In this document: piece after piece, positions 1-64,000 of the stretch
How positions within the stretch are numbered: position 1 is the first letter of the stretch
Layout: every line of letters starts with the position of its first letter
DNA from: Candidatus Fermentibacterota bacterium
GTDB taxonomy: Bacteria > JAFGKV01
DNA length: 64,000 nt
Assembly (NCBI GenBank): GCA_016928395.1
Contig: JAFGKV010000147.1
Span: 88,425 to 152,424, forward strand
Reading direction: 5' to 3'
Notes under the pieces: generated by a model
The model's database searches: none
The model's input: the letters and a program-made list of their open reading frames with translations, nothing else
What the model was told of the DNA's origin: nothing
Position numbers and translations under genes: made by a program

Positions 1-837
1 CCTCGGTAGCGTCTCGTCGGGAATGAATGAGCCATCCGGCGCCACATCAAGGATTCCGCAGGAGAGCACCTTCTCGGCGAACCCGCGGGCCCACGATCCC
101 ACCAGATCGGGAGGCGTTGCCACATCCGACATGCGATGGCGGTAGATGCGGTCTAGCGGAAGAAGCTCCACCAGCACGCCGGAGAGCTCGGCCTTGGTGA
201 TCGCCGGGGATACCGCGACTTTACGCATGACCTCTGACTGGCCGGCGGTGGCCCTGCGAATCTCCTGAAGGCGTTCCCACGCTTCGGAGGCCTTGAGGAA
301 CTTGGGATCGATCTCCAGGGCCTTGGCATAGCTGGCTTCGGCGGCATCGGTCAGGTTCTGCTTCTCCTGCACGGCTGCCTTGTAGAACCACGCAAACTTG
401 TACGCCTCGGGCTGGGGTTTGCCGTCTCTGCTTGTGGTGTCCAGAGCCTTGTCGAACTGCTTCACGGCATCATCGAGCTTGCCCTGGGCCGCCTTCACTC
501 TGCCCAAGCCGACCCTGGCCATGGCGTAGCGGCCGTCCTGGTCGAGTGACTCGTCCATTTCCTTCTCGGCCTTCTCCAACTCGCCACGCTCAAGATGCAC
601 CAGGCCCAGGCCTTCGTGGGCAGGCGCGTAGGGCCGCTTGGCGGTCTTGGCCAGATCCCGCGAGCGGACAAACATGTCCCCCGCAAGGTCCGGCTTGCCG
701 GTGTTCAGGTAGTCCATACCCTGGCGGTACGCGCCCTCGGGCGTATCCAAGACACTCACCGGTTTGAGCTGCTTGCCGCCGCCGCAGGCGACGAGCAGCG
801 ACGCTGCCAAGAGCATCACGACATACACGGGTCTCAT
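1..837 (-). CDS. TPR lipoprotein with C-terminal SLH-like domain (partial)
   Basis: Reading frame open from an ATG at 837 to the left edge, so the C-terminus is missing. AGGAGG lies 5 nt before the ATG. The first ~18 residues are a lipoprotein signal with lipobox L-V-A-C, so the mature protein should be lipid-anchored. Residues ~35-190 are TPR-like helical pairs rich in A/G/E/K (for example the stretch around YAKALEIDPKF). The last visible ~35 residues (WARGFAEKVLSCGIL, then PDGSFIPDE) look like an S-layer homology domain, which in known families binds peptidoglycan-linked polymers. It lies 11 bp after the FlgT-like gene and is the last visible gene of the envelope operon. Seen: lipobox, repeats, SLH-like motif. 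Inferred: a tether between membrane and wall. Confidence 0.8.
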   Translation of the reverse strand, partial: MRPVYVVMLLAASLLVACGGGKQLKPVSVLDTPEGAYRQGMDYLNTGKPDLAGDMFVRSRDLAKTAKRPYAPAHEGLGLVHLERGELEKAEKEMDESLDQDGRYAMARVGLGRVKAAQGKLDDAVKQFDKALDTTSRDGKPQPEAYKFAWFYKAAVQEKQNLTDAAEASYAKALEIDPKFLKASEAWERLQEIRRATAGQSEVMRKVAVSPAITKAELSGVLVELLPLDRIYRHRMSDVATPPDLVGSWARGFAEKVLSCGILDVAPDGSFIPDETLPR

Positions 838-848
838 TCGCACCTCCT

Positions 849-1979
849 CTATCGCCTCTCGGCTGCGACGACGATCTTCCTGTCATCCATGGTCGTCAGC
901 CGGAACTCGGAATGCCGATCGATCCCAGTTGCCAGATACACGAGCTTCTCGGGGTAGTGGAGCGTAACAGTGCCTCCCCCATTCTTAAACACGCCGGGTT
1001 CCACGCCTTCCACCCACCGCTGCTTCTCCACCAGGTTCACCAGCTTGCGGAACGATGCCATGTCGGGCAGGTCGGCCGCTTCGACGGTCACGGTCTGCAT
1101 CTTCTGAACCAGGTACTCGGAGTTCATCCACGCCATGACTTTGGCCACCATCTGAGGGGCAGCCCTGATGAGGGCCTTTTCGCTGGCATCAATGGGGTCT
1201 TGACCGAAGTCTTTGACGCGCTGGAGCTGTTCCTGGCCGATGATGCGGCCGGTTTCCACTTCGACCATGCGGCAGGTAACCCTGGCATGGGCCGACGGCA
1301 ATGAGATGTCAGACGCATACTCTGTCGTGTTCTCGTGAACCGTGGTGCGGGACGTGCCTTTGATGACCAGATTCGACAGGAAGCGCAAGCCGATCACCTG
1401 GGCTTCTTCCACGTCACCCTTGATGCGGGACAGCTCCGAGTCACGGCGTCTCAGCTCAGTGATCTGTTCGCGATCCCGCACGTCGTAGCCGGCATTCACC
1501 AGCGCCTCGACTACTTCGCTTTCCACCAGTGGGTCGGGCACCGTCTCGCCGGCCATATCCTCGTCGATCTGGACGACCACGGTCATGTTGGCGGTCAGAT
1601 TGCTCTTGATCCCCGTCTCCAGGGAGGCCTTGTCCACTGTTGCCGAGATCTTGACCTTGTAAAGCCCTGCGGCTGCGTCGGGACCCTCCTCGAGGATCTT
1701 GTAGGCGGTGATCAGACCGGAGGATGTATTGCGCACCGTGGCTGCCAGGAGCAACTCGTTCTGCACCAAAGTTTCGGCATCCACCAGAACGCCGACTGCC
1801 TGCTCCAGGGCACGGACCCTGGCATCGATGATAGCCTCGTCCCGCGCCTGGGCGATGTCGCCCGAGAGGATGGTGCCAACTCCCTCGGCCTCGACGATCT
1901 CCGCTCGAGAGATAGAGGCCGTCGTGAGCACCAGCAGCGCCAGAACGGAACGCGAAGCCCTATCCCACCACGAAGACAA
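849..1979 (-). CDS. FlgT-N-like secreted envelope protein, TTG start
   Basis: 376 residues. The N-terminal ~26 residues form a signal peptide (hydrophobic SVLALLVLTTASI, then S-R-A). Residues ~28-115 (AEGVGTILSGDIAQARDEAI and on) resemble the FlgT N-terminal/LPP20-like fold, in which an ordered helix of alternating Ala and Arg precedes a beta strand. The central part (~140-290) resembles CsgG/FlgT middle domains that hold outer-membrane assemblies. The start is TTG at 1979, supported by AAGGAG 7 nt upstream, and the gene overlaps the preceding stop by 20 bp, so it is translationally coupled. No flagellar gene is visible, so a flagellar role should not be assumed. Function unknown; a periplasmic assembly factor is the most likely class. 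Confidence 0.75.
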   Translation of the reverse strand: MSSWWDRASRSVLALLVLTTASISRAEIVEAEGVGTILSGDIAQARDEAIIDARVRALEQAVGVLVDAETLVQNELLLAATVRNTSSGLITAYKILEEGPDAAAGLYKVKISATVDKASLETGIKSNLTANMTVVVQIDEDMAGETVPDPLVESEVVEALVNAGYDVRDREQITELRRRDSELSRIKGDVEEAQVIGLRFLSNLVIKGTSRTTVHENTTEYASDISLPSAHARVTCRMVEVETGRIIGQEQLQRVKDFGQDPIDASEKALIRAAPQMVAKVMAWMNSEYLVQKMQTVTVEAADLPDMASFRKLVNLVEKQRWVEGVEPGVFKNGGGTVTLHYPEKLVYLATGIDRHSEFRLTTMDDRKIVVAAERR

Positions 1980-2862
1980 CTCGGCACTCCTTGAGGAAGT
2001 CGCTCTTCATGTTGGCAGCCACCACGCGTGCGGCATCATCCGTGGAGAGCAGCACATCGGCGGAATAGGCGCCACCGGTGGCAACGGCCCGAACCACAAG
2101 CGGGCTCTCGCCCACGCGCTCTTTGAGCGCCGTCGCCTTGGCGACGGTGTCGGTGTAGCCTACAACGCCGAAGCGAACGGCTGCGGCCCGGTCCATGTTG
2201 ACGCGGCCATACAACTCTTCGTCACGGCCTTGCACCAGCACGCGCGGCGCCATCGTCGGCTTCACGCCCAAACCTGAGGCGTCTACAATGAGGCCGGAAG
2301 CGGGTGGAACGTCGGAGGGTGCAGAGTCGCCCACGGTGAATAGCTTTGGCGCCGCCGCCTGAGTTCGTCGCTGCAGCCAGGGCACCACCGCCGATGAGAG
2401 GCCCTTTTCACCCGTGAGTACGATACCGACGGTCATCTCAACCCACACGGATCCATCCTCGAACTCGGTTCGCTCCATGGCGACTTCCCGGGCGCCTTTG
2501 ATGAGGCCCTCGGTGGAAGATTTCAACTGCACGTCCTGGTGAACCTCATTGGCGAACAGATTGTCGGCGTCGATGCGCACACCGTAGATGATCTCTGCCA
2601 GTTTCTCAAAGGCCAGATGCCGGGCGGTCTTCAGGGCCATGGCATAGCATTGTGCCTTAGACTTTGCCCTCTCGACATTGCAGGTGCCACCGGCGGTGAC
2701 TTCAAGGTACCCGTTCTCCCAGTTGACGCGGCTCTTGTAGTCTTCGGCGATGGTCCGCTCCTCCAACGCGGCCTTGGCACTCTGCTCGTCTTCCCACCAA
2801 CGGGTCTGGGCAGAGACCACAGCAGCACTCGCCAACATGAGCGCGATGATCGATTTCACCAT
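1960..2862 (-). CDS. LPP20-like secreted protein, short paralogue
   Basis: 300 residues from the ATG at 2862, chosen because AAGGAGG lies just upstream and a signal peptide (MVKSIIALMLASAAVVSA) follows; an upstream in-frame start has no such support. An N-terminal domain (~25-150) with VNWENGYLEV and an Ala/Lys-rich helix resembles LPP20 lipoprotein-family domains, but no lipobox is present. The C-terminal ~110 residues (GLIVDASGLGVKPTM to the end) resemble the C-terminal domain of the next gene upstream (2964-5534). Both N and C domains are shared, so the two are paralogues differing by a central coiled coil. It lies 101 bp after that gene. Role unknown; envelope location is inferred from the signal peptide and neighbours. 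Confidence 0.8.
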   Translation of the reverse strand: MVKSIIALMLASAAVVSAQTRWWEDEQSAKAALEERTIAEDYKSRVNWENGYLEVTAGGTCNVERAKSKAQCYAMALKTARHLAFEKLAEIIYGVRIDADNLFANEVHQDVQLKSSTEGLIKGAREVAMERTEFEDGSVWVEMTVGIVLTGEKGLSSAVVPWLQRRTQAAAPKLFTVGDSAPSDVPPASGLIVDASGLGVKPTMAPRVLVQGRDEELYGRVNMDRAAAVRFGVVGYTDTVAKATALKERVGESPLVVRAVATGGAYSADVLLSTDDAARVVAANMKSDFLKECRVVFVVG

Positions 2863-2963
2863 ACCACCTTCCTTTCGATAGGGCGATCCAGACACAGCGC
2901 CAGAACCCTGGCACTCGCCGGGCTCGCATACCATTCGATTCCCACGGCGACGCGCCTATGGAT

Positions 2964-5534
2964 TCATGCCGTGGGTTCCACCGTGATGGCAACCCTGCAG
3001 TTCTTGAGAAATCCTCCCGCCCTATCGGCACGGTCAATGAGCAGTGCGTCCTCCCGGGAGACTACCACATCGGATCTGTTCTTACCCGTTGCCTCGATAG
3101 CCTTGACCACCAGAGGATTCGAACCGATGACACTCACGTGTTTTGTTCGGGCGGCCTCGGGAGTGGCAGCAAACCGGGTCAGCCCGCCCAGATTCAACTG
3201 CACGCTCCGAGAGGCCTTGGAATCGCCGTAGACCTCTTCGCCATCAGTCGAGAAAACCCGGGACTTAGTGGCCGGCCGAACGCCAAGGTACGCAGCATCC
3301 ACGATGAGGCCGGTATAGGGTTCCTTACCCAGTTCGACGACCCGCGTCACACTGGCTGCCGGCACCGGCATCGCCGAGCCGGGAGCGGACCTCAGCGAGT
3401 CCCGGAGTGTCTGTACCGCGCGGGCGGCGGCGGCCGCCTGCTCCATGGCTCGGGCCACATCGTCGCGGGATGCCCCATCGGTCCTGACGAGCTTTCGCAT
3501 GGCCGCGGCTTCGGTCTCCGCAGTCGCGGCTCGTCCCTCCAGGGCAGCCACAGCAGCCTGGAGTGTCTGGGTCTGCGCCAGGCTCCTTTTCAAATCCGCG
3601 ACCAAGGCGGTCACTTCCGGGGAGGGGGCACGGCTTCCCGTCTCCACGGCCTTTGTGGCCAGGGACATGGCGGCCATGGTCTCCCGCTCCAGCTCGGTCT
3701 GCCGGGCCCTGCTGGAAGCCAACTCCTCGGCCAACCGCTGGGTCTGGGCAGCCAAGGCCTGAATCTGGGCATCGCGCTGGGCTGCCGATGTCGTGGCGGC
3801 ACTCTCGGTTGCCAATCGCGCCTGGGAGAGCTGCCGTTCCAACGCCACGGCCTTTTCCCGCGCAGCCTTGGCCTCGTGCGACGCCTGGCGGGCTTCGGCT
3901 ACGGCCTGGGCTAGCGCCGCATTGTCTTCCTCTTTCAGACGGGACATGGCCGACGTCGTCTGCGCTTCGAAGGCGCTCTGCTTCTGCCGGGCCGACGCCA
4001 ACTCATCAGCGAGCCGCTTCGTCTCAGCCGATAGACGGGCCATCTCAATTTCTCGTTCTTGAGCAGGTTTCGAGGAGAGCGTGTCCACGGCGTTTCGGGT
4101 GTCCTGCAGTTGTCGTTCTAGCCCATCGGCCCGTTCCCTGGCCCGAAGCGCATCATCCGCGGCCTGGCGGGCTTCCGCCAGGGCCTCGGCTGCTTTGTCT
4201 CCGGAGCCCGCCGCGGCCATGGCGGTCGTGGTACCCTTTTCGAATTGGGTCTCCAATTGTACCTGCCTCTGGCGCGTGGCTCCCAATTCCTGGGCAAGGC
4301 GCTGGGTTTCCGCGGCCAGCCTCACCATCTCAACGTCTCTCCCGGCGGCTGATCGGGCCGTCAGGCTGTCGATAGCCAAGCGTGCCTCGCGAAGCTGCCG
4401 TTCCAGGGCCACTGCCTGCTCCCTGGCGTGGCGCGCCTCCTGGGCGGCCTGATGGGCTTCGGTGAGAGCTGCGGAGGCCGCCGAATTGTCTGTGGCCAGG
4501 GCCGACTGGGCCTGGGTCAAACGTGTGAGCGCCAGCTCATTGTCCCGCCGCAATCGGTCCGCTTCAGACCGGGCTGCCTCCACCTGCAGCGCCGCATCCT
4601 GGGACTTCTGTAGCATGTCGGCTACCTGGCGAGCCTGTTCTGTGGCCGAGGCGCTGGCTGCGCGGGCCTCATCCGCCGCGGTCTGGGCTTCGGCTGCGGC
4701 GTTGGCCAAACGGCCGGCGATCTCCCGGGCCTCCTGGGCCGCAGCCTGGGCCTGGCGCGTCTCATCGGATGAGGCCGCCTGAACCTGGCGGGCCTGGGCC
4801 TCGGCCGCGGAGCGGGCTACCTCGTCCGCAGCCTTGCGGGCCTCTTCGGCGATGCGAAGGGCCGCGGCGGCTTGCTCCAGTGCCCGCGTGGCGGTCTCTC
4901 CGTCGCGCGAAGCGGTGATGGCGGCACGGGAGTCCTGGGCGGCCTGGGTTGCCTGTTGCACCAACGTTTCCAAGCGTTCGGCGCGCTGTGTGGTCTGCGC
5001 CAGCTCCGCCTGGGCACGCTCAAAGTCGGCGCGAAGCTTGGCGATCTCCGGGGCCACGGACGGCGCGGACGCGTGCTGCACCGCGGCGGCGCCGAGGCCC
5101 CGGGGACCAAAGATCATGACACCCAACTTCACCCTGACCAGCGGCGACCCGTCGGGCATGGTGACAGTGTCCTCGCTGATGATCCGGGCGTTCTTGATGA
5201 GGCCGTTCACCGCGGTGCGCAGTGTCGTGTTGGCGATTACCTCATCCTGGAAGGTATTCGAGGAACTCACATGAAGGCCGTGCACCGTCTCCGCCAGCTT
5301 CTCATAGGCTAAGGCGCGGGCGGCCTTGATCGCCATGGTGTAGCAGTGGCCCTGGTTCACGGCGAGGGTGGGATCGCAGGTCGCTTCTCCGACGACCTCC
5401 ACATACCCGTTCTCCCAGTCTACCGTGGCGGTGTAGTCGGCACCCTGGTCTATGTGCCTCAGGGCCGAAGCCTCCTGCGACGAGGCCGCAGTCGCAAGAA
5501 GGAGGATCAGACCGCTTACGATTTCATGCCGCAT
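2964..5534 (-). CDS. LPP20-like secreted protein with long coiled-coil insertion
   Basis: 856 residues, ATG with GAGGAG 7 nt upstream. Residues 1-20 are a signal peptide. Residues ~30-155 (VDWENGYVEVVGEATC, then an Ala-rich helix) match the N-domain of the 1960-2862 product, and residues ~729-856 (GLIVDAAYLGVRP to the end) match its C-domain. Between them, residues ~163-715 are an almost continuous Ala/Gln/Glu/Arg-rich coiled coil, part of which is three tandem repeats of 93-95 residues. The globular ends are thus split by a rod tens of nanometres long if it is one helix. Such proteins often span or scaffold the periplasm. Function otherwise unknown; 10 bp separate it from the upstream TPR gene. 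Confidence 0.85.
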   Translation of the reverse strand: MRHEIVSGLILLLATAASSQEASALRHIDQGADYTATVDWENGYVEVVGEATCDPTLAVNQGHCYTMAIKAARALAYEKLAETVHGLHVSSSNTFQDEVIANTTLRTAVNGLIKNARIISEDTVTMPDGSPLVRVKLGVMIFGPRGLGAAAVQHASAPSVAPEIAKLRADFERAQAELAQTTQRAERLETLVQQATQAAQDSRAAITASRDGETATRALEQAAAALRIAEEARKAADEVARSAAEAQARQVQAASSDETRQAQAAAQEAREIAGRLANAAAEAQTAADEARAASASATEQARQVADMLQKSQDAALQVEAARSEADRLRRDNELALTRLTQAQSALATDNSAASAALTEAHQAAQEARHAREQAVALERQLREARLAIDSLTARSAAGRDVEMVRLAAETQRLAQELGATRQRQVQLETQFEKGTTTAMAAAGSGDKAAEALAEARQAADDALRARERADGLERQLQDTRNAVDTLSSKPAQEREIEMARLSAETKRLADELASARQKQSAFEAQTTSAMSRLKEEDNAALAQAVAEARQASHEAKAAREKAVALERQLSQARLATESAATTSAAQRDAQIQALAAQTQRLAEELASSRARQTELERETMAAMSLATKAVETGSRAPSPEVTALVADLKRSLAQTQTLQAAVAALEGRAATAETEAAAMRKLVRTDGASRDDVARAMEQAAAAARAVQTLRDSLRSAPGSAMPVPAASVTRVVELGKEPYTGLIVDAAYLGVRPATKSRVFSTDGEEVYGDSKASRSVQLNLGGLTRFAATPEAARTKHVSVIGSNPLVVKAIEATGKNRSDVVVSREDALLIDRADRAGGFLKNCRVAITVEPTA
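3639..4460 (-). repeat. Three tandem ~94-residue coiled-coil repeats
   Basis: Within the 856-residue protein, residues 359-453, 454-546 and 547-632 each begin with EAxQA and carry the series ARExAxxLERQL, then RDxxM/IxxLxAxTxRLAxEL, then an R-Q-rich end. The spacing is 95 and 93 residues. Protein-level identity is clear, while the DNA copies have diverged, so the duplication is old. Confidence 0.75.
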
Positions 5535-5544
5535 GGTGCGCTCC

Positions 5545-6381
5545 TCACGTGCAGTGGTTCTTGACGTAGTGGGTGGCTGCCTTGTTTGACGGGTCGATGG
5601 CGAGAATCCGTTTCCATAGAGCGCAGGCTTCCTTCAGGTCGCCGCGCTTCTGAGCTTCCAATGCCAGATCGCCATACACCTTCGCCAGGTTGAACTTGGC
5701 ATCCTGACTGTTCGGGTTCACCTGGAGAACCCTCCGCCACTGATCGATGGCCGCCTGGGATTCACCCTTGGCGTAGAGTACCCAGCCCAGGCTGTTGCGG
5801 GCCTCCTGATGGCGCGAGTCAAGCTCGATGGCCCGGCGGAACGACAGCTCGGCATTGGCCTGCATGCCCAGCCGGAAGAACACCGCGCCCAGCTTCAGGT
5901 GGGTCTCTGGCTCCATGGCGTCGGCGTCTCGGGAGCGTCGCAGATGGTCCATCGCATCCTCGACGCGACCGCGAAGCAGATAGAGAGCCCCCAGGAAGTA
6001 GTGTGCGGTGGCATTGCCGGGATCTGCGCCAAGCATGGCCTGGAATTGACCCCTGGCCTGTTCGATCCGCTCGGCGTGGAGATCAATCACGCCCTGCCAC
6101 ATGCACGCGGTCTCATTGCCCGGATCCAAGGCCTGGACGTAGGCGAACTGAGCCGAAGCTCCTTTCGTATCGCCGAGCTTGAGGAGAACAAGCCCCAGCA
6201 GGTTTCTGGCATAGACGTTTCGTGGGTCCATTGTCACTGCCTGGTTCAGCTTGTCTCGGGCAGCAGGGAGCCGGCCCGCCACATGATCGAGGTCGGCATC
6301 CAGCGCCAGGCGCAGAGACTCTTCAGCCGGGCCTGCCGTGCAGACACCCACGATAATCGCGAGTAACGCCGCCACTCTCAT
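5545..6381 (-). CDS. Secreted TPR protein
   Basis: 278 residues: a short signal peptide (MRVAALLAIIVGVCTAGPA) and then about six TPR units (~35-265) with the usual consensus, for example ALDPGN, ALGADPGN-like turns and AIELDSRHQEARNSLGWVL. TPR arrays bind protein partners. The ATG overlaps the amidase stop by 4 bp and the gene ends 10 bp before the coiled-coil protein, so it belongs to the same transcript. No catalytic domain is visible. It probably serves as a scaffold for the neighbouring envelope proteins; the partner is not knowable from sequence. Confidence 0.8.
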   Translation of the reverse strand: MRVAALLAIIVGVCTAGPAEESLRLALDADLDHVAGRLPAARDKLNQAVTMDPRNVYARNLLGLVLLKLGDTKGASAQFAYVQALDPGNETACMWQGVIDLHAERIEQARGQFQAMLGADPGNATAHYFLGALYLLRGRVEDAMDHLRRSRDADAMEPETHLKLGAVFFRLGMQANAELSFRRAIELDSRHQEARNSLGWVLYAKGESQAAIDQWRRVLQVNPNSQDAKFNLAKVYGDLALEAQKRGDLKEACALWKRILAIDPSNKAATHYVKNHCT

Positions 6382-7556
6382 GACGCGTAGGCCGCCAGCT
6401 TCGCCGCCAGGGTCTCGACCAGCCTCTCCTGAGCCTGTTCGCGGGCCAAGAGAAGCTCCTCGTCAGGATTGCTGATGAAGGCAGTTTCGACGAGCACCGA
6501 GGGCATCCGTGCCTTCTTGAGTACGAAGAAACCCGCGCTACTAATGCCGCGGCTTCGCACCGGAAACCCGGTCTTGAGGGCCTCCTGCACGTCGGCCGCG
6601 ATGCGGCCGGAATCTTTCCACAGGAGCTTGCGCTGCAGCCGGAACAAGACCCACTCGATATCGACGAGACTCTCCTGTCTGGCCAGTTCCTCGGGCTCGG
6701 CGAAGCTGTTCTCGAAGGTGGCGACTCGGGCCGCCTCCGCGCTGGAGGCCTGCTCGGAGCAGAAGAAGGTCTCGGAGCCGACGGCCTTGCGGTTCTCATT
6801 GGCGTTGCAGTGAATGGACACGAAGAGATCGGCGCCATACTGGTTGGCCACGGCGGTGCGGTCGCTTAGGTTCAGGTAGTAGTCATCGGTGCGTGTCAGG
6901 GCAATCCTGCCGAAGCCCGCCCGATCGAGGCGCGCGGCCAGGAGCCGGCTTAGTGCGAGAGTGATATCCTTCTCCTTGGTTCCCTTGAGACCTACGGCGC
7001 CGGGATCATGGCCGCCGTGGCCCGGATCGATGACGATGTTGCGGATACGCAACCCAAGCCTGCCATCGGAGCTTCTTTGTCTGAGGCGTTCCGCTTCCTC
7101 GCGCGCTTCGGCCTCCAGCCGGGCCATCTCGGGCGAGGTGGCCGCGATTCTTGGGGCCAAGGCGGGGCCAAGAACATCCACGATGACCCGGGGGGGATCA
7201 CCCACCATCCGGGCCGTGACATGGGATCCGGTGGATGCATCAAACTCCAGGATGGTTTTGTAGCCTTCGTCAGACGGCGTGAAGATCCGATAGCTCCGCA
7301 CAGGTCCGGAGGAGAGCTGGCGGCTGTCCTCCACTGGCAGATACAGCGCATTCTTCAGAACCACTTGGGGGGGAGGCCCGGGGCGGACATCCAGAGGGCA
7401 GGCTCCATCTAACTCAAGGACGACCCGCGTCTGGTCTTCCAGTACGAAGGCGTCCACCCTGCCAATGAGGGGAAGAAGATCGTCGTCCGCAAAGGCTGTC
7501 CGGGAGAGCAGGATAGCAGACGCCGGAAGGGTTTTCAGGAAGATGCGCCGCCGCAT
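6378..7556 (-). CDS. N-acetylmuramoyl-L-alanine amidase (AMIN + Amidase_3)
   Basis: 392 residues. It cleaves the amide bond between MurNAc and the stem peptide of peptidoglycan. The first ~23 residues look like a Tat signal (M-R-R-R-I-F-L-K then a hydrophobic stretch). An AMIN domain (~30-125), which targets septal or outer-membrane sites in known amidases, precedes the Amidase_3 zinc catalytic domain (~170-385) with IDPGHGGHDPGA (first zinc His), SIHCNAN (second His) and VLVETAFISNPDEE (catalytic Glu). Residues are intact, so activity is expected. The gene starts 3 bp after the stop of the TPR/PG-binding gene and shares ATGA with the downstream TPR gene, linking wall cleavage to the envelope cluster. 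Confidence 0.93.
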   Translation of the reverse strand: MRRRIFLKTLPASAILLSRTAFADDDLLPLIGRVDAFVLEDQTRVVLELDGACPLDVRPGPPPQVVLKNALYLPVEDSRQLSSGPVRSYRIFTPSDEGYKTILEFDASTGSHVTARMVGDPPRVIVDVLGPALAPRIAATSPEMARLEAEAREEAERLRQRSSDGRLGLRIRNIVIDPGHGGHDPGAVGLKGTKEKDITLALSRLLAARLDRAGFGRIALTRTDDYYLNLSDRTAVANQYGADLFVSIHCNANENRKAVGSETFFCSEQASSAEAARVATFENSFAEPEELARQESLVDIEWVLFRLQRKLLWKDSGRIAADVQEALKTGFPVRSRGISSAGFFVLKKARMPSVLVETAFISNPDEELLLAREQAQERLVETLAAKLAAYAS

Positions 7557-7559
7557 GGA

Positions 7560-8990
7560 CTACTTCGTGACTACCAGATCATTCACCGTGACCGCCCCGC
7601 CCGTGCCCTCAACGGGCTGGGCCACCGCCATCATCTCCATCACTTCGGTCAGGACGACTTCAGACTTGCTCTTGCGGGTTCTTCCAAGGGTCTTCCCGGT
7701 CGCAGGATGGGTGATCGGTTCGCCCTCGGTGAAGACGTGGAGCTTCATGCCTTTGCGCATGCCTTGGCGGGAACCCAACCCGACGTAGACTGATCCGTCA
7801 GGGTCGACCTTGACCACGGAGCCCTCCACGAGGGGGAGGACATTGGCGAAGTAGGCGGCGATATCCGCCACGGAGCGACGTAGCTGCGCAGGATCGGATT
7901 CCGGGGCTTGGGCCGATCGGGCGGCCAGCACTTCTCCCGTTTCCGTGTCAACCAGCCGCAGATCCATCTCCACTGTTGGACCCGAACGGTTCACGCTTCC
8001 CATCACCAGGCAGTCAACCCCCGCCTGCTTGCCAAGTCTTGCCGCGGTTGATTGATCGACGAGGTCGGTCAGCCCGAACTTGAGTTCCTTCAGCACCTTG
8101 TCCATCTGGATGCGTTCATTGACTTGAAACCGCTGATACTCCACCAACGATGTCACCATGCGCTCCGCAATGAGCCCGCCCAAGTCTTCCGTGCCCTTTG
8201 GGGCCGACATGGGGATGACTCCGACCGAGAGATAGGGAACAACGCGCTGCACCTTGCCGGATGGGTGCGCGGTCGCCGGCGCGGGCGGACGAGTCTGGGC
8301 CGGCGGCGTGACCTGCTGAAGTGGAGGAGTTGCAGCCGGCTCAGGGATGACGCCGAAATCCTTGGGCACTTTCACCTTCCTGATGGCGCCGAGGGTCTTC
8401 TTGTCCAGCGTTCCCGTAGCGGAGAGCCGGTTGTCCTGTTGGAAACTCTGTAGCGCCGCCTGGCTGCCTTTGCCGAAGATTCCGTCTACTGTGCCGGAGT
8501 AGTAGCCTTTGTACGACAAGACCCTTTGTACTTCCCGAAGCTCATCCTGCGACAGAGTGAGGGCGGGGGTTGCCTGTGGTTTCTCTGGTGTTGCAGGCGG
8601 GGTGGGTGTGACGCGGGCAGGAGGAGCAACTCCATTAGAAACCTTGGAAAGGAACTCGAGCGTCCGCGCATCGTTGGGAGTGTAGGCTGCTGCGAGATCG
8701 AGTTCTTCCCGTGCCCGGGTCAGGTCGCCAAGATGATAGGCGGCGATCCCGATCTCCCGGTGGGGATGGTAGTCGACGAAATGCATGCCGTAGGTCTGAA
8801 CCTTTTTCGACTGGTCTTGAAAGAGACCCTCCAACGCTTGTTCGAAGGCCACGATGGCCTGCGCGTACTTCGCCTCTTTCGTGAGACGGAGACCCTGGGC
8901 GTAGTAGTTGTACCATCGGTCGGCGGAATCGACGAGGCCCGGCCCTGCCGAAAGAAACCCCACCACGAGGAGAATCACAGTCCGTCTCAT
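7560..8990 (-). CDS. TPR, peptidoglycan-binding and CsgG-like envelope protein
   Basis: 476 residues from the ATG at 8990; an alternative ATG at 9002 lacks the purine-rich GGAAGAG that directly precedes 8990. Signal peptide ~1-20. Residues ~25-110 are TPR-like (YAQGLRLTKEAKYAQAIVAF). Residues ~150-215 are a PG_binding_1 domain (VQRVLSYKGYYSGTVDGIFG, then ALQSFQ), known to bind peptidoglycan. Residues ~250-400 resemble the CsgG/TolB-N-type fold (VGVIPMSAP, then FQVNERIQMDKVLKEL, then VDCLVMGSVN). The C-terminal ~75 residues resemble the FlgT C-terminal domain (VGLGSRQGMRKGMKLHVF). This is the first gene of the operon. Role: probably an envelope assembly or outer-membrane anchor; secretion activity is not shown by sequence. 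Confidence 0.85.
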   Translation of the reverse strand: MRRTVILLVVGFLSAGPGLVDSADRWYNYYAQGLRLTKEAKYAQAIVAFEQALEGLFQDQSKKVQTYGMHFVDYHPHREIGIAAYHLGDLTRAREELDLAAAYTPNDARTLEFLSKVSNGVAPPARVTPTPPATPEKPQATPALTLSQDELREVQRVLSYKGYYSGTVDGIFGKGSQAALQSFQQDNRLSATGTLDKKTLGAIRKVKVPKDFGVIPEPAATPPLQQVTPPAQTRPPAPATAHPSGKVQRVVPYLSVGVIPMSAPKGTEDLGGLIAERMVTSLVEYQRFQVNERIQMDKVLKELKFGLTDLVDQSTAARLGKQAGVDCLVMGSVNRSGPTVEMDLRLVDTETGEVLAARSAQAPESDPAQLRRSVADIAAYFANVLPLVEGSVVKVDPDGSVYVGLGSRQGMRKGMKLHVFTEGEPITHPATGKTLGRTRKSKSEVVLTEVMEMMAVAQPVEGTGGAVTVNDLVVTK

Positions 8991-9037
8991 CTCTTCCCTC
9001 ATCGTGAAAACGGCCAGAGTGTCAGATGTACGAAAGC

Positions 9038-9066
9038 AAGATAGCCAGGCCCCGAGGAGGCGGCAA
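9038..9066 (-). promoter_or_regulatory. Putative sigma-70 promoter of the envelope operon
   Basis: On the minus strand TTGCCG (9066-9061), a 17-bp spacer and TATCTT (9043-9038), each 4 of 6 consensus bases. It would give a leader of about 40 nt before the ATG at 8990. Weak, but correctly placed. Confidence 0.4.
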
Positions 9067-9352
9067 GACACGGATTAGGTGCCGGGGTAGGGACAGGCTA
9101 TCCTCCGCAGACGAAGGGAGTCCTCAAACCCTTCGTGGCTGGAGGTGCGGCAGAGCACACCGGCTGGTGTGTGGGCTCGCGCGGGAGCAAGCAGGTGTGC
9201 AGGAGGGCACGGTGTCATACCCCTTCAGGCCCTGAAGCCATCCTTCATGCCAGCGTTGCTCTCTTCTGTCGCCGAGCCACACTCGGACCTGCCGCCTTGA
9301 CAGCGTCACCGGCATTCTTGACCAGCGGGGTGGTCTCTGCGGATGGTTGCTA
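9067..9352. other. Divergent intergenic region
   Basis: Lies between the minus-strand envelope operon and the plus-strand EIIA-like gene. No gene with a credible start and domain is seen on either strand. Apart from the two promoters at its edges nothing is recognised. Confidence 0.5.
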
Positions 9353-9381
9353 TTGACATGGGGGCACCCTGCATGCAGAAT
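9353..9381 (+). promoter_or_regulatory. Putative promoter of the EIIA-like gene
   Basis: TTGACA at 9353-9358 matches the -35 consensus in all 6 bases. After 17 bp comes CAGAAT (9376-9381), 4 of 6 for the -10. The gene's SD, GGGAGG, is at 9402-9407. Confidence 0.55.
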
Positions 9382-9415
9382 ACTGTCAGACATATCTCGC
9401 TGGGAGGATACTACT

Positions 9416-9910
9416 ATGCTCGTGAGCAGTTTGCTGAGCCCCGCCACAGTCGCGACCGGACTCTCCCTGGAAAGCAAACAGGAGGTGCTTGAGCGTCTCG
9501 TTAGCCTAGCGGCGACGTTCGGCACGGTCGTCAACCGCTCTGCTGCGCTGACTGCGCTGTTGGAGCGTGAGGGGCTCTGCAGCACGGCGATCGGCCACGG
9601 TATTGCCATACCGCATGCGACCCAGCCGTTGCCAGGGGTATTCAAGGGCGTGGCCTTGTCGGTCGTGCGCTTGGAACGGGGCCTCGATCTTGACGCGCCG
9701 GATGGTGAACCAGTGCGGCTCTTTGTGCTCATGGGTACGGATGATCGCAAGCAGCACCTGCAAGTCTTGGGGCGGTTGGCCCGGCTGTTCCGTTGCGACC
9801 AACTTCGAGCCGAACTCATGCAGGCCCCGACAAGCGAGGCCTTCACCGATTCGTTGGCGAAGGCCGACAATGCGCTCAATCGGCTGAATGGCACCCTGAG
9901 CTCCCCCTGA
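9416..9910 (+). CDS. PTS EIIA (fructose/nitrogen type)-like protein
   Basis: 164 residues from the ATG at 9416, with GGGAGG 8 nt upstream; a longer frame upstream lacks an SD. It has the EIIA-Fru/PtsN fold. The phosphorylatable His is H67 in GIAIPHAT, placed as in PtsN. In that family the protein is phosphorylated by HPr or EI-Ntr and controls potassium, nitrogen or envelope responses when no sugar permease is attached. No EIIB, EIIC, HPr or EI gene is in the window, so a regulatory role is more likely than sugar uptake. It is transcribed alone, facing the helicase-domain gene. Confidence 0.85.
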   Translation: MLVSSLLSPATVATGLSLESKQEVLERLVSLAATFGTVVNRSAALTALLEREGLCSTAIGHGIAIPHATQPLPGVFKGVALSVVRLERGLDLDAPDGEPVRLFVLMGTDDRKQHLQVLGRLARLFRCDQLRAELMQAPTSEAFTDSLAKADNALNRLNGTLSSP

Positions 9911-9994
9911 CGGTCGGTAGTCGCCGAGAGGATCGCGGATTGCTCGCCATGCGGTATTCATTGAAGCCCCGCGCCTGATCTCGGGCGAGGGACA

Positions 9995-11836
9995 CTACTT
10001 CAAAGGCGCAGAGAATGTCTCCTCAATCAGATGCAGCACATTCTGAGGAAGCTCACAGGCAAGAAACTCCTTCACATCACGAGCTGACTTTTCCGACTTC
10101 TGCGCCCGATTGAGCGAGGCCCGGCTTATCCGGAATCGACAGGCGTGGTCAACAGCGATGATTTCCGCGAATTCGGCGGCCTGCCGGAGGCGCTGCAGCG
10201 ATATCGTCAGCGGAAGGAAGAACTCACCGTTGGCGGCGACGCGCAACGGCAGCGAGGTCTCAACCGGTGGTGCCTCGAGAGGGGGCTGAAGCGCACGGAT
10301 GTAGAGCACGTTGGCTTGATCCCGGGCCATGTCGGCCCGTTGACTCCACCAGATCGTGGTGGCAAGGCCGGCAAGGAGAGGAGAGGCTGAGTGCTCCGGG
10401 GAATCGAGTATCTCCGAAATGGGCGCCAGATCCGGTGCGGTGGCAAGGAGGCGACGAAAACCCGCAATCCCTATGAGATAGCCCGAAAGACTGGCCACGG
10501 GAACCCAGGCCTTCATGGTGGATGTCAGCTCAATAAGATAGCTGCGCAGCCTGCCGACCAAATGAGTCATCGGTCCCGGCGAAGCGAGGCGACAGGGGCA
10601 CGATCTGCTTTCGTCCCATGAGAGCAAGGTAGGGAGTTGCGCCACCGCGATCTGAAACAGCGCACGGGGACCCCGGGCCATGAGATCCTCGGCCTCCGCC
10701 GACGGCACAATGACCGGAGATCCGCGTTCCATTGTGACCTGGAGCCAGCCGCAATCCCAGGACACCGCCAGCAGGAAGCGCTGGTATGGCTGCTGAAGAG
10801 CCAACAGTCTGGAAAGCCTATCGACATGGATCATGCTGGGGGTGCTGTCCTTGGTGGACGGGGGAGGCATCAGGGAGGTCGCGACAAGCAGGCGCAACAG
10901 GTCGAGAGCGAAGTCTCCAGGCGGAGTTACCCTGACCAAGGATGTGTCGCGTGCCGCACGGGAGGGTCGGCTGAATCGCTTAAACAGGCGGGGGATCGCA
11001 CGGGCTACGGGCTTGTCTGCCTCAAGGGAGATCGAAATCTCCCTCAAGGCAGAACTTGGATCCAGATCCTTCGGGCGGGCAAGTCCGAGAAGCAAGATCT
11101 CCTGAAGCGGGTTGTGACTCCCCGTTCCATGGTAGCGCATATACCGTGGCCACGAGAACACCTCCGGCGAGCCTGTTCCTAGCAGGATCGCCAGCCGGGC
11201 GGCAGGCTGAGGCGAGGGCGACGACTGCAGTGTTTCCATGGCGAGCAACTGGCGCAAGGAAAGTGCGGGGATCTGCGAAGCCCACGATCGCCTGACCTGA
11301 TAGTAGGTGCCGGCCAGGGCATGCAATGCGCGCAGGTACGAGGCTGACTCACGGACAGTCTGCCGTGGAATGACCCCCTGTGCCATGTAGGCGACCATGG
11401 CCTGCGCCAGGCTCCCTTGCAGAGTCCACGCAGCATCGGAGAGGAAGGCATACTCCAGTGGCATCAGAGGCTTGTCGTGTGTATCGATACGAAACGCAAG
11501 CCCCAGCTCCACAAGGCGTTGACCGAAGCTCTCACCCAGCGACGGGGGCGAGAGTTCGAGAAGGAGCTTCTGGAGCGCAAGGCGGTATTGGTTGCGTTCT
11601 GATTCGGTGAGCTGCCGAACCTGAAGGAGAATCCACTCCCTACGCCCAAGAAAGCGACACAGCTTGTCCTGAAGCATGAGCCCCCGAAAGTGATCGCCCC
11701 TGGTAAGGCCGATCCCCAGATACTGCGCCATATGCTCCACGAGGGCAGGGCTGGATGAGAGTATCTGTGCCATCAGTATGGGAGGGCGCAGTCGGCGGGC
11801 ATTCGTGGCGGTTTTCGGATCAGTTCGCGCGCTCAA
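9995..11836 (-). CDS. Helicase-associated (Helicase_C_3/XPB-N-like) domain protein
   Basis: 613 residues. The C-terminal ~50 residues (FRISRASLNRAQ, then ACELPQNVLHLIEE) match the Helicase_C_3 family (XPB/Ssl2-like N-terminal domain), where this part pairs with an XPB helicase. The rest is largely alpha-helical with an N-terminal winged-helix-like stretch (~30-250) and no Walker motifs, so it is not itself a helicase. No XPB-type helicase lies nearby; the only helicase in the window is the MrfA-like protein at 45829-48186. The start overlaps the cphA stop by 4 bp (ATGA), so the two are translated together. Family assignment is fairly sure; the role beside cyanophycin synthetase is unknown. 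Confidence 0.7.
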   Translation of the reverse strand: MSARTDPKTATNARRLRPPILMAQILSSSPALVEHMAQYLGIGLTRGDHFRGLMLQDKLCRFLGRREWILLQVRQLTESERNQYRLALQKLLLELSPPSLGESFGQRLVELGLAFRIDTHDKPLMPLEYAFLSDAAWTLQGSLAQAMVAYMAQGVIPRQTVRESASYLRALHALAGTYYQVRRSWASQIPALSLRQLLAMETLQSSPSPQPAARLAILLGTGSPEVFSWPRYMRYHGTGSHNPLQEILLLGLARPKDLDPSSALREISISLEADKPVARAIPRLFKRFSRPSRAARDTSLVRVTPPGDFALDLLRLLVATSLMPPPSTKDSTPSMIHVDRLSRLLALQQPYQRFLLAVSWDCGWLQVTMERGSPVIVPSAEAEDLMARGPRALFQIAVAQLPTLLSWDESRSCPCRLASPGPMTHLVGRLRSYLIELTSTMKAWVPVASLSGYLIGIAGFRRLLATAPDLAPISEILDSPEHSASPLLAGLATTIWWSQRADMARDQANVLYIRALQPPLEAPPVETSLPLRVAANGEFFLPLTISLQRLRQAAEFAEIIAVDHACRFRISRASLNRAQKSEKSARDVKEFLACELPQNVLHLIEETFSAPLK

Positions 11837-14487
11837 AACGACATTTCCCCGATTCCGGCGGCGGTAGTGCCCGGCGTATTCTGCATGTGCCGACGATTCG
11901 CACGGAGCACGTCGAGCGCGATATCCCCGCGGGCGGTCATCACCAGCACCACATCACCCGTGCGGGCGGCATCCAGTGCCTGCACCATCGCTGATTCCTC
12001 GCTTTCATACCTTTGGATGTGCTCTGGCGGCACCCCGACCATGGACAGACCTCTTGCCAGCAACTCCGTGGTACTCCCAGGCTCACGACCCCGCCGGTAC
12101 CGGGGATCCTCGTACAGATAGGTCTCGTCAGCCACGGCCCCGAGGATGCTGCCGATGGCGATGATATCCTCGTCCCGGCGATCACCGACCGCGTTCAACA
12201 CGAAGAGCTTTCTCCGGAATTGGCTTCGCCGAAGGTAATCGACCAGCGCCTCATAGGCGGCAGGGTTGTGGGCATAGTCGATCATGACCCAGAAATCGTC
12301 TCGGGGTACCAGGTTCATCCGGCCGGGCAACTGGGTGAGAGAAGGGAAAAAGGAGAGTAATCCCTGACGAACAGTATCAACCTTGACTCCCAGACTGAAT
12401 GCAGCAAGAGAGGCCGCCATGACATTCTGGATGTTGAACTCAGCAGCGCCGCCAAGGGTGACCGGGATGTCGGCCGCCTTTGCCAGCGGGTGTACGGTTC
12501 CGTCAGCAACAAGAGTCACATAGCCGTTTTGATAGGTAGACGCGGTTCTCCCGCGCTCAATGTGATGGGTGAGGACGTCACTCTCGGGGTCCATAGAGAA
12601 ATATGCGATGTTCTCAGAGCAATGTCGTGCCATATCCCGGCAATACGGATCGTCTGCGTTGAGTACCGAGTATCCACCGGGCCGAACCACTTCCGCCACG
12701 ATGGACTTCAGAAACGCCAGATCATCCAAGGTCTTCACGTTACCCAGATTCAAGTGATCCGCGCACACATTCAGAACGATTCCGACATCGGCGTTCTTGT
12801 ACCCAAGACCATCCCGCAAGAGCCCACCCCGGGCGGTCTCCAGCACGGCGCAGTCGATGGTGGGATCGCGGAGTACCACTCCTGCGGAGTGGGGTCCGCT
12901 CATGTCGCCCTTCACCATCAGACGTCCACCGATGTAGATGCCATCCGTGCATGTCATACCCACCGCATACCCGGCGGTCTTCATGATGTGTGCCGCCAAG
13001 CGCACCGTGGTGGTCTTGCCATTGGTGCCGGTGACGGAGATGATTGGGATGTCGGTTTGCGAGCCCGGAGGGAACAGCATATCGAGGATGGGTGCCGCCA
13101 CATTCCGGGGCTTCCCCTTAGCAGGGGCGAGATGCGCCCTGAGGCCGGGCGCGGCATTCACCTCGATCACTGCGCTTCCAGTTTCGGTGATCGGCACGTC
13201 TATCCGAGGGGCCAGTATATCGATGCCGGCCACGTCCAGCCCAATGATCCTGGCCACTCGTTCGGCGATGAACCGATTCGTGGGGTGCAAGTCGTCCGTC
13301 ACATCCTCGGCAGAGCCTCCGGTGCTGAGGTTTGCCGTCAGCTCAAGATTGAAAACCTCGCCCTCGGGGAGTATCGCCTCCATGGTGTAGCCAGCCTGGG
13401 TAAGGAGTCGATGGGTGGTCTTGGAGACGACCAATCGCGTCATTTCCCTTTCGTGGCCGATACCACGACGGGGATTGGTGTTCTCGATCTCGATGAGCCG
13501 CTCGATGGAGTGGATGCCGTCTCCAATCACATGGGCGGGATCGCGGCGCACCGCGGCAATGAACCGTCCTCCCACGACCAGCAGCCGGAAATCGACGCCG
13601 CGGATCATCTGCTCGACCACGATTTCCCGCGAGTACTCCTTCGCCTTGGCAAACGCAATCTCCATCTCTTCGTCGCTGGAGATACCGATGGTCACGCCTT
13701 TTCCATGGTGGCCGTCAAGTGGCTTCACAACCACTGGGTACCCTATCCACGCGGCATCCTCCTTGGCAGCCGAGATGTTCGAACACTTCGTGCCCCGGGG
13801 TACCGGAATCCCCGCATCGCGAAGCATTCCCGTGGTGAGCGCCTTGTCTCCGGCCGTCTCTACGCCGATGAATCCCGTTCCCGAGGTGATGGTCGCCTTG
13901 ACGAGCTTTTGGAACCGCCCTTCACCTAGCTGGATGAGACGATAGTCGTCGAGCCGGAGTACCGTGATCCGGCGTCGTTCCGCCTCTTCGACGATAGCCG
14001 CGGTCGATGGGCCCAACCGGTTGTCGTCCAAGATAGTGAGCAAACGTTTTACTGTGGCCTCAAGATCATAGGCCTTGCCGGCAAGGATGGCCTCCACAAG
14101 AGCCAAAGCCTCCTCGCCCGCCATGATTCCCGCCTTGTCGACCCAGTAGCTGAAGATCACATCGTACACGCCTGGCGACCCCGCATTGCGGGTCTTGCCA
14201 AAGCCGACAGGCATGTACGCGATGGTCTGGAGCTCGAGGGCGACATGCTCGATAACGTGGGTCAGGAGAGTGCCCTCATGCATACGTTCGACAAAACCAC
14301 CGGGAATGCCTTTACTGCATCGATGATCCCCCAGGCTGGGGATGCACTCCAGTAGTCTTTCCGGGAACCCGTCGAGCTCTGACGTGAAGACCTCATCGTA
14401 GTCCTCGAGGTCGATGGTCATGACTATCACGGGCCGCAAGCTGTAGTAGTTGGCGCCGTGGAGTGCCTTGATGCCCAAAGTCTTCAT
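11833..14487 (-). CDS. cphA: Cyanophycin synthetase
   Basis: 884 residues, the usual size for CphA. It polymerises Asp and Arg into multi-L-arginyl-poly-aspartate, a nitrogen store, using two ATP per dipeptide. N-terminal domain ~1-160 carries the CphA-specific HEGTLLTHVIEHVALELQ region. Residues ~215-475 are the ATP-grasp domain (IEVNAAPGLR at ~441-450, the metal-binding end) that ligates Asp. Residues ~480-870 are the Mur-ligase-like domain with the P-loop GTNGKTT (487-493) that adds Arg. All motifs are intact. No cyanophycinase (cphB) is nearby. It is 90 bp downstream of the AdoMetDC-like gene. The SD is weak (AAAGGA, 14 nt from the ATG). A related activity on other dipeptides cannot be excluded. 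Confidence 0.93.
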   Translation of the reverse strand: MKTLGIKALHGANYYSLRPVIVMTIDLEDYDEVFTSELDGFPERLLECIPSLGDHRCSKGIPGGFVERMHEGTLLTHVIEHVALELQTIAYMPVGFGKTRNAGSPGVYDVIFSYWVDKAGIMAGEEALALVEAILAGKAYDLEATVKRLLTILDDNRLGPSTAAIVEEAERRRITVLRLDDYRLIQLGEGRFQKLVKATITSGTGFIGVETAGDKALTTGMLRDAGIPVPRGTKCSNISAAKEDAAWIGYPVVVKPLDGHHGKGVTIGISSDEEMEIAFAKAKEYSREIVVEQMIRGVDFRLLVVGGRFIAAVRRDPAHVIGDGIHSIERLIEIENTNPRRGIGHEREMTRLVVSKTTHRLLTQAGYTMEAILPEGEVFNLELTANLSTGGSAEDVTDDLHPTNRFIAERVARIIGLDVAGIDILAPRIDVPITETGSAVIEVNAAPGLRAHLAPAKGKPRNVAAPILDMLFPPGSQTDIPIISVTGTNGKTTTVRLAAHIMKTAGYAVGMTCTDGIYIGGRLMVKGDMSGPHSAGVVLRDPTIDCAVLETARGGLLRDGLGYKNADVGIVLNVCADHLNLGNVKTLDDLAFLKSIVAEVVRPGGYSVLNADDPYCRDMARHCSENIAYFSMDPESDVLTHHIERGRTASTYQNGYVTLVADGTVHPLAKAADIPVTLGGAAEFNIQNVMAASLAAFSLGVKVDTVRQGLLSFFPSLTQLPGRMNLVPRDDFWVMIDYAHNPAAYEALVDYLRRSQFRRKLFVLNAVGDRRDEDIIAIGSILGAVADETYLYEDPRYRRGREPGSTTELLARGLSMVGVPPEHIQRYESEESAMVQALDAARTGDVVLVMTARGDIALDVLRANRRHMQNTPGTTAAGIGEMSF

Positions 14488-14577
14488 GGCAGATTAGGGC
14501 ATCCTTTCATGATCTGAGGGGTTTCGTAGGCTCGGAATGGACAGCAGGGAGGCTGGCGCATGGCACGGGAAGTCCGG

Positions 14578-14931
14578 TCAGCACTCATGTAAGGCGCCCC
14601 GACCAATCTCCAAGGCAATATGATGTGATGCATTGAACGCCGCGAGGAGGCGTTCAATGCAGGGAGAGGTCTGCAGCGAGGCCGTGGCCATGATGTCGGC
14701 AGTTACCATGCCTTCCTTTGGCCATGCCTTCATGACCACATGGGCCACATCAGCCATAGCGACTCCCGTGACCGAGTCTTCACCGGTGCTGCACACGTGG
14801 GTGAAAATCACATGAATGCCCAAAGCTCGTGCAGTCGACCCGAGAGCCTCTCCCAACACTGCCTTGTCGGCAAGGACCGAAGCGGGGCATCCACTCAGCT
14901 CAACCAAGAGCTGCCGGGCAACGGTTTCCAT
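14578..14931 (-). CDS. AdoMet decarboxylase-fold protein lacking catalytic residues
   Basis: 117 residues from the ATG at 14931; GGGAGGA sits 6 nt upstream, while an earlier TTG (14946) and ATG (14937) overlap that SD. The fold is SpeD-like (LLVELSGC near the start, then G-V-A-M-A-D-V-A-H and W-P). In the family, numbered as in Thermotoga AdoMetDC, Ser63 is cleaved to the pyruvoyl group, His68 and Cys83 assist. Here those positions read Ala63, Lys68 and Thr83, so self-cleavage and decarboxylation cannot occur by the known mechanism. It is transcribed toward cphA. It may be a regulatory prozyme-like partner or a binding protein. Homology is confident at fold level; function is not. Confidence 0.7.
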   Translation of the reverse strand: METVARQLLVELSGCPASVLADKAVLGEALGSTARALGIHVIFTHVCSTGEDSVTGVAMADVAHVVMKAWPKEGMVTADIMATASLQTSPCIERLLAAFNASHHIALEIGRGALHEC

Positions 14932-15039
14932 GGGCATTCCTCCCAATCAGAATGCGGCGGCTTGCCGATTCGCCCAGAATGACGCACACTGGATCGTGCG
15001 GGCACTGGGGCCTCTTTGCGTGATTGAGACCATCAGGCT

Positions 15040-15072
15040 GCCGCGCGGGAGGTCGCTGATCTCCCGCGCGGC
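15040..15072 (-). terminator. Perfect 12-bp hairpin after ferredoxin
   Basis: GCCGCGCGGGAG (15040-15051), 9-nt loop, CTCCCGCGCGGC (15061-15072). It lies 10 bp beyond the ferredoxin stop. No T-run follows, so it is either a Rho-assisted or hairpin-only terminator or an mRNA stabiliser. Its core resembles the hairpin at 35078-35107. Confidence 0.6.
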
Positions 15073-15081
15073 GCCAGGAGG

Positions 15082-15255
15082 CTAGCCAGGCAGGGAAATG
15101 GCTCCCTCGGGGCACTCATCAACGCAGACGCCGCACTCTATGCAGTCATCCTCGCTGATAATGGCGACCTTCTCAACCGTTATCGCCTCAACGGGGCACA
15201 CGGGAACACAGGATTCACACCCGGTGCACTTGGTGGCATCGACGATGGCGGCCAT
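15082..15255 (-). CDS. 2[4Fe-4S] ferredoxin
   Basis: 57 residues from the ATG at 15255, with GGAGGAG just upstream; the frame extends 12 residues further but without an SD. Two clusters of Cys are seen: C-x2-C-x2-C-x3-C-P (CTGCESCVPVCP) and C-x2-C-x2-C-x3-C-P (CIECGVCVDECP), the binding sites for two [4Fe-4S] groups. It is a clostridial-type electron carrier used by anaerobes, for example for hydrogenases or pyruvate:ferredoxin oxidoreductase. It is the first gene before the hairpin at 15040-15072 and is probably its own transcript. Its partner is not in the window. Confidence 0.95.
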   Translation of the reverse strand: MAAIVDATKCTGCESCVPVCPVEAITVEKVAIISEDDCIECGVCVDECPEGAISLPG

Positions 15256-15516
15256 GGTGAGTCTCCTCCACATAAGGTGTGCAACACACAATCCGAGCAG
15301 GGGTCAACCGTCCCCTTCTCAGTGCATAAACGAAGAAACTACTCAGGGCGAGGCCATCGTCGTCAAGGATTTCCTTATCGAGGCATGATGGCGACCGCAG
15401 AAGCGAGCCCTGGGTGGGGATTCTCGCTAGGGACAAGAGGCGGTAACAAGACAGGGTGCATACGGGCAGGGTGCGCACCGTATGCCCTTGGCCACCACAG
15501 CCACGCGACGCGGTGT

Positions 15517-15948
15517 TCACTCAGCCCAGGGGGGCTTCTTCTTGCCCAGCCCCTCCTTCATCTTCCTTTCCAGGTCCGCGAGGCGTTCCTGCTGGCGGCG
15601 CTTGACGGCGGCGGCGGAGAGGGAGGCGCCAAGCTTCTCCTGCTCTTCCCGCTTGCGCTCACGGTGCTTGCGCATCTCATCCTCAAGTTCGGGGATGGTC
15701 TGCTCCGGAAGGTCTCGAAGGTTCTCTGGCTTACGAAGGTAGACCCGCGTCTCGAAAGAGGTGCGAACAGTACGGAGAACCTCTTCCTGTTCCAGGCGGT
15801 TCACCATATGGTAGACCAGTTCAGGCGTCGTGCGCAGGAACTCGGCCAACTCCTCCACGGATGGCGGTGTGCCCTCTCGGTGCATGAACACGCGGACGCC
15901 CGCGACGGTGAGATGGGCCTGAGTGAGAAACGAACGATCATCGTTCAT
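15517..15948 (-). CDS. Winged-helix protein with charged helical tail
   Basis: 143 residues from the ATG at 15948 (GGAG 8 nt upstream); the longer frame runs back into metG without a good start. Residues ~5-75 look like a winged helix (SVEELAEFLRTTPELVYHMVNRLEQEE) with a wing (RTVRTSFETRVYL), so DNA or RNA binding is possible. Residues ~85-143 are very charged (EMRKHRERKREEQEKL, then a Lys/Trp-rich end), probably a single long helix. It is 67 bp downstream of metG in the same direction. No named family was recognised and no regulator binding site is visible. Confidence 0.65.
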   Translation of the reverse strand: MNDDRSFLTQAHLTVAGVRVFMHREGTPPSVEELAEFLRTTPELVYHMVNRLEQEEVLRTVRTSFETRVYLRKPENLRDLPEQTIPELEDEMRKHRERKREEQEKLGASLSAAAVKRRQQERLADLERKMKEGLGKKKPPWAE

Positions 15949-16015
15949 GCGAGAGGCTCCAGCATGCTCATGTGATCCCCGGCTCCGTGGCTTTCGCCGG
16001 GAGCCCGTCTCGTAA

Positions 16016-17671
16016 CTACTCCATCTTCCTGAAGAGAGGTTCCGCAATACCAAGAGAGCGTCTGGGCTGAAGAGGAACTGCCGCGGATGCCCATCGTCGT
16101 TCGCCGGGGTGTAGCCCCAAGATTTCCATAATCTTCTCACTAGTGAAGGGCATGAACGGTTCCCCCAGAATAGCCAAGGCCTTTACGATGTGCAAGCATG
16201 TGTGCAGGGTTGTGCCGCAGCGCCCGAGGTCCTCCTTCCGCTGTCTCCATGGTGCCTCGTAGTCAAAAAAGCGGTTCCCCATGCGGGCCAGATCCATCAC
16301 CGCTCCTACGGCGTTCTTGAAGCGAAACGCATCGAGTTCTTCGCCCACGACGCCGGGCAGTCTCTCCAGGTGGGCGGCCATTTCTTCCGCCTCAGCCGTG
16401 ACTACCGCAGGTTCCGGCACCGCATTGCCGAAATAGCGAGCCACGAAGGTCAGAGTGCGATGAACGAAGTTGCCCATAGTCCCCACCAGTTCATCATTAT
16501 TGCGGCGCATCAGGTCATCGGGCTTGAAGGCCGTCCGCTGGGCTTCGGGAGCTATGAATGTCAGGTAGTAGCGCAGCGGATCAGGGTCAGCGTCGCGAAG
16601 GTACTCATGAATCCACACCGCTGTGCCCCGGCTCTTCGACATCTTCTCTTCGTCTTTGCCGGGGAACTGGAAGTTCACGAAGCAGTTGGCGACGACATTT
16701 GTCGGGAGCTGATAGGTTCCTTCCGCCATGAGCATCGCCGGCCACATGAGGGCGTGGAACACTATGTTGTCTTCGCCGAGGAAATGATAGATGGGAACGT
16801 CGGGGTTCTTCCACCAGTCGGCATACGATTCGCGCGGCAGCCCCCGTTGCTCAAGAAGGTCGGCGGTGAAGGTGACATAGCCGATGGGAGCGTCAAACCA
16901 GACATAGAGCACCTTGCCGCCCGCATCAGAGTCATCCGAAAGCGGCACAGGCACGCCCCAGGAGAGGTCACGGGTGATTGCCCGAGGCTTGAGGCCCTGC
17001 TTCAGCATACCCAGCGCGAAGTTCTGCACGCTGGGCCGCCAGCCATCCCTGGCGGAGAGCCATTCTTTGAGTCTGTCCTCCAACCGGTCCTGGCGGAAGT
17101 ACCAGTGCGTGGTCTGGCGAACCTCGGGAACAGATCCTGTGATTGCACTGCGAGGATCAATGAGCTCCAACGCATCCTGGTCTTTGCCGCAATTCTCGCA
17201 TTGATCGCCCAAAGCCTGCTGTCCACAGAAGGGGCACGTGCCGCGCACGTAACGGTCGGGGAGGAAGATGCCTGCCTCGGCGTCGAAAAGCTGTTGGGTG
17301 CTCCTCTTCTCCAGGAAGCCGTTCCTATTGACGGATAGGAAGAACTCCTGACTCATCGCGGCATGGTGCGGTGACGATGTCCGCCCGTACACGTCGAACC
17401 TGATGCCCAATCCCTTGAAGTCGCGCTCTTGGGCATCGTGGTAGCGGTGGACCACATCCCGCGGAGTGCACCCCTCAGCACGGGCACTCAGGGTGGCGGG
17501 GACGCCATGATCGTCGGAGCCGCAGATGAACAGGACCTCTCTGCCGACCGACCGGCAGTATCGGGCATATGTGTCGGCCGGCAGATAGCTCCCCCCAATA
17601 TGGCCGACATGAAGATTGCCATTGGCGTAGGGTAGCGCGGCGGTGATGAGTACCTTATCATGAGATCCCAT
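16016..17671 (-). CDS. metG: Methionine--tRNA ligase
   Basis: 551 residues. Charges tRNA-Met with Met in the cytoplasm for initiation and elongation. Class I signatures: HVGH at 21-24 (the HIGH motif) and KMSKS at 343-347. A zinc knuckle is present (C146, C149, C158, C161). Residues ~390-540 are the anticodon-binding helical domain. The protein stops there, lacking the extra C-terminal tRNA-binding domain that many bacterial MetG have, so it is the shorter monomer-type form. It diverges from hypF and is followed by the winged-helix gene. No T-box is recognised upstream. Confidence high. Confidence 0.97.
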   Translation of the reverse strand: MGSHDKVLITAALPYANGNLHVGHIGGSYLPADTYARYCRSVGREVLFICGSDDHGVPATLSARAEGCTPRDVVHRYHDAQERDFKGLGIRFDVYGRTSSPHHAAMSQEFFLSVNRNGFLEKRSTQQLFDAEAGIFLPDRYVRGTCPFCGQQALGDQCENCGKDQDALELIDPRSAITGSVPEVRQTTHWYFRQDRLEDRLKEWLSARDGWRPSVQNFALGMLKQGLKPRAITRDLSWGVPVPLSDDSDAGGKVLYVWFDAPIGYVTFTADLLEQRGLPRESYADWWKNPDVPIYHFLGEDNIVFHALMWPAMLMAEGTYQLPTNVVANCFVNFQFPGKDEEKMSKSRGTAVWIHEYLRDADPDPLRYYLTFIAPEAQRTAFKPDDLMRRNNDELVGTMGNFVHRTLTFVARYFGNAVPEPAVVTAEAEEMAAHLERLPGVVGEELDAFRFKNAVGAVMDLARMGNRFFDYEAPWRQRKEDLGRCGTTLHTCLHIVKALAILGEPFMPFTSEKIMEILGLHPGERRWASAAVPLQPRRSLGIAEPLFRKME

Positions 17672-17971
17672 GGATCCTGCCTTGTGCCGTGGGTGAGCGA
17701 TGGAGCGTTGCCAAACACATAAGGGTATACTGACTCGGTGCCCGATGCAACCATTGCTTTCCCACGAGCAACCGCTCAGGCTGTTTGGGGTTTTGGATCG
17801 AGTGATGTTCGATCCAACGTGACGGACCGATGAACGAGAGGAGTCCCCGGTTCGTCTTTCGTGACTCCGTGTACGCCGGGCGCATTGAGGCTATGAGTCG
17901 TGACTAGTATGGGTAGCTTGAGGAGGACATGTGACGCAGTGTCGTGCACCAGGAGCATCCGGGGAGATTCC
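17672..17971. other. Divergent metG/hypF intergenic region
   Basis: 300 bp upstream of both metG and hypF. It holds the hairpin at 17793-17817 and an imperfect hairpin of GGAGTC and GACTCC. A weak TTGCAT / TATACC pair faces metG, with a short spacer of 15 bp. No gene is supported. Confidence 0.5.
17793..17817. promoter_or_regulatory. Perfect 9-bp hairpin between metG and hypF
   Basis: TTGGATCGA (17793-17801), loop of 7, TCGATCCAA (17809-17817). It lies in the shared upstream region of two divergent genes. As DNA it could be a regulator site, and as RNA it would be a hairpin in the metG leader if transcription starts to its right. No T-box sequence is near. Confidence 0.45.
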
Positions 17972-20323
17972 GTGGTAAGACGAACCCTCATGGTGCGTGG
18001 CGTGGTCCAAGGAGTGGGGTTTCGCCCCACGGTGTATCGGTGTGCCCTGAGCCGGCGGGTGGCGGGGTGGGTACGGAATCGTTCTGACGGGCTCGAAATC
18101 GCCGTGGAGGGCGATGAACGAACAGTTGCCGGATTCATCAGAGACGTGATCGATCATCCTCCACCGTGCGCTCGAGTCACGGCCGTGGAGATTGAGGATG
18201 CGGAGCCGGTTGGAGAGGAGGGCTTCACGATTCTGCCAAGCCTGACCGTCGCAGGCAATACGCTGTGCCCGGCGGATCTGGCGACCTGCGATGCGTGTTT
18301 CGGCGAACTGTTCGACCCTCGGGACCGCCGGTTCCGCTATCCGTTCATCAACTGCACGGACTGCGGCCCTCGATTCAGCGCCGTGGTCACGCTGCCCTAT
18401 GACCGGCCTTCCACCAGCATGGCGTGTTTTCCCATGTGCCCACTCTGCAGCGCTGAGTATCATGACCCGCTCAACCGGCGGTACCATGCCCAACCGAACG
18501 CCTGTGCCGAGTGCGGCCCGAAAGTGTGGCTGGTGGATGGGGCCGGACAACCTCTGGTTTCAGACGATCCGGTGGGAACCCTTGCCTCAATGCTCCGGCA
18601 GGGATTCCTGGCGGCCATCAAGGGCATAGGGGGGTTCCACCTGGCAGCCGATGCCACCGATGAAGCCTCGGTGGCCCGCTTGCGCCGGCGAAAGGGCCGC
18701 GATGCCAAGCCGCTGGCTGTCATGGTGGCTGACCTCGAGTGGGGCCGCCGTTGCGGCGTCATTGATGACCAGGCCGAGGCGATTCTGGTATCACCGGCAC
18801 GCCCCATTGTCGTGGTCGATGCCGTAATGGATGGCCCGTTGGCCCCTTCCATCGCACCGGGGATCGGCACCGTGGGGATCATGCTGCCCTACAGCCCGAT
18901 TCATCATCTTCTGTTCCGTGACCGTGCCCAGACACTGCCCCCCTTGGTCATGACCAGCGGGAATCTGAGCGACGAACCCATCGCTATCGGCAATCGGGAG
19001 GCCATAGGGAGACTTGGGCGATGCGCCGACATCATGCTCCTGCACGATCGCGATATCGTGGCTCGAGCGGATGATTCCGTGATGCAACACCACCGGCACG
19101 GCGCGGTGTTCATTCGCCGCTCTCGCGGCCATGTGCCAGAGCCCCTGCCCCTTCCCTCGGATATGCCGCCCTCGTTGGGTACGGGGGCCTATCTCAAGGC
19201 AACTCCTTGCCTTGTCTCGGGGCGCCAGGCGTTCCTTGGCCAACACGTTGGTGACTTGTCGACCCTGGAAGGCGTTCGGTTTCATGCTCTGGCGATCGAT
19301 GCGCTTGAGAGCCTCATGCGAATCACCCCGGAGGCCATCGGGTGTGACCTGAACCCGGATTTTCCTTCCAGTGTGTGGGCGAGGCGCCATTGTATGAGGG
19401 TTGAGCCCGTGCAACACCATCACGCCCACGTGGTAGCGGCGGGCCTGGATCATGGCCTGGAGCCTCCCCTCTTGGGGTTGGCCATCGACGGGACTGGCCT
19501 GGGGACCGACGGTTCGATCTGGGGGTGCGAGCTTGTGCTGGCGGATCGCGTGGATTTCAAGAGGCTTGGTCATCTCCTCCCTCTCCCTCTTCCCGGAGGC
19601 GATGCGGCCGTACACGAAACCTGGCGTGTCGCGATCGGGCTTCTGCATGCTTGCTTCGGAGAGGCCGCGCAGGGCCTTCTGGAGCAGGTGCTCTGTGGCG
19701 TTGACATTGCACACAAACGGCTCGTGCTGGAGGCGGTGCATCGGGGAGCCCACACGCCGATGCAGACGTCGTGTGGGAGGCTCTTCGATGCTGCAGCCGC
19801 CCTTACTGGCGTGTGCACTGTCGCTCGATTTGAGGCAGAGGCGGCCATGATGTTGGAGCGGGCTGCAGGATTCGGGGCATATCGCCACGCAAAGGCGCGG
19901 CCGTTTCCCATGGGGATGCTGGAAGATGCCCCCTTGGTGTTGGATCCGCGCCCCATGGTGAGGGAGCTGACAGGTCGGCTTTTGGCCGGCGATGGACCGG
20001 AGATCCTGGCCAGGAGGTTTCATGACACCATGGTTCACGGTCTTTCCGGAATGGTCATTCGGTGTGCTTCTGGAGCCGGGTTCGACACGGTGGTTTTGAC
20101 CGGAGGGTGTATGCTCAACCGTTATCTCGCGGACGGTCTTACCCGAGAGATGGAGCGGGCCGGCCTCCGGGCTTTGGTGCCACGTCGGATTCCGGTCGGG
20201 GATGGGGGCATCAGCCTGGGCCAAGCCGCAGTGGCTGGCTGGCGGTTGAGCACCGATGAGGTTGACAGGGTTCGGGATTCGGTGGGGGCTGAGCAGGTTC
20301 GGAATCGAGCCCACGCGGGATGA
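17972..20323 (+). CDS. hypF: Carbamoyltransferase HypF, [NiFe]-hydrogenase maturation
   Basis: 783 residues from the GTG at 17972 (GGGGAG 5 nt upstream), chosen because the acylphosphatase domain begins at once; GTG 17900 and ATG 17909 would add 24 or 21 residues of no known domain. Order: acylphosphatase (GVVQGVGFRP, ~10-19), two zinc-finger pairs in the Cys-rich ~99-182 stretch (CDAC, CTDC, CPLC, CAEC), YrdC-like domain (~190-370), Kae1-like domain with HHHAHV. It converts carbamoyl phosphate to the thiocyanate on HypE that becomes the CN ligands of the hydrogenase Fe site. HypCDE and hydrogenase genes are not in the window. It is followed by a perfect hairpin (20341-20374). Confidence 0.95.
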   Translation: MVRRTLMVRGVVQGVGFRPTVYRCALSRRVAGWVRNRSDGLEIAVEGDERTVAGFIRDVIDHPPPCARVTAVEIEDAEPVGEEGFTILPSLTVAGNTLCPADLATCDACFGELFDPRDRRFRYPFINCTDCGPRFSAVVTLPYDRPSTSMACFPMCPLCSAEYHDPLNRRYHAQPNACAECGPKVWLVDGAGQPLVSDDPVGTLASMLRQGFLAAIKGIGGFHLAADATDEASVARLRRRKGRDAKPLAVMVADLEWGRRCGVIDDQAEAILVSPARPIVVVDAVMDGPLAPSIAPGIGTVGIMLPYSPIHHLLFRDRAQTLPPLVMTSGNLSDEPIAIGNREAIGRLGRCADIMLLHDRDIVARADDSVMQHHRHGAVFIRRSRGHVPEPLPLPSDMPPSLGTGAYLKATPCLVSGRQAFLGQHVGDLSTLEGVRFHALAIDALESLMRITPEAIGCDLNPDFPSSVWARRHCMRVEPVQHHHAHVVAAGLDHGLEPPLLGLAIDGTGLGTDGSIWGCELVLADRVDFKRLGHLLPLPLPGGDAAVHETWRVAIGLLHACFGEAAQGLLEQVLCGVDIAHKRLVLEAVHRGAHTPMQTSCGRLFDAAAALTGVCTVARFEAEAAMMLERAAGFGAYRHAKARPFPMGMLEDAPLVLDPRPMVRELTGRLLAGDGPEILARRFHDTMVHGLSGMVIRCASGAGFDTVVLTGGCMLNRYLADGLTREMERAGLRALVPRRIPVGDGGISLGQAAVAGWRLSTDEVDRVRDSVGAEQVRNRAHAG

Positions 20324-20340
20324 GTCCGCAGTCAGATTGC

Positions 20341-20374
20341 GAGCACGGCAGCGGGACGGCCCGCTGCCGTGCTC
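20341..20374 (+). terminator. Perfect 15-bp hairpin after hypF
   Basis: GAGCACGGCAGCGGG (20341-20355), loop ACGG, CCCGCTGCCGTGCTC (20360-20374). It begins 17 bp beyond the hypF stop. No T-run follows. It is probably the end of the hypF transcript, or a processing/stability hairpin. Confidence 0.65.
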
Positions 20375-20555
20375 TCCGATCCCACATCCTTCACCAGCAG
20401 GGTACGTTCAGGTCCCGTGCCACTCCACACCGTCCCTACACCGTGGGTGAGACTTGTGTTTGATGTGAGCACGCCGTACACTGGCTCTAAATGCTCCCGC
20501 TTTTATCCGCTTTTGTCCACAACCGTGGGCCTTTCTACACAGGAGGAAGGAGCAC

Positions 20556-20723
20556 ATGCCCACCTACGATTTCCACTGCAGTTCATGCGGCAAGGACTTC
20601 AGCACAATCCTCTCCATTGCCGCCAGGGGTGAAGACGCCATTGTATGCCCCGCCTGCGGTTCCAAGAATGTCGAGCAGCAGTTCACCTCTGTGTCGGTGA
20701 AGACCGGCAAGAAGACCTGGTAG
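20556..20723 (+). CDS. FmdB-family zinc-ribbon protein
   Basis: 55 residues. AGGAGG lies 9 nt before the ATG. Residues 1-40 form the FmdB/CxxC zinc ribbon: MPTYDFHCSSCG, then CPACGS, four Cys binding one zinc. The family is widespread, small and usually of unknown function, sometimes proposed as a regulator or a protein-binding zinc knuckle. It starts 33 bp upstream of the candidate selenoprotein and probably shares its transcript. The rest is a short charged C-terminus (VSVKTGKKTW). Confidence 0.8.
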   Translation: MPTYDFHCSSCGKDFSTILSIAARGEDAIVCPACGSKNVEQQFTSVSVKTGKKTW

Positions 20724-20756
20724 CACCAGGGCTCATCTCTTCGGAAGGAGGCCTCC

Positions 20757-21809
20757 ATGAGAGTGCCGGCGGTCTTGCTGTTCCTGTTTTTGGCGATGTC
20801 GGTGCAGGCTGCCAACGTTTTCGTGTATGATCACGACGACGGTGCCACGCTGACTGACCCGTTGGGTGCCGGCGTTGTCGGTACCCAATTCGCCGTGGTC
20901 CGGGCTCTGCAGGCATCAGGGCATCAGGTGACCACCTCAACAGTGCTGCCCACGAACCTGAGCCCGTATGATGCCGTCTTTGTGCTCACCGCCTGGGGTA
21001 CCGGGTGAGGTTCGTGTATCTCACTTGAGCAGGCTGCTCAAGTCACTCTTATGAGCTACTTGGATTCCGGCGGTTCGGTGTATCTTGAAGGCGTTGAGAT
21101 CGGCTACTATCACGCCCCAGGGCAAGCCTACAACTACGGACTCTGGAACTACCTAGGCACTCTCTGGCTGGGTGATGGGAACTCCACGAACAATGTGAGC
21201 CTCGTGAAAGGTCAGAACGTGTGGTTCGGTACGGGGATGCAGTTCGGCTATCCCTACGGCCAACTCCCCGACTCCTGGGTTGACATTCTGGGCCCTGCGG
21301 GTACGGGCAGCGCGCAGCCTTTCGTTGATCAGACCAACCAGGGCCGGGTCGTTTCCTACATCCCGTCCGGCCAGCCGTGGCGTACCATTACCAGCGGGGT
21401 ATGTTTCTGTGCATTCAGCGAGGATGCGCCCCTGTCTACCCAGCAGCGCCTGATGGCGAGGATCATGGGCTTCTTGCTGGCCGAGGATGCGATTCCTCCT
21501 GCGGCTGTTGTGGACGTAACGGCCCAGGTCGTTGGAGTATCTTTGGAGCTCTCATGGGCTCCGGTCACGCAGGATTCGCAGGGTAATCCTGAGAGTATGG
21601 ATTCCTACGTGGTGGAACGAGGCACCTCACCGAAAGGGAGATGGACCCCCATCGGCGTCGCAGCGAATCCCGGATTCACCGACGGTGGTTCAGACATCGG
21701 TGATCCTGCTGTGAATAGCTACTATCGTATCAGGGCCGTCGACACCAGTGGGAATGTGGGAGCGGAAGCGCTCGCCGGCGAGTTCGACTTCGCTCTGAAT
21801 ACTCAATAG
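20757..21809 (+). CDS. Secreted FnIII protein, in-frame TGA: candidate selenoprotein
   Basis: 350 codons from the ATG at 20757. An SD, GGAAGGAGG, precedes it. A signal peptide (~1-19, ending V-Q-A) is followed by a globular domain (~20-235) of a Rossmann or class I glutamine amidotransferase-like appearance (VFVYDHDDGATLTDP, then SGGSVYLEG), and a fibronectin type III domain (~250-350, ending GEFDFAL). A TGA at 21006-21008 (codon 84) crosses the frame, yet translation continues with no other stop for 266 codons. The residues after it are G-S-C, so a Sec would make U84-G-S-C87. A hairpin suited to SECIS follows (21023-21043). Cys216 and Cys218 (C-F-C) are the other thiols. Alternatives: nonsense mutation or base error. 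Substrate unknown. Confidence 0.6.
21023..21043 (+). promoter_or_regulatory. SECIS-like hairpin downstream of in-frame TGA
   Basis: ACTTGAGCA (21023-21031), loop GGC (21032-21034), TGCTCAAGT (21035-21043): a perfect 9-bp stem. The loop begins 23 nt after the TGA and opens with G. Bacterial SECIS elements are described as a stem-loop with the apical loop about 16-37 nt after the UGA and a G among the first loop bases. The GCA-GGC-TGC top resembles the GCAGGUCUGC top of the E. coli fdhF element. Confidence 0.5.
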
Positions 21810-22177
21810 GCTACACCATACACCGGCGTTCCTCGATGCTTTTTTCGGGGCGCCGGATGCGCGGGAACCACCTGTGACTGCAGGGATTGGGCGGAAGGCG
21901 ATCGCCGAGGTGGCCGGGACTTGGGTTGCTCAGCCGGAAGAATGCGGTCGAACTCCCTTGGATGCCCCGCAGCGGCACTCAGCTCGGATCCGCCATTCGC
22001 AGCCGGTGCCGTCTCGCCCGGGCTTTCTTCAGCTCCTCGTGTGAGGCACAGAACGTTGGGTTCTTGGCGCTGTGCGGTCAGTGCCGTCACACTCCTTGGG
22101 ACCCTGGCTTGGATCTGGCGTCTCTACCACGACTGCCTGATGCGCCTGTGGCCATAGTCCAGGCGTTCGCCGCGAGG
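21810..22177. other. Convergent intergenic region
   Basis: Between the candidate selenoprotein and the parA-like gene. Short frames on both strands have no SD, no domain and random-looking composition. It holds the hairpin at 21823-21856. Confidence 0.5.
21823..21856 (+). terminator. Hairpin with CCGGCG/CGCCGG stem
   Basis: CCGGCG at 21823-21828 pairs with CGCCGG at 21851-21856, with two G-T pairs and two more C-G pairs continuing inward. The loop is a T-rich run. It lies 13 bp after the stop of the candidate selenoprotein, in a convergent region. Confidence 0.4.
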
Positions 22178-22933
22178 CTATCTCCTGCCCGGCGTTCCCC
22201 TTTCGATCCGATCGACTAGGCTCTTGTAGTCGTGCGCCCCTTGGGAATCAGGGGCGTACTCAAAAATCGTCTTTCCATGTCCTGAAGCTTCGAGGATGTG
22301 CGCACTGCTTCTGATCGGCTGGCACAGCTGTTTCGAGAAATACGTCTGGAGGAGATCATAGATGTCCATGCTATGCTGCAGCCCCTCGTTGAGAAACGAC
22401 GGGAGGATGTAGAGAGTGCCAACGGATGGATCGTGCGCGCCCGTCTTCTTGATCCGGTGGGCGAAGTCGAGGAGACCCTTCACCGAGAGCGCCGCCATTG
22501 AAACTGGAATCAAGACATCATCGGCGTGAAAGAGCGCATTGACCGTCAGGGAATCGTAGCCGGGAGACGTGTCATGAATGACATAGTCATACTTCGGCTC
22601 AACAGGTTCCAGAGCTCGTCTCAGAGTCAGCACTCCACCGGGGCCATCCCGATCGATAGCCCTCCTCGCGTCATCCAAAGCACGACCACCGGCGAGCAGA
22701 TCAAGATTCTTCCTTGCCTCCACGATGGCCTTGTCAGGCGGGAGATTTCCAGATAGTAGGTCGGCAAGTCCTACCGTCGGGCTGAGCCCCAAGAGCGGTC
22801 CGGCTTGGCCCAATGTGTCACAATCTACCAGAAGGACCTTTCTCCCTCTGAGTGCCAAGCCGTGAGCCAAGGTGACGGCCGTCGTCGTCTTTCCAACGCC
22901 ACCTTTCGTGAGGGAGACTGCAATCCTGCGCAT
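22178..22933 (-). CDS. ParA/MinD-family ATPase
   Basis: 251 residues from the ATG at 22933 (AGAGGG 9 nt upstream); an ATG at 22951 is possible. It carries the deviant Walker A KGGVGKTT (~9-16), switch I-like VLLVDCDTLGQ and DYVIHDTSPGYD (Walker B). The family partitions DNA or positions complexes in the cell, using ATP-dependent dimerisation. No parB gene and no parS-like repeat is seen, so it is an orphan. It lies alone between convergent and divergent neighbours. Which cargo it carries is unknown; members also place chemoreceptors, secretion systems and carboxysomes. Confidence 0.85.
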   Translation of the reverse strand: MRRIAVSLTKGGVGKTTTAVTLAHGLALRGRKVLLVDCDTLGQAGPLLGLSPTVGLADLLSGNLPPDKAIVEARKNLDLLAGGRALDDARRAIDRDGPGGVLTLRRALEPVEPKYDYVIHDTSPGYDSLTVNALFHADDVLIPVSMAALSVKGLLDFAHRIKKTGAHDPSVGTLYILPSFLNEGLQHSMDIYDLLQTYFSKQLCQPIRSSAHILEASGHGKTIFEYAPDSQGAHDYKSLVDRIERGTPGRR

Positions 22934-23044
22934 GGTTCCATACCCTCTCATGCTCACCGAGAACGGCGATCTGAGACTACTTGAGAACGGAGAATGACGG
23001 TTCATCTATGCACTCCAACTTCCGTGTCGTCAAGGAGTCATACC
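22934..23044. other. Short region upstream of the ParA gene
   Basis: Divergent region between the parA-like gene and the small basic ORF at 23045. A TTGAGA (22981-22986) faces right, with only a poor -10. No other gene is supported. Confidence 0.4.
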
Positions 23045-23119
23045 ATGCCGGGGCGGGATCGGCCGAGGATCTGGAGTCGCAACGCGCGCAGGAAGGCCCG
23101 GGTGAGAGACAAGGGATAG
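23045..23119 (+). CDS. Possible 24-residue basic peptide
   Basis: AAGGAG (23032-23037) lies exactly 7 nt before an ATG, followed by 23 sense codons and TAG. The product is MPGRDRPRIWSR then NARRKARVRDKG: 10 Arg/Lys in 24, one Trp, no Cys. Such small basic proteins can be ribosomal accessories or RNA/DNA binders, but it matches none I know (bTHX and the Cox24-type peptide differ). No homologue check was possible. It lies between ParA and TetR genes. Confidence 0.3.
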   Translation: MPGRDRPRIWSRNARRKARVRDKG

Positions 23120-23427
23120 GAGAACGCACATGGCAGACAGGGGTACGCGATGCCCCGCCGTCTTTCGATTGACCCGGGGAACCGACGTGGCGTGCCCTCT
23201 CTCCTCTGTGCTGCGCCCCAGGAGAGGCGTAAGGTCCGTTGTGATGCCGACGCGGAGGGGTAGGCCTGGCTGCATGAGACTTGTGCCGTCGAACCGGGGC
23301 TCAGCTGGCCTGCAACGAATAGGGCTGCCGGCTGGCGGTGGTACCGGACTGCACGCGCCGTGTTGTAGGGCGTCCAAGAGCTCGGATCGTATCACAGGCG
23401 GGCATTTCTCCCGACGGAACTCAGTCC
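23120..23427. other. Region upstream of the TetR gene
   Basis: A 107-residue frame (23130-23453) has an AGGAG 7 nt before its ATG but has an Arg/Gly/Pro-rich random-looking sequence and runs into the TetR promoter, so it is not called. Nothing else is recognised. Confidence 0.4.
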
Positions 23428-23456
23428 TTGACCCGGGGTATCTTTTCCCATAGACT
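23428..23456 (+). promoter_or_regulatory. Promoter of the TetR-RND locus
   Basis: TTGACC (23428-23433), 17-bp spacer, TAGACT (23451-23456), 5 and 4 of 6 consensus bases. The first operator half begins inside the -10, so a bound repressor would block RNA polymerase. Confidence 0.55.
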
Positions 23457-23471
23457 GACTGTCAAGTCAGT
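23454..23471 (+). promoter_or_regulatory. TetR operator, perfect copy
   Basis: ACTGACT, GTCA, AGTCAGT: an 18-bp perfect palindrome at the -10 of the TetR gene, 36 bp before its GTG. TetR-family proteins often bind such palindromes in their own promoters. Confidence 0.6.
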
Positions 23472-23474
23472 TTC

Positions 23475-23488
23475 TGACTGGCAGGTCA
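23475..23488 (+). promoter_or_regulatory. TetR operator, imperfect second copy
   Basis: TGACT, GGCA, GGTCA: one mismatch from the first copy, offset by 19 bp. Two sites could be bound by two dimers together. Confidence 0.5.
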
Positions 23489-23506
23489 TTTCAAAGGGAG
23501 CGCAGT

Positions 23507-24136
23507 GTGGAAACACGATTCCGTGTGAGCCGAAAGGCACTCGAGAAGGAGGCACGGAAGCAGGACATTCTGGATGCGGCCGCCCGGTTGTTCTCCCAGC
23601 GGGATTTCCACGAAGTAACGGTGGATCAGATCGCCGCAGAGGTCGGCCTGTCAAAGGGCACGGTCTATCTCTACTTCCGGAACAAGGACGACCTGTTCCA
23701 TGCCATCGTCGTTCAGAAGGGGCAAAGCCTGTTGCGAAAGACCAGAGAGTCGCTGCAGTGCGCCGGGGACTTTGTCGATTGTCTTCGTGAGTTCGTGCGT
23801 GCTCATTGCGGGTTTTTCGAGGAGAATGTGACCTACTTCAGGATCACGCACTCCGAGAAGACCAGAATGACCGCTGAGGGCAAGCACCGTCTTCATGATT
23901 ATGCCGACCAGTTGTTCCACGCTCATCTTGCGATGCTGATGGAGTTGGTGGAACGGGGCCGGTCAGAAGGGGTCCTTCGAGAGGAGGGTTCCCTTGCTCT
24001 GGTGAAGGCTCTCCGGGGGATTCTTACTGCCTACGTGTTTCATTACGCCTTCGGTCAGAGCGAGACGCCGCTGTCGGAGCAGGCGGAGGAAATCGTCGAT
24101 CTGTTCCTGAACGGTGCGAAACGCCAAGCCCCTTGA
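23507..24136 (+). CDS. TetR/AcrR-family repressor of the RND locus
   Basis: 209 residues from a GTG at 23507, with AAGGGAG 6 nt upstream. The N-terminal helix-turn-helix (~15-62: ILDAAARLFSQRDFHEVTVD, then VGLSKGTVYLYFRNKDDLF) is the TetR DNA-binding domain. The C-terminal ~140 residues form the helical ligand-binding domain and are unlike any named member. It starts the locus that continues with outer membrane factor, fusion protein and RND pump, so it most likely represses them and itself, lifted by a substrate of the pump. Operators 23454-23488 lie in its promoter. Confidence 0.93.
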   Translation: METRFRVSRKALEKEARKQDILDAAARLFSQRDFHEVTVDQIAAEVGLSKGTVYLYFRNKDDLFHAIVVQKGQSLLRKTRESLQCAGDFVDCLREFVRAHCGFFEENVTYFRITHSEKTRMTAEGKHRLHDYADQLFHAHLAMLMELVERGRSEGVLREEGSLALVKALRGILTAYVFHYAFGQSETPLSEQAEEIVDLFLNGAKRQAP

Positions 24137-24297
24137 CTCGAGGTGAGCACTCAAAGCGGTGGCCAGGCACAGGATACGTATCGTTCCATCTCCTGCGGCA
24201 TGTGTAGCGGTGAAGAAACCGTGGCGCGACGAGGTAGAAGGGGATAGACCCGATCAGCACCACAAGGATGATGAAGGGAAGACGTGGAGGATCGTTC

Positions 24298-25689
24298 ATG
24301 ATCAAGAGATGCTGCGTAGTGATCTGGCTGCCGGTTGTGCTGGCGGCAGCCGCACTCCATGCCGGTGAGGAGAGAACGCTCACCTTGGAGCAGGCCGTGC
24401 ACATCGCGCTGGACCGAAACCCACAGATGCTGATCGCGGAGAAGGAAGTCGCGAAAGCTCGCGCGGTCGTCTGGGAAGCATTCGGAGCCCTGATGCCCAC
24501 GCTGGAGGCCACCGCGGTGGTCAATCACTCGTGGGAGATCCAGACTACCACGATTCCGAACTTTCTGAAGCCCATGCTGGAGCCTCTGGCGCCGTCGATT
24601 CCGGAGTTCGCCGACATGCCGGATTTCGTTGAGATGTCCTTCGGCATGGAGAACCTGGTGACATACGGCGCGAGCCTTCGACAACCGCTCTTCCTCGGCG
24701 GTGCCGGTATCGCGGGCGTTCGACTGGCCAAGGTCGCACGAGAGGCCAGCGAGCAGCAGCTTGAGTCGCGGCGCCAGAACCTCATATATGGGACTACCCG
24801 AGCGTTCTATGGGTGTTTGCTGGCCAAAGAGCTGGTGAGAGTGCAGGAAGATGCCCTGGCCCAAGCCGAGGCCAATCTGGCCGCTGTGGAGGCTCAGCAC
24901 GAGGTGGGCTCAGCCTCGGGATTCGACAAGATGCGATCCGAGGTCGAGGTCGCGAACCTGAAGCCGGACGTGATTTCGAGCCGAAACGACTACCGGTCTG
25001 CCCTGACAGGCTTGAGGACGATTCTGGGATTGCCCGCCGACTCGCAGATCGCCGTTGACGGCGATCTGACATTCGTGCCCGACGATTACGGGGATCAACC
25101 CCTGTCGTCGCTGCGGGAGCTGGCCGATGAGAACAGGCCGGAGTTGCACGCGATGCGTGCGCAGAAGACCATGGCGTCACGTTCAGTCGCCATTGCCAAG
25201 AGCGGATTCCTGCCAAAGGTGTTCTTCAGTACCGACTACTCCAACCAAGCCTCCCGTAACGATTGGGACTTTACCGGAGATGACTTCAGCAAGGGGTTCT
25301 CATCGGCCATCAGCGTTCAGCTCCCGCTCTTCGATGGGCTGCGAAACGTGAAGGCTCATCAGAAGGCACAGCTTGACTATCGGATCGCGGACGACAGAGA
25401 ACGACAACTCGCTGACGCGGTGGCCGGCGAGGTTGAAGTTGCGCGCAATGGCCTGCAGGTGGCCAGCGAGAAGTGCGCGGCCGCCCAAGAGTCCGTTGCC
25501 TTGGCCCGCGAGGCTCTTCGACTGGCCAACTTGCGCTACGAAGAGGGCGCCAGCACTCAGCTGGATGTGTTGGGGTCACAACTGGCCATGCAGCGGGCGG
25601 AGCTCAATCATGTGTCAGCGCTTTTTGAGTACCAGATGGCCCGGTACGGGCTTCGGCTGGCGACCGGTACGCTGGGGGGGCTCTTGTGA
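24298..25689 (+). CDS. TolC-family outer membrane efflux protein
   Basis: 463 residues from the ATG at 24298 (GTGGAGG 7 nt upstream). Signal peptide ~1-22 (VLAAAALHAG). Two repeats of the OEP domain are seen: LTLEQAVHIALDRNPQMLIA at ~26-45 and LANLRYEEGASTQLDVLGSQ near the end. TolC-type trimers form the outer-membrane barrel and periplasmic tunnel of RND, ABC and MFS pumps. It is 161 bp after the TetR gene and precedes the fusion protein and pump. Complete, no frame damage. Confidence 0.9.
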   Translation: MIKRCCVVIWLPVVLAAAALHAGEERTLTLEQAVHIALDRNPQMLIAEKEVAKARAVVWEAFGALMPTLEATAVVNHSWEIQTTTIPNFLKPMLEPLAPSIPEFADMPDFVEMSFGMENLVTYGASLRQPLFLGGAGIAGVRLAKVAREASEQQLESRRQNLIYGTTRAFYGCLLAKELVRVQEDALAQAEANLAAVEAQHEVGSASGFDKMRSEVEVANLKPDVISSRNDYRSALTGLRTILGLPADSQIAVDGDLTFVPDDYGDQPLSSLRELADENRPELHAMRAQKTMASRSVAIAKSGFLPKVFFSTDYSNQASRNDWDFTGDDFSKGFSSAISVQLPLFDGLRNVKAHQKAQLDYRIADDRERQLADAVAGEVEVARNGLQVASEKCAAAQESVALAREALRLANLRYEEGASTQLDVLGSQLAMQRAELNHVSALFEYQMARYGLRLATGTLGGLL

Positions 25690-25744
25690 GGGGGCGTTCC
25701 ATGAGCCGGGTTCGGGGTTCAGGGGCGGAATGATGGGGATGGAT

Positions 25745-25768
25745 GGAAGAATGGAAGAATGGAAGAAT
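25745..25768. repeat. Tandem GGAAGAAT x3
   Basis: Three perfect direct copies of GGAAGAAT, flanked by GGAT and GG. It is in non-coding DNA between two efflux genes. A possible slippage site; its effect on expression is not seen. Confidence 0.7.
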
Positions 25769-25820
25769 GGAGCGGGGGGTGTCCTTTCCTGCAATCCCTG
25801 GATGCCCTTCATGCCGCAGG

Positions 25821-25840
25821 CCCTGAGCCGAGTCGAGGGG
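25821..25840. repeat. 20-bp dispersed element, copy 1
   Basis: CCCTGAGCCGAGTCGAGGGG. Copy 2 at 25918-25937 differs at 3 bases; a third, related sequence is at 30404-30423 (GAGTACTCGAGGGGCCTGAG). All three are in non-coding DNA flanking the fusion-protein/RND genes. Confidence 0.55.
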
Positions 25841-25917
25841 GTGAGTTTCTCCGCTCTGTGGCATCTGTGCCCTCCGTGGTGAACTCTCCTTAACGAGCGT
25901 TGCGGCTTTGTCGTTGA

Positions 25918-25937
25918 CCCTGAGAGTAGTCGAGGGG
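25918..25937. repeat. 20-bp dispersed element, copy 2
   Basis: CCCTGAGAGTAGTCGAGGGG, 17 of 20 bases equal to copy 1, 97 bp after it in the same orientation. Confidence 0.55.
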
Positions 25938-26039
25938 CGTCAGATCTCTGTTTTGGATTTCGAGCTTGGCCTCGCACCCGCGGATGCGGGGTTTTGTGCC
26001 TCCCGCGAAGCGGGCGGACTGCTGAGAATGGAGAGGGCA

Positions 26040-27212
26040 ATGAGATCAAATCTGAGGCTGTGGTACCTTCTCTCCTTCGCGCTCCTCATCGGATGCCAGC
26101 GAGGAGGAGGCGGGGAGTCCAAGGAGCCGCTGGTTCCCGTGGCGGTCAGCGCGGTGCAGCGGGGCACTGTGCGCCAGGCTTTGACCTACAGCTGCGACAT
26201 CAAGGCGGAACTCGAAGTCAAGGTCTTCTCCAAGATCCCCGATCGCATCGAGCGATACTTCGTGAACGATGGAGATCATGTTCGCCGCGGCGACCCCGTC
26301 GCCTCCATAGCGGCGACCACCATTGGGCAGGCGGTTCGGCAGGCTGAAGCCGGCCTGGCCGCAGCCCGTGCCCAGCACGGCAACGTCACTACCGAGTTCG
26401 AACGCGCGGAGCGTCTGTACAAGGAAGACGCTATCAGCACCCAGCAGTTCGAGGCGATTCAGGCCCAGTACAAGGCCGTCTCCGCGCAACTGGAGCACGC
26501 GCAGGCAGGCCTCGCCACGGCGCGGAGTCAGATGAGTGATGCCACAGTGACTTCGCCCATCGATGGCCTGATCGGGATGCGATACTCCGAGGCGGGAGAC
26601 ATGGCCAGCCCCGCGGTCCCGCTGGTCAGCGTGGTGCAAATGGATCGGGTCAAGATCGAGTTCAGTGCCACAGAGGATGATCTGGGGAAGCTGGCCGTCG
26701 GACAGAAGGCGGAAGTCCGGGTGCGCAGCCATCCCGATACGGCCTTTGAGGGGAAGATCCAGAAAATCAGCCCCGTCTTGGATCCCGTGACGCGCATGGC
26801 AACGGTGGAGGTACTGCTTCCCAATCCGGGACACCGGCTCAAGCCGGGCATGTACGCGGAGGTTGACGTCACCGTGGGCATCATCGAGAACACGCTGGTC
26901 GTGCCCCGGGAATCGGTGCTGGAGGCCACGTCGCTGGAACACGCCAATGGCACTCGTCGCGTAGTAAAGAACTTCTTCGTATATGTCGTCAATGACAGCG
27001 ACCGCGCCGAGCAGAGGAAGCTCGAGGTGGCGTACCTCAATCAGACGCATGCGGCTGTGCGCGTCGGCGTTGCTGTCGGCGAGCGTCTCGTTGTCTCGGG
27101 CCAGAACAACCTGCGGGATGGCGTGGCGGTGTTGATCCCCGGCGCGGGTTCAGCGGGCGAGGCGCCAGCCGTGGCGGATACTACCGGGCCCGTCGAGCAG
27201 AAGGCACGATAG
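26040..27212 (+). CDS. RND membrane fusion protein (HlyD-like), lipoprotein
   Basis: 390 residues from the ATG at 26040, just after GAGAGGG; a longer frame begins upstream but without a signal. Signal with lipobox L-L-I-G-C (C at ~19). Order: barrel-sandwich/lipoyl half (VKVFSKIPDRIERYFVNDGD), a coiled-coil hairpin (~90-165, AEAGLAAARAQ), second lipoyl half (DATVTSPIDGLIGMRYSEAG), a beta-barrel domain (~200-280) and a membrane-proximal end. It joins pump and TolC tunnel in the periplasm. The stop overlaps the pump's GTG by 1 bp (TAGTG), so the two are made together. Confidence 0.92.
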   Translation: MRSNLRLWYLLSFALLIGCQRGGGGESKEPLVPVAVSAVQRGTVRQALTYSCDIKAELEVKVFSKIPDRIERYFVNDGDHVRRGDPVASIAATTIGQAVRQAEAGLAAARAQHGNVTTEFERAERLYKEDAISTQQFEAIQAQYKAVSAQLEHAQAGLATARSQMSDATVTSPIDGLIGMRYSEAGDMASPAVPLVSVVQMDRVKIEFSATEDDLGKLAVGQKAEVRVRSHPDTAFEGKIQKISPVLDPVTRMATVEVLLPNPGHRLKPGMYAEVDVTVGIIENTLVVPRESVLEATSLEHANGTRRVVKNFFVYVVNDSDRAEQRKLEVAYLNQTHAAVRVGVAVGERLVVSGQNNLRDGVAVLIPGAGSAGEAPAVADTTGPVEQKAR

Positions 27213-30200
27213 TGCGCATCACACAGACCGCCATCAAGCGGGGCGTCACGTTCCTCATGATCTACATCGTTGCCGTGGGCTTCGGCCTTTTTTCCCTGGG
27301 GAGACTTCGGGTCGATCTGTGGCCCCGGCTCGATTTTCCGATGATCGCAGTCATCACCCAATACACCGGAGTCGGACCGTTCGACATGGAGACCGTGGTG
27401 ACCCGGCCGCTGGAGGAAGCGGTCGCGTCGGTGCAGAACGTGAAGACGGTCAGCTCGACCTCGCGCCAGGGCCTCTCCCTACTCATGCTTGAGTTCGGCT
27501 GGGGAACCGACATGAACCAGGCGGAGATCGACGTTCGGAATGCCCTGGAATGGGTTGAGGACTACCTGCCGCCTGATGTCACGGATCCCTTGGTCTTCGC
27601 CTTTGACCCCGCCATGCAGCCCATCGGATTCTACACCGTGGGTTCCGAAGTTCATGGTCTCGCCGAACTCCGGCGTATCTCGGAGCTTGAGCTGGAGCCT
27701 CGCATCGAGCGCATCCCGGGAGTGGCCTCGGCATCAACCACGGGCGGACTCCAGCGTGAGATCAAGGTTCTGCTGGATCCCGTCAGGCTGCGGGCGCGCA
27801 GTACTTCCGCCCAGCAAGTGGAGCTGGCCCTGCAGATGAACAATCGGCAGGTACCCTCCGGATGGATCGATGACGAACACCAGGAGTTCACCATTCAGAC
27901 GCAGGGGGAGTACCAGTCCCTTGAACAGATCGAGCAGACGGCAGTGGCGTCCATGGAAGGATCGGTTGTTCGCATCAAGGATGTCGCCGATGTCGTGGAC
28001 GGCTTCGTGGAGTCGCGTCAGCAGGTGTGGACGAACGGAAAGCCCGCCGTGATCCTGATTCTGCAGCGTCAATCGGATGCGAACACGGTCTCGGTCACCC
28101 GGGAGTTGAAGAAGCGCCTGCCCGGAATCATGGCGGAGTTGCCCAAGGGGGTCGCGGTGGAGGCGGTGTATGAGCAGGCAGAGTTCATCAACCGGTCCAT
28201 CTCGAACCTGGGCACTACGGCCATCCAGGCCGTCCTGCTGACCATCGTCGTGCTCTTGGTCTTTCTGCGGAACATCCGTAGTTCGATGATCGTGGCGCTT
28301 TCCATTCCCATCTCGATCATCGTGACGTTCGCCGTGATGGATCAAGCGGGCCTCACCCTGAACATGATCTCCATGGCCGGCCTCGCTTTGGCCGTGGGGC
28401 TCTTGGTCGACAACTCCATCGTGGTGCTGGAGAGTATCTACCGGCACCGGGAGCGGGGGGCCGAGGCGTGGAAGGCGGCCGAGGTGGGCACCAATGAGGT
28501 GGCCATGGCCATCACCGCGTCGACTTTGACCACCGCATCTGTGTTCGTGCCGGTGCTCTTCGTTCCGGGGATTGCGGGTGAGATGTTCAATGATATGGTG
28601 GTCACCATCTGTTTCTCGTTGGCGGCTTCCCTGGCCGTGGCCCTGACACTGGTACCGCTGCTCGCCTCACGCATGCTCCGGATCAAGGATGGAACGACGC
28701 CGCGGTCTGGCTTCGATCGGCTGGGCGACCGCATCGGGGCCGGCATCGACAAGGCTCGAGCGCGGTATCTGGTTGCGCTGAGGTGGTCGCTCTTCCATCG
28801 CCGTGTCGTCCTCATTTCCGCGGCGGGTCTCTTCGTCCTGTCGGTGATCCTGCTCACGACCCGGGGAGGCGAATTCCTGCCGCACAGTGATATGGGGTTC
28901 GTGCAGGTGGCGTTCGACCGTTCGGCGGGAACGAGCCTGGCGGCAACGGAGACGAGCGTTCGAACCTTGCATGAGATCGTAAACAACGCCGTTCCCGAGG
29001 CCGAGATGGTGTACACGAACTTCGGCCAGGGTGAGGGGGTCTTTGCCGCGTTCTCGGCCAGCGGATCCAATCAGGGCGAGATGATGATCCGCCTGAAGCC
29101 GCGCTCACACCGCGCACGGTCCATGCAGAGGATTCAGGATGATCTACGGGAGCGGGTGAACGCGATTCCCGATCTGAACGTACGCTTCGAGGACCGTGGA
29201 GCCGAGGCGTTTTTCGGTGGCGCGGGCGACATCGCCGTGGAGATCTTTGGCCATGATCTGGAGGTGGCGGAAGCGCTGGCCCGCGATATCGTTGCCACGG
29301 TCGAGGGCATTCGCGGGGTTGCCACTACGGAGGTGAGCGTCGAAGACGCCGCGCACGAGCTGAAGATACGGCTCGACCGGCAGCGCATCGCCGATCTGGG
29401 ACTGTCCACCGCGCAGGTGGGGCAGGTGATCTCCACCAGTGTACTGGGGAGTGTCGCAACACGATACCGTGAAGGCGGCGACGAGTTCGACGTACGTGTA
29501 CAACTGAGGGAAGACGCCCGGAGGAATCACGTCGACATCGGCAATATCCTGCTCATGACACCGGGGGGAAGACAGGTTCCCCTTCGGGCCGTGGCGGATC
29601 TCTCCTTCGGGACCGCGCCTGCCGCCATCACCCGGGAGGATCAGGAACGCAAGGTCACGGTGGCCATCGACGTGTCGGGCCGTGATCTACGACGGACCAC
29701 CACAGACGTGCAGAGAGCCCTGGCTCAGATCGCCGTGCCCAACGATTTCCGTGTGGAGATCGGCGGCTCCGCCAAGGAGATGATGGAATCGTTCATGTTT
29801 CTCGGCATTGCGTTCATTGTCGCCATGGCCCTGACCTACATGGTCATGGCGTCGCAGTTCGAGTCGCTGGTGGACCCGTTCATTATCCTGTTCACCATAC
29901 CGCTGTCCATCATCGGTGTCGCCCTGGGGCTCACGCTGACGGGGACGACGCTGAGTGTCATGTCGCTCATCGGGATCATCATGCTCATCGGGATCATCGT
30001 GAACAATGGCATCGTGCTGGTTGACTACACGAACCAGCTCCGCGAACAGGGCCACCCCCTGTTTGAAGCCATCATGCTGGCCGGGGAGGCGCGGATGAGG
30101 CCGGTGATCATGACGGCGCTGACCACCATGCTCGCCATGCTTCCCCTGGCCCTGGGCCTCGGCGAGAGCGGGGAGAACTGGGCTCCCATGGCGAGGTCTC

Positions 30201-30343
30201 TCATCGGCGGGCTCCTGGTTGGTACGGCCCTCACGCTGGTGGTGGTTCCGGTGATCTACGCTGCGCTGGAGACAGGAGCGCAGAAGAGGAGGGAGCGCCG
30301 CCAGACCGGGAGGGTATCCTCCTCTGCCGAACAGCCTGCATAG
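27212..30343 (+). CDS. RND efflux transporter (AcrB/HAE-like)
   Basis: 1043 residues, the usual size. GTG start coupled to the fusion-protein stop. Twelve membrane segments are expected: one at the N-terminus, the others in two groups (~340-540 and ~860-1035). The TM4 motif reads VGLLVDNSIVVLES, keeping the first Asp of the AcrB pair and carrying Asn for the second, as in many HAE-type pumps of non-proteobacteria. TM10 has NNGIVLVDYTNQLREQG. It moves hydrophobic or amphiphilic compounds, drugs or lipids, out of the cell using the proton gradient. With TolC and the fusion protein it makes a complete tripartite pump, probably controlled by the TetR gene. Confidence 0.95.
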   Translation: MRITQTAIKRGVTFLMIYIVAVGFGLFSLGRLRVDLWPRLDFPMIAVITQYTGVGPFDMETVVTRPLEEAVASVQNVKTVSSTSRQGLSLLMLEFGWGTDMNQAEIDVRNALEWVEDYLPPDVTDPLVFAFDPAMQPIGFYTVGSEVHGLAELRRISELELEPRIERIPGVASASTTGGLQREIKVLLDPVRLRARSTSAQQVELALQMNNRQVPSGWIDDEHQEFTIQTQGEYQSLEQIEQTAVASMEGSVVRIKDVADVVDGFVESRQQVWTNGKPAVILILQRQSDANTVSVTRELKKRLPGIMAELPKGVAVEAVYEQAEFINRSISNLGTTAIQAVLLTIVVLLVFLRNIRSSMIVALSIPISIIVTFAVMDQAGLTLNMISMAGLALAVGLLVDNSIVVLESIYRHRERGAEAWKAAEVGTNEVAMAITASTLTTASVFVPVLFVPGIAGEMFNDMVVTICFSLAASLAVALTLVPLLASRMLRIKDGTTPRSGFDRLGDRIGAGIDKARARYLVALRWSLFHRRVVLISAAGLFVLSVILLTTRGGEFLPHSDMGFVQVAFDRSAGTSLAATETSVRTLHEIVNNAVPEAEMVYTNFGQGEGVFAAFSASGSNQGEMMIRLKPRSHRARSMQRIQDDLRERVNAIPDLNVRFEDRGAEAFFGGAGDIAVEIFGHDLEVAEALARDIVATVEGIRGVATTEVSVEDAAHELKIRLDRQRIADLGLSTAQVGQVISTSVLGSVATRYREGGDEFDVRVQLREDARRNHVDIGNILLMTPGGRQVPLRAVADLSFGTAPAAITREDQERKVTVAIDVSGRDLRRTTTDVQRALAQIAVPNDFRVEIGGSAKEMMESFMFLGIAFIVAMALTYMVMASQFESLVDPFIILFTIPLSIIGVALGLTLTGTTLSVMSLIGIIMLIGIIVNNGIVLVDYTNQLREQGHPLFEAIMLAGEARMRPVIMTALTTMLAMLPLALGLGESGENWAPMARSLIGGLLVGTALTLVVVPVIYAALETGAQKRRERRQTGRVSSSAEQPA

Positions 30344-30714
30344 CCCGTATTGACCCTTTGCCTCCACGCGCCCCGCCGTCTGGGTTATCCTTGACCAGAT
30401 CCGGAGTACTCGAGGGGCCTGAGTCAGAGAACCAACCGGAATCCAGCCGACAGAGGGGTGGTCGCGCACGGGATTCGCTTCTGGATGAGACGGCTGGGAA
30501 GCCCCTGCCTCCTGGTCGCGTGATTGGCCGAATCATCGCGCCTGGCTGTCATCGGCGAGGCTTTGTCACGATGGACCACACCGCGGCGCCTGGCCGCGTG
30601 ACTACCTCGCTTCGTTTCGGCAGATTCTGGTCTTGCCAGTCCCGATCGCCTGCGTATGATCCTCATGCCGGTCTCGGCGGCAGTCATTGAAGGGTAGTGT
30701 CTTCTCCGCGCCTC
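30344..30714. other. Intergenic region after the RND pump
   Basis: It holds the third 20-bp element (30404-30423) and an imperfect hairpin of CGCGTGATT and AATCATCGCG (~30517-30540). Short frames on both strands have no SD or domain. Confidence 0.45.
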
Positions 30715-30743
30715 TTGACACCGCGTTCCCGTTGGGTGATTCT
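30715..30743 (+). promoter_or_regulatory. Putative promoter of the sugar ABC operon
   Basis: A perfect TTGACA at 30715-30720, 17-bp spacer, then GATTCT (30738-30743), only 3 of 6. The leader would be about 18 nt before the GTG at 30768. Confidence 0.4.
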
Positions 30744-30767
30744 GGCCTCTTACCACAAGGAGGTCCC

Positions 30768-31859
30768 GTGAGACACCCTGCCAAACCGCTACAGGTAGTG
30801 TGCCAACGCGTTCGCGACGCACCGCGCTGGCTCCTGAATCGGCAGCAGACCGGCCTCGTTCTGGTAATACTCGCACTCGCCGTGGTGCTCACCGCTTTCT
30901 CCGGCACTCATGTCGACCGTCGCTCAGGCGCGGCGGTGAACAACTTCCTCAATTCAGGCACTCTCATGCAGGTCGCCACCGACGCGAGTTTCTTCGCCGT
31001 CATGGCGATAGGGGCGACCATCGTCATCATCTCCGGCGGTATCGACCTTTCGGTGGGATCGGTGTACGCGGTGGCAGGAGTAACCATGGCCCTCGTCTTG
31101 CGCTCCCCTCCGCAGGGGCCCTTGCAGACCGTGGGTGTGGGAATCCTTGTCTCTCTGGGCATCGGCCTTATCTGCGGAGTGATCAACGGGCTCATGATCG
31201 TTGGGCTTCGCGTGCACTCCTTCGTTATCACTCTGGGCACCATGTGGATCTTCCGAGGAATCGCCTTCGTGACCTCTCGAGCCACCAGCGTGCTGGTCCC
31301 TGATGCACTCACGGGGGTGGCCAAAGCGAACTTCGGGCTCGGCCCGGGCCTGTACCCCATGCCCATGGCGGTGATGATCGTCGTCACCTTGTGCGGGGCC
31401 ATCTACCTTTCCCACACGGTGATGGGGCGGCATGTATTTGCTGTGGGAGGCAACGTTGAGGCCAGCAGGTATGCCGGCCTTAGGATTGAGCGGATTCAGC
31501 TCGGCGTGTTTGCGCTTTCCGGGCTCGCCGCGGGGATCGCGGCATTCATGGGTACGAGCTACTATGGATCGGCATCCTGTGCGGATGCATCGGGCTATGA
31601 GCTCTACGTCATCGCCTCGGCGGTGGTGGGCGGCGCCAGCCTCAAGGGAGGCAGAGGCAGCGCGGTCAGCGCCACCTTGGGCGCCCTGCTCATCGTGCTC
31701 ATCCGCCAGTCAATTCGCTCTCTGCGGCTTGACCAGAACTACGAATGGATCATTATCGGTTGCGCCATCATCGTTGCGGTGGTGCTGGATCGTGTCAGCA
31801 CGGCACTCACATCCCGAAGACTCACCGCCGTGGGCGATACCCACCACAGAGGAGGTTGA
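30768..31859 (+). CDS. Ribose-type ABC transporter permease (RbsC family)
   Basis: 363 residues from the GTG at 30768 (AAGGAGG, 4-nt spacing). About nine membrane segments are seen. The family signature (GGIDLSVGSVYAVAGV, ~95-110) and GGASLKGGRGS (EAA-like loop, contact to the ATPase) are intact. RbsC-like permeases carry ribose, xylose, autoinducer-2 or similar small sugars into the cell. It is 1 bp before the binding protein. The first gene of the operon. Substrate cannot be told. Confidence 0.93.
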   Translation: MRHPAKPLQVVCQRVRDAPRWLLNRQQTGLVLVILALAVVLTAFSGTHVDRRSGAAVNNFLNSGTLMQVATDASFFAVMAIGATIVIISGGIDLSVGSVYAVAGVTMALVLRSPPQGPLQTVGVGILVSLGIGLICGVINGLMIVGLRVHSFVITLGTMWIFRGIAFVTSRATSVLVPDALTGVAKANFGLGPGLYPMPMAVMIVVTLCGAIYLSHTVMGRHVFAVGGNVEASRYAGLRIERIQLGVFALSGLAAGIAAFMGTSYYGSASCADASGYELYVIASAVVGGASLKGGRGSAVSATLGALLIVLIRQSIRSLRLDQNYEWIIIGCAIIVAVVLDRVSTALTSRRLTAVGDTHHRGG

Positions 31860-31860
31860 T

Positions 31861-32856
31861 ATGCGCATTGCGACCATCACCGCGATCTACACCGTCCTGG
31901 TTTGGGCACCTGCGCCCTGCGCCGCGGGATCCGAGCACACCACCCTGCGGATCGCCATGATCGCCAAGAGCTCGACCAATCCGGTGTTTCTCTCCGCACG
32001 AACCGGCGCTCTGGCTGCCGCGCGGGATCTCTCAGCGCTCCACGGCATCTCCATCACCATCGACTGGTTGACTCCTCCCACGGAGGACGGCCAGGTCCAA
32101 GCGCAACGGATCGCCCAGGCGGTGAACGAAGGCTCGGATGTGGTCTTAATCTCCTGTTCCGATGCCGCCAAGGTCACTGGGGCGATCAATGATGCCGTGG
32201 CCCGGGGCGTGCCGGTCATGACCTTTGACAGCGATGCACCGCAGTCCAGGCGGTTCGCGTATTATGGGGTGGACGATGTGCAGACCGGCGAGAGGGTCAT
32301 GGCTGAGCTGGCATCCCAACTCGGTGACAGCGGCAATGTCGCCATCCTGGCCGGCAATCAGAACGCCCCTAACCTACAGAAACGGGTGCAAGGCGTGAAG
32401 CAAGAGGCTCAACGACACCCGGGTATCAGAATTACCGGAACATTCTACCACCCCGAGACTCCCCAGGATGCGGCGGCGGAGGTCGTACGAGTCGGCAGGG
32501 CATATCCAGAGATCGAAGGCTGGGCCATGGTGGGAGGCTGGCCGCTGTTCACTAAGTCTCTGCTCACCGATCTGGATCCGGCTAGGACCAAAGTCGTCGC
32601 GGTGGATGCCCTGCCTGCCCAGCTTCCCTATGTGGAGATGGGCATCGCACCTGCACTCCTGGCTCAGCCGACCTACCGCTGGGGTTACGTATCCGTGGAG
32701 ACAATCGTCGACAAGGTTGTTCTGGGAGTGGATGTGCCTATGGTCAACCCCATGGAACTCGTCAGGGTAACGAAGGAGAACCTCGGACAGTGGGCCCGCC
32801 AGTTGCAGGAATGGGGATTCACCGATGTGCCGGCCGAGTATCTCCAGATGGAGTAA
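31861..32856 (+). CDS. Sugar-binding periplasmic protein (Peripla_BP_4)
   Basis: 331 residues, ATG with GAGGAGG 5 nt upstream. Signal peptide ~1-22. Residues ~28-320 form the type I periplasmic binding fold: RIAMIAKSSTNPVFLSA, GSDVVLISCSDAA, GVPVMTFDSDAPQSRR, then YGVDDVQTGE. The family binds ribose, xylose, galactose or related ligands; the Asp/Arg in FDSDAPQSRR are likely ligand contacts. It sits between the permease and the ATPase, rather than first as in many rbs operons. Confidence 0.9.
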   Translation: MRIATITAIYTVLVWAPAPCAAGSEHTTLRIAMIAKSSTNPVFLSARTGALAAARDLSALHGISITIDWLTPPTEDGQVQAQRIAQAVNEGSDVVLISCSDAAKVTGAINDAVARGVPVMTFDSDAPQSRRFAYYGVDDVQTGERVMAELASQLGDSGNVAILAGNQNAPNLQKRVQGVKQEAQRHPGIRITGTFYHPETPQDAAAEVVRVGRAYPEIEGWAMVGGWPLFTKSLLTDLDPARTKVVAVDALPAQLPYVEMGIAPALLAQPTYRWGYVSVETIVDKVVLGVDVPMVNPMELVRVTKENLGQWARQLQEWGFTDVPAEYLQME

Positions 32857-33194
32857 ATCAGCGCACGGAGTTCACGAGTCACTGTTGACCATTCTGCGTG
32901 CTCCGATGCTTCGCGCGGGAAGGGCGTGCGGGACAATCACCGTGGAGTGCGTTGGCATCCCAGCGGTTGTCCCCGCGCCGGATGCCGGGCCTTCTGGAGC
33001 GGGAGTTGGGCTCCCCCAGTCCATTGGGCGGGTACGCCGGCGTACTCCAAGAACTCCACGGCCGGGCTCTTCAGTCGCGCCGCGGCTAGTTCACAGGGTT
33101 CGGGGTTGAGGCTGGACTGGATACGGTGAGGGCCACGGCATCATCTTGCCCCCCCTCCAGGCCCATCCAGTGCCGCCCCATTCTCTACCAGGAT
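32857..33194. other. Gap before the ABC ATPase gene
   Basis: 338 bp. Short frames only. It splits the ABC operon, so the ATPase may be transcribed separately, although no good promoter is visible (a TTGACC at ~32885 has no -10). Confidence 0.4.
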
Positions 33195-34691
33195 ATGCCT
33201 GAACCGCTGATTTGCTTTGTCGGGATTACCAAACGTTTCCCCGGCGTTGTGGCCCTGCGCGATGTGCATCTGGACATCGCGCAGGGCTCCTGCCATGGGC
33301 TCGTCGGAGAGAACGGAGCGGGCAAGAGCACGCTGGGGAAGATTCTGGCGGGCATTCACCGCCCGGATGGCGGTCAGATCAGGTTGTCAGGGAGTGAGGT
33401 TTGCTTCGGTGGTCCCCACGAGGCACTGGGCGCGGGTGTCGGCATCGTACACCAGGAATTGTCGTTCTGCGAGAACCTGACGGTGGCGGAGAACCTGAGC
33501 TTGGGGTCTCTCCCGACCTGCGGGCCTTTCTGGTCGCGAGACGCCACCGAACGGCTGGCGAGGGAATGCCTGGATTCGTTGCGGGTTGAGCTGGATCCAC
33601 AGCGACGCCTAGGTGACTTGCCGGTGAGTCAACAGCAACTCGTCCAGATCGCGTCAGTGGTTTCCCGGGGCGCTCGGGTGATCGTCATGGACGAGCCGAC
33701 TTCCTCTCTCTCCCAGGCCGAAGCATGCCGTCTCTTTGCCCTCATTGAACGACTCCGCGATGCAGGCACCACGCTGATCTATGTCTCGCACCGGCTGGAA
33801 GAGGTATTCATGCTGTGCGACACAATCACGGTGCTGCGGGATGGGGCGATCGTGGCGACCAAAGCCGCAACCGAGTGGTCGAGGGATGGGCTGGTGCAGG
33901 CGATGATCGGGCGTCCGTTGGATGACTACTTCCCCCGCCACATGGAGCAGCCCCTGGGTGAGGAACTCCTGCGCGTTGAGGACCTGCGCAGCCCGGGTCG
34001 CCTGGAGGGGATCTCGTTCTCGCTCCGTGCGGGAGAAGTGCTTGGGCTGGCAGGCCTGGTTGGCTCGGGACGTACCGAGATTGCCGAGGCCATCTGTGGC
34101 CTTGACCGCCGCGCCACGGGCAGGATACTCGTTCGAGGGCGCCCGATGCGAATCCGCCACCCGCGGCAGGCCTTGTCTTTGGGCATCGGCCTGGTTCCGG
34201 AGGACCGGAAACGGCACGGGCTGGTCTTGTCCATGCGGGCCAGTGAGAACCTGACCTTGCCGACTCTAAAGCGCCATGCGCGCATGGGGTGGGTGAAGAG
34301 ACGCAGTGAGAGTGCGGTCGTCCGGGAGTTCTTCGCCGCGCTTGACATTCGGGCAGCCACTCCGGGTGTCGTCACGGAGAGCCTGTCGGGCGGTAACCAA
34401 CAGAAGATCGTCCTCGCCAAGTGGGTAGCTGCCCGCTGCCCCATCCTTATCGTTGATGAGCCGACCAGAGGGATCGACGTGGGGGCGAAAGCCGAGATTC
34501 ATGCACTCATCGATGGATTGGCGCGACAGGGAGTCGGCGTACTTCTGATTTCCAGCGAACTACCGGAGCTGATCAACCTCGCGACGAGGATCCTCGTGCT
34601 CCGAGGAGGCGAAATCGTCGGAGAACTTTCCAGAGGTGATGCCGACCAGGATGCCTTGCTCCGGCTAATGGCCGGCATCGAGGCGACCTAG
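33195..34691 (+). CDS. Ribose-type ABC ATPase (RbsA family)
   Basis: 498 residues from the ATG at 33195 (AGGA 2 nt upstream); a GTG at 33126 would add 23 residues with no domain. It has two nucleotide-binding domains in one chain. N-domain: Walker A GENGAGKS, signature-like LPVSQQQLVQIA, Walker B VIVMDEPTSS. C-domain: GLAGLVGSGRTE in place of a consensus Walker A, signature LSGGNQQKI, Walker B LIVDEPTRGIDVG. In RbsA-type proteins the second site is degenerate like this. It powers the permease at 30768-31859. The gap upstream is unusual; otherwise intact. Confidence 0.94.
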   Translation: MPEPLICFVGITKRFPGVVALRDVHLDIAQGSCHGLVGENGAGKSTLGKILAGIHRPDGGQIRLSGSEVCFGGPHEALGAGVGIVHQELSFCENLTVAENLSLGSLPTCGPFWSRDATERLARECLDSLRVELDPQRRLGDLPVSQQQLVQIASVVSRGARVIVMDEPTSSLSQAEACRLFALIERLRDAGTTLIYVSHRLEEVFMLCDTITVLRDGAIVATKAATEWSRDGLVQAMIGRPLDDYFPRHMEQPLGEELLRVEDLRSPGRLEGISFSLRAGEVLGLAGLVGSGRTEIAEAICGLDRRATGRILVRGRPMRIRHPRQALSLGIGLVPEDRKRHGLVLSMRASENLTLPTLKRHARMGWVKRRSESAVVREFFAALDIRAATPGVVTESLSGGNQQKIVLAKWVAARCPILIVDEPTRGIDVGAKAEIHALIDGLARQGVGVLLISSELPELINLATRILVLRGGEIVGELSRGDADQDALLRLMAGIEAT

Positions 34692-35077
34692 CGCCTCATC
34701 CTGGAGCACGGCTCCCGGGGCGAGGGGGACAAGACGCTCGAAGTCCACGGCGCGAGCAAAGAAGACATCCGCGCGCCGTCTCACCGACGAGCAGCACAGG
34801 AGTCCGCGACGTATCGTTCGCAGATCTCCTTACGTGCAGGCGGTCCCACGCTCTGGAGGAGGGTCGATCTCCGCCACTCTCGCCTCATGCGACGGCCTCT
34901 CAGAACAGACTCACCTGCGTACAGGACGCCCCATGAACCGCGTGTTCGCCTGGCCGCTCAACTAGGACGCGTCATATATATGACATGTCCCATATGCCTC
35001 GCTCGGGGTCCACACCGTGACAGAATGAGCTTACCGAAGCCGTAATGCTCCGTGGATGTTTGTGTCGGCCGTTCTGT
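34692..35077. other. Convergent region after the ABC ATPase
   Basis: Holds the AT-rich palindrome at 34971-34984. Frames on both strands are short. Some pieces read as Arg-rich fragments, but no known protein is recognised. Confidence 0.45.
34971..34984. promoter_or_regulatory. AT-rich 14-bp palindrome
   Basis: GTCATATATATGAC, a perfect palindrome, in GC-rich surroundings and followed at 34989 by another short dyad, CATATG. It lies in a convergent gap where no promoter is expected. Confidence 0.4.
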
Positions 35078-35107
35078 ACGCGGGAGGGGTCGCCATCCCT
35101 CCCGCGT
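35078..35107 (-). terminator. Perfect 11-bp hairpin after tldE
   Basis: ACGCGGGAGGG (35078-35088), loop of 8, CCCTCCCGCGT (35097-35107). It lies 73 bp beyond the tldE stop. No T-run. Its core is very like the ferredoxin hairpin at 15040-15072. Confidence 0.55.
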
Positions 35108-35179
35108 CAGATCGTTCCTTGGGTCAGCAGAGAAGAAACCTTCACGCCCCAAGGCTCGGTCTTCTCGAGAATCGGCCTT

Positions 35180-36487
35180 TCAGGCGCCCACCACGCTGAT
35201 GTCGTTCAGGAGTATCGAAGGGTCTTGGAACACGCTTCCGGTGTAGTGGAGGCCGCTCTCGACCGCGACAGCCTTTGAGAGCATGTCGTAGACATTGCCC
35301 GCCATCATGCCGTCCTTTACCCGGCCCACGATTTCGCCGTTCTCTACATACAGCCCCGGATTCAAGCCCACCGAGAGATCGCCATTGAGTATGTTGCCGG
35401 AATGGGCTCCCAGAAGACCGTGCACAATCACGCCCCGGTCGATCATGGAGAGCATCTCCTCAAAGGATTTCGCTCCCGGCTGGAAGTTGGCATAGGAGAG
35501 GCTGGGGGAGGGGCTCAGAGAGATCTTGTCTCCGCCCCACATGCCTCCTCGAAATCCCGTTCCCAGAGGTTTCTCACTCAGTTTCGCAGCGTAATCCAGG
35601 TTGTTGTAGGCGCTGGTGAACACACCGTTCTCGAAGATAGGCACCCGTCGGGTCTGCACGCCCTCGTCGTCAAAGAGCCTTCTGTCGGCGTGTGCCGTCG
35701 TGGGATCACTGATGAGAGACAGGAGAGAAGAAATGACCTGCTGCCCCTTCTTGTTCATTAGCGGCGAGATCTTCTCGTGAAAGGCCTTGGCAGAGGCAGC
35801 GGAACCCAACCTCCAGGTGAAGGCGTACAGCACATCGGGGAGCACGAGGACCTTCATTCTTCCCTCGCCTATCTTTATCTCGGGAAGAGAGTCCCTGAAG
35901 AAGCCCAACGTTCTTTTCACATCAGGTTCGTGGATAACGGCCTTTGACCTCCCACGGAAGACGTTGCCGATATCTGTGCTGGAACCGGGATACATCACCA
36001 GGCCCATTCGGTACACCTCGGAATCCTTCTGCATCAGATTCGCGCCGGAGGTATTCCTGATGGTTATCTCGGTTGTTCCACACCCGGCTCTAAGGCTGAC
36101 GATCCCCCGGGTTACTCCGCCGTAGAGGGCCTCAAGCTCCTCGATCTGCTCTCGCAGCTCGGGAAACCCCATTCCTTCGATCGTGTCATCGTATTCCTCC
36201 GTGAATTCAAGAGCGCCAGACTCAGGGAAATCGAAACCGGCTTCTACGCCGGCTTCCAGGGAAGCCAGAGCATTGTCCACAAGCTCTTCACGGTTGATCA
36301 GGTTCTTCGTGTAGGCCATTCCCGTCTTGCCGTTTTTGATCACCCTGAGCGATACGCCGGACTGGATCGAGGCCGACACAGCATTCACCGAGCCATTGGT
36401 CTTCTCCATCTCCGTTGACTTGGTTCGAATGCCAAACACCTCAGCTCTGCAGCCGCGGCTTTCTGAGATCTCCAAAAGCTTGTCCAT
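35180..36487 (-). CDS. tldE: TldE/PmbA subunit of TldD-TldE protease
   Basis: 435 residues from the ATG at 36487, which shares one base with the tldD stop (TAATG); a longer frame upstream is inside tldD. It has the PmbA/TldE fold over the whole length and no HExxxH, as expected for the non-catalytic partner. The conserved end GNILNGDLSVGLNPGLYVEN is complete. With TldD it makes the heterodimeric metalloprotease that cleaves unfolded peptides such as microcin B17 leader or CcdA. It is the downstream gene of the pair, ended by the hairpin at 35078-35107. Confidence 0.95.
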   Translation of the reverse strand: MDKLLEISESRGCRAEVFGIRTKSTEMEKTNGSVNAVSASIQSGVSLRVIKNGKTGMAYTKNLINREELVDNALASLEAGVEAGFDFPESGALEFTEEYDDTIEGMGFPELREQIEELEALYGGVTRGIVSLRAGCGTTEITIRNTSGANLMQKDSEVYRMGLVMYPGSSTDIGNVFRGRSKAVIHEPDVKRTLGFFRDSLPEIKIGEGRMKVLVLPDVLYAFTWRLGSAASAKAFHEKISPLMNKKGQQVISSLLSLISDPTTAHADRRLFDDEGVQTRRVPIFENGVFTSAYNNLDYAAKLSEKPLGTGFRGGMWGGDKISLSPSPSLSYANFQPGAKSFEEMLSMIDRGVIVHGLLGAHSGNILNGDLSVGLNPGLYVENGEIVGRVKDGMMAGNVYDMLSKAVAVESGLHYTGSVFQDPSILLNDISVVGA

Positions 36488-37848
36488 TACGCGCCTCCGA
36501 TCACCATGGAGCGGATAAGAACGCTGGGTCCTCCGGAACCGCTCTTTATGTTCAGTTGACCCTTGCCGCATCCCCCCCGTTCGCCGAGCTGCATGGTGTT
36601 GTCCGTCGCCTCCATGTTTTTCAGGGTCTTGAACAGGTTTCCCATGATGTTGATGTCGCGGATCATCTCCCGGATCTGGCCGTTCTTCACGATGTACCCG
36701 TACTGGGCGCCGAATGTGAAGTTCTCGCCTGAAGTCTGGCCCCCCTTGGCATCACAGAGATAGAGCCCGTCGCCAAGCCTGCTTAACAGCTCTTCAAAGC
36801 TCATCTCGCCTTTCTCGAGGTAGATGGTCCCCATGCGGACAATCGGTTCGAACCGGTGATCCTCGGCAACGGCGTGCCCTGACACAGGTTCACCGAATTC
36901 GGCTGCGGTCCTGCGGGAATGAAGCCTGCCCCTGAGTACGCCGCGTACCATCAGGGGAGTTCTTCTGACGGGAGTTCCCTCGTCATCATACTTGTAGAAA
37001 CCAACCTGATTCGGGATGGTCGAGTCGGCGATGATTGTGACCTGTTCGCTGCCGATCGTGGCGCCCAGCGACATCTTCTCGCGAAGGGGAGGATTGTCCT
37101 CGATGATGTCAGCTTCGCTGAAGTGGCCGAAGGCTTCGTGGACGAACACTCCGGCAAGGTCGGGGTTTATTACCACATCGTATGTGCCGCCCCTCACGGG
37201 TGATGCGTCAAGAAGCTCCTTGGCCAGTTCTGCCCGTCGCAGGAATACATCGTCCCTGTCCCTGAGGGACGCCATTCCGTTGGCTCCGCCCACTGAAGCG
37301 CGGATGTTCTGGATGAGCTCGCCGCGCCGGGCAACGACCTCTCCACCGATACTCACGGTACAGACGCGCTCTCTGATCGAGGCTCCCTCGGACGAGACAA
37401 AGAACTTCTCCCTGTCAACCTCGCTGTAGGTCATGGTGGTACTGGCTATCTCGGGTTGGGAGAGCATAATGCCGTTGTACATCTTCAACAGAGCTATCTT
37501 CTCCCCCAGGGGAGACTTCGCAGGGTCTCCGCGAAGGTCTGGCTCTACGCAATCCTGCGCCGGCTCCACCGGTGCCAGGGACACGGTCTTCCCGCCGCCG
37601 GCCATGGCCTCAGCCCCCTGGACGGCGAGTCTGACCGCCTCCGGCACATCCGATTCCTTGGTAACCGTGACCGAGGAGAATCCACTGTCTTTGAGGGCTC
37701 TCACCACGAAGCCATCGGTGCTGTTCGAGCCGGCGTTCTTCAGTTCAGGACCGGACATACCTACTGAGGTCTCCTTCTTCACCTCATACCGTATGTCGAC
37801 GTAGTCGGCTCCTGAACCAGAGATCATGGTCTTGAGTTTCTTGAGCAT
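36487..37848 (-). CDS. tldD: TldD metalloprotease subunit
   Basis: 453 residues, ATG with AGGAG upstream. The metal site HEAFGH (His237, Glu238, His242; HExxxH) is intact, with a C-terminal Cys-rich end GGCGKGQLN. It is the catalytic subunit of TldD-TldE; the active site is closed inside the dimer, so only extended peptides enter. It is 1 bp from tldE, which is the usual partner. No RiPP precursor or toxin gene is visible nearby that would name its substrate. Confidence 0.95.
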   Translation of the reverse strand: MLKKLKTMISGSGADYVDIRYEVKKETSVGMSGPELKNAGSNSTDGFVVRALKDSGFSSVTVTKESDVPEAVRLAVQGAEAMAGGGKTVSLAPVEPAQDCVEPDLRGDPAKSPLGEKIALLKMYNGIMLSQPEIASTTMTYSEVDREKFFVSSEGASIRERVCTVSIGGEVVARRGELIQNIRASVGGANGMASLRDRDDVFLRRAELAKELLDASPVRGGTYDVVINPDLAGVFVHEAFGHFSEADIIEDNPPLREKMSLGATIGSEQVTIIADSTIPNQVGFYKYDDEGTPVRRTPLMVRGVLRGRLHSRRTAAEFGEPVSGHAVAEDHRFEPIVRMGTIYLEKGEMSFEELLSRLGDGLYLCDAKGGQTSGENFTFGAQYGYIVKNGQIREMIRDINIMGNLFKTLKNMEATDNTMQLGERGGCGKGQLNIKSGSGGPSVLIRSMVIGGA

Positions 37849-38229
37849 GGCTCTCCTATCCCTTTGTCTGAGCCTGAGCCGAGGGTGTCCTCCCTGTGGA
37901 GCACACAGCGTGTTCCGGCACGATCAGCCCCGACTGCGGGACAGGCGGGCCGCCGATGGAGGCCTCGCGATGCCGGTTGCTCCTCAACTAGCCATGTGGC
38001 CGAGCGGGGTCAAGGCTCGGGCATGCCTCTGACGGCAACCGAAGATCCGATGCCGATCGGCGGCGACGCATTCGAGGAACCGCCGGCGGTTAGGCCACAC
38101 ACGTGACAGACCGGGGAATGGAGCCGAATTGAGCCGCCACGCCTTCACCCCGCCGTCTTGACCGGGCTGAAGGTTCCCCGTTTCTTACGTCTGCCGTCCA
38201 CTCCAGGAATCACCCTCGCCGTGGGGCAT
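37849..38229. other. Divergent region upstream of tldD and GT39
   Basis: It holds the short sequence CCTGAGCCGAGGG (~37871), a partial match to the 20-bp element, and a stretch that reads like a tRNA-Ser/Leu D arm (37997-38016) without the rest of a tRNA. No gene is supported. Confidence 0.45.
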
Positions 38230-39807
38230 ATGTTGCGCTCGACCGCCGAACTCCTCTGCGGGTCCGCCATGATTGTGCATGCCAGGCCGCCTCTTTCCCG
38301 CGCGGTGTGGGTCGTGGGCGCCGGCATCGCACTTCTGCTGCTCTCCACTGCTGGCCGCTATGGCATTTTCCGCGATGAGTACTACTACCTCATGTGCGCA
38401 GACCACCCGGCCTGGGGATACGTGGACCACCCGCCCCTGGCGATGTTTCTCCTTGCCCTGTGGAAGGCGGTATTCGGATCATCAGTGACTGCATTGCGCA
38501 TTCCCCCTTCATTGCTGGGTGGCATGGTTGCTGTGGGTGCGGCCTTGGTGGCTCGAGAGATGCGGGGTGGCGCCGTTGCGCAGTCAATGGCCGCCCTCAC
38601 TGCGGGGTTGATGCCCGGCACACTGGCCCTGGGTAGTTTCTACAGCATGAATTCCTTTGATGTGGTGCTGTGGGTGCTGGTCGTGTGGATCGCCTGCCGG
38701 CTCTTGGATCCTGCCGGAGACCGCCGTTGGTGGTGGGGCCTGGGAGGTGCGGTGGGCCTCGGGCTCCTCAACAAGTACTCGATGGGCTTTCTGTGTGTCG
38801 GGCTGGGTCTGGGAATTCTGATGTCTCCTCTTCGCCGTGAGCTGTTCACACGGCAACGGCTGGCGGGCACCCTCGTCGTCCTGCTGATCGTGTCACCTCA
38901 TGTTCTCTGGCAGATACGACAAGGCTGGCCGACTCCGGAGTTCATCCACAACGCCCAGGGGGTGAAGAATGTGGCCCTCGATCCTGCTGAATTCTGGGGT
39001 GAGCAGCTCCTTCTGGCTCATCCGGGATTCTTGCCTGTCTGGGTCATCGGCCTTTCCTGCCTGCTGTTCATGCCGAGACTTCGCCCCTGGCGGCCACTGG
39101 GGATGGCTTTTGTGGTGATCGGCCTGTGGCATACGGTATCCCGGGCCAAGCCCTACTATCTGGTCCCCGCGTATCCTATGCTCATGGCGGCCGGCTCGGC
39201 GGTCATCACCGGATGGCTGAGCCTTCGGGGCCGCGCGCTCCGCGTAATCATGGTGTCGCTTCCTGTCCTCCTGGCGGTGCAAGGCATCCTCATTGCTCCC
39301 ATGGCGATCCCGGTTCTCCGCCCGGATGCGTACGTCGCATACGAACAGGCTTTGGGTCTGCGACCCAAGAACATGGAGCAGAATGCGGTTGGTGTGTTAC
39401 CTCAGCACTTCGCCGATCGATTCGGCTGGGAGGAGTTGGCGGTTACGGTCCGGAAAGTAGTCTCCGCGTTGCCTGAGGCGACCCGTTCTCAAACGTTGGT
39501 GGTTGCGGGCAACTACGGGGAGTGCGGTGCCATCAACTACTGGGGCTTGCCCCCGGGTGTTCCGCCCTCCGTGTCCGGCCACAACTCCTGCTTTTCCTGG
39601 TGGCCGGCAGACTTCCGGCCTGAGATCGTGGTTGTGATCGGCATCCCTCGGGAGAAAGTGGGGGAGGTATTCGAGATTGTCCAACTGGGCGCGGTACACG
39701 ACAGTCAGTGGGCCATGCCGTACGAGCAGGAGGTGCCGATCTGGGTCTGCAGGGGCTGGAAGGTCGAGCCCGCTGTGGTACGGAAGAGTCTGCGCTTCGC
39801 GATCTAG
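38230..39807 (+). CDS. GT39-type (ArnT/PMT-like) membrane glycosyltransferase
   Basis: 525 residues if the ATG at 38230 is used; the start is uncertain (ATG 38269 or TTG 38158 are possible, none with a good SD). Several membrane segments run from ~20 to ~370. The first loop carries the DE motif (GIFRDEYYYL) and YVDHPPL, typical of GT39 (ArnT/PMT-like) enzymes that move a sugar from a lipid carrier to lipid A, protein or polymer at the outer face. The C-terminal ~150 residues form a soluble domain. It is 152 bp upstream of the caspase-fold lipoprotein. Acceptor unknown. Confidence 0.85.
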   Translation: MLRSTAELLCGSAMIVHARPPLSRAVWVVGAGIALLLLSTAGRYGIFRDEYYYLMCADHPAWGYVDHPPLAMFLLALWKAVFGSSVTALRIPPSLLGGMVAVGAALVAREMRGGAVAQSMAALTAGLMPGTLALGSFYSMNSFDVVLWVLVVWIACRLLDPAGDRRWWWGLGGAVGLGLLNKYSMGFLCVGLGLGILMSPLRRELFTRQRLAGTLVVLLIVSPHVLWQIRQGWPTPEFIHNAQGVKNVALDPAEFWGEQLLLAHPGFLPVWVIGLSCLLFMPRLRPWRPLGMAFVVIGLWHTVSRAKPYYLVPAYPMLMAAGSAVITGWLSLRGRALRVIMVSLPVLLAVQGILIAPMAIPVLRPDAYVAYEQALGLRPKNMEQNAVGVLPQHFADRFGWEELAVTVRKVVSALPEATRSQTLVVAGNYGECGAINYWGLPPGVPPSVSGHNSCFSWWPADFRPEIVVVIGIPREKVGEVFEIVQLGAVHDSQWAMPYEQEVPIWVCRGWKVEPAVVRKSLRFAI

Positions 39808-39959
39808 TACTCGGGCTCATGGGTACGGTGGTGCCGGCTCCTTTTGTGAGGCGGAAGGCGGGATTGTGTGATTGGAATCGCTTCCGGGCTGAATGGATCG
39901 GGCATCTCCCGTGGCCCTTGTCTTCTCGTGGTGATTCTGAAAGAAGGGAGATGACACGC

Positions 39960-41540
39960 ATGTATCGAATTCCAGACGCCGCTTTGGTGAACAGGCGATG
40001 GCTGCTGTCACGCACTATGCCCAGGATGATTGCGCGTGGGCTTGTCGCCGGTGTCGCACTGTCTGCTGTGCTCGTGTCGTGTGGGGGCAGCACCGGCTCT
40101 GCCGAGCCGAAGGGGGTTTTGCCCGTCGAGCTTGACACGGCTCATTCATTCCTGATCCTGGCCACGGAGGCCGCGGCAGCCGCGTATGGTGACGCCATCC
40201 AGACCTGCCGTAGGATGCACTCGACGGCACGGATCGAATACTTCAGGCCCGAAGATCTTGCATCGGTCGAATCGCTGCTCAGAGAGCATGAGCCGTACTA
40301 TGTGCAGCTCTTCATGATGCCCCACGAACTTGACGTGAACTTCAACTGGCGGTGGCTGGCCATGACGGCTGGTCTCGACACGGATCCTTTTGTGGATACG
40401 AGGGCCGGGATCATCACCGGCGCAACTCCCGACGATGCAGCCCGTTTCGTCGAGCGCATCCTTCGGGCCACCTCCGGTGAACTGCTCCTGCCGGCGACCA
40501 TGGTCGACAACCTGGGGCCCAATCCCCAGGTCGCGCCGGGCTCCATCACTACGTTTCCCACATCCTACTTCCTCCCGGCCCTCGGTGCTTCCATGGGCCT
40601 GAAGGGTATCTCGCACGGGGCCGGTTACCAGGACCAGTGGCTTGACGCCATGAGTGGCGCCGGCATCATCCATTTGGGAGGGCATGGCCATCCGGACGGA
40701 ATCGATGACGGCATGACGGCATCCCAGGCTCGACGAGCGACGCTGGATCCCTGTGTCGTCTTCAGCGGCGTGTGTTACACAGGGGTGTGTGGGGTATGGT
40801 TTGACATGTACGGCTCAGAAAACAGGGTGGTCTTACACATGACTGATCCTTCCGAGTCGTTTTGTCTTCAACTACTGGGGAATAACGTCATCGGCTATCT
40901 CGCGGCCCTGCATCCCGACCATGGGATACCCGTGTATCAGGAAATGGAGTTCATGGCCCACCTTGGATCATCGCTGGGTGAGGTCATGAAGCATTCCTAT
41001 GATGGAGTGGTGTTGGGACGCGGCGGGGAGTTGCCCGAGTTCGAGTTCCTCACAGACGGCATGCCCTCTCCCCGATGGACCCCGGCGGAGATCATGTTGC
41101 ACGGAACCGCATCCCGGGTTCTATTCGGAGATCCGTCGCTGAGGATTACCAAAGCACTGGACGTACCGGCTCCTCTGAGGGTCACGACGGAGCGCAGAGG
41201 GTCTGCGCTGATTGTCGGCGGCATCATGAACAACCCAGAGTACAAGGCCACGTTTACCGATCCGTTCCATGACTACCTGGCGTTCCAGAGGAACATGTTT
41301 AATGACCGCATGCTGCTCTCAGTGCCATTGGCCGCTGAAGACCCTTCTTCTTCGTCGGTTCGGGTACTGGGCGCGGCTAATGGGCCACGCAGAATCGAGC
41401 ACAGGCTGCAGGGATGGGGCATTGAACATGACGCCGGAGGGAGAGTGCTTCATGTCCAGGTGGATCTGGCGTCGACTGGCTACATGCAATCGGAATGGCG
41501 TACCCGGGGAGCAGCCGTCGGCATCGAGGCCTTGCCGTAA
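39960..41540 (+). CDS. Caspase-fold (C25-like) lipoprotein
   Basis: 526 residues from the ATG at 39960, which has AAGGGAG 9 nt upstream; the ATG at 39951 would touch the SD. A signal with lipobox L-V-S-C (Cys41) anchors it. Residues ~60-320 look like a clan CD peptidase: HLGGHGH at ~238-244 and VVFSGVCYTGVCG at ~267-278 give a His and Cys (C272 or C277) in the order of caspases, gingipains and C25 peptidases. It differs from known gingipains in its short C-domain and has no T9SS C-terminal domain that I recognise. It probably cleaves proteins at the outer surface; substrate unknown. Two additional Cys may form a disulfide. Confidence 0.65.
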   Translation: MYRIPDAALVNRRWLLSRTMPRMIARGLVAGVALSAVLVSCGGSTGSAEPKGVLPVELDTAHSFLILATEAAAAAYGDAIQTCRRMHSTARIEYFRPEDLASVESLLREHEPYYVQLFMMPHELDVNFNWRWLAMTAGLDTDPFVDTRAGIITGATPDDAARFVERILRATSGELLLPATMVDNLGPNPQVAPGSITTFPTSYFLPALGASMGLKGISHGAGYQDQWLDAMSGAGIIHLGGHGHPDGIDDGMTASQARRATLDPCVVFSGVCYTGVCGVWFDMYGSENRVVLHMTDPSESFCLQLLGNNVIGYLAALHPDHGIPVYQEMEFMAHLGSSLGEVMKHSYDGVVLGRGGELPEFEFLTDGMPSPRWTPAEIMLHGTASRVLFGDPSLRITKALDVPAPLRVTTERRGSALIVGGIMNNPEYKATFTDPFHDYLAFQRNMFNDRMLLSVPLAAEDPSSSSVRVLGAANGPRRIEHRLQGWGIEHDAGGRVLHVQVDLASTGYMQSEWRTRGAAVGIEALP

Positions 41541-41836
41541 TAGCCTGAAAGCCTCCTGAAGCAAGGCCAACTCGGCCTCCAACGTGCGGGCCGGCCTGCT
41601 CACACCGTCTGTGTGGACCTCGATGCCATGGATAGCCGGGAGTAGCTGATTGGCTCGCCTCGAGAATGCAGTGGTCGGTGACGCAGTTCATCCGAGCATC
41701 CAGAGACTGCGTATCCTGACTTTTCGCCCCTATCCTTCGCGTAGGAATCCTGCATCGCTGTCATTAGGTTGCCACCGGCACCACGGGACTCGCCATTTTG
41801 GCCGTACCGTGGAGAGTCTCACCACCGGAGGTAGGC
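41541..41836. other. Gap before the small membrane gene
   Basis: 296 bp. GGCCTTGC (end of the lipoprotein gene, ~41529) and GCAAGGCC (~41561) form an 8-bp stem with a large loop, possibly its 3' hairpin. No gene is supported. Confidence 0.4.
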
Positions 41837-42259
41837 ATGCTGGATCATCTGCACACCCATGTGGTCAGCGAGCTGCAACAGAGCTCGCGGACGGACACCG
41901 TATTCGTGGTTACCGCCGTGCTGTTCAATCTGGTCGTGCTGGGGATCAACTGGGGTGTGGCCGCGGCATCGCACGGAGCCGGTCAGAGCGCCACAAAGGA
42001 CCTGATCCTTGCGGTGCTTGTGGTGGCGACGATCCTCATCAACTTCTTCTGTTTCAAGGCACTTCGTGCGGGCCGGCACATGAGGGCGAAGCTGACCGGA
42101 GGGCTAGTCGCGTTGTACCGCGACAAGGAAATCGACCGGTACTATGATCCTCAGTTGCTGGACGAATATGGCACGCGCAACAAGCTGTTCGTCGCAGTAC
42201 TGGTAGTCCTCGCGGTCATCGCCACTGTCGTTCCGTTGCTGGAGCGCATCGGCGGATAG
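41837..42259 (+). CDS. Small membrane protein of unknown family
   Basis: 140 residues from the ATG at 41837 (GGAGG 5 nt upstream). Three hydrophobic segments are seen (~18-36, ~53-74, ~113-133), the middle ones with VLVVATILINFF and LFVAVLVVLAVIATVV. The loop between (~80-105) is charged: RDKEIDRYYDPQLLDEYG. It has no known catalytic motif. It stands alone between the lipoprotein and the convergent GH44 gene. The function is not known. Confidence 0.6.
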   Translation: MLDHLHTHVVSELQQSSRTDTVFVVTAVLFNLVVLGINWGVAAASHGAGQSATKDLILAVLVVATILINFFCFKALRAGRHMRAKLTGGLVALYRDKEIDRYYDPQLLDEYGTRNKLFVAVLVVLAVIATVVPLLERIGG

Positions 42260-42457
42260 GCGGCAGGTGGACGGGGCTTCGCGCTCGGATTCACACGCAT
42301 GATTGCATCTGATCGCCGTTGCATCCCGGGCAGCCGCGCCACTCGATCGGTGAGATGCCACAGTTGACATCTACGCTCATCGCTTTTCCGCTGCCCCGTC
42401 GCCTCGTCGCTCCTGGTGCGTGACCGTACTCATAACCCCGGGTATTCAGGCTGCAAC

Positions 42458-42480
42458 CCCGCCCGCCTTCCATGGGCGGG
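42458..42480 (-). terminator. Hairpin between convergent genes
   Basis: CCCGCCC (42458-42464), loop of 9, GGGCGGG (42474-42480), a 7-bp GC stem in the gap between the small membrane gene and GH44. It could end either. No T-run. Confidence 0.4.
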
Positions 42481-42524
42481 AGAATCGCGGACCGCACGCA
42501 CCGCACGCCGTTACAGAGAGATCC

Positions 42525-44261
42525 TTACGACCTCTCCCGCCATGCGGTGGCTCCTCGGCAGCGATTTCCACGAAGCTGCGAGCCGCCGCTCGACTCGCCG
42601 AGTTCGAAGTCAAAGCACAGCGATGTGACCACAAGGGTCGCAGAGTAGGGAGGCGCGAGCAGCGTTACGCAGTTGCCGATGAACTCCAGGTCAGCCAGAG
42701 GCTGCAGGGGCGTGTATCCCGCCCATTGATACACGTGGGCGACACCCAAAGGCGGCGCATTGCGAACCTCCAGGGTGACGGGCGTGACTCCGGAAGGATA
42801 TTTGTTGAGGACGATCACCTTGAGCTGCCATGTGTCGGTGTCGATGCTGGCGAACGCCGCCACCGAGTCGGGATTGGCAACGCTGCATGCGAGTGAGACA
42901 TTACCGAACCCGCTGCCGGCATCGTCGTAGTCTGTATACAGCTTGAAGGCATTGTAGCCAGGCGACCCTGGCTGTACATCCGTCCATAAGGTGCCGATAT
43001 CGAGCCCCTCCCTGCCGAAGATGCCAAGGATGTCGGCCTGAGCGATGCCGCCGTCGGGATACCCCAGTGCGCCCCAGTTGTACTCGGTGATGCCTATCTT
43101 GGTGCCCGGGTAGAGGCTGTCCACCCATGCGCGCATCCGGGGGATCAGCATGATGATGTCGGCGATCCAGGTTTCGTCCACATACTCGGGATCCCAGAGG
43201 CATCGCGTGGACCGCATCCTGCGGGCCTGCATGGCAGCCGATTCATTGTTTGAGTACTCGCCGCCCTGGGGGTAGAGATGGGCCGTGAACACATCCAGCA
43301 GGCGCCTGCCTGCCGTCACCTCCGCCTGGCTGAGCTCCTGCAGGTAGTACTCGGCGAAGAATTCGTACCCGCCGGATGAGCGATCGGGCGTCCAACTCCA
43401 GTTTCCGGTGTTGCACGCATACTGGAAGTCAAAGGGCGAGTAGATAAGGGAGAGCCACCCCCAGCCTTCATACCCCAAAGTCATGGCTGTGGAATCGGCC
43501 GACTTGATGGTTGACGCATAGCTCACGGAGGTTGCCGCCAACTCGGCATCGTGGGGCGCGATGAGTCGCACGTCGCGATGAGTCTCGTGCCACAAGCCGG
43601 GCTCATTGTCCAAGGCCAAGTATTGCACGCCGCCGGATGAGGCCTGGCCATAACGACTGACGAGGTGGGCCACCCAGTCTCCCATGAAGGCTTCGCCGAC
43701 GGCCACGTGGGAATCCAGCGGATCATTGTCGGTGATTGGGCTTCCGTCGAGCCTGATTCCGTTGCCGGCATCAGGGAACCACTGCCAGTCATTATCCTGC
43801 TGAGGCCCGTACTTGATGATAGAGTAGCTGCAGAGGCGGTTCCGGTCTTTGGCGACATAGCCGATCATGGGAACCGTGAGGATGGTGGCGCAGCCGTGGG
43901 AGGCATTGGCCTCGTAGAACCGGTCGGTGGAGCTGCCGTGAGGGAGTTGCCCTGGATTGGCGTTGTCATTGGGCAGGCTTTCGAAGTACCAGTCAGACGC
44001 CCGATTGGTGGCGTCAGCCTGCCAGTTGTACCGAGTTTGGGAATTGCCTCCGCTGCGGTTTACGGGCAGGCGCAGATCCTCCACGAGATCCTCTGGGGCG
44101 AACGCCATCCCATAGATCAGGGGGCTGATGGACCCAGTTGTCGCCGCAGGATCGATGATCACGGTCACGGGCGGATTGTCGCCCCAAAGCGGCGAGCAAA
44201 GGGTGAGGAACACGGCGGGGGTGAGGCCTGCCCAAAGGGGCAATGAGCCTTTCGGGTTCAT
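42525..44261 (-). CDS. Secreted GH44 glycoside hydrolase
   Basis: 578 residues from the ATG at 44261 (AGGAGG 8 nt upstream); a longer frame upstream overlaps the next gene. Signal peptide ~1-27. Residues ~30-490 form the GH44 barrel: NRSGGNSQTRYNW, LALDNEPGLWHETHRD (acid/base Glu220) and GITEYNWG (nucleophile Glu393). Family enzymes cleave beta-1,4-glucans, xyloglucan or carboxymethylcellulose. The C-terminal ~80 residues are a beta-sandwich. No dockerin or CBM is seen. It lies 65 bp downstream of mrfB and may be its own unit. Confidence 0.9.
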   Translation of the reverse strand: MNPKGSLPLWAGLTPAVFLTLCSPLWGDNPPVTVIIDPAATTGSISPLIYGMAFAPEDLVEDLRLPVNRSGGNSQTRYNWQADATNRASDWYFESLPNDNANPGQLPHGSSTDRFYEANASHGCATILTVPMIGYVAKDRNRLCSYSIIKYGPQQDNDWQWFPDAGNGIRLDGSPITDNDPLDSHVAVGEAFMGDWVAHLVSRYGQASSGGVQYLALDNEPGLWHETHRDVRLIAPHDAELAATSVSYASTIKSADSTAMTLGYEGWGWLSLIYSPFDFQYACNTGNWSWTPDRSSGGYEFFAEYYLQELSQAEVTAGRRLLDVFTAHLYPQGGEYSNNESAAMQARRMRSTRCLWDPEYVDETWIADIIMLIPRMRAWVDSLYPGTKIGITEYNWGALGYPDGGIAQADILGIFGREGLDIGTLWTDVQPGSPGYNAFKLYTDYDDAGSGFGNVSLACSVANPDSVAAFASIDTDTWQLKVIVLNKYPSGVTPVTLEVRNAPPLGVAHVYQWAGYTPLQPLADLEFIGNCVTLLAPPYSATLVVTSLCFDFELGESSGGSQLRGNRCRGATAWRERS

Positions 44262-44326
44262 GGCACGCGCCTCCTGTGGTGAAGTGACTGAGGTCTCAGG
44301 TCTTCCCGAGGCCGCGGCACTGGCAT

Positions 44327-45832
44327 TCAGGGCCTCGCGAGCTGCCGGCGCCACGGCAGGCCCCGGGCTCGGGCAGAAAGACGGGCGATACGTTGCTGCA
44401 CGTCATTGGCGGTGACGCGGAACTGAGCTTTGGACGTGGCGCCGACGGACTTTAGCTCCTGAATCGCCCGCAGCGCTTCCTCGGCCGCGACCCGGGCCTC
44501 GTCGAAGGCCCGCGCGTTATGCTCGAGCTCTTTGGCCAGCTCGACGAGAGAGAAGGGTCTCAGTAGACGTCCTTCTTTCGCCAAAGAGGAGAATACGCGG
44601 CACGCTTCGTCCCGCTCACCCAGGCGCCGGTAGAGAAGCCCCAATCGCCCCAACGCCTCTTCCCGAGCCGCCTGGGTCTTGAACTCGCCATCCGCGGCTG
44701 CTCGATAGAGCTTTAGGGCGTCGCGGGCGGCCTCAGCCTCAACGATCCGGGCCAGGCTGAGCAGATCCTCCGCCGCGCTCACTGTGGGCACTGTCCCCGC
44801 CAGCAGCCGGGCCGCTTCCACCGTGAGGCCCGCCAGTGAGAGGATGTCGTGGGCATTGTGCTCAAACACAGGCGCAAGCCCCCTGGCATCTCCCGAGCCA
44901 AGGGCTGAGAAGTAGATCCCGGGTATCATCGCTCCCGGCACATCACCCTCCCGCTCCACGCCCAGGATCTCCCGCTCAAGGCTACTCAGGCTGCACCCCG
45001 CGCCGCGAGCCCGCCAGAGCCTGCGGGCCGGATATAGCATATCGAGATGCAGGTCGGGAATGGGGGGATCGAAGACTCGATTGGTGGCGAAACGAGCGGC
45101 CAGGAGAGGGAGGTCAAAGGCCCGGCCATTGTAGGTGACCAGACCCTGGAAGTTGCGTAGGCGTCTGTCCAATGCCCACAGAAGGGCGGGTTCCTCGTCG
45201 AAGTCGCGGGCGAAGAACTGCTCCACCACGAAGAGGCAGCCATCGACGAAACCGACACCGACCAAGAAGGCGAAGGTCCCGGCCGTGGTAGCTAGTCCGG
45301 TGGTTTCGGTGTCGAGGAAGAGCAGGCGTGCCGGGGCCATGCCCGCAAGAGCCGTGTGTCCGGCAAGGCGGGTCATGGCGTGAGGAAGGGGCGTTTCAAG
45401 GAGCGAGAGCGAGGAACCAAACCGGCCGCGGGGCCAGGAGAGAGGGACTTCGGCCCGTGTCGTGAACAGAGGGCCGTGGGGAGTGTCGAGGAAAGAGCCG
45501 GCTACCACATCCGCGATGGGGACCCGGCGCTGACGACGCGCAGGGTGTACACTTCCGGCCTCGACCCGGGCGATGAGCCTGCGGAGAATCTCGACTGTCT
45601 CACTGGCGTCGCTCACTCCGGTGCCGGCCCTCGACGGGGCAGCGCCCGCACCGGAGAGCTGCTGCAACCGGTCGGACACCGAACGGGAGGAGGGTCTCAC
45701 GGGTTCTGGACTACGGTTCCTGGATCCGGGCAGTGCTGTCGGCACGAGTGGCGCGACCCCCGCGTACGCTACAGACCTGGACGCGCGACGTGGGGCTACG
45801 CATCGCTGCGCCAGCCCGCGGGCGGACGTCAC
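44327..45832 (-). CDS. mrfB: MrfB/YprB-like RNase H-fold exonuclease with TPR tail
   Basis: 501 residues. A GTG at 45832 overlaps the helicase stop by 4 bp (GTGA), which fixes the start. Residues ~165-345 are the DnaQ/RNase H-like nuclease: FLDTETTGL (D174, E176), NGRAFDLPLL (D240) and EHNAHDILSL (D329), a complete DEDD set. The last ~130 residues are TPR-like helices (KLYRAAADGEFKTQ, then EEALGRLGLLYRRLG). In Bacillus subtilis MrfA (YprA) and MrfB (YprB) repair mitomycin C damage without UvrABC; here the same two are coupled. The first ~150 residues are Arg/Ser/Pro-rich and of unknown use. Confidence 0.85.
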   Translation of the reverse strand: MTSARGLAQRCVAPRRASRSVAYAGVAPLVPTALPGSRNRSPEPVRPSSRSVSDRLQQLSGAGAAPSRAGTGVSDASETVEILRRLIARVEAGSVHPARRQRRVPIADVVAGSFLDTPHGPLFTTRAEVPLSWPRGRFGSSLSLLETPLPHAMTRLAGHTALAGMAPARLLFLDTETTGLATTAGTFAFLVGVGFVDGCLFVVEQFFARDFDEEPALLWALDRRLRNFQGLVTYNGRAFDLPLLAARFATNRVFDPPIPDLHLDMLYPARRLWRARGAGCSLSSLEREILGVEREGDVPGAMIPGIYFSALGSGDARGLAPVFEHNAHDILSLAGLTVEAARLLAGTVPTVSAAEDLLSLARIVEAEAARDALKLYRAAADGEFKTQAAREEALGRLGLLYRRLGERDEACRVFSSLAKEGRLLRPFSLVELAKELEHNARAFDEARVAAEEALRAIQELKSVGATSKAQFRVTANDVQQRIARLSARARGLPWRRQLARP

Positions 45833-48186
45833 GACGTGGGGGCGGCTGACTCATGGATGAGCAGGTCCAGGAGAGACCGGGCGATGCGTTTTGACTCACG
45901 ACCAACGAAGTTCACCGGGCCGACGCAGGAGGGGCAGCCATTGACGCAGGGACAGGCTCGGATGAGGGAGAGGGTTCGCATCATCAGTTCCTCGTGGGCT
46001 TTGAAGAGCCCCTCGGAAAAGCCGACCCCGCCGGGCAGATTGTCGTAGAGGAAGAGAACCGGCTCGAAATCCTCGGGCATGGCGCCCTCGTCTGTGGGTA
46101 TCCGTCGCACGCCCGCCATGGTTTGCTCCACGCTGAAACTGCCCTGGCGGTCGCCCAGAGTCGCGCCCAAGTCACGGGGGTCGCACATGAGGTGCACCGC
46201 TGCCACATTGTGCAGGGCATAGATGATGCCCAGGAGCCCGTCCACCAGCATGTCGCGAGGGTAGGGGAGCGATGCGATGAGGGAGGACGGTATGGTGAAC
46301 CAGTAACTCATAGTGTGCATCTGGTTTTCGGGGAGATTCACCTCGCCGGAACCGATGTTCTCCAGGGTATGGAATTTGATCTTCTTGAACCCCACTACCT
46401 GCGTGAAGACCAAGACCTCGCCGTGCTCCACCGAAACAGGGCCCGAAGGGCGTTCGTCGAAGGACTCGATAACCCGTACCTTTGTGTAGGTAATGGCATC
46501 GGTGAAGTAGTCTATGGCAACCTTGGAGACATACGCTCGGCGTTCCTCAAAGTCCAACTCGTCGACGTAGTACTGGGTGCCCTCGTGGATATAGATGGCC
46601 TTCTCGTGGATTATGGTCGGGGCACTGGTGAAATCGACCTCGCCGATGACGCGACTGGTGGAGGCCGTGCGGTCGACCACGATGAAGTTGTCGGAAGAGA
46701 CTGAACGGAGGCTGATATGGTCGGCAGGGTAGTTGTCGGCCGTCCAGTGCCACTTGCCTCCGGCATGCCGCAGCACACCCTCCTGCTCCAGGTACTCCAG
46801 CATCTCACTGGTATCCGTGTCGCCCAAGCGTTCTCTGTCCTCAAAGGGCAGCTCGAAGGCCGCGCACTTCACATGAGAGAGCAGGATCAGGAGATTCTCC
46901 GGATCGATAAGGCCATGCTCGGGGCTACTGCCGAAGAAGTAGTCGGGGTTGCGGACCACATACTGATCCAGCGGTGCCGAGGAGGCGACCAGAATCGCCG
47001 CAGACAGGCCGGATCTCCGACCCGCTCTGCCCGCTTGCTGCCAGGTTGAGTTGATGGTACCGGGATAGCCGGCCAGCACCGCCACATCCAAGCGCCCGAT
47101 GTCAACACCTAGCTCCAGGGCATTGGTGGAGACGACCCCCCGAACCGTCCCCTCCCTCAGGCCCCGCTCGATCTCACGGCGCTGTTTGGGCAGATAGCCG
47201 CCCCGATAGCCCCGGACCAGCCCCGTCTCGGCCGGTGTCTTCTCCACGCGCCGGCGGATCTCGGTCAGAAGCACTTCGGTAGTCATGCGTGCCCGGGCGA
47301 ATACGATGGTCATGATGCTGCTGTTGAGGAACAGGCTGGCGAAATGCACCGCCTCGGGGATGTAGGAGCGCCGAATGCCCAGCTCTTCCTGGATGACCGG
47401 AGGATTGTAAAATGCCAGCACCTTGTCGCCCCGGGGCGCTCCGCTGTGGTCGATTAGATCGACCGGGGAGCCTATGACACGAGCTGCCAGCTCCCGGGGG
47501 TTCGCGATGGTGGCCGAGGAGAGGATGAACCGGGGGGAGGAACCGTAGAAGGAGGCGATGCGGCGCAATCGACGGATGACATTCGCCACGTGGCTGCCGA
47601 ATACGCCGCGATAGGCGTGAAGCTCATCGATGACGATGTAGTTCAGGTTGCGGAAGAGGCCCATCCACTTGGTGTGGTGGGGCAAGATGCCGGCGTGGAG
47701 CATGTCGGGATTGGTCACCACGATGTGAGCCTTATTGCGCACCGCACGTCGCACATCCCCCGGGGTGTCGCCGTCATAGGCATACGCGTTCACGGAAGAC
47801 CTAAGCAGCGGGATTATCTCCTGGAGTTCGGCCACCTGGTCTTGGCCCAATGCTTTGGTGGGGAAGAGATAAATGGCGCGGCTGGAAGGATCCTTCAGTA
47901 TGGCATCGAGCACCGGGAGATTGTAGCAGAGCGTCTTACCCGAAGCGGTGGGAGTCGTCACCACCACATCACGTCCAGAGGTGACGCGGTCGTACACCTC
48001 GGCCTGATGGGAATAGAGCTGGGTGATGCCGCGGTCTTCATAGGCCGCGCGCAATGCCGGCGACAGCGCCTGAGGCCACGGGGCGTACTCCGGCTCTTGA
48101 GCTGGAAGGCGTTTCCAGGCAGTGATATTGGCGCCCAGTGGGCCGTTCTTTATGCTGGTGAGAAGGCTCTGTAGATCGGTACGCAT
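45829..48186 (-). CDS. mrfA: MrfA/YprA-like DEAD/H helicase with DUF1998
   Basis: 785 residues. Walker A region TPTASGKT (78-85) and the Walker B box DELH (187-190). Motif VI reads QQAGRAGRR. The C-terminal domain is DUF1998-like with a Cys cluster CPCVNGCPSC (near residue 745) that binds zinc in MrfA. It unwinds DNA 3' to 5' and, with the coupled MrfB nuclease, removes interstrand cross-links or bulky adducts. ATG at 48186 with AGGT 7 nt upstream. Both motor motifs are complete. It differs from the XPB class, so it is not the partner of the helicase-associated gene at 9995-11836. Confidence 0.9.
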   Translation of the reverse strand: MRTDLQSLLTSIKNGPLGANITAWKRLPAQEPEYAPWPQALSPALRAAYEDRGITQLYSHQAEVYDRVTSGRDVVVTTPTASGKTLCYNLPVLDAILKDPSSRAIYLFPTKALGQDQVAELQEIIPLLRSSVNAYAYDGDTPGDVRRAVRNKAHIVVTNPDMLHAGILPHHTKWMGLFRNLNYIVIDELHAYRGVFGSHVANVIRRLRRIASFYGSSPRFILSSATIANPRELAARVIGSPVDLIDHSGAPRGDKVLAFYNPPVIQEELGIRRSYIPEAVHFASLFLNSSIMTIVFARARMTTEVLLTEIRRRVEKTPAETGLVRGYRGGYLPKQRREIERGLREGTVRGVVSTNALELGVDIGRLDVAVLAGYPGTINSTWQQAGRAGRRSGLSAAILVASSAPLDQYVVRNPDYFFGSSPEHGLIDPENLLILLSHVKCAAFELPFEDRERLGDTDTSEMLEYLEQEGVLRHAGGKWHWTADNYPADHISLRSVSSDNFIVVDRTASTSRVIGEVDFTSAPTIIHEKAIYIHEGTQYYVDELDFEERRAYVSKVAIDYFTDAITYTKVRVIESFDERPSGPVSVEHGEVLVFTQVVGFKKIKFHTLENIGSGEVNLPENQMHTMSYWFTIPSSLIASLPYPRDMLVDGLLGIIYALHNVAAVHLMCDPRDLGATLGDRQGSFSVEQTMAGVRRIPTDEGAMPEDFEPVLFLYDNLPGGVGFSEGLFKAHEELMMRTLSLIRACPCVNGCPSCVGPVNFVGRESKRIARSLLDLLIHESAAPTS

Positions 48187-48489
48187 GTACAGAACCTATG
48201 GATCAACCCACGGGCGGTCAATGCGGGGAAGAAGTGAACACGTGAAGAGGTGAAGAGGCTGGTGACGAAGAAGCGAAGAACGGCGAAGCCCGTCTGAGTT
48301 GCCACAGGGTCGCGCGATGCCGGTAGCCTGCGGATTGTCACGTCTGGGGGAGCCAATGCCTCGAAGACACAGGGCATCATGAGATCCTCGCAGGGGGACG
48401 CGGGAGCTTCTTGGGCTGTATGATCTCTGGGTTGCACTCCCGGTACTGCCAGAGTCATCGAGCACGAAACAGAAATGCATCCTCAAGGC
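48187..48489. other. Region upstream of mrfA
   Basis: About 300 bp between mrfA and the SLC12 gene, both minus-strand. Two tandem GTGAAGAG copies lie at 48242-48257. No gene is supported. Confidence 0.45.
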
Positions 48490-48512
48490 CGTGACGCGGC
48501 CGAGGCGTCACG
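48490..48512 (-). terminator. Hairpin at the end of the SLC12 gene
   Basis: CGTGACGC (48490-48497), loop of 7, GCGTCACG (48505-48512), an 8-bp perfect stem covering the stop codon at 48508-48510. No T-run. Confidence 0.45.
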
Positions 48513-50736
48513 CCAGGAGGTCGGCGTCTCCGTTGGAGCAGGTCAGGATGGTAGTGGGCAAGCCGTCGAGCATGCGGTTGAATCGATCGTAAAACGCGGA
48601 ATCCGCGCCCTGTCTGGGGATCCCAAAGCCCAGGAAGACGACATCCGCGTCGGCGGAGTAACGCCGGAGCGCGGCTTCAACGGGACCGTCGGCCTTGGCG
48701 ACCTGGAGATCGGCATCGATTCGACCACCTCTCACCAAGGCGTGCAGCTCTTCTTGGGCCTGGGGCGCCCCGTCCGCCTCCTCCACCAACCGGAGCACGC
48801 GGATGCGCGCATTCCGCCAGGCGGGATTGCGAGTCAGCAGATAGGCGAGAATCACCATAAGGGAGCCGTTCTTCTGGCCGCGCCACCAGACATCGATACG
48901 AGAAGAAGCCTTCTGGGAAGACGGCAGTCCACGGTCAACAAGACAGAGAGCACTCATGCCGAGGGTCCCGGCGGCGCGCAGCAACTCTCCGACAAGGGGT
49001 GCCCTCGTTCCTCGAGGAGGCCAGCCCAGCAGCAGGGTATTAGGCTTCAGGGGGCCGATGGAGTGGGCCTGCATGACGGTAAGCAAGCTTGTGTCGGGGT
49101 GCTGTGCGACGATGACTTCAGGGAACACATTGGGGTGGCGGCTCCGCACTTCAAGGGTCAATTCCCGGATCTGGTGTGACCTGCCATCGGCGCACGCCTG
49201 CAGTGAGCCCTCCATGACATGAGCCAGGGTGATCATTCCTCGGCCTGCCTCCAGCCACGCTGCGTACTGGGCAAGCGAAAGACGGGATTGGGGGTTCCCC
49301 GAAAGGACCAGAAGCGCCGGCCGCCAATTGCGGCGGTCAACGCCGAGGCGGGCCAACTGCCTGAGATTACGGCTGGTCAATCCGTAGAGGAACCCACGGC
49401 GGGCATCGCCGAAGGTGGCGGCCATGGAGTGCTGGCTTATGACAGCATGGAGCGCGGCGATGCACCCCGTCGCCACCGCGGCAGTGACCGCGTCGATCAT
49501 GAACATGACCCAGACGCAGGCCATCGCGCCTGCCAGCGGTGCCGACCAATGGAGAACCCTGAACCGAGGCCGGAACGAAGGGTTTCCTCCGAAGGCCTCC
49601 ACGAATGCCGCCAGGTTGATCATGCCGTAGGTGGCGAGGAAGAACATGGTGGTGATGCTGGCCAGGGTGTCGAAGGCGTCCAGAGACTCGCCGCGAGTGG
49701 CGAAGACGGCCACGGTTACGGCGATAAACACGGTGAGCCACAACGCGCGCCGGGGCTCATTGTTGATGCCATGACCACGGCCGAAAAACCCAAGACCGGG
49801 GATTACACTGTCGGATCCCAGGGCCTGCAGAATGCGGGGTGCGCCCAGCATCGAGCCGATGCCGCTGGAGAGGGTGGCTGCCAGAACGCCTCCCACCACC
49901 AGGAATGCGGTGCCCCAGAGCGCGTGGTCCAAGAGCGTGTGGTAGGGCCGGTAGATCAAATCATCCCTGTTCTGGGCGCCACCGCACAGGATGATCTCCA
50001 ACCCGTACACCACGAAGCCGACGGCGATAGCGGAGAGGGTGCCGCGCACCAGGGCTTTGGCAGGGTCCTTCAGGTCTCCCGACATGTTCACGCCGGCAAG
50101 GATTCCAGTCACCGCAGGAAAGAAGACTGCAAACATGGTCCACAGATTCAGATTCTGCGCCGCATAGCCCGGTCCCCAGTTGGCCGCGAAGCGCGCCTGG
50201 TCGAAACGGATCGCGGATCCCCCCAGCAATGACACGATGGCCAGACCTAGCACGGCCATGACCGCGTATTGCGCACGCAACGCCCACCCGGCACCGACAT
50301 AGTTGAGCACGAACACTGCGGTGGTGATGCTCAGTGCGACTGGTGCGAGCCAGGGGGCCAGAGCGGGGAATGTCTGGATCAAGGCCTGGGAGAAGCCCAC
50401 CAGGTACAGCGGCACTGACACGGCCTGGGCCAGGTACAGCGTCAATCCAATGGCGCCGCCCAGTTGCGGCCCCAGCGTCCGGGAGATCATGAAGTAGGCG
50501 CCCCCCCCACCCACCGGCGTATTGGTGGCGATGGCGGCGATGGAGAGTGCGGTGAGCACCACGATGACTTCGGCAATGAAGAGGATAAGGAGCGCGCCGC
50601 CGATGCCGGCCTGGCCGGTCACATAGCCGGCCCGAAGGAACATGATCACGCCGAGGATGGTCAGGATAGAGGGTGTGAACACCCCCTGGAAGGTGCCGAA
50701 CCTGCCGGGAGCGGCCGGCCGGCCCTCGCTCGTCAC
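48508..50736 (-). CDS. SLC12-type cation-chloride cotransporter (APC superfamily)
   Basis: 742 residues. Twelve membrane segments at ~20-435 (GVFTPSILTILGVIMFLRAGYV begins TM1, GGAYFMISRTLGP TM3) with the APC fold. The C-terminal ~270 residues are cytosolic and resemble the SLC12 C-terminus, with a USP-like alternating beta/alpha pattern. Bacterial members are rare and poorly studied; eukaryotic ones co-transport K+/Na+ with Cl-. GTG overlaps the rpe stop by 4 bp (GTGA), so the two are translated together, although no metabolic link is evident. Ion specificity cannot be told. Confidence 0.85.
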   Translation of the reverse strand: MTSEGRPAAPGRFGTFQGVFTPSILTILGVIMFLRAGYVTGQAGIGGALLILFIAEVIVVLTALSIAAIATNTPVGGGGAYFMISRTLGPQLGGAIGLTLYLAQAVSVPLYLVGFSQALIQTFPALAPWLAPVALSITTAVFVLNYVGAGWALRAQYAVMAVLGLAIVSLLGGSAIRFDQARFAANWGPGYAAQNLNLWTMFAVFFPAVTGILAGVNMSGDLKDPAKALVRGTLSAIAVGFVVYGLEIILCGGAQNRDDLIYRPYHTLLDHALWGTAFLVVGGVLAATLSSGIGSMLGAPRILQALGSDSVIPGLGFFGRGHGINNEPRRALWLTVFIAVTVAVFATRGESLDAFDTLASITTMFFLATYGMINLAAFVEAFGGNPSFRPRFRVLHWSAPLAGAMACVWVMFMIDAVTAAVATGCIAALHAVISQHSMAATFGDARRGFLYGLTSRNLRQLARLGVDRRNWRPALLVLSGNPQSRLSLAQYAAWLEAGRGMITLAHVMEGSLQACADGRSHQIRELTLEVRSRHPNVFPEVIVAQHPDTSLLTVMQAHSIGPLKPNTLLLGWPPRGTRAPLVGELLRAAGTLGMSALCLVDRGLPSSQKASSRIDVWWRGQKNGSLMVILAYLLTRNPAWRNARIRVLRLVEEADGAPQAQEELHALVRGGRIDADLQVAKADGPVEAALRRYSADADVVFLGFGIPRQGADSAFYDRFNRMLDGLPTTILTCSNGDADLLA

Positions 50737-51437
50737 GGAGGGCTCACGGTGAACGGGTGCGCACCACGCATCGCGTCCACAGCGGCGCGCCGATCTGGAG
50801 CACGGAACACCGACGTGCCTGCCACCAGAATGTCGGCCCCTGCCTGGGCCACCTGCCGAGCATTGGCCGGCCCTATGCCCCCATCAACGGAGATGCAAAG
50901 GGCCAGTCCGTGGACGTCGCGCTGGTGCACTGCCCAGCGAATCCTCTTTAGGGACTCAGGCTGGAAACTCTGCCCGCCGAACCCGGGGTGCACGCTCATG
51001 ATGAGCAGTTCGTCAACAGCGGGCAGCCACGGCTGCACCCGATGGGTCGGCGTCTCCGGATTGAGCGTGATGCCCACCCGGGCACCGGAGGCCTTGATAT
51101 CCTCGATGGTCTCCACAGGATCGGTCAGGGTTTCGATATGCACCAAAATGGTGTCGGCACCGGCGTCGCGAAATGCGGAGATGTATTGGCTGGGTTCCGC
51201 AATCATGAGATGGCAGTGTAAAGGGAGCCTAGTCGCCCGTCGGACGGCCTCTACCACCACGGGGCCGAAGCTGATATTCGGCACAAACACGCCGTCCATG
51301 ACATCGAGGTGAAGGCCATCCACAAAGGGCTCCACATCGCGAATCTCGTCGGCGAGGTGCGCAAAATCGGCCGCGAGCAGGCTGGGATGGATTTCGATAC
51401 GTCGCACTCCGCTGGTTGCTGACAGCTCACGACTCAT
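50733..51437 (-). CDS. rpe: Ribulose-phosphate 3-epimerase
   Basis: 234 residues. It interconverts ribulose-5-P and xylulose-5-P in the pentose phosphate path. The TIM barrel has HPSLLAADFA, HLDVMDGVFVPN (metal His and Asp), MIAEP, MSVHPGFGGQSF and VDGGI, all as in the family. The start at 51437 lacks a clear SD. It is 146 bp after the PASTA gene and overlaps the SLC12 gene. Complete and probably active. Confidence 0.96.
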   Translation of the reverse strand: MSRELSATSGVRRIEIHPSLLAADFAHLADEIRDVEPFVDGLHLDVMDGVFVPNISFGPVVVEAVRRATRLPLHCHLMIAEPSQYISAFRDAGADTILVHIETLTDPVETIEDIKASGARVGITLNPETPTHRVQPWLPAVDELLIMSVHPGFGGQSFQPESLKRIRWAVHQRDVHGLALCISVDGGIGPANARQVAQAGADILVAGTSVFRAPDRRAAVDAMRGAHPFTVSPP

Positions 51438-51583
51438 AGTTCAGTACCCGTGCCCTTCGCCGGACCCCGAGGCAGTCGGCAGTCTGCGGTAGGCTGTCGG
51501 CAGCCCAGGCTGAACCCTGGACCCTGGGGGGTCCTCGCCCGCTGCGCACCGGTGAACTGCCCGAGGAGCGAGCACGACCGGCG

Positions 51584-52312
51584 TCACGACGCCAGCACCA
51601 CGGAAAGGCTCTCCCCCCGACAGATTCGAAACCCCGCCGGCGGGGTGGTGGCGAATACGGTGCCTTCGGGAGCACCGGAATCTGGGACATAGGTTCGCCG
51701 GCCCAATGGGATACCATCGCCTCGGAGTCTCTGCACCACTTCACTGATAGGACGCCCCACCAGATGGGGTACGATGTAGCACTCCGCCGCGTGTGGTCCC
51801 GCCACAAGGAGATGAACCTCGTCATCCACAAGCACGGACTGCCCTTCTGCCGGATGGGAGGCCAGCACTTGTCCGACGGATCCCCATCCGGCCTGGACCA
51901 TGATGATGTCGCCGGTACGCAGTCCTGCCTGGGACAGCACCACCAGGGCTTCTCGGCAGCCCATCCTGGCCAGGGCCGGCACGGCCACTCTGGCGGGACC
52001 CGAGGCAAGAAACAAATGCACTGTCCGTGAAGGTTTGGCCGAAGCTCCACTCAGAGGCTCCTGACGAACCACGAAACCCAGCGGAAGTACCGGGTCAGGC
52101 TCGTGGCCCCCGATGACGGGGCGAAACCCCGCCGCGCGGAGGCTATCCGCCGCACTGGGATACTCAAAGCCTGTCACATCTGGAATGGGGCGTTCGCGGC
52201 CGTGCAGGACCAGCAGAGGCATCACCGTCTTGTCCATGGCGGCAAGACCCCCAAGCACCATGATGGCCGTGAGAACCACATACCACATGAAGTATCTGAT
52301 CGCAGCCTTCAT
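51584..52312 (-). CDS. PASTA-domain single-pass membrane protein
   Basis: 242 residues from the ATG at 52312 (AAAGGGG upstream), overlapping the fmt stop by 4 bp; the frame is open further up. One membrane segment (~7-25) near the N-terminus, then three PASTA domains: IPDVTGFEYPSAADSLRAAG, VPALARMGCREALVVLSQAG and VPHLVGRPISEVVQRLRGDG. PASTA domains bind peptidoglycan stem peptides or lipid II in Ser/Thr kinases and PBPs. Here no kinase or transpeptidase domain is present, so it is a wall sensor or localising protein. It lies between fmt and rpe, where Firmicutes carry the PASTA kinase. Confidence 0.9.
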   Translation of the reverse strand: MKAAIRYFMWYVVLTAIMVLGGLAAMDKTVMPLLVLHGRERPIPDVTGFEYPSAADSLRAAGFRPVIGGHEPDPVLPLGFVVRQEPLSGASAKPSRTVHLFLASGPARVAVPALARMGCREALVVLSQAGLRTGDIIMVQAGWGSVGQVLASHPAEGQSVLVDDEVHLLVAGPHAAECYIVPHLVGRPISEVVQRLRGDGIPLGRRTYVPDSGAPEGTVFATTPPAGFRICRGESLSVVLAS

Positions 52313-53289
52313 GGGGATTCCCCTTTGCTCTCCCCGAATCCCGCTCCGGGCAGGACGTCGCCCACAGCGAGCCGTGCTCCCCGGAGCCACACTAGGGCCG
52401 GCAGCGGCAGTTTCCCCGGGCTCTGCAGTTCCAGCAAGACCAGCTCGCCGCTTCCGCAGGCGATCCTCACGCCTTCGCCTTCGCCTTCAACGACCGTGGC
52501 GCCCACAACCGTGCCGGGAGAATACTCGCTCTTGGCGCTCAGGGGAAACGAGCGAAGCACCTTCACCTCACGGCCGTGGCATTGGCACCATGCGCAGGGC
52601 CACGGTACCAGCGCCCTGACCACGCGGTCCAGGGCGAAGGCGTCGGTTTCCCACCGCAGCATCCCGTCGAGTCTCCGAAGCTTGCGGGCAACAGGGGCGT
52701 CGCCGGGAGGCTGCGGGGTCAAAGTCAGCGAGCCGGTCTGCAGGTGGCGCAGGGCCTCCAGCATGACGACGGCGCCCGTCTTGGCCAACCGATGGGCCAG
52801 GGTTGCACCTGTTTCGCGATCGCAGACCGGTATGGTCTCGCTCAACGCCACATGCCCCGTATCCACCGATGCCGAGATCTTGAACACAGAGACGCCTGTC
52901 ATTCCATCGCCCGACAGTATGGTCCACGGAATCGGCGCCGCACCGCGCCATCTGGGAAGCAGCGATGGGTGAAGGCCGAAGAATCCGTGTCTCGTCCAGG
53001 CGAAGACGAAGGGTTTGAGAATCTCACCGAAATCGGCGACCACCGCCACATCGGCGCCGAGAGCCCGGAACTCAGGCTCGAATGAAGGGACGGAAACCCG
53101 GATCGGGCGAAGAAGGGGCCACTCGCCCGCCATGGCCCATAATGCGGCAGGGGAGGGTGTAGCGATGCGGCCTCTCCCGTGGGGACGATCAGGCCGCGAT
53201 ACCACGCCTGCCAGGCGATGCTCGCTATCGGCGATGGCATCCAGAAGCGGGATGGCGAAGCTGCCCCCGGCCAGAACCGCAACGTTCAC
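52309..53289 (-). CDS. fmt: Methionyl-tRNA formyltransferase
   Basis: 326 residues, GTG sharing 4 bp (GTGA) with the def stop. It formylates the Met on initiator tRNA using 10-formyl-THF. The catalytic loop HPSLLPRWRGAAPIPW carries the family His; the usual SLLP/G signature is complete. The N-terminus starts at once with VAVLAGGSFAIPLL. The C-terminal domain (~205-310) is the OB-fold that holds tRNA. It is in the usual def-fmt pair. Confidence 0.96.
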   Translation of the reverse strand: MNVAVLAGGSFAIPLLDAIADSEHRLAGVVSRPDRPHGRGRIATPSPAALWAMAGEWPLLRPIRVSVPSFEPEFRALGADVAVVADFGEILKPFVFAWTRHGFFGLHPSLLPRWRGAAPIPWTILSGDGMTGVSVFKISASVDTGHVALSETIPVCDRETGATLAHRLAKTGAVVMLEALRHLQTGSLTLTPQPPGDAPVARKLRRLDGMLRWETDAFALDRVVRALVPWPCAWCQCHGREVKVLRSFPLSAKSEYSPGTVVGATVVEGEGEGVRIACGSGELVLLELQSPGKLPLPALVWLRGARLAVGDVLPGAGFGESKGESP

Positions 53290-53801
53290 CCCGCCGACCT
53301 ACCGGTCTCCTTGATCCTCTCCAGATCCTCCGCGATGGCCCGGCGCTGGCGCGGCGAGATCCGGTCTACCAGAAGCACACCGTCGAGATGATCCAATTCG
53401 TGCTGCAGCGCCACTGCCAGCATATCCGATGCCTTGACTACCTGGTGCTGCCCCGCAAGATCCACATACCTGACCTTGACATGCGTCGCCCGGCGCACCT
53501 CAACCCAGATACCGGGGAGGCTCAGGCACCCCTCTTCCAACGCTGACTCCCCCCAGGCCACTTCCATCATGGGGTTGACTAGCACCAGGTCCTCGCCGGA
53601 CTGAGTCATACGCCGATCCACCACCGCTACGCGGAGATCGACGCCGATCTGGGGCGCGGCAAGGCCGGCGCCATCGGCGTCACGCATGGTGTCAATCATG
53701 GTAGTGACAAGCTCACGAATCTGGGGGTCTGACTGGTCTGCAGCTCGAGTTCGTTCTCTCAGAACCTGGTCACCCCACACTCTAATCGGGACTACGCTCA
53801 C
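53286..53801 (-). CDS. def: Peptide deformylase
   Basis: 171 residues. Removes the formyl group from nascent proteins. Motifs GAGLAAPQIG, EEGCLSLPG (metal Cys) and QHELDHLDG (metal His, His, catalytic Glu) are intact, so a normal iron or zinc enzyme. GTG overlaps the yajC stop by 4 bp. It is the pair of fmt. The last ~15 residues form the usual C-terminal helix. Confidence 0.97.
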   Translation of the reverse strand: MSVVPIRVWGDQVLRERTRAADQSDPQIRELVTTMIDTMRDADGAGLAAPQIGVDLRVAVVDRRMTQSGEDLVLVNPMMEVAWGESALEEGCLSLPGIWVEVRRATHVKVRYVDLAGQHQVVKASDMLAVALQHELDHLDGVLLVDRISPRQRRAIAEDLERIKETGRSAG

Positions 53802-54148
53802 TCCTCCTTACCCCGTTCCAGTACGGCCTGCACCGAGGCCAGTTGGAATTCAGCTTTCACGGTTTCTCCCTGGCGGGATCCGTCGGCAATCTTCAACACG
53901 ACCGTGGTCTCCTTGACGCCCACCACGGTGCCGTACATCCCGCCCGAGGTCAGCACTCGGTCACCCTTCTTGAGCGATTGGAGCATTGCCGCGTGCTTCT
54001 TCTGCTCCTTCTGTTTGGGCATCACGATCAGGAGGTAGAAGAATGCGAAGATCATCAGGAACGGCAGCATCTGAATCAGGAAGTTGGGTTGAGGCTGGGA
54101 GCCTTGAGGAGCGGAGCCGGCGCCGGCCATCAGGATCCATGGGTACAT
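53798..54148 (-). CDS. yajC: Sec translocase accessory protein YajC
   Basis: 116 residues; GGA 8 nt before the ATG. One membrane helix (LPFLMIFAFFYLLIVMP, ~27-43) followed by the YajC signature KQKEQKKHAAMLQSLKKGDR and a beta-rich end VLTSGGMYGTVVGV. It works with SecDF. In many bacteria tgt-yajC-secD-secF are together; here def follows instead of secD. Confidence 0.96.
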   Translation of the reverse strand: MYPWILMAGAGSAPQGSQPQPNFLIQMLPFLMIFAFFYLLIVMPKQKEQKKHAAMLQSLKKGDRVLTSGGMYGTVVGVKETTVVLKIADGSRQGETVKAEFQLASVQAVLERGKEE

Positions 54149-54172
54149 GGTGCATTCCTTTCGTGAAAGGTG

Positions 54173-55303
54173 TCAGCGGCCAGGTATGGCCGATTCGTGG
54201 TGGTCACCTGCGCGGTAGTGTTGTAGGAAATCGGCCTTCCAGGGTCCGAAACGCCCGCTGATGATCGAATCCCGGGCATCCCGCATCATGCGGACAAAGA
54301 ACGATACATTGTGGAGGCTGACAAGCCGGGGGCCAAGAAGCTCACCCGATGCGAAGAGATGGCGGAGATACGCTCTGGAATACGTGGTACAGACCCGGCA
54401 TGGGCAGGTCTCATCCAAGGGGCGTTCATCCATGGCATGTCGTGCGTTCTTGATGATGACCTTGCCCCTTGCGGTGTAGGCAGTTCCGCGGCGGCCGTTT
54501 CTGGTGGGCACTACGCAGTCAAACATATCGATGCCGCGCGTGATTCCCTCAACTAGATCTTCAGGCGGCCCCATTCCCATGGCATAGCGGGGCTTGTTCC
54601 TCGGCAGCAATGGAGCGATTCGTTCCATAATACCCATGGTCTCATCCCTTGGTTCGCCCACGGCTAGTCCCCCCAGAGCGATGCCCGCGAAGGGGAGGGC
54701 GGCCAGGGCTTCTGCATGCCACGCCCGGATGTCATGGTAGACCGATCCCTGGACGATGCCGAACACAGCCTGGTCAGGGGATGCCCGGTCTAGGCACCGG
54801 CTCGCCCATCGCAGGGATAGTTGTGCGGATCGCTCCGCGTCTTCCCGGTTCACTGGGTAGGGGGGGCATTCATCCAGCACCATGGCGATGTCGCTGCCCA
54901 AGGCGTATTGGATCTCCATGGCTTTCTCAGGGGTGATGAGGTGCCGAGATCCGTCCAGGTGAGACTTGAACTCCGCGCCGTTCTCATCAATGCGGCGCAA
55001 GTCGCCCAGACTGAGGATCTGATAGCCGCCAGAATCGGTCAAAATGGCGCGATCCCACGCCATGAAACGGTGGAGACCTCCGAGGGCCGCGATCAGATCA
55101 TGGCCGGGCCGAAGGTACAGGTGATAGGCATTGCCCAACACGATAGGGGCGTCCGTGCACCGGAGATCGTGGACATCCAGCCCCTTCACGGTGGCCTGGG
55201 TTCCCACCGGCATGAAAACCGGGGTCGGCACGTCTCCATGCGCCGTGTGCAGCACCCCGGCCCGTGCCGGCCCGTCCTCGGCGACCATGGTGAATGAGAT
55301 CAC
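54173..55303 (-). CDS. tgt: tRNA-guanine transglycosylase (queuine)
   Basis: 376 residues from the GTG at 55303 (GAGG upstream); an ATG at 55288 is possible. It swaps guanine-34 of tRNA-Asp/Asn/His/Tyr for preQ1. Catalytic Asp lies in ILTDSGGYQ, the nucleophile Asp in MFDCVVPTRNGR, and the zinc set is CPCRVC plus a later Cys/His. GLAVGEPRDE is complete. QueA, which would finish the base, is not next to it: the gap to ruvB is 407 bp without a gene. It is 24 bp upstream of yajC. Confidence 0.96.
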   Translation of the reverse strand: MISFTMVAEDGPARAGVLHTAHGDVPTPVFMPVGTQATVKGLDVHDLRCTDAPIVLGNAYHLYLRPGHDLIAALGGLHRFMAWDRAILTDSGGYQILSLGDLRRIDENGAEFKSHLDGSRHLITPEKAMEIQYALGSDIAMVLDECPPYPVNREDAERSAQLSLRWASRCLDRASPDQAVFGIVQGSVYHDIRAWHAEALAALPFAGIALGGLAVGEPRDETMGIMERIAPLLPRNKPRYAMGMGPPEDLVEGITRGIDMFDCVVPTRNGRRGTAYTARGKVIIKNARHAMDERPLDETCPCRVCTTYSRAYLRHLFASGELLGPRLVSLHNVSFFVRMMRDARDSIISGRFGPWKADFLQHYRAGDHHESAIPGR

Positions 55304-55710
55304 ATGAGCCTCAGGGTCCGGGGTGCAGCAGGGCCTCCAAGGGCGCCCGCCCTCAGATGTTTCGGGGCTGAACGCATGCGCGATGATCTTTCGCCGTCGT
55401 GGGGGATGCGTCGTCGCTGGCGATATCGCTATCGGAATCGAAGGCCCATCGCCGATTCGCGTCCGGAAACGAGTGCGAGAGTGATTGCCAAGGGATTGCA
55501 GGATTTCCTGCTCTCAGACATGTCAGGTCAACGGTAGAGACACGCATGCACACACTCGCATTCGCATTCACCGGCGTCACCGTTGGTGGTCTCGTCGTGT
55601 CGGAGCGCCTGGGTGACGCTTCCACGCGGTGGGAACGGCCTCAGCCGCGACAGAGCGAGGCGACCCTGACGAGCGCAGCGTCCCTGCCGTAGTCGATACG
55701 GGGATCACGG
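55304..55710. other. Gap between ruvB and tgt
   Basis: 407 bp. It holds GCAGGA-TT-TCCTGC (55498-55511), a 14-bp palindrome, and a GATATCGCTATCGGAATCG stretch (~55420) of simple character. Short frames on both strands have no SD or domain. It probably carries the tgt promoter, but none is recognised with confidence. Confidence 0.45.
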
Positions 55711-56733
55711 TCAGGAGAACAGCGACAATTCATCCGCCCGCGGCCGTTCTCTCATCAGGTGTGACGAAGCCAACTCGGTGGCCAGCCTCCCCCTGGGTGT
55801 TCGCTCAAGCAGCCCCTGCATGATCAGAAACGGTTCGTACACCTCCTCGATCGTGCCCGCTTCTTCACCCACCGCCACGGCCAAGGTGTTGAGACCCACC
55901 GGTCGCCCGCGAAACTTATCGATGAGCGTCAACAGGATACGCTTGTCCATGTCGTCGAGGCCGAGGTGATCCACGCCCTCGAGGTCCAGCGACTGGTCGG
56001 CGATCTCGCGGGTGATGGTGCCGTCACCTTTCACCTGCGCGAAGTCGCGAACCCGGCGCAAAAGCCGGTTGGCGACACGGGGCGTACCCCGGGAGCGCCG
56101 GGCGACCTCAAAGGCTCCCTGTGGTGTCAAAGAAACACCCAGAATGCGGGCGGATCGTACCACCACTTGGGTCAACTCCTCCGCAGAGTAGAAGTCAAGC
56201 CGTTCAGCAATGCCGAACCGTTCCCGCATTGGCCGGGTGATCATGCCTGCCCTGGTGGTCGCCCCCACCAGGGTGAATGGTTCCAAGTTTATTCGCACGG
56301 ACCGAGCGCGGGGCCCCTTGTCCAGCATGATGTCGATGCGGAAGTCTTCCATGGCGGGATAGAGGTACTCCTCCACTACATGACTCAGCCGGTGCACCTC
56401 ATCCACGAAGAGCACATCGCCACGTGTGAGGTTGGTGAGATGTCCCGCCAGATCGCCCGGACGCTCGAGAATCGGGCCCGATGTGATCTGCAGGTCGGCG
56501 CCCATCTCCTGGGCGATGATGTGGGCCAGGGTTGTCTTGCCCAAGCCGGGGGGGCCGTAGAACAAGACATGGTCCAGGGCTTCCCCGCGTTCCTTCGCTG
56601 CTCGAACATAGAGGGAGAGCTTTTCCCGCACTCTTTCCTGGCCTATGAAATCGCTGAGTCGCCGGGGCCTGAGGGTCTCCTCAAATTGCAGATCCTCGTC
56701 GGTTGGGACACCGCTGGTCAGCCTGTCGCTCAT
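55711..56733 (-). CDS. ruvB: Holliday junction helicase motor RuvB
   Basis: 340 residues. AAA+ hexamer that migrates Holliday junctions with RuvA. Walker [11 protein letters not shown] (~59-68), Walker [10 protein letters not shown], sensor 1 [10 protein letters not shown], sensor 2/arginine end, and a winged-helix C-domain (~255-330). It overlaps the ruvA stop by 4 bp. All motifs intact. Confidence 0.98.
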
Positions 56734-57329
56734 ACGGTTCCTTTCCGCCCGGAGATGGCCAGGGGTCGCAGGGCCGCTCGCACAACATCCTCGACTGACG
56801 TGTCAGGCCCGAGATCCGGCAGTACCTTCTCCACGGCCCGGGCAGCTACGTTCCGCGGATACCCCAAGCTCATGAGTGCTTCGGTGGCTTCCACAGACGG
56901 AAGCCCTGGGGCTCCTGCTGGCTGGAGGGCTGTCTCGATCTTGCCGGACAGCTCCATGATGATCCTGCCCGCCGTCTTGCGGCCTATCCCGGGAATTCGT
57001 GACAGCATGCCGGGCTCGCCCTTGGTGACGGCCTGGTTCAGCCCCTCCACCGACGCGCCAGATAGCACCGTGCATGCCAATTTGGGCCCGACTCCCGCCA
57101 CGGAGCGCAATAGGTTGAAGTAGGCACGTTCCTTCTCGCTGGCAAACCCGAACAGGGTCATCGAATCCTCTCTGACCAGCAGCTCAGCCCAGAGCGCGGT
57201 CTTGGTTCCTGCAGTGACGCGGGAACTGGTGGAGACCGGGACCGTCAACCGGAAGGCAATGCCCCCCACATCAACCACCACTGCCATGGGCTCTACTTTG
57301 GTCACGACGCCAGAGACGCGATCAATCAT
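56730..57329 (-). CDS. ruvA: Holliday junction DNA-binding subunit RuvA
   Basis: 199 residues. OB-fold (~1-62, [20 protein letters not shown]), helix-hairpin-helix pair (~70-140, [16 protein letters not shown]) that holds the junction, and a C-terminal domain III (~150-199) that touches RuvB. Complete. ATG overlaps the ruvC stop by 4 bp; ruvC-A-B is the classical order. Confidence 0.97.
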
Positions 57330-57823
57330 CGGGTTTTTCCAATCCGCTCATCGAAGCGCATCCGCTGGGACCGGCACATCGCCACGGCCAGCGCATCGGT
57401 GCAGTCTGCGGGGATTTTCTCATCGCCCAGTCTCAGTAAACGGCGTACCATGAAGCCCACCTGATCCTTGGAGGCCGAGCCGCTGCCTGTCAACGCCAGC
57501 TTGACTTCGGCAGGCGAGTAGAGATGCACCCGGAGCTCACAGAGCGAGGCCACGAGCAGTGCGATGCCGCGGGTCTGGCCGATGATCAGAGCCGTGCGAG
57601 GGTTCTTGCCGAAGAACCCGTCCTCCACCGCCATCTCGTGGGGATGCTCGCGCTCAACCACCGCCTGAAGTTCTGTGAAGAGGATAGCGAGTCGTTCGGA
57701 GAGGCCGAGTTGGGGCGACGTTCGTATCACTCCCCACACCCGTACCAGGCCCTGGGAACCCATCACGTCGATCAGCCCATAACCCGTGGCCGCCAAGCCT
57801 GCGTCGATACCCAGGATAGTGAC
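57326..57823 (-). CDS. ruvC: Holliday junction resolvase RuvC, apparent GTC start
   Basis: 165 residues if translation begins at GTC 57823. The next possible start, TTG at 57796, would remove the first catalytic Asp. With GTC as residue 1 the N-terminus reads M-T-I-L-G-I-D-A-G-L-A-A-T-G-Y-G, which puts the Asp at residue 7, where RuvC has it. Glu67, Asp140 and Asp143 complete the site (E. coli: 7, 66, 138, 141). No ATG, GTG or TTG lies in frame between GTC and the nearest upstream stop. Either GTC is used, CTG at 57814 or 57850 is used, or it is a base error for GTG. Cleaves junctions with RuvAB. Confidence 0.9.
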   Translation of the reverse strand, partial: VTILGIDAGLAATGYGLIDVMGSQGLVRVWGVIRTSPQLGLSERLAILFTELQAVVEREHPHEMAVEDGFFGKNPRTALIIGQTRGIALLVASLCELRVHLYSPAEVKLALTGSGSASKDQVGFMVRRLLRLGDEKIPADCTDALAVAMCRSQRMRFDERIGKTR

Positions 57824-57833
57824 CGCGGGGTTC

Positions 57834-58586
57834 TCACTCCTCTTCGGCAGCCTTCACATCCTCTTCCGCGATGTCACAGTTGGCCCAGAGCTTCTGGACA
57901 TCATCCTGATCCTCCAGATGCCCGATCAGTTTGAGGAGCTGGGCCGCCTCCTTGCCGGTTACCGGTACATAGTTTTTGGGCACCTTGGCAACCTCCGCGG
58001 TGGCACACTCGATACCCACGGCCTCCAACGATGCTTTGACGGCATCTAGAGAGCTGGGCTCGGTGGTGATCAGGAACGATCCCTCGTCGGGCTGGAGGTC
58101 ATCCGCGCCTGCCACGAGTACCCGCTCCATTAGCTCGTCTTCCGACCACTTCTCACCGTCCACGGTAATCAGGCCGCGGGTCTCAAACATCCATGCGACG
58201 CTGCCCACATCTGCCAGGCGGCCGCCGTGTTTGCTCAGGATGTGACGAATCTCCGCCACGGTACGGTTTCGATTGTCGGATAGGGTCTCAACGAGTATTG
58301 CGGCGCCGCCGGGACCGTATACTTCGTAGGTGGTCTCCTCGTAGGTGACTCCAGGCAGATCGCCGGTGCCTTTCTTGATGGCACGATCGACATTGTCCCA
58401 CGGCATGTTGGCTGCCTTGGCGGCCAGCACCGCAGTGCGCAGCCGTGGATTGTTCGCCTGGTCGCCTCCACCCATGCGGGCGGCGGTGCTGATTTCACGG
58501 ATAAGTCTGGTGAAGACCTTGCCGCGTTGGGCATCCTGCGCGGCCTTCTTGTGCTTGATGGTCGCCCACTTCGAATGTCCCGACAT
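57834..58586 (-). CDS. yebC: YebC/TACO1-family translation or regulatory protein
   Basis: 250 residues, start MSGHSKWATIKHKKAAQDAQ, the YebC signature. Three domains. Members act either as DNA-binding regulators (of ruvC, among others) or as factors that help ribosomes at poly-proline. Its spot 10 bp before ruvC is typical. It ends with a run of Glu (AEEE). The ATG is 3 bp after the EF-G-like stop, with a GGAG at the end of that gene. Confidence 0.96.
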   Translation of the reverse strand: MSGHSKWATIKHKKAAQDAQRGKVFTRLIREISTAARMGGGDQANNPRLRTAVLAAKAANMPWDNVDRAIKKGTGDLPGVTYEETTYEVYGPGGAAILVETLSDNRNRTVAEIRHILSKHGGRLADVGSVAWMFETRGLITVDGEKWSEDELMERVLVAGADDLQPDEGSFLITTEPSSLDAVKASLEAVGIECATAEVAKVPKNYVPVTGKEAAQLLKLIGHLEDQDDVQKLWANCDIAEEDVKAAEEE

Positions 58587-58589
58587 CGT

Positions 58590-60650
58590 CTACTCCTCCA
58601 AGGCCGCCTTTGCGTCTGCGATAACCCGCTCGGAGATTTCACCCGGCACTTCTTCGTAGTGGCTGAAGCTTCTCGAGTGCATCGCGCGCCCCTGAGTCAG
58701 AGAACGGAGTTGAGTGGAATAGCGATCCAATTCGGCCATGGGCACCGCTGCCCGGACGGTCTGATACCCGGCCCTACTCTCCACGCCCTGGATCTTGCCG
58801 CGTCGGGAGCTGAGATCACCCATCACATCTCCCAAGAACTCCTCAGGAACAACCACGTCCACCATGTAGATCGGCTCCAGCAACACGGGCCGGCACTGTT
58901 CCATTGCCTTCTTGAACCCCATGGATGCCGCGATCTTGAATGCCATGTCAGAGGAGTCTACATCATGGTACGAACCGTCGAACAGGGATACGCGGGCATC
59001 CACGACAGGATACCCCGCCAGCACGCCGGCGTTCATCGCCTCACGAATCCCCTTCTCGACCGCCGGGATGTATTTCCCGGGGACCACCCCTCCAACGATG
59101 GCATCGACAAACTCGAATCCGCTGCTGCGGGGCAGAGGTTCAACGCGGAGCCAGACATCACCGTACTGGCCTCTGCCTCCGGTCTGTTTCTTGTACTTCC
59201 CTTGGACCTCGGCCTTTCCTTTGATGGTTTCCCGGTAAGGTATCTTCGGGCGAGACTGGTCAACCTGAACCCCGAACCGGCTCTTGAGCCGCTTGACCAT
59301 CAGGTCGATGTGGAGTTCTCCCATGCCCCAGATCACTGTCTGTTTCAGCTCGGGATCGATGACCACCCGAAGGGTTGGATCCTCTTCCATGAGCCTGGCG
59401 AGGCCCGAGGAGATCTTGTCTTCATCACCCTTGCTCTTGGCCTTGATGGCAGAGGCGATAACCGGTTCGGGGAAGTCTATCTTCGGCAGCACCAGCGTGT
59501 GGCGTTTGCCGCATAGTGTGTGGCCCGTGTCCGTGCCCTTCAGCTTGACCAATCCTCCCATGTCACCTACGACTGCCTTCTGCACATCTTCCCGTTCCTT
59601 GCCGCGCACTGCCTGGATCTGGTTTATCCGCTCGGACGATCCCGTGACGGCATTCGTGACCTCGGTACCGGCCTCCAGTTCACCGGAATAGACGCGGAAC
59701 AGAAGCACCTCACCCAAATGCCGCTCGTAGAGTTTCTTGAACACGAACAGCGCCAAGGGTCCCGCGGGATCAGGGTCGAGCAACATCTCCTCTTGGCCCT
59801 TCAGGGCTTTCACCGGTCCACGTTCCGTGGGATTCGGCAGGAAAGAGGCTGCTGCGTCCAAGAGCTTCAGGGCCCCGGTCTCATCATCAGCACAGGTCAC
59901 CAACAGGGGGAAGATCTCGCCCCGAACGGTGGCGATGCGCAGACCTTCCCGCAGCCGATCATCCGGAAGAGTTCCTTCCTCCAGGTACAGTTCCAGGAGC
60001 CCCTCGTCGGTCTCGGCGACGCTCTCCATGAGCTTCGAACGGTACTCGGCCACTTCATCGGCCATCTCCGCCGGCACGGGCCCTTTGCTTCCATCGCGAA
60101 ACACCGCTTCATTGCCCAAGATGTCCACGATTCCCCGGAAGTTGCCCGCGAGGCCGATGGGGAGAGAGATGGCCACGACACCCGGACCGAAGCTCTTGGC
60201 GGCAGCCTCCAGGAGGGCCTCGAATTCGGCGTGATCTTTGTCCGGCTTGTTCACGACGAACAAGGCCGGCAGCCCGGACTTCCGCGCTTCATCCCACACC
60301 CGCTGGGTGCCAACCGCAACTCCCCCAGTGGCGTCCAGAACGACCAGCACGCTGTCCGCAACGCGCAGCGCGCCCACGACCTCACCCACAAAATCGAGGT
60401 AGCCGGGGGTGTCCAGAAGGTTGATCTTGCAGCCGGCATGCTCCACGTAGGCCAAGCCGGTGGAGATGGTCATCCTGCGTTCGATCTCATCCGGATCGCT
60501 GTCGAGGATCGAAGTGCCCTGATCCACGCTCCCTCGTCTGCCTACCGCCTTGGCGGCGTGAAGTAAGGCTTCAGCGAGACTGGTCTTGCCGCACCCGCCA
60601 TGGCCGATGACCGCGATGTTCCTGATGTCACTGGGCTGGTATTCCTTCAC
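58590..60650 (-). CDS. EF-G paralogue (EF-G2-like)
   Basis: 686 residues, GTG start with AGGAG ~8 nt upstream. Full EF-G architecture: GTPase (~1-270), domain II, III, IV with the tip (~470-600), V. It differs from the canonical factor in the P-loop GHGGCGKTS (usual GHIDAGKTT), in the G4 box NKPD for NKMD, and in switch I, where ERRMTIS stands for the RGITI motif. Such EF-G2 proteins occur beside the main EF-G and can be slow GTPases with a ribosome role that is debated. The tuf/rps neighbours of true fusA are not here. A putative promoter is at 60753-60780. Confidence 0.9.
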   Translation of the reverse strand: MKEYQPSDIRNIAVIGHGGCGKTSLAEALLHAAKAVGRRGSVDQGTSILDSDPDEIERRMTISTGLAYVEHAGCKINLLDTPGYLDFVGEVVGALRVADSVLVVLDATGGVAVGTQRVWDEARKSGLPALFVVNKPDKDHAEFEALLEAAAKSFGPGVVAISLPIGLAGNFRGIVDILGNEAVFRDGSKGPVPAEMADEVAEYRSKLMESVAETDEGLLELYLEEGTLPDDRLREGLRIATVRGEIFPLLVTCADDETGALKLLDAAASFLPNPTERGPVKALKGQEEMLLDPDPAGPLALFVFKKLYERHLGEVLLFRVYSGELEAGTEVTNAVTGSSERINQIQAVRGKEREDVQKAVVGDMGGLVKLKGTDTGHTLCGKRHTLVLPKIDFPEPVIASAIKAKSKGDEDKISSGLARLMEEDPTLRVVIDPELKQTVIWGMGELHIDLMVKRLKSRFGVQVDQSRPKIPYRETIKGKAEVQGKYKKQTGGRGQYGDVWLRVEPLPRSSGFEFVDAIVGGVVPGKYIPAVEKGIREAMNAGVLAGYPVVDARVSLFDGSYHDVDSSDMAFKIAASMGFKKAMEQCRPVLLEPIYMVDVVVPEEFLGDVMGDLSSRRGKIQGVESRAGYQTVRAAVPMAELDRYSTQLRSLTQGRAMHSRSFSHYEEVPGEISERVIADAKAALEE

Positions 60651-60752
60651 TCCTCATACTCCTCTCTGGAAGCCGCGCTTTCACCGCCCCACCGGGGCGC
60701 TGTGACCACTCCTGGAACGGCAGGTTGGGCCACACTGTTGGGGTCTATCATG
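60651..60752. other. Leader of the EF-G-like gene
   Basis: AGGAG and TATGAGGA just upstream of the GTG; the ATG within that stretch is out of frame. Nothing else is seen. Confidence 0.4.
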
Positions 60753-60780
60753 ATTGTGCCAGAGACCATAGTCTTGTCGA
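60753..60780 (-). promoter_or_regulatory. Putative promoter of the EF-G-yebC-ruv series
   Basis: TCGACA (60780-60775), 16-bp spacer, CACAAT (60758-60753) on the minus strand, 5 and 4 consensus bases. The mRNA would start near 60746, about 96 nt before the GTG. Confidence 0.4.
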
Positions 60781-61038
60781 GTACAGGACAATCCAGAATA
60801 ATACTCTCCTACGCGTCACGTCGTCAAGCAGCGACTGATGGGTCGCAGCGGCAGGATTCGCGGGAGGATTGGGGAGAGATGAGACCGCTCGCCTCGCTCT
60901 TATTGCCGTGCCGTACGCATTGAACCCGAGTACTTCGTGCACACCTCCCGTCCGCTTGACCCGGTGGAGCAGTACCGGTTTCTTGACTGACATCGTTCTC
61001 AGGGGCCTATCCGTACAGCCGGCCCAATGGAGGATTCC
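60781..61038. other. Divergent region before the FG-GAP gene
   Basis: No convincing promoter or gene was recognised. The SD of the next gene is GGAGG at 61029-61033. Confidence 0.4.
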
Positions 61039-63057
61039 ATGCCCGGGTTCAGAATCAGACCTCCGTTCATCGGACTACTGGGCATCCTGCTTTCCGCTTC
61101 GTCTCTTGATGGGCAGCCCTGGGAGCAAGACGACCTTCTCTTCAATCCCAGCGGTGTTCCCTCTCTTGCGTTTTCCCAGCCACGTTTCGCCGATCTGGAT
61201 GCTGACGGGGATTTTGATTTGATTCTCGGCAGTATCGATGAAGCACCACTCTATTTCATCAACGACGGAAGCGCCACCAGCCCGTCTTTTCACCTGGAGC
61301 CGGAGGTTTTCTGGCCCGTTTCAGCCCTCGATGCCGAAGTCGGCGTGTGCGCGGATCTCGATAGCGACCTTGACCTTGATTTTGTCAGCGGTGGTTTCTC
61401 CGGGCTGAATCTCTTTGAGAACATCGGTGACGTTTCCCAACCCTCATTTCACAAGGTCGACGGTTTCTTCCAAGGGATGACGGTGGGCTACAATCCCGTA
61501 CCGACGTGCGGCGATATTGATGGCGACGGCGACCACGACCTGCTTGTCGGTCTCAGCGAGGATGGTCGTCTGAAGTTCTATGTCAATACGGGCACGCCTG
61601 ATTCGGCCGTCTTCTCCGAACTCCAATCCCAGATGTGGTTTGACGTCGGGCTGTACGCATACCCCTGGTTCGCCGATCTGGATACCGATGATGATCTCGA
61701 TCTGCTAGTGGGTCGAGATGGGACGGGGTTTTTCTACTATCGCAATGTGGGCGACGTAACTGCATGGCAGTGGCAACCCGACAATGCAGTGTTCTCAGGG
61801 CTGGCACACACCACATACTGGAACTCGCCATGTCTGGTCGATCTCTCGGGCGACGGTAACAAGGACCTCGTCTATGGCACGGCGGCCGGGCCTCTGAACT
61901 ACTACATCAATACCGGTAGCCCCTCAGCTCCCACGTGGACGGTGGAAAGCGGCCCTTTCGGCGGGGTGATCGACGTAGGAGGCGCCAGTTCGCCGTTTCT
62001 GTTTGATTTCGATGGTGATGGTGATCTGGATCTGGTGAGTGGCACCCAACTGGGGAATATCAAGTACTACCAAAATACCGGTTCCGCCCAGACGCCGGCC
62101 TGGGAGCCCGACCATGCTCGTTTCAGCGCCATCGATCACTCCATCTACTCGGCGATATGCCTTGGCGACGCCGATGGGGATTCACTGCCCGATGCCGTGG
62201 TCGGCGACATGAATGGCCAGCTCTTCTTTCACAGAAACACGGGCACAAGCTTTGTCTTTGACGAGTCCGTCCTCGCGGGTATCGATGTGGGCTACACATC
62301 GGTGCCGCGACTGACCGACATGGATGCCGACGGAGATCTCGATCTCGTGGCAGGGAATGAGGCAGGCAATCTGTTCTACTTCCGAAACACGGGCGATGCC
62401 GAATGGCCCGAATGGACTCTGGCGCCGGGCTTTTTCGGCGGGATCGACGTGGGGAGCTACTGTTCTCTCACCATGGGCGACCTGGATGGCGATGGCGATA
62501 GGGATCTTGTGACGGGCAACATCTCTCACGAAATCCAGTTCTTCAGGAATGTCGCGGGTATGTGGATTGAGGATCCAACCGTCGTGGCCGGGATCTTTGC
62601 GGGACAGAATGCGGCGCCCGCGTTTGGCGATTTGGATGAGGATGGCGACCTGGATCTCACCATCGGCAACTATGAAGGCACGTTCAACTACTACCAGAAC
62701 ATGATTTCCGTGGATTCGACCCCACCCGAGGCCGTGTCGGACCTCACGGTTGCTTTGGCAGGGAGTTTGTTCGCGCTTCAATGGTCGGCGGTGACGGCCG
62801 ACACGGCCGGTGCGCCGGAGACGGTAGATCGCTATGTCGTGTATCGAGGTGACTGGGCTTATTTCGTGCCCACGGCCGCGGAATCGCTGGGCGCCACCTC
62901 CGGCACCAGCTATGCCGACAGTAGCTCGTTCAGCCCATCGGTGAACGTGTCGTATCTTGTGAAAGCCCTTGACGCCAACGGCAACTGGTCGGCCGAATCA
63001 AACAGGGTGGGCGAGTTCGATCTGGAGCTGTTGTCAGCCAAGGGCGCGGCTCGGTAG
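61039..63057 (+). CDS. Secreted FG-GAP/VCBS repeat protein with FnIII end
   Basis: 672 residues from the ATG at 61039; GGAGG lies 5 nt upstream, and the ATG at 61027 would overlap it. Signal peptide ~1-25. About eight repeats of ~60 residues each have the calcium-binding loop D-x-D-x-D-G-D (for example DLDADGDFDLILG, DIDGDGDHDLLVG, DMDADGDLDLVAG), the FG-GAP/VCBS blades of a beta-propeller. Then a FnIII-like domain (~565-660) ends in VGEFDLEL, close to the end of the candidate selenoprotein. Such proteins bind cells or polymers outside. Calcium binding is inferred from the loops. No LPXTG or T9SS signal. Confidence 0.92.
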   Translation: MPGFRIRPPFIGLLGILLSASSLDGQPWEQDDLLFNPSGVPSLAFSQPRFADLDADGDFDLILGSIDEAPLYFINDGSATSPSFHLEPEVFWPVSALDAEVGVCADLDSDLDLDFVSGGFSGLNLFENIGDVSQPSFHKVDGFFQGMTVGYNPVPTCGDIDGDGDHDLLVGLSEDGRLKFYVNTGTPDSAVFSELQSQMWFDVGLYAYPWFADLDTDDDLDLLVGRDGTGFFYYRNVGDVTAWQWQPDNAVFSGLAHTTYWNSPCLVDLSGDGNKDLVYGTAAGPLNYYINTGSPSAPTWTVESGPFGGVIDVGGASSPFLFDFDGDGDLDLVSGTQLGNIKYYQNTGSAQTPAWEPDHARFSAIDHSIYSAICLGDADGDSLPDAVVGDMNGQLFFHRNTGTSFVFDESVLAGIDVGYTSVPRLTDMDADGDLDLVAGNEAGNLFYFRNTGDAEWPEWTLAPGFFGGIDVGSYCSLTMGDLDGDGDRDLVTGNISHEIQFFRNVAGMWIEDPTVVAGIFAGQNAAPAFGDLDEDGDLDLTIGNYEGTFNYYQNMISVDSTPPEAVSDLTVALAGSLFALQWSAVTADTAGAPETVDRYVVYRGDWAYFVPTAAESLGATSGTSYADSSSFSPSVNVSYLVKALDANGNWSAESNRVGEFDLELLSAKGAAR

Positions 63058-63159
63058 AGCCGCGATCACACTTCGAAAGAGCCCCCCCCTTCCCGGGGCG
63101 CGCGCTGCACTTTCCTGCGGGTTCCAAAGAGTCAGGGCTTTCCCCTTCTCTCAGGCGGG

Positions 63160-63192
63160 GTCTCCTGCGTGCCGGAAAGGCACGCAGGAGAC
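63160..63192. terminator. Perfect 14-bp hairpin between convergent genes
   Basis: GTCTCCTGCGTGCC (63160-63173), loop GGAAA, GGCACGCAGGAGAC (63179-63192). It lies in the 148-bp gap where the FG-GAP gene and the partial gene converge, so it may end both. No T-run on either strand. Confidence 0.65.
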
Positions 63193-63205
63193 AAACGCGT
63201 TTCCT

Positions 63206-64000
63206 CTACTTGATGGGCAGTTCGCCGTGAGGGCGAGCCGCGCCGCCCTCGTAGACCCGTTGAGTTCCGAAATCCATCGGGGCGAATCGGTTCACATCGG
63301 TGATTGATACGCTACGGTTCGCGGCGACCGCGAAGTCAAACACATGCCAGTACTCGCCGACAGTACCACCGGCCCGGGAGGCATCGTAGGTCCTGTGTTG
63401 GCCCGCGATATCGAGGTCGACCAGCGCCGGGGACTGGGCAATGGTGCCTGATCCTGAGTACAGATGCACGAAGTATGAGTAGGTGCCCTCATACAGCCCG
63501 AAACCCGAGATGATCTCCGGCCCGAACGAGGATGTATCATCGGTGTCCAATGCGGTATAGGGGTGCTCCGTGAGGGATCCCATGCTGTAGTAAGCGATAT
63601 GGTAGAGATCCCAGTTGGGATCCCATGTCATGGGGATGAAGAGGTGGGAGTCGAGATCCGAGGGATTCTCGCCCCAGCGCAACGCTACGGAGAAGGCAGG
63701 CTCTCGCAACACCAGCGGCGCGCCAAGCTGCACCGGGCAGTTCTGGCCGATGTCAACCCTGACAGGTTCACTGGCATAGCTGCCCTTGATCGCCCGGATC
63801 TCCACGGTGGAGTTCTTCAGTGCGCGAACGATGAAATGCCCCGAAGCATCGGTGAAGGCCTCGTCAAGGTAGGTTACGGTGACGCCCTGGCTCAGCACCC
63901 GGGCGTCGCTGACGGGAAGCCCCTGATCGCTGACTACGTTGCCCTCAACAGTGCAGACATCGTCGAGGGGGAAATCCCAGTTCCACGTGCTCAGGTGGGA
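63206..64000 (-). CDS. Secreted CarboxypepD_reg/YfaP-like protein (partial, 5' end missing)
   Basis: 264 sense codons open to the right edge, so the N-terminus is not seen; an internal GTG at 63898 is not the start, since the frame continues upstream with a domain (VEGNVVSDQGLPVSDARVLS). Residues early in the visible part form a CarboxypepD_reg beta-sandwich (SGHFIVRALKNSTVEIRAI), followed by a DUF2135/YfaP-like domain (VALRWGENPSDLDSHLFIP, then HIAYY). Such proteins are secreted or surface-bound in many diderms; function unknown. The stop is 13 bp from the hairpin at 63160-63192. Confidence 0.8.
   Translation of the reverse strand, partial: SHLSTWNWDFPLDDVCTVEGNVVSDQGLPVSDARVLSQGVTVTYLDEAFTDASGHFIVRALKNSTVEIRAIKGSYASEPVRVDIGQNCPVQLGAPLVLREPAFSVALRWGENPSDLDSHLFIPMTWDPNWDLYHIAYYSMGSLTEHPYTALDTDDTSSFGPEIISGFGLYEGTYSYFVHLYSGSGTIAQSPALVDLDIAGQHRTYDASRAGGTVGEYWHVFDFAVAANRSVSITDVNRFAPMDFGTQRVYEGGAARPHGELPIK

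Follow-up and report, generated by a model that had tools for sequence, protein, structure and literature searches.

The locus and its reading frame

The window, that is, the whole stretch of 64,000 nucleotides that was analysed, carries on its forward strand the genes and features collected in Table 1. Direct reading bore out two statements of the initial annotation, namely that one frame is crossed by a single in-frame TGA, at codon 84, and that Gly-Ser-Cys directly follows this TGA. The translation across the TGA runs MRVPAVLLFLFLAMSVQAANVFVYD...VLTAWGTG-U-GSCISLEQ... and ends at the TAG. The pair hypF-fmdB precedes the gene in three genomes of the window's lineage, and the fmdB-type gene also adjoins the homologues L032 and L033, found respectively in a genome of the same genus (G001) and in one of the same family (G002).

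Table 1. Features at and around the predicted selenoprotein gene (positions in the window).
Feature	Position	Strand	Remarks
hypF, hydrogenase maturation carbamoyltransferase	17900-20323	+	Same order in G001 and G002
fmdB-type zinc-ribbon gene (Zn_ribbon_8)	20556-20723	+	Directly upstream of the selenoprotein gene
Ribosome-binding site GGAAGGAGG	20743-20751	+	Read from the sequence, 5' of the ATG
Predicted selenoprotein gene	20757-21809	+	350 aa if the TGA (Sec84) is read through; ATG 20757, stop TAG 21807-21809
Putative signal peptide, residues about 1-19	20757-20813	+	Judged by eye: MRVPAVLLFLFLAMSVQA, followed by A
GATase1/ThuA-like domain with predicted Sec	20811-21482	+	AlphaFold2 and VIA-align
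TGA, predicted selenocysteine codon 84	21006-21008	+	Column conservation in homologues
Cys87, likely resolving Cys (UxxC)	21015-21017	+	Cys near Sec in all 50 distinct sequences
Putative SECIS apical hairpin, 9 bp	21023-21043	+	Folding and covariation; loop GGC 21032-21034
Cys216-Phe-Cys218 motif	21402-21410	+	Specific to the window's genus; kept in L032 and L034
C-terminal module	21483-21806	+	Repeated in further ORFs of secreted type in this genome

The N-terminus had been described as a signal peptide; it reads so by eye and most homologues also have a hydrophobic N-terminus, from which we infer that the protein is exported. As to the "FnIII end" proposed earlier, a C-terminal module is indeed there, but it gave no match to Pfam fn3 at E up to 1, nor to any other Pfam model. 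The module is found elsewhere in the genome in about ten ORFs, with some 30-44% identity. One of them is a 676-aa ORF of the window itself (L023, 61027-63057), whose module, at 62701-63030, is 38% identical to that of the predicted selenoprotein.

The orthologue L032 is 68% identical to the window protein and has a TGA at the same site, also within U-G-S-C. Between both genes, dN was 0.12 before the TGA and 0.18 after it (both within the domain), and 0.35 in the C-terminal module, with dS values of 1.0-1.9, that is, near saturation. As judged from these substitutions, purifying selection acts on both halves of the gene, before and after the TGA.

Homologues, the TGA column and the hairpin

A homologue search of genome and viral contigs with the single protein gave no match, and no homologue was found in phage and plasmid records. 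A four-row profile recovered the family where the single protein had not: scanned over 84,980 species genomes, it detected relatives with the TGA in Candidatus Sabulitectum (Fermentibacterota) and in Cloacimonadota. In whole-genome searches, the form with one TGA occurred in 18 of 42 genomes of the phylum Fermentibacterota and in 44 of 124 of the phylum Cloacimonadota. In the loci retrieved, 52 homologous sequences (50 of them distinct), from the window's genus, Fermentibacterota and Cloacimonadota, have a TGA at exactly one alignment column, which is among the most conserved of the domain. Two sequences from Cloacimonadota (L095 and L105) show Cys (TGC) at that column, so the comparison at residue 84 favoured the initial annotation. 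Arg (AGA) occurs in L057 and L033. As the same TGA appears in many independent assemblies, a sequencing error is excluded in practice.

The relatives closest to the window include forms in decay. In G002, L033 (G002:C197:16702-20184) is a remnant located after hypF-fmdB, which has lost the N-terminus, has AGA at the Sec site and Ile-Phe-Gly in place of Cys216-Phe-Cys218, and contains the only other TGA, three columns away from the Sec column. G001 has, besides the orthologue, a paralogue with about 61% identity and its TGA in C-U-G-A-S (L034, G001:C220:17958-20486). The frame of this paralogue breaks after residue 248, and the gene adjoins a transposase fragment that was assigned by eye to the IS630 type.

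More distant cousins have neither Sec nor Cys at the column; among them, 15 matches in Calditrichota show no TGA. In the tree, a single clade (SH-aLRT 99) unites L057 and the two Cys forms with all the TGA forms; the number of state changes was 4, versus 20 in shuffles. It looks as if two independent Sec-to-Cys changes and one Sec-to-Arg change took place within the clade. Given the rarity of Cys homologues and the absence of both residues from the distant cousins, the clade seems to have started out with Sec, and not to have acquired it by exchange within a Cys family.

Concerning the residues around the predicted Sec, a Cys was found 1 or 3 residues away in every one of the 50 distinct sequences; the overall Cys frequency in the Sec-domain proteins is 1.2%. 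Its position was -3 in 29 sequences (CxxU, Cloacimonadota), -1 in 19 (C-U, the motif of Fermentibacterota) and +3 in two (UxxC, the window protein and L032). The U-G-S-C noticed at first is thus present in the window protein, but UxxC does not hold as the motif of the family; UGSC is a detail of lineage found only in the window's genus. The Cys-replacement homologues retain CxxC, and a partner Cys that shifts between clades would suit a redox pair.

The hairpin downstream of the TGA was confirmed as ACTTGAGCA-GGC-TGCTCAAGT, with the 9 bp and the loop GGC initially given, but the distance of 23 nt reported for it is that of the loop start, the stem starting 14 nt after the TGA. When positions 21006-21060 were folded alone, the energy was -19.8 kcal/mol (z = -2.47), a value equalled in 4 of 200 shuffles; the hairpin itself was matched by 3% of the synonymous-codon versions. 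Taken without homologues, the window hairpin is only suggestive.

In the homologues, the hairpin search was limited to loops starting 18-25 nt after the UGA. The mean energies were -10.7, -8.7 and -5.9 kcal/mol in the window lineage, Fermentibacterota and Cloacimonadota, respectively, versus about -2 for synonymous-codon nulls, and in each of the three clades the observed mean was reached by none of 400 null sets. The loop starts mostly 20-23 nt 3' of the UGA; the best hairpins of L106 and L119 are farther away, at 29 nt. In the stem, 5 of 7 pairs changed on both sides and 97.9% of the cells were paired (100% in Cloacimonadota, where both sides changed in 25 cells). The covariation score was reached by none of 500 shuffles, and pairing fell to 31-54% when the alignment of the stem was slid. 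The element thus appears as a SECIS-like hairpin located just downstream of the UGA, with a G opening the apical loop, and most loops (GGC, GTC, GTG, GTT, GGTC, CGTGA) agree with the loop criterion for bacterial SECIS (PMC2398784, Figure 7 legend). The hairpin has been lost in L057, where TGA is replaced by AGA, and is still present in L033 (AGA) and L105 (Cys form), as expected if the losses of Sec there are recent. Once the homologues are added, we take this comparative evidence of the hairpin to be decisive.

Selenium machinery, fold and genomic context

The genome assembly of the window (4.79 Mb, 343 contigs, 94% complete) contains selB (342 bits, cut-off 242), a tRNA-Sec with anticodon UCA (76.8 bits, cut-off 47) and two selD genes. 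One of these is itself crossed by an in-frame TGA (context ...TAAGUAAK...) and is therefore a second predicted selenoprotein of this genome. No selA was found above cut-off in this 94%-complete draft, while both relatives, G001 and G002, have it (464 and 480 bits), and the simplest reading is a gap in the draft. So, of the Sec machinery that the initial annotation proposed to look for, selB, selC and selD were found, and selA is known from the relatives only. The Sec-containing SelD (AAGUAAK) lies in a selenium-metabolism cluster (G000:C22; L001, L019) where, by eye, a YeeE/YedE-like transporter and TusA-like, cysteine-desulfurase-like and small DUF3343-like proteins are recognized. The second SelD (G000:C199, L018) is fused to a NifS-type cysteine desulfurase.

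In Cloacimonadota, tRNA-Sec was found in 39 of 44 TGA-bearing genomes versus 22 of 80 others (Fisher p = 2.7e-11, a value that ignores shared ancestry); the five TGA-bearing genomes in which no tRNA-Sec was found are drafts of unstated completeness. In three cases, the tRNA-Sec gene lies near the TGA gene on the same contig, at about 0.4 kb (G127), 0.3 kb (G109) and 1.7 kb (G128), when by simple arithmetic about 0.06 of the 39 genomes (some 2.5 Mb each) would be expected by chance to have it within 2 kb. On those contigs (G127:C163, G109:C420, G128:C58), selC and the selenoprotein gene appear as if travelling together. In G156, a NifS-SelD fusion gene (L135:2543-4750), which the fusion in the window's genome resembles, is directly upstream of the Sec gene.

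The domain that contains the predicted Sec was modelled with AlphaFold2. A run with 7 sequences (pLDDT 58) was set aside; a later one with 49 family members gave a pLDDT of 94.1 and a pTM of 0.92. The best match in VIA-align was 3soz (Z 17.4 over 190 residues), and the top matches were GATase1-like, ThuA-like and related domains (Z 17.4 to 14, 175-193 of 224 residues). The domain is therefore assigned with confidence, as a model-based prediction, to the class I glutamine amidotransferase-like (GATase1/ThuA) fold. Searches of the 49 members against Pfam and NCBIfam gave no family model for it, and a PDB sequence search with the family profile returned chance-level matches only. In the model, Sec is residue 66, at the start of a helix (67-70) and in the loop that follows strand beta-3 (55-60). 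At the elbow after beta-4, assigned by topology, the nucleophile Cys is absent, the region reading YLEGVEIGY, with E111 and G112 conserved. From strand order and sequence pattern, the Sec loop would take the place that the oxyanion loop has in class I glutamine amidotransferases, and the nucleophile Cys and the catalytic His of these enzymes would map to YLEGVE and Cys218, respectively.

The TIGR04183 type IX sorting domain was found above cut-off in eight of the scanned Cloacimonadota proteins, including two Cys forms, and in one Fermentibacterota member (L130); the window protein has no T9SS sorting domain (TIGR04183/PF18962). In homologues, the Sec domain occurs together with Ig-like, MAM and choice-of-anchor domains. 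The comparison of gene neighbourhoods across phyla revealed no common neighbour. In five Sabulitectum-type loci (L124, L125, L127, L131 and L132), the gene next to the Sec gene encodes an outer-membrane protein, some 710-720 aa long, that was classed by eye as patatin-type.

Reading of the TGA and meaning of the family

Taken together, the TGA column, the Cys replacements, the covarying hairpin and the Sec machinery support the original reading of a secreted Sec-containing protein. That TGA 84 encodes selenocysteine, the gene being a selenoprotein gene, we hold to be practically certain as a prediction. For the explanation as a whole, namely an exported selenoprotein with a probable redox role, whose UGA 84 would be decoded by SelB and tRNA-Sec, our confidence is high. 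The redox role outside the cytoplasm, taken by itself, is favoured only moderately.

Within the selenoprotein reading, Sec could instead bind a metal, or store or carry selenium. This seems rather unlikely, even if it deserves to be weighed: C-U and CxxU could ligate metals, selC or selD adjoins the gene in four Cloacimonadota genomes, and in three genomes the gene follows hypF-fmdB, of metal maturation. However, one Sec per protein speaks against storage, the spacing of the Cys differs by clade as in resolving Cys, and the Cys replacements keep CxxC.

Readthrough in which a standard residue (Arg, Trp or Cys) is inserted at the UGA, with the hairpin acting as a stimulator, is very improbable. 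Arg does occupy the column in L057 and L033, but these look like losses, L033 being truncated and L057 having neither the neighbouring Cys nor the hairpin. Besides, the genome has tRNA-Sec and SelB, two homologues have Cys, the distance and the loop G of the hairpin match bacterial SECIS, a Cys is always near Sec, and the TGA form tracks tRNA-Sec. A nonsense mutation, in a pseudogene or through an assembly error, has even less to recommend it. Decay does exist nearby, as seen in the remnant of G002 and the broken paralogue of G001, but independent assemblies from three phylum-level groups share the TGA, selection is purifying 3' of it and the hairpin covaries; this candidate was refuted by the conserved TGA column. 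Finally, two separate genes, for a short secreted peptide (20757-21008) and for another protein that begins at ATG 21051, are scarcely credible, even though both appear in the ORF list, since the Cys homologues L095 and L105 run uninterrupted through the site and one compact domain (pLDDT 94) is predicted across it.

Returning to the preferred reading, an exported redox selenoprotein, SelB and tRNA-Sec would insert selenocysteine at UGA 84, guided by the hairpin just downstream. Sec and the nearby Cys would probably form a reversible selenenylsulfide, and the protein would likely carry out a thiol/selenol redox reaction on an extracytoplasmic substrate in anaerobic bacteria. A former glutamine-amidotransferase pocket may have been adapted to redox chemistry, Sec being located in its oxyanion loop and Cys218 at the place of the catalytic His. 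Only tentatively, and with some doubt, it can be proposed that this is a cell-surface selenoenzyme family founded on Sec, with a rebuilt GATase pocket, type IX delivery to the surface in Cloacimonadota, and a function in extracellular selenium redox chemistry.

The catalogued prokaryotic selenoproteins (PMC13188914) are alike in the in-frame UGA, the bSECIS-like hairpin, the UxxC, CxxU or CU motifs and the Sec machinery, but the domain is in none of the 119 families and subfamilies of that 2026 inventory (Table 1 therein). With the UGSC-containing selenoprotein (NF041046) only the letters U-G-S-C are common, other members here having CxxUG or CUGD; the model did not match the window protein at E up to 10, nor any of the 49 members in NCBIfam. 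The CTP synthase C-terminal region-related selenoprotein (NF004836, GxUxG) also has a glutamine amidotransferase-type domain with Sec, but its motif suggests Sec in place of the nucleophile-elbow Cys, whereas here Sec is after beta-3 and the elbow is YLEGVE; no NCBIfam match to it came from the family. The overall fold is like that of 3soz, 3rht, 4jqs, the GH42 middle domain and the IFT52 N-terminus (Z 14-17 over 180-193 residues, 8-14% identity), yet compared with GATase1/ThuA-like domains the present one lacks the elbow nucleophile Cys, appears to be exported and has Sec after beta-3. GrdA, the glycine reductase selenoprotein A (PF04723), shares CxxU with the Cloacimonadota members, a likeness of motif only, as GrdA belongs to a cytoplasmic amino-acid reductase complex and PF04723 was not matched by the family. 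In the open-access article texts searched, nothing relevant was found linking selenoproteins to Cloacimonadota, Fermentibacteria or type IX secretion.

It would appear, therefore, that this family of exported selenoproteins is new, being absent from the catalogues compared. Of 169 genomes searched from the three lineages known to have it, at least 64 are carriers. It was overlooked because the TGA splits its genes, Cys homologues on which Sec/Cys-based finders could draw are nearly absent and no family library includes the domain. The deep-Sep method relies on a filter for homologues already known to contain Sec or Cys (PMC12013277); this family has almost none, which would explain why it went unnoticed. 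In this family, Sec would be ancestral to the whole clade, only rarely giving way to Cys or Arg, and would be placed in a GATase1-like fold, not in the usual thioredoxin-like folds. If the sorting domains are functional, Sec would be outside the cell. Uncultured anaerobes of many phyla would also gain a testable selenium-dependent surface function.
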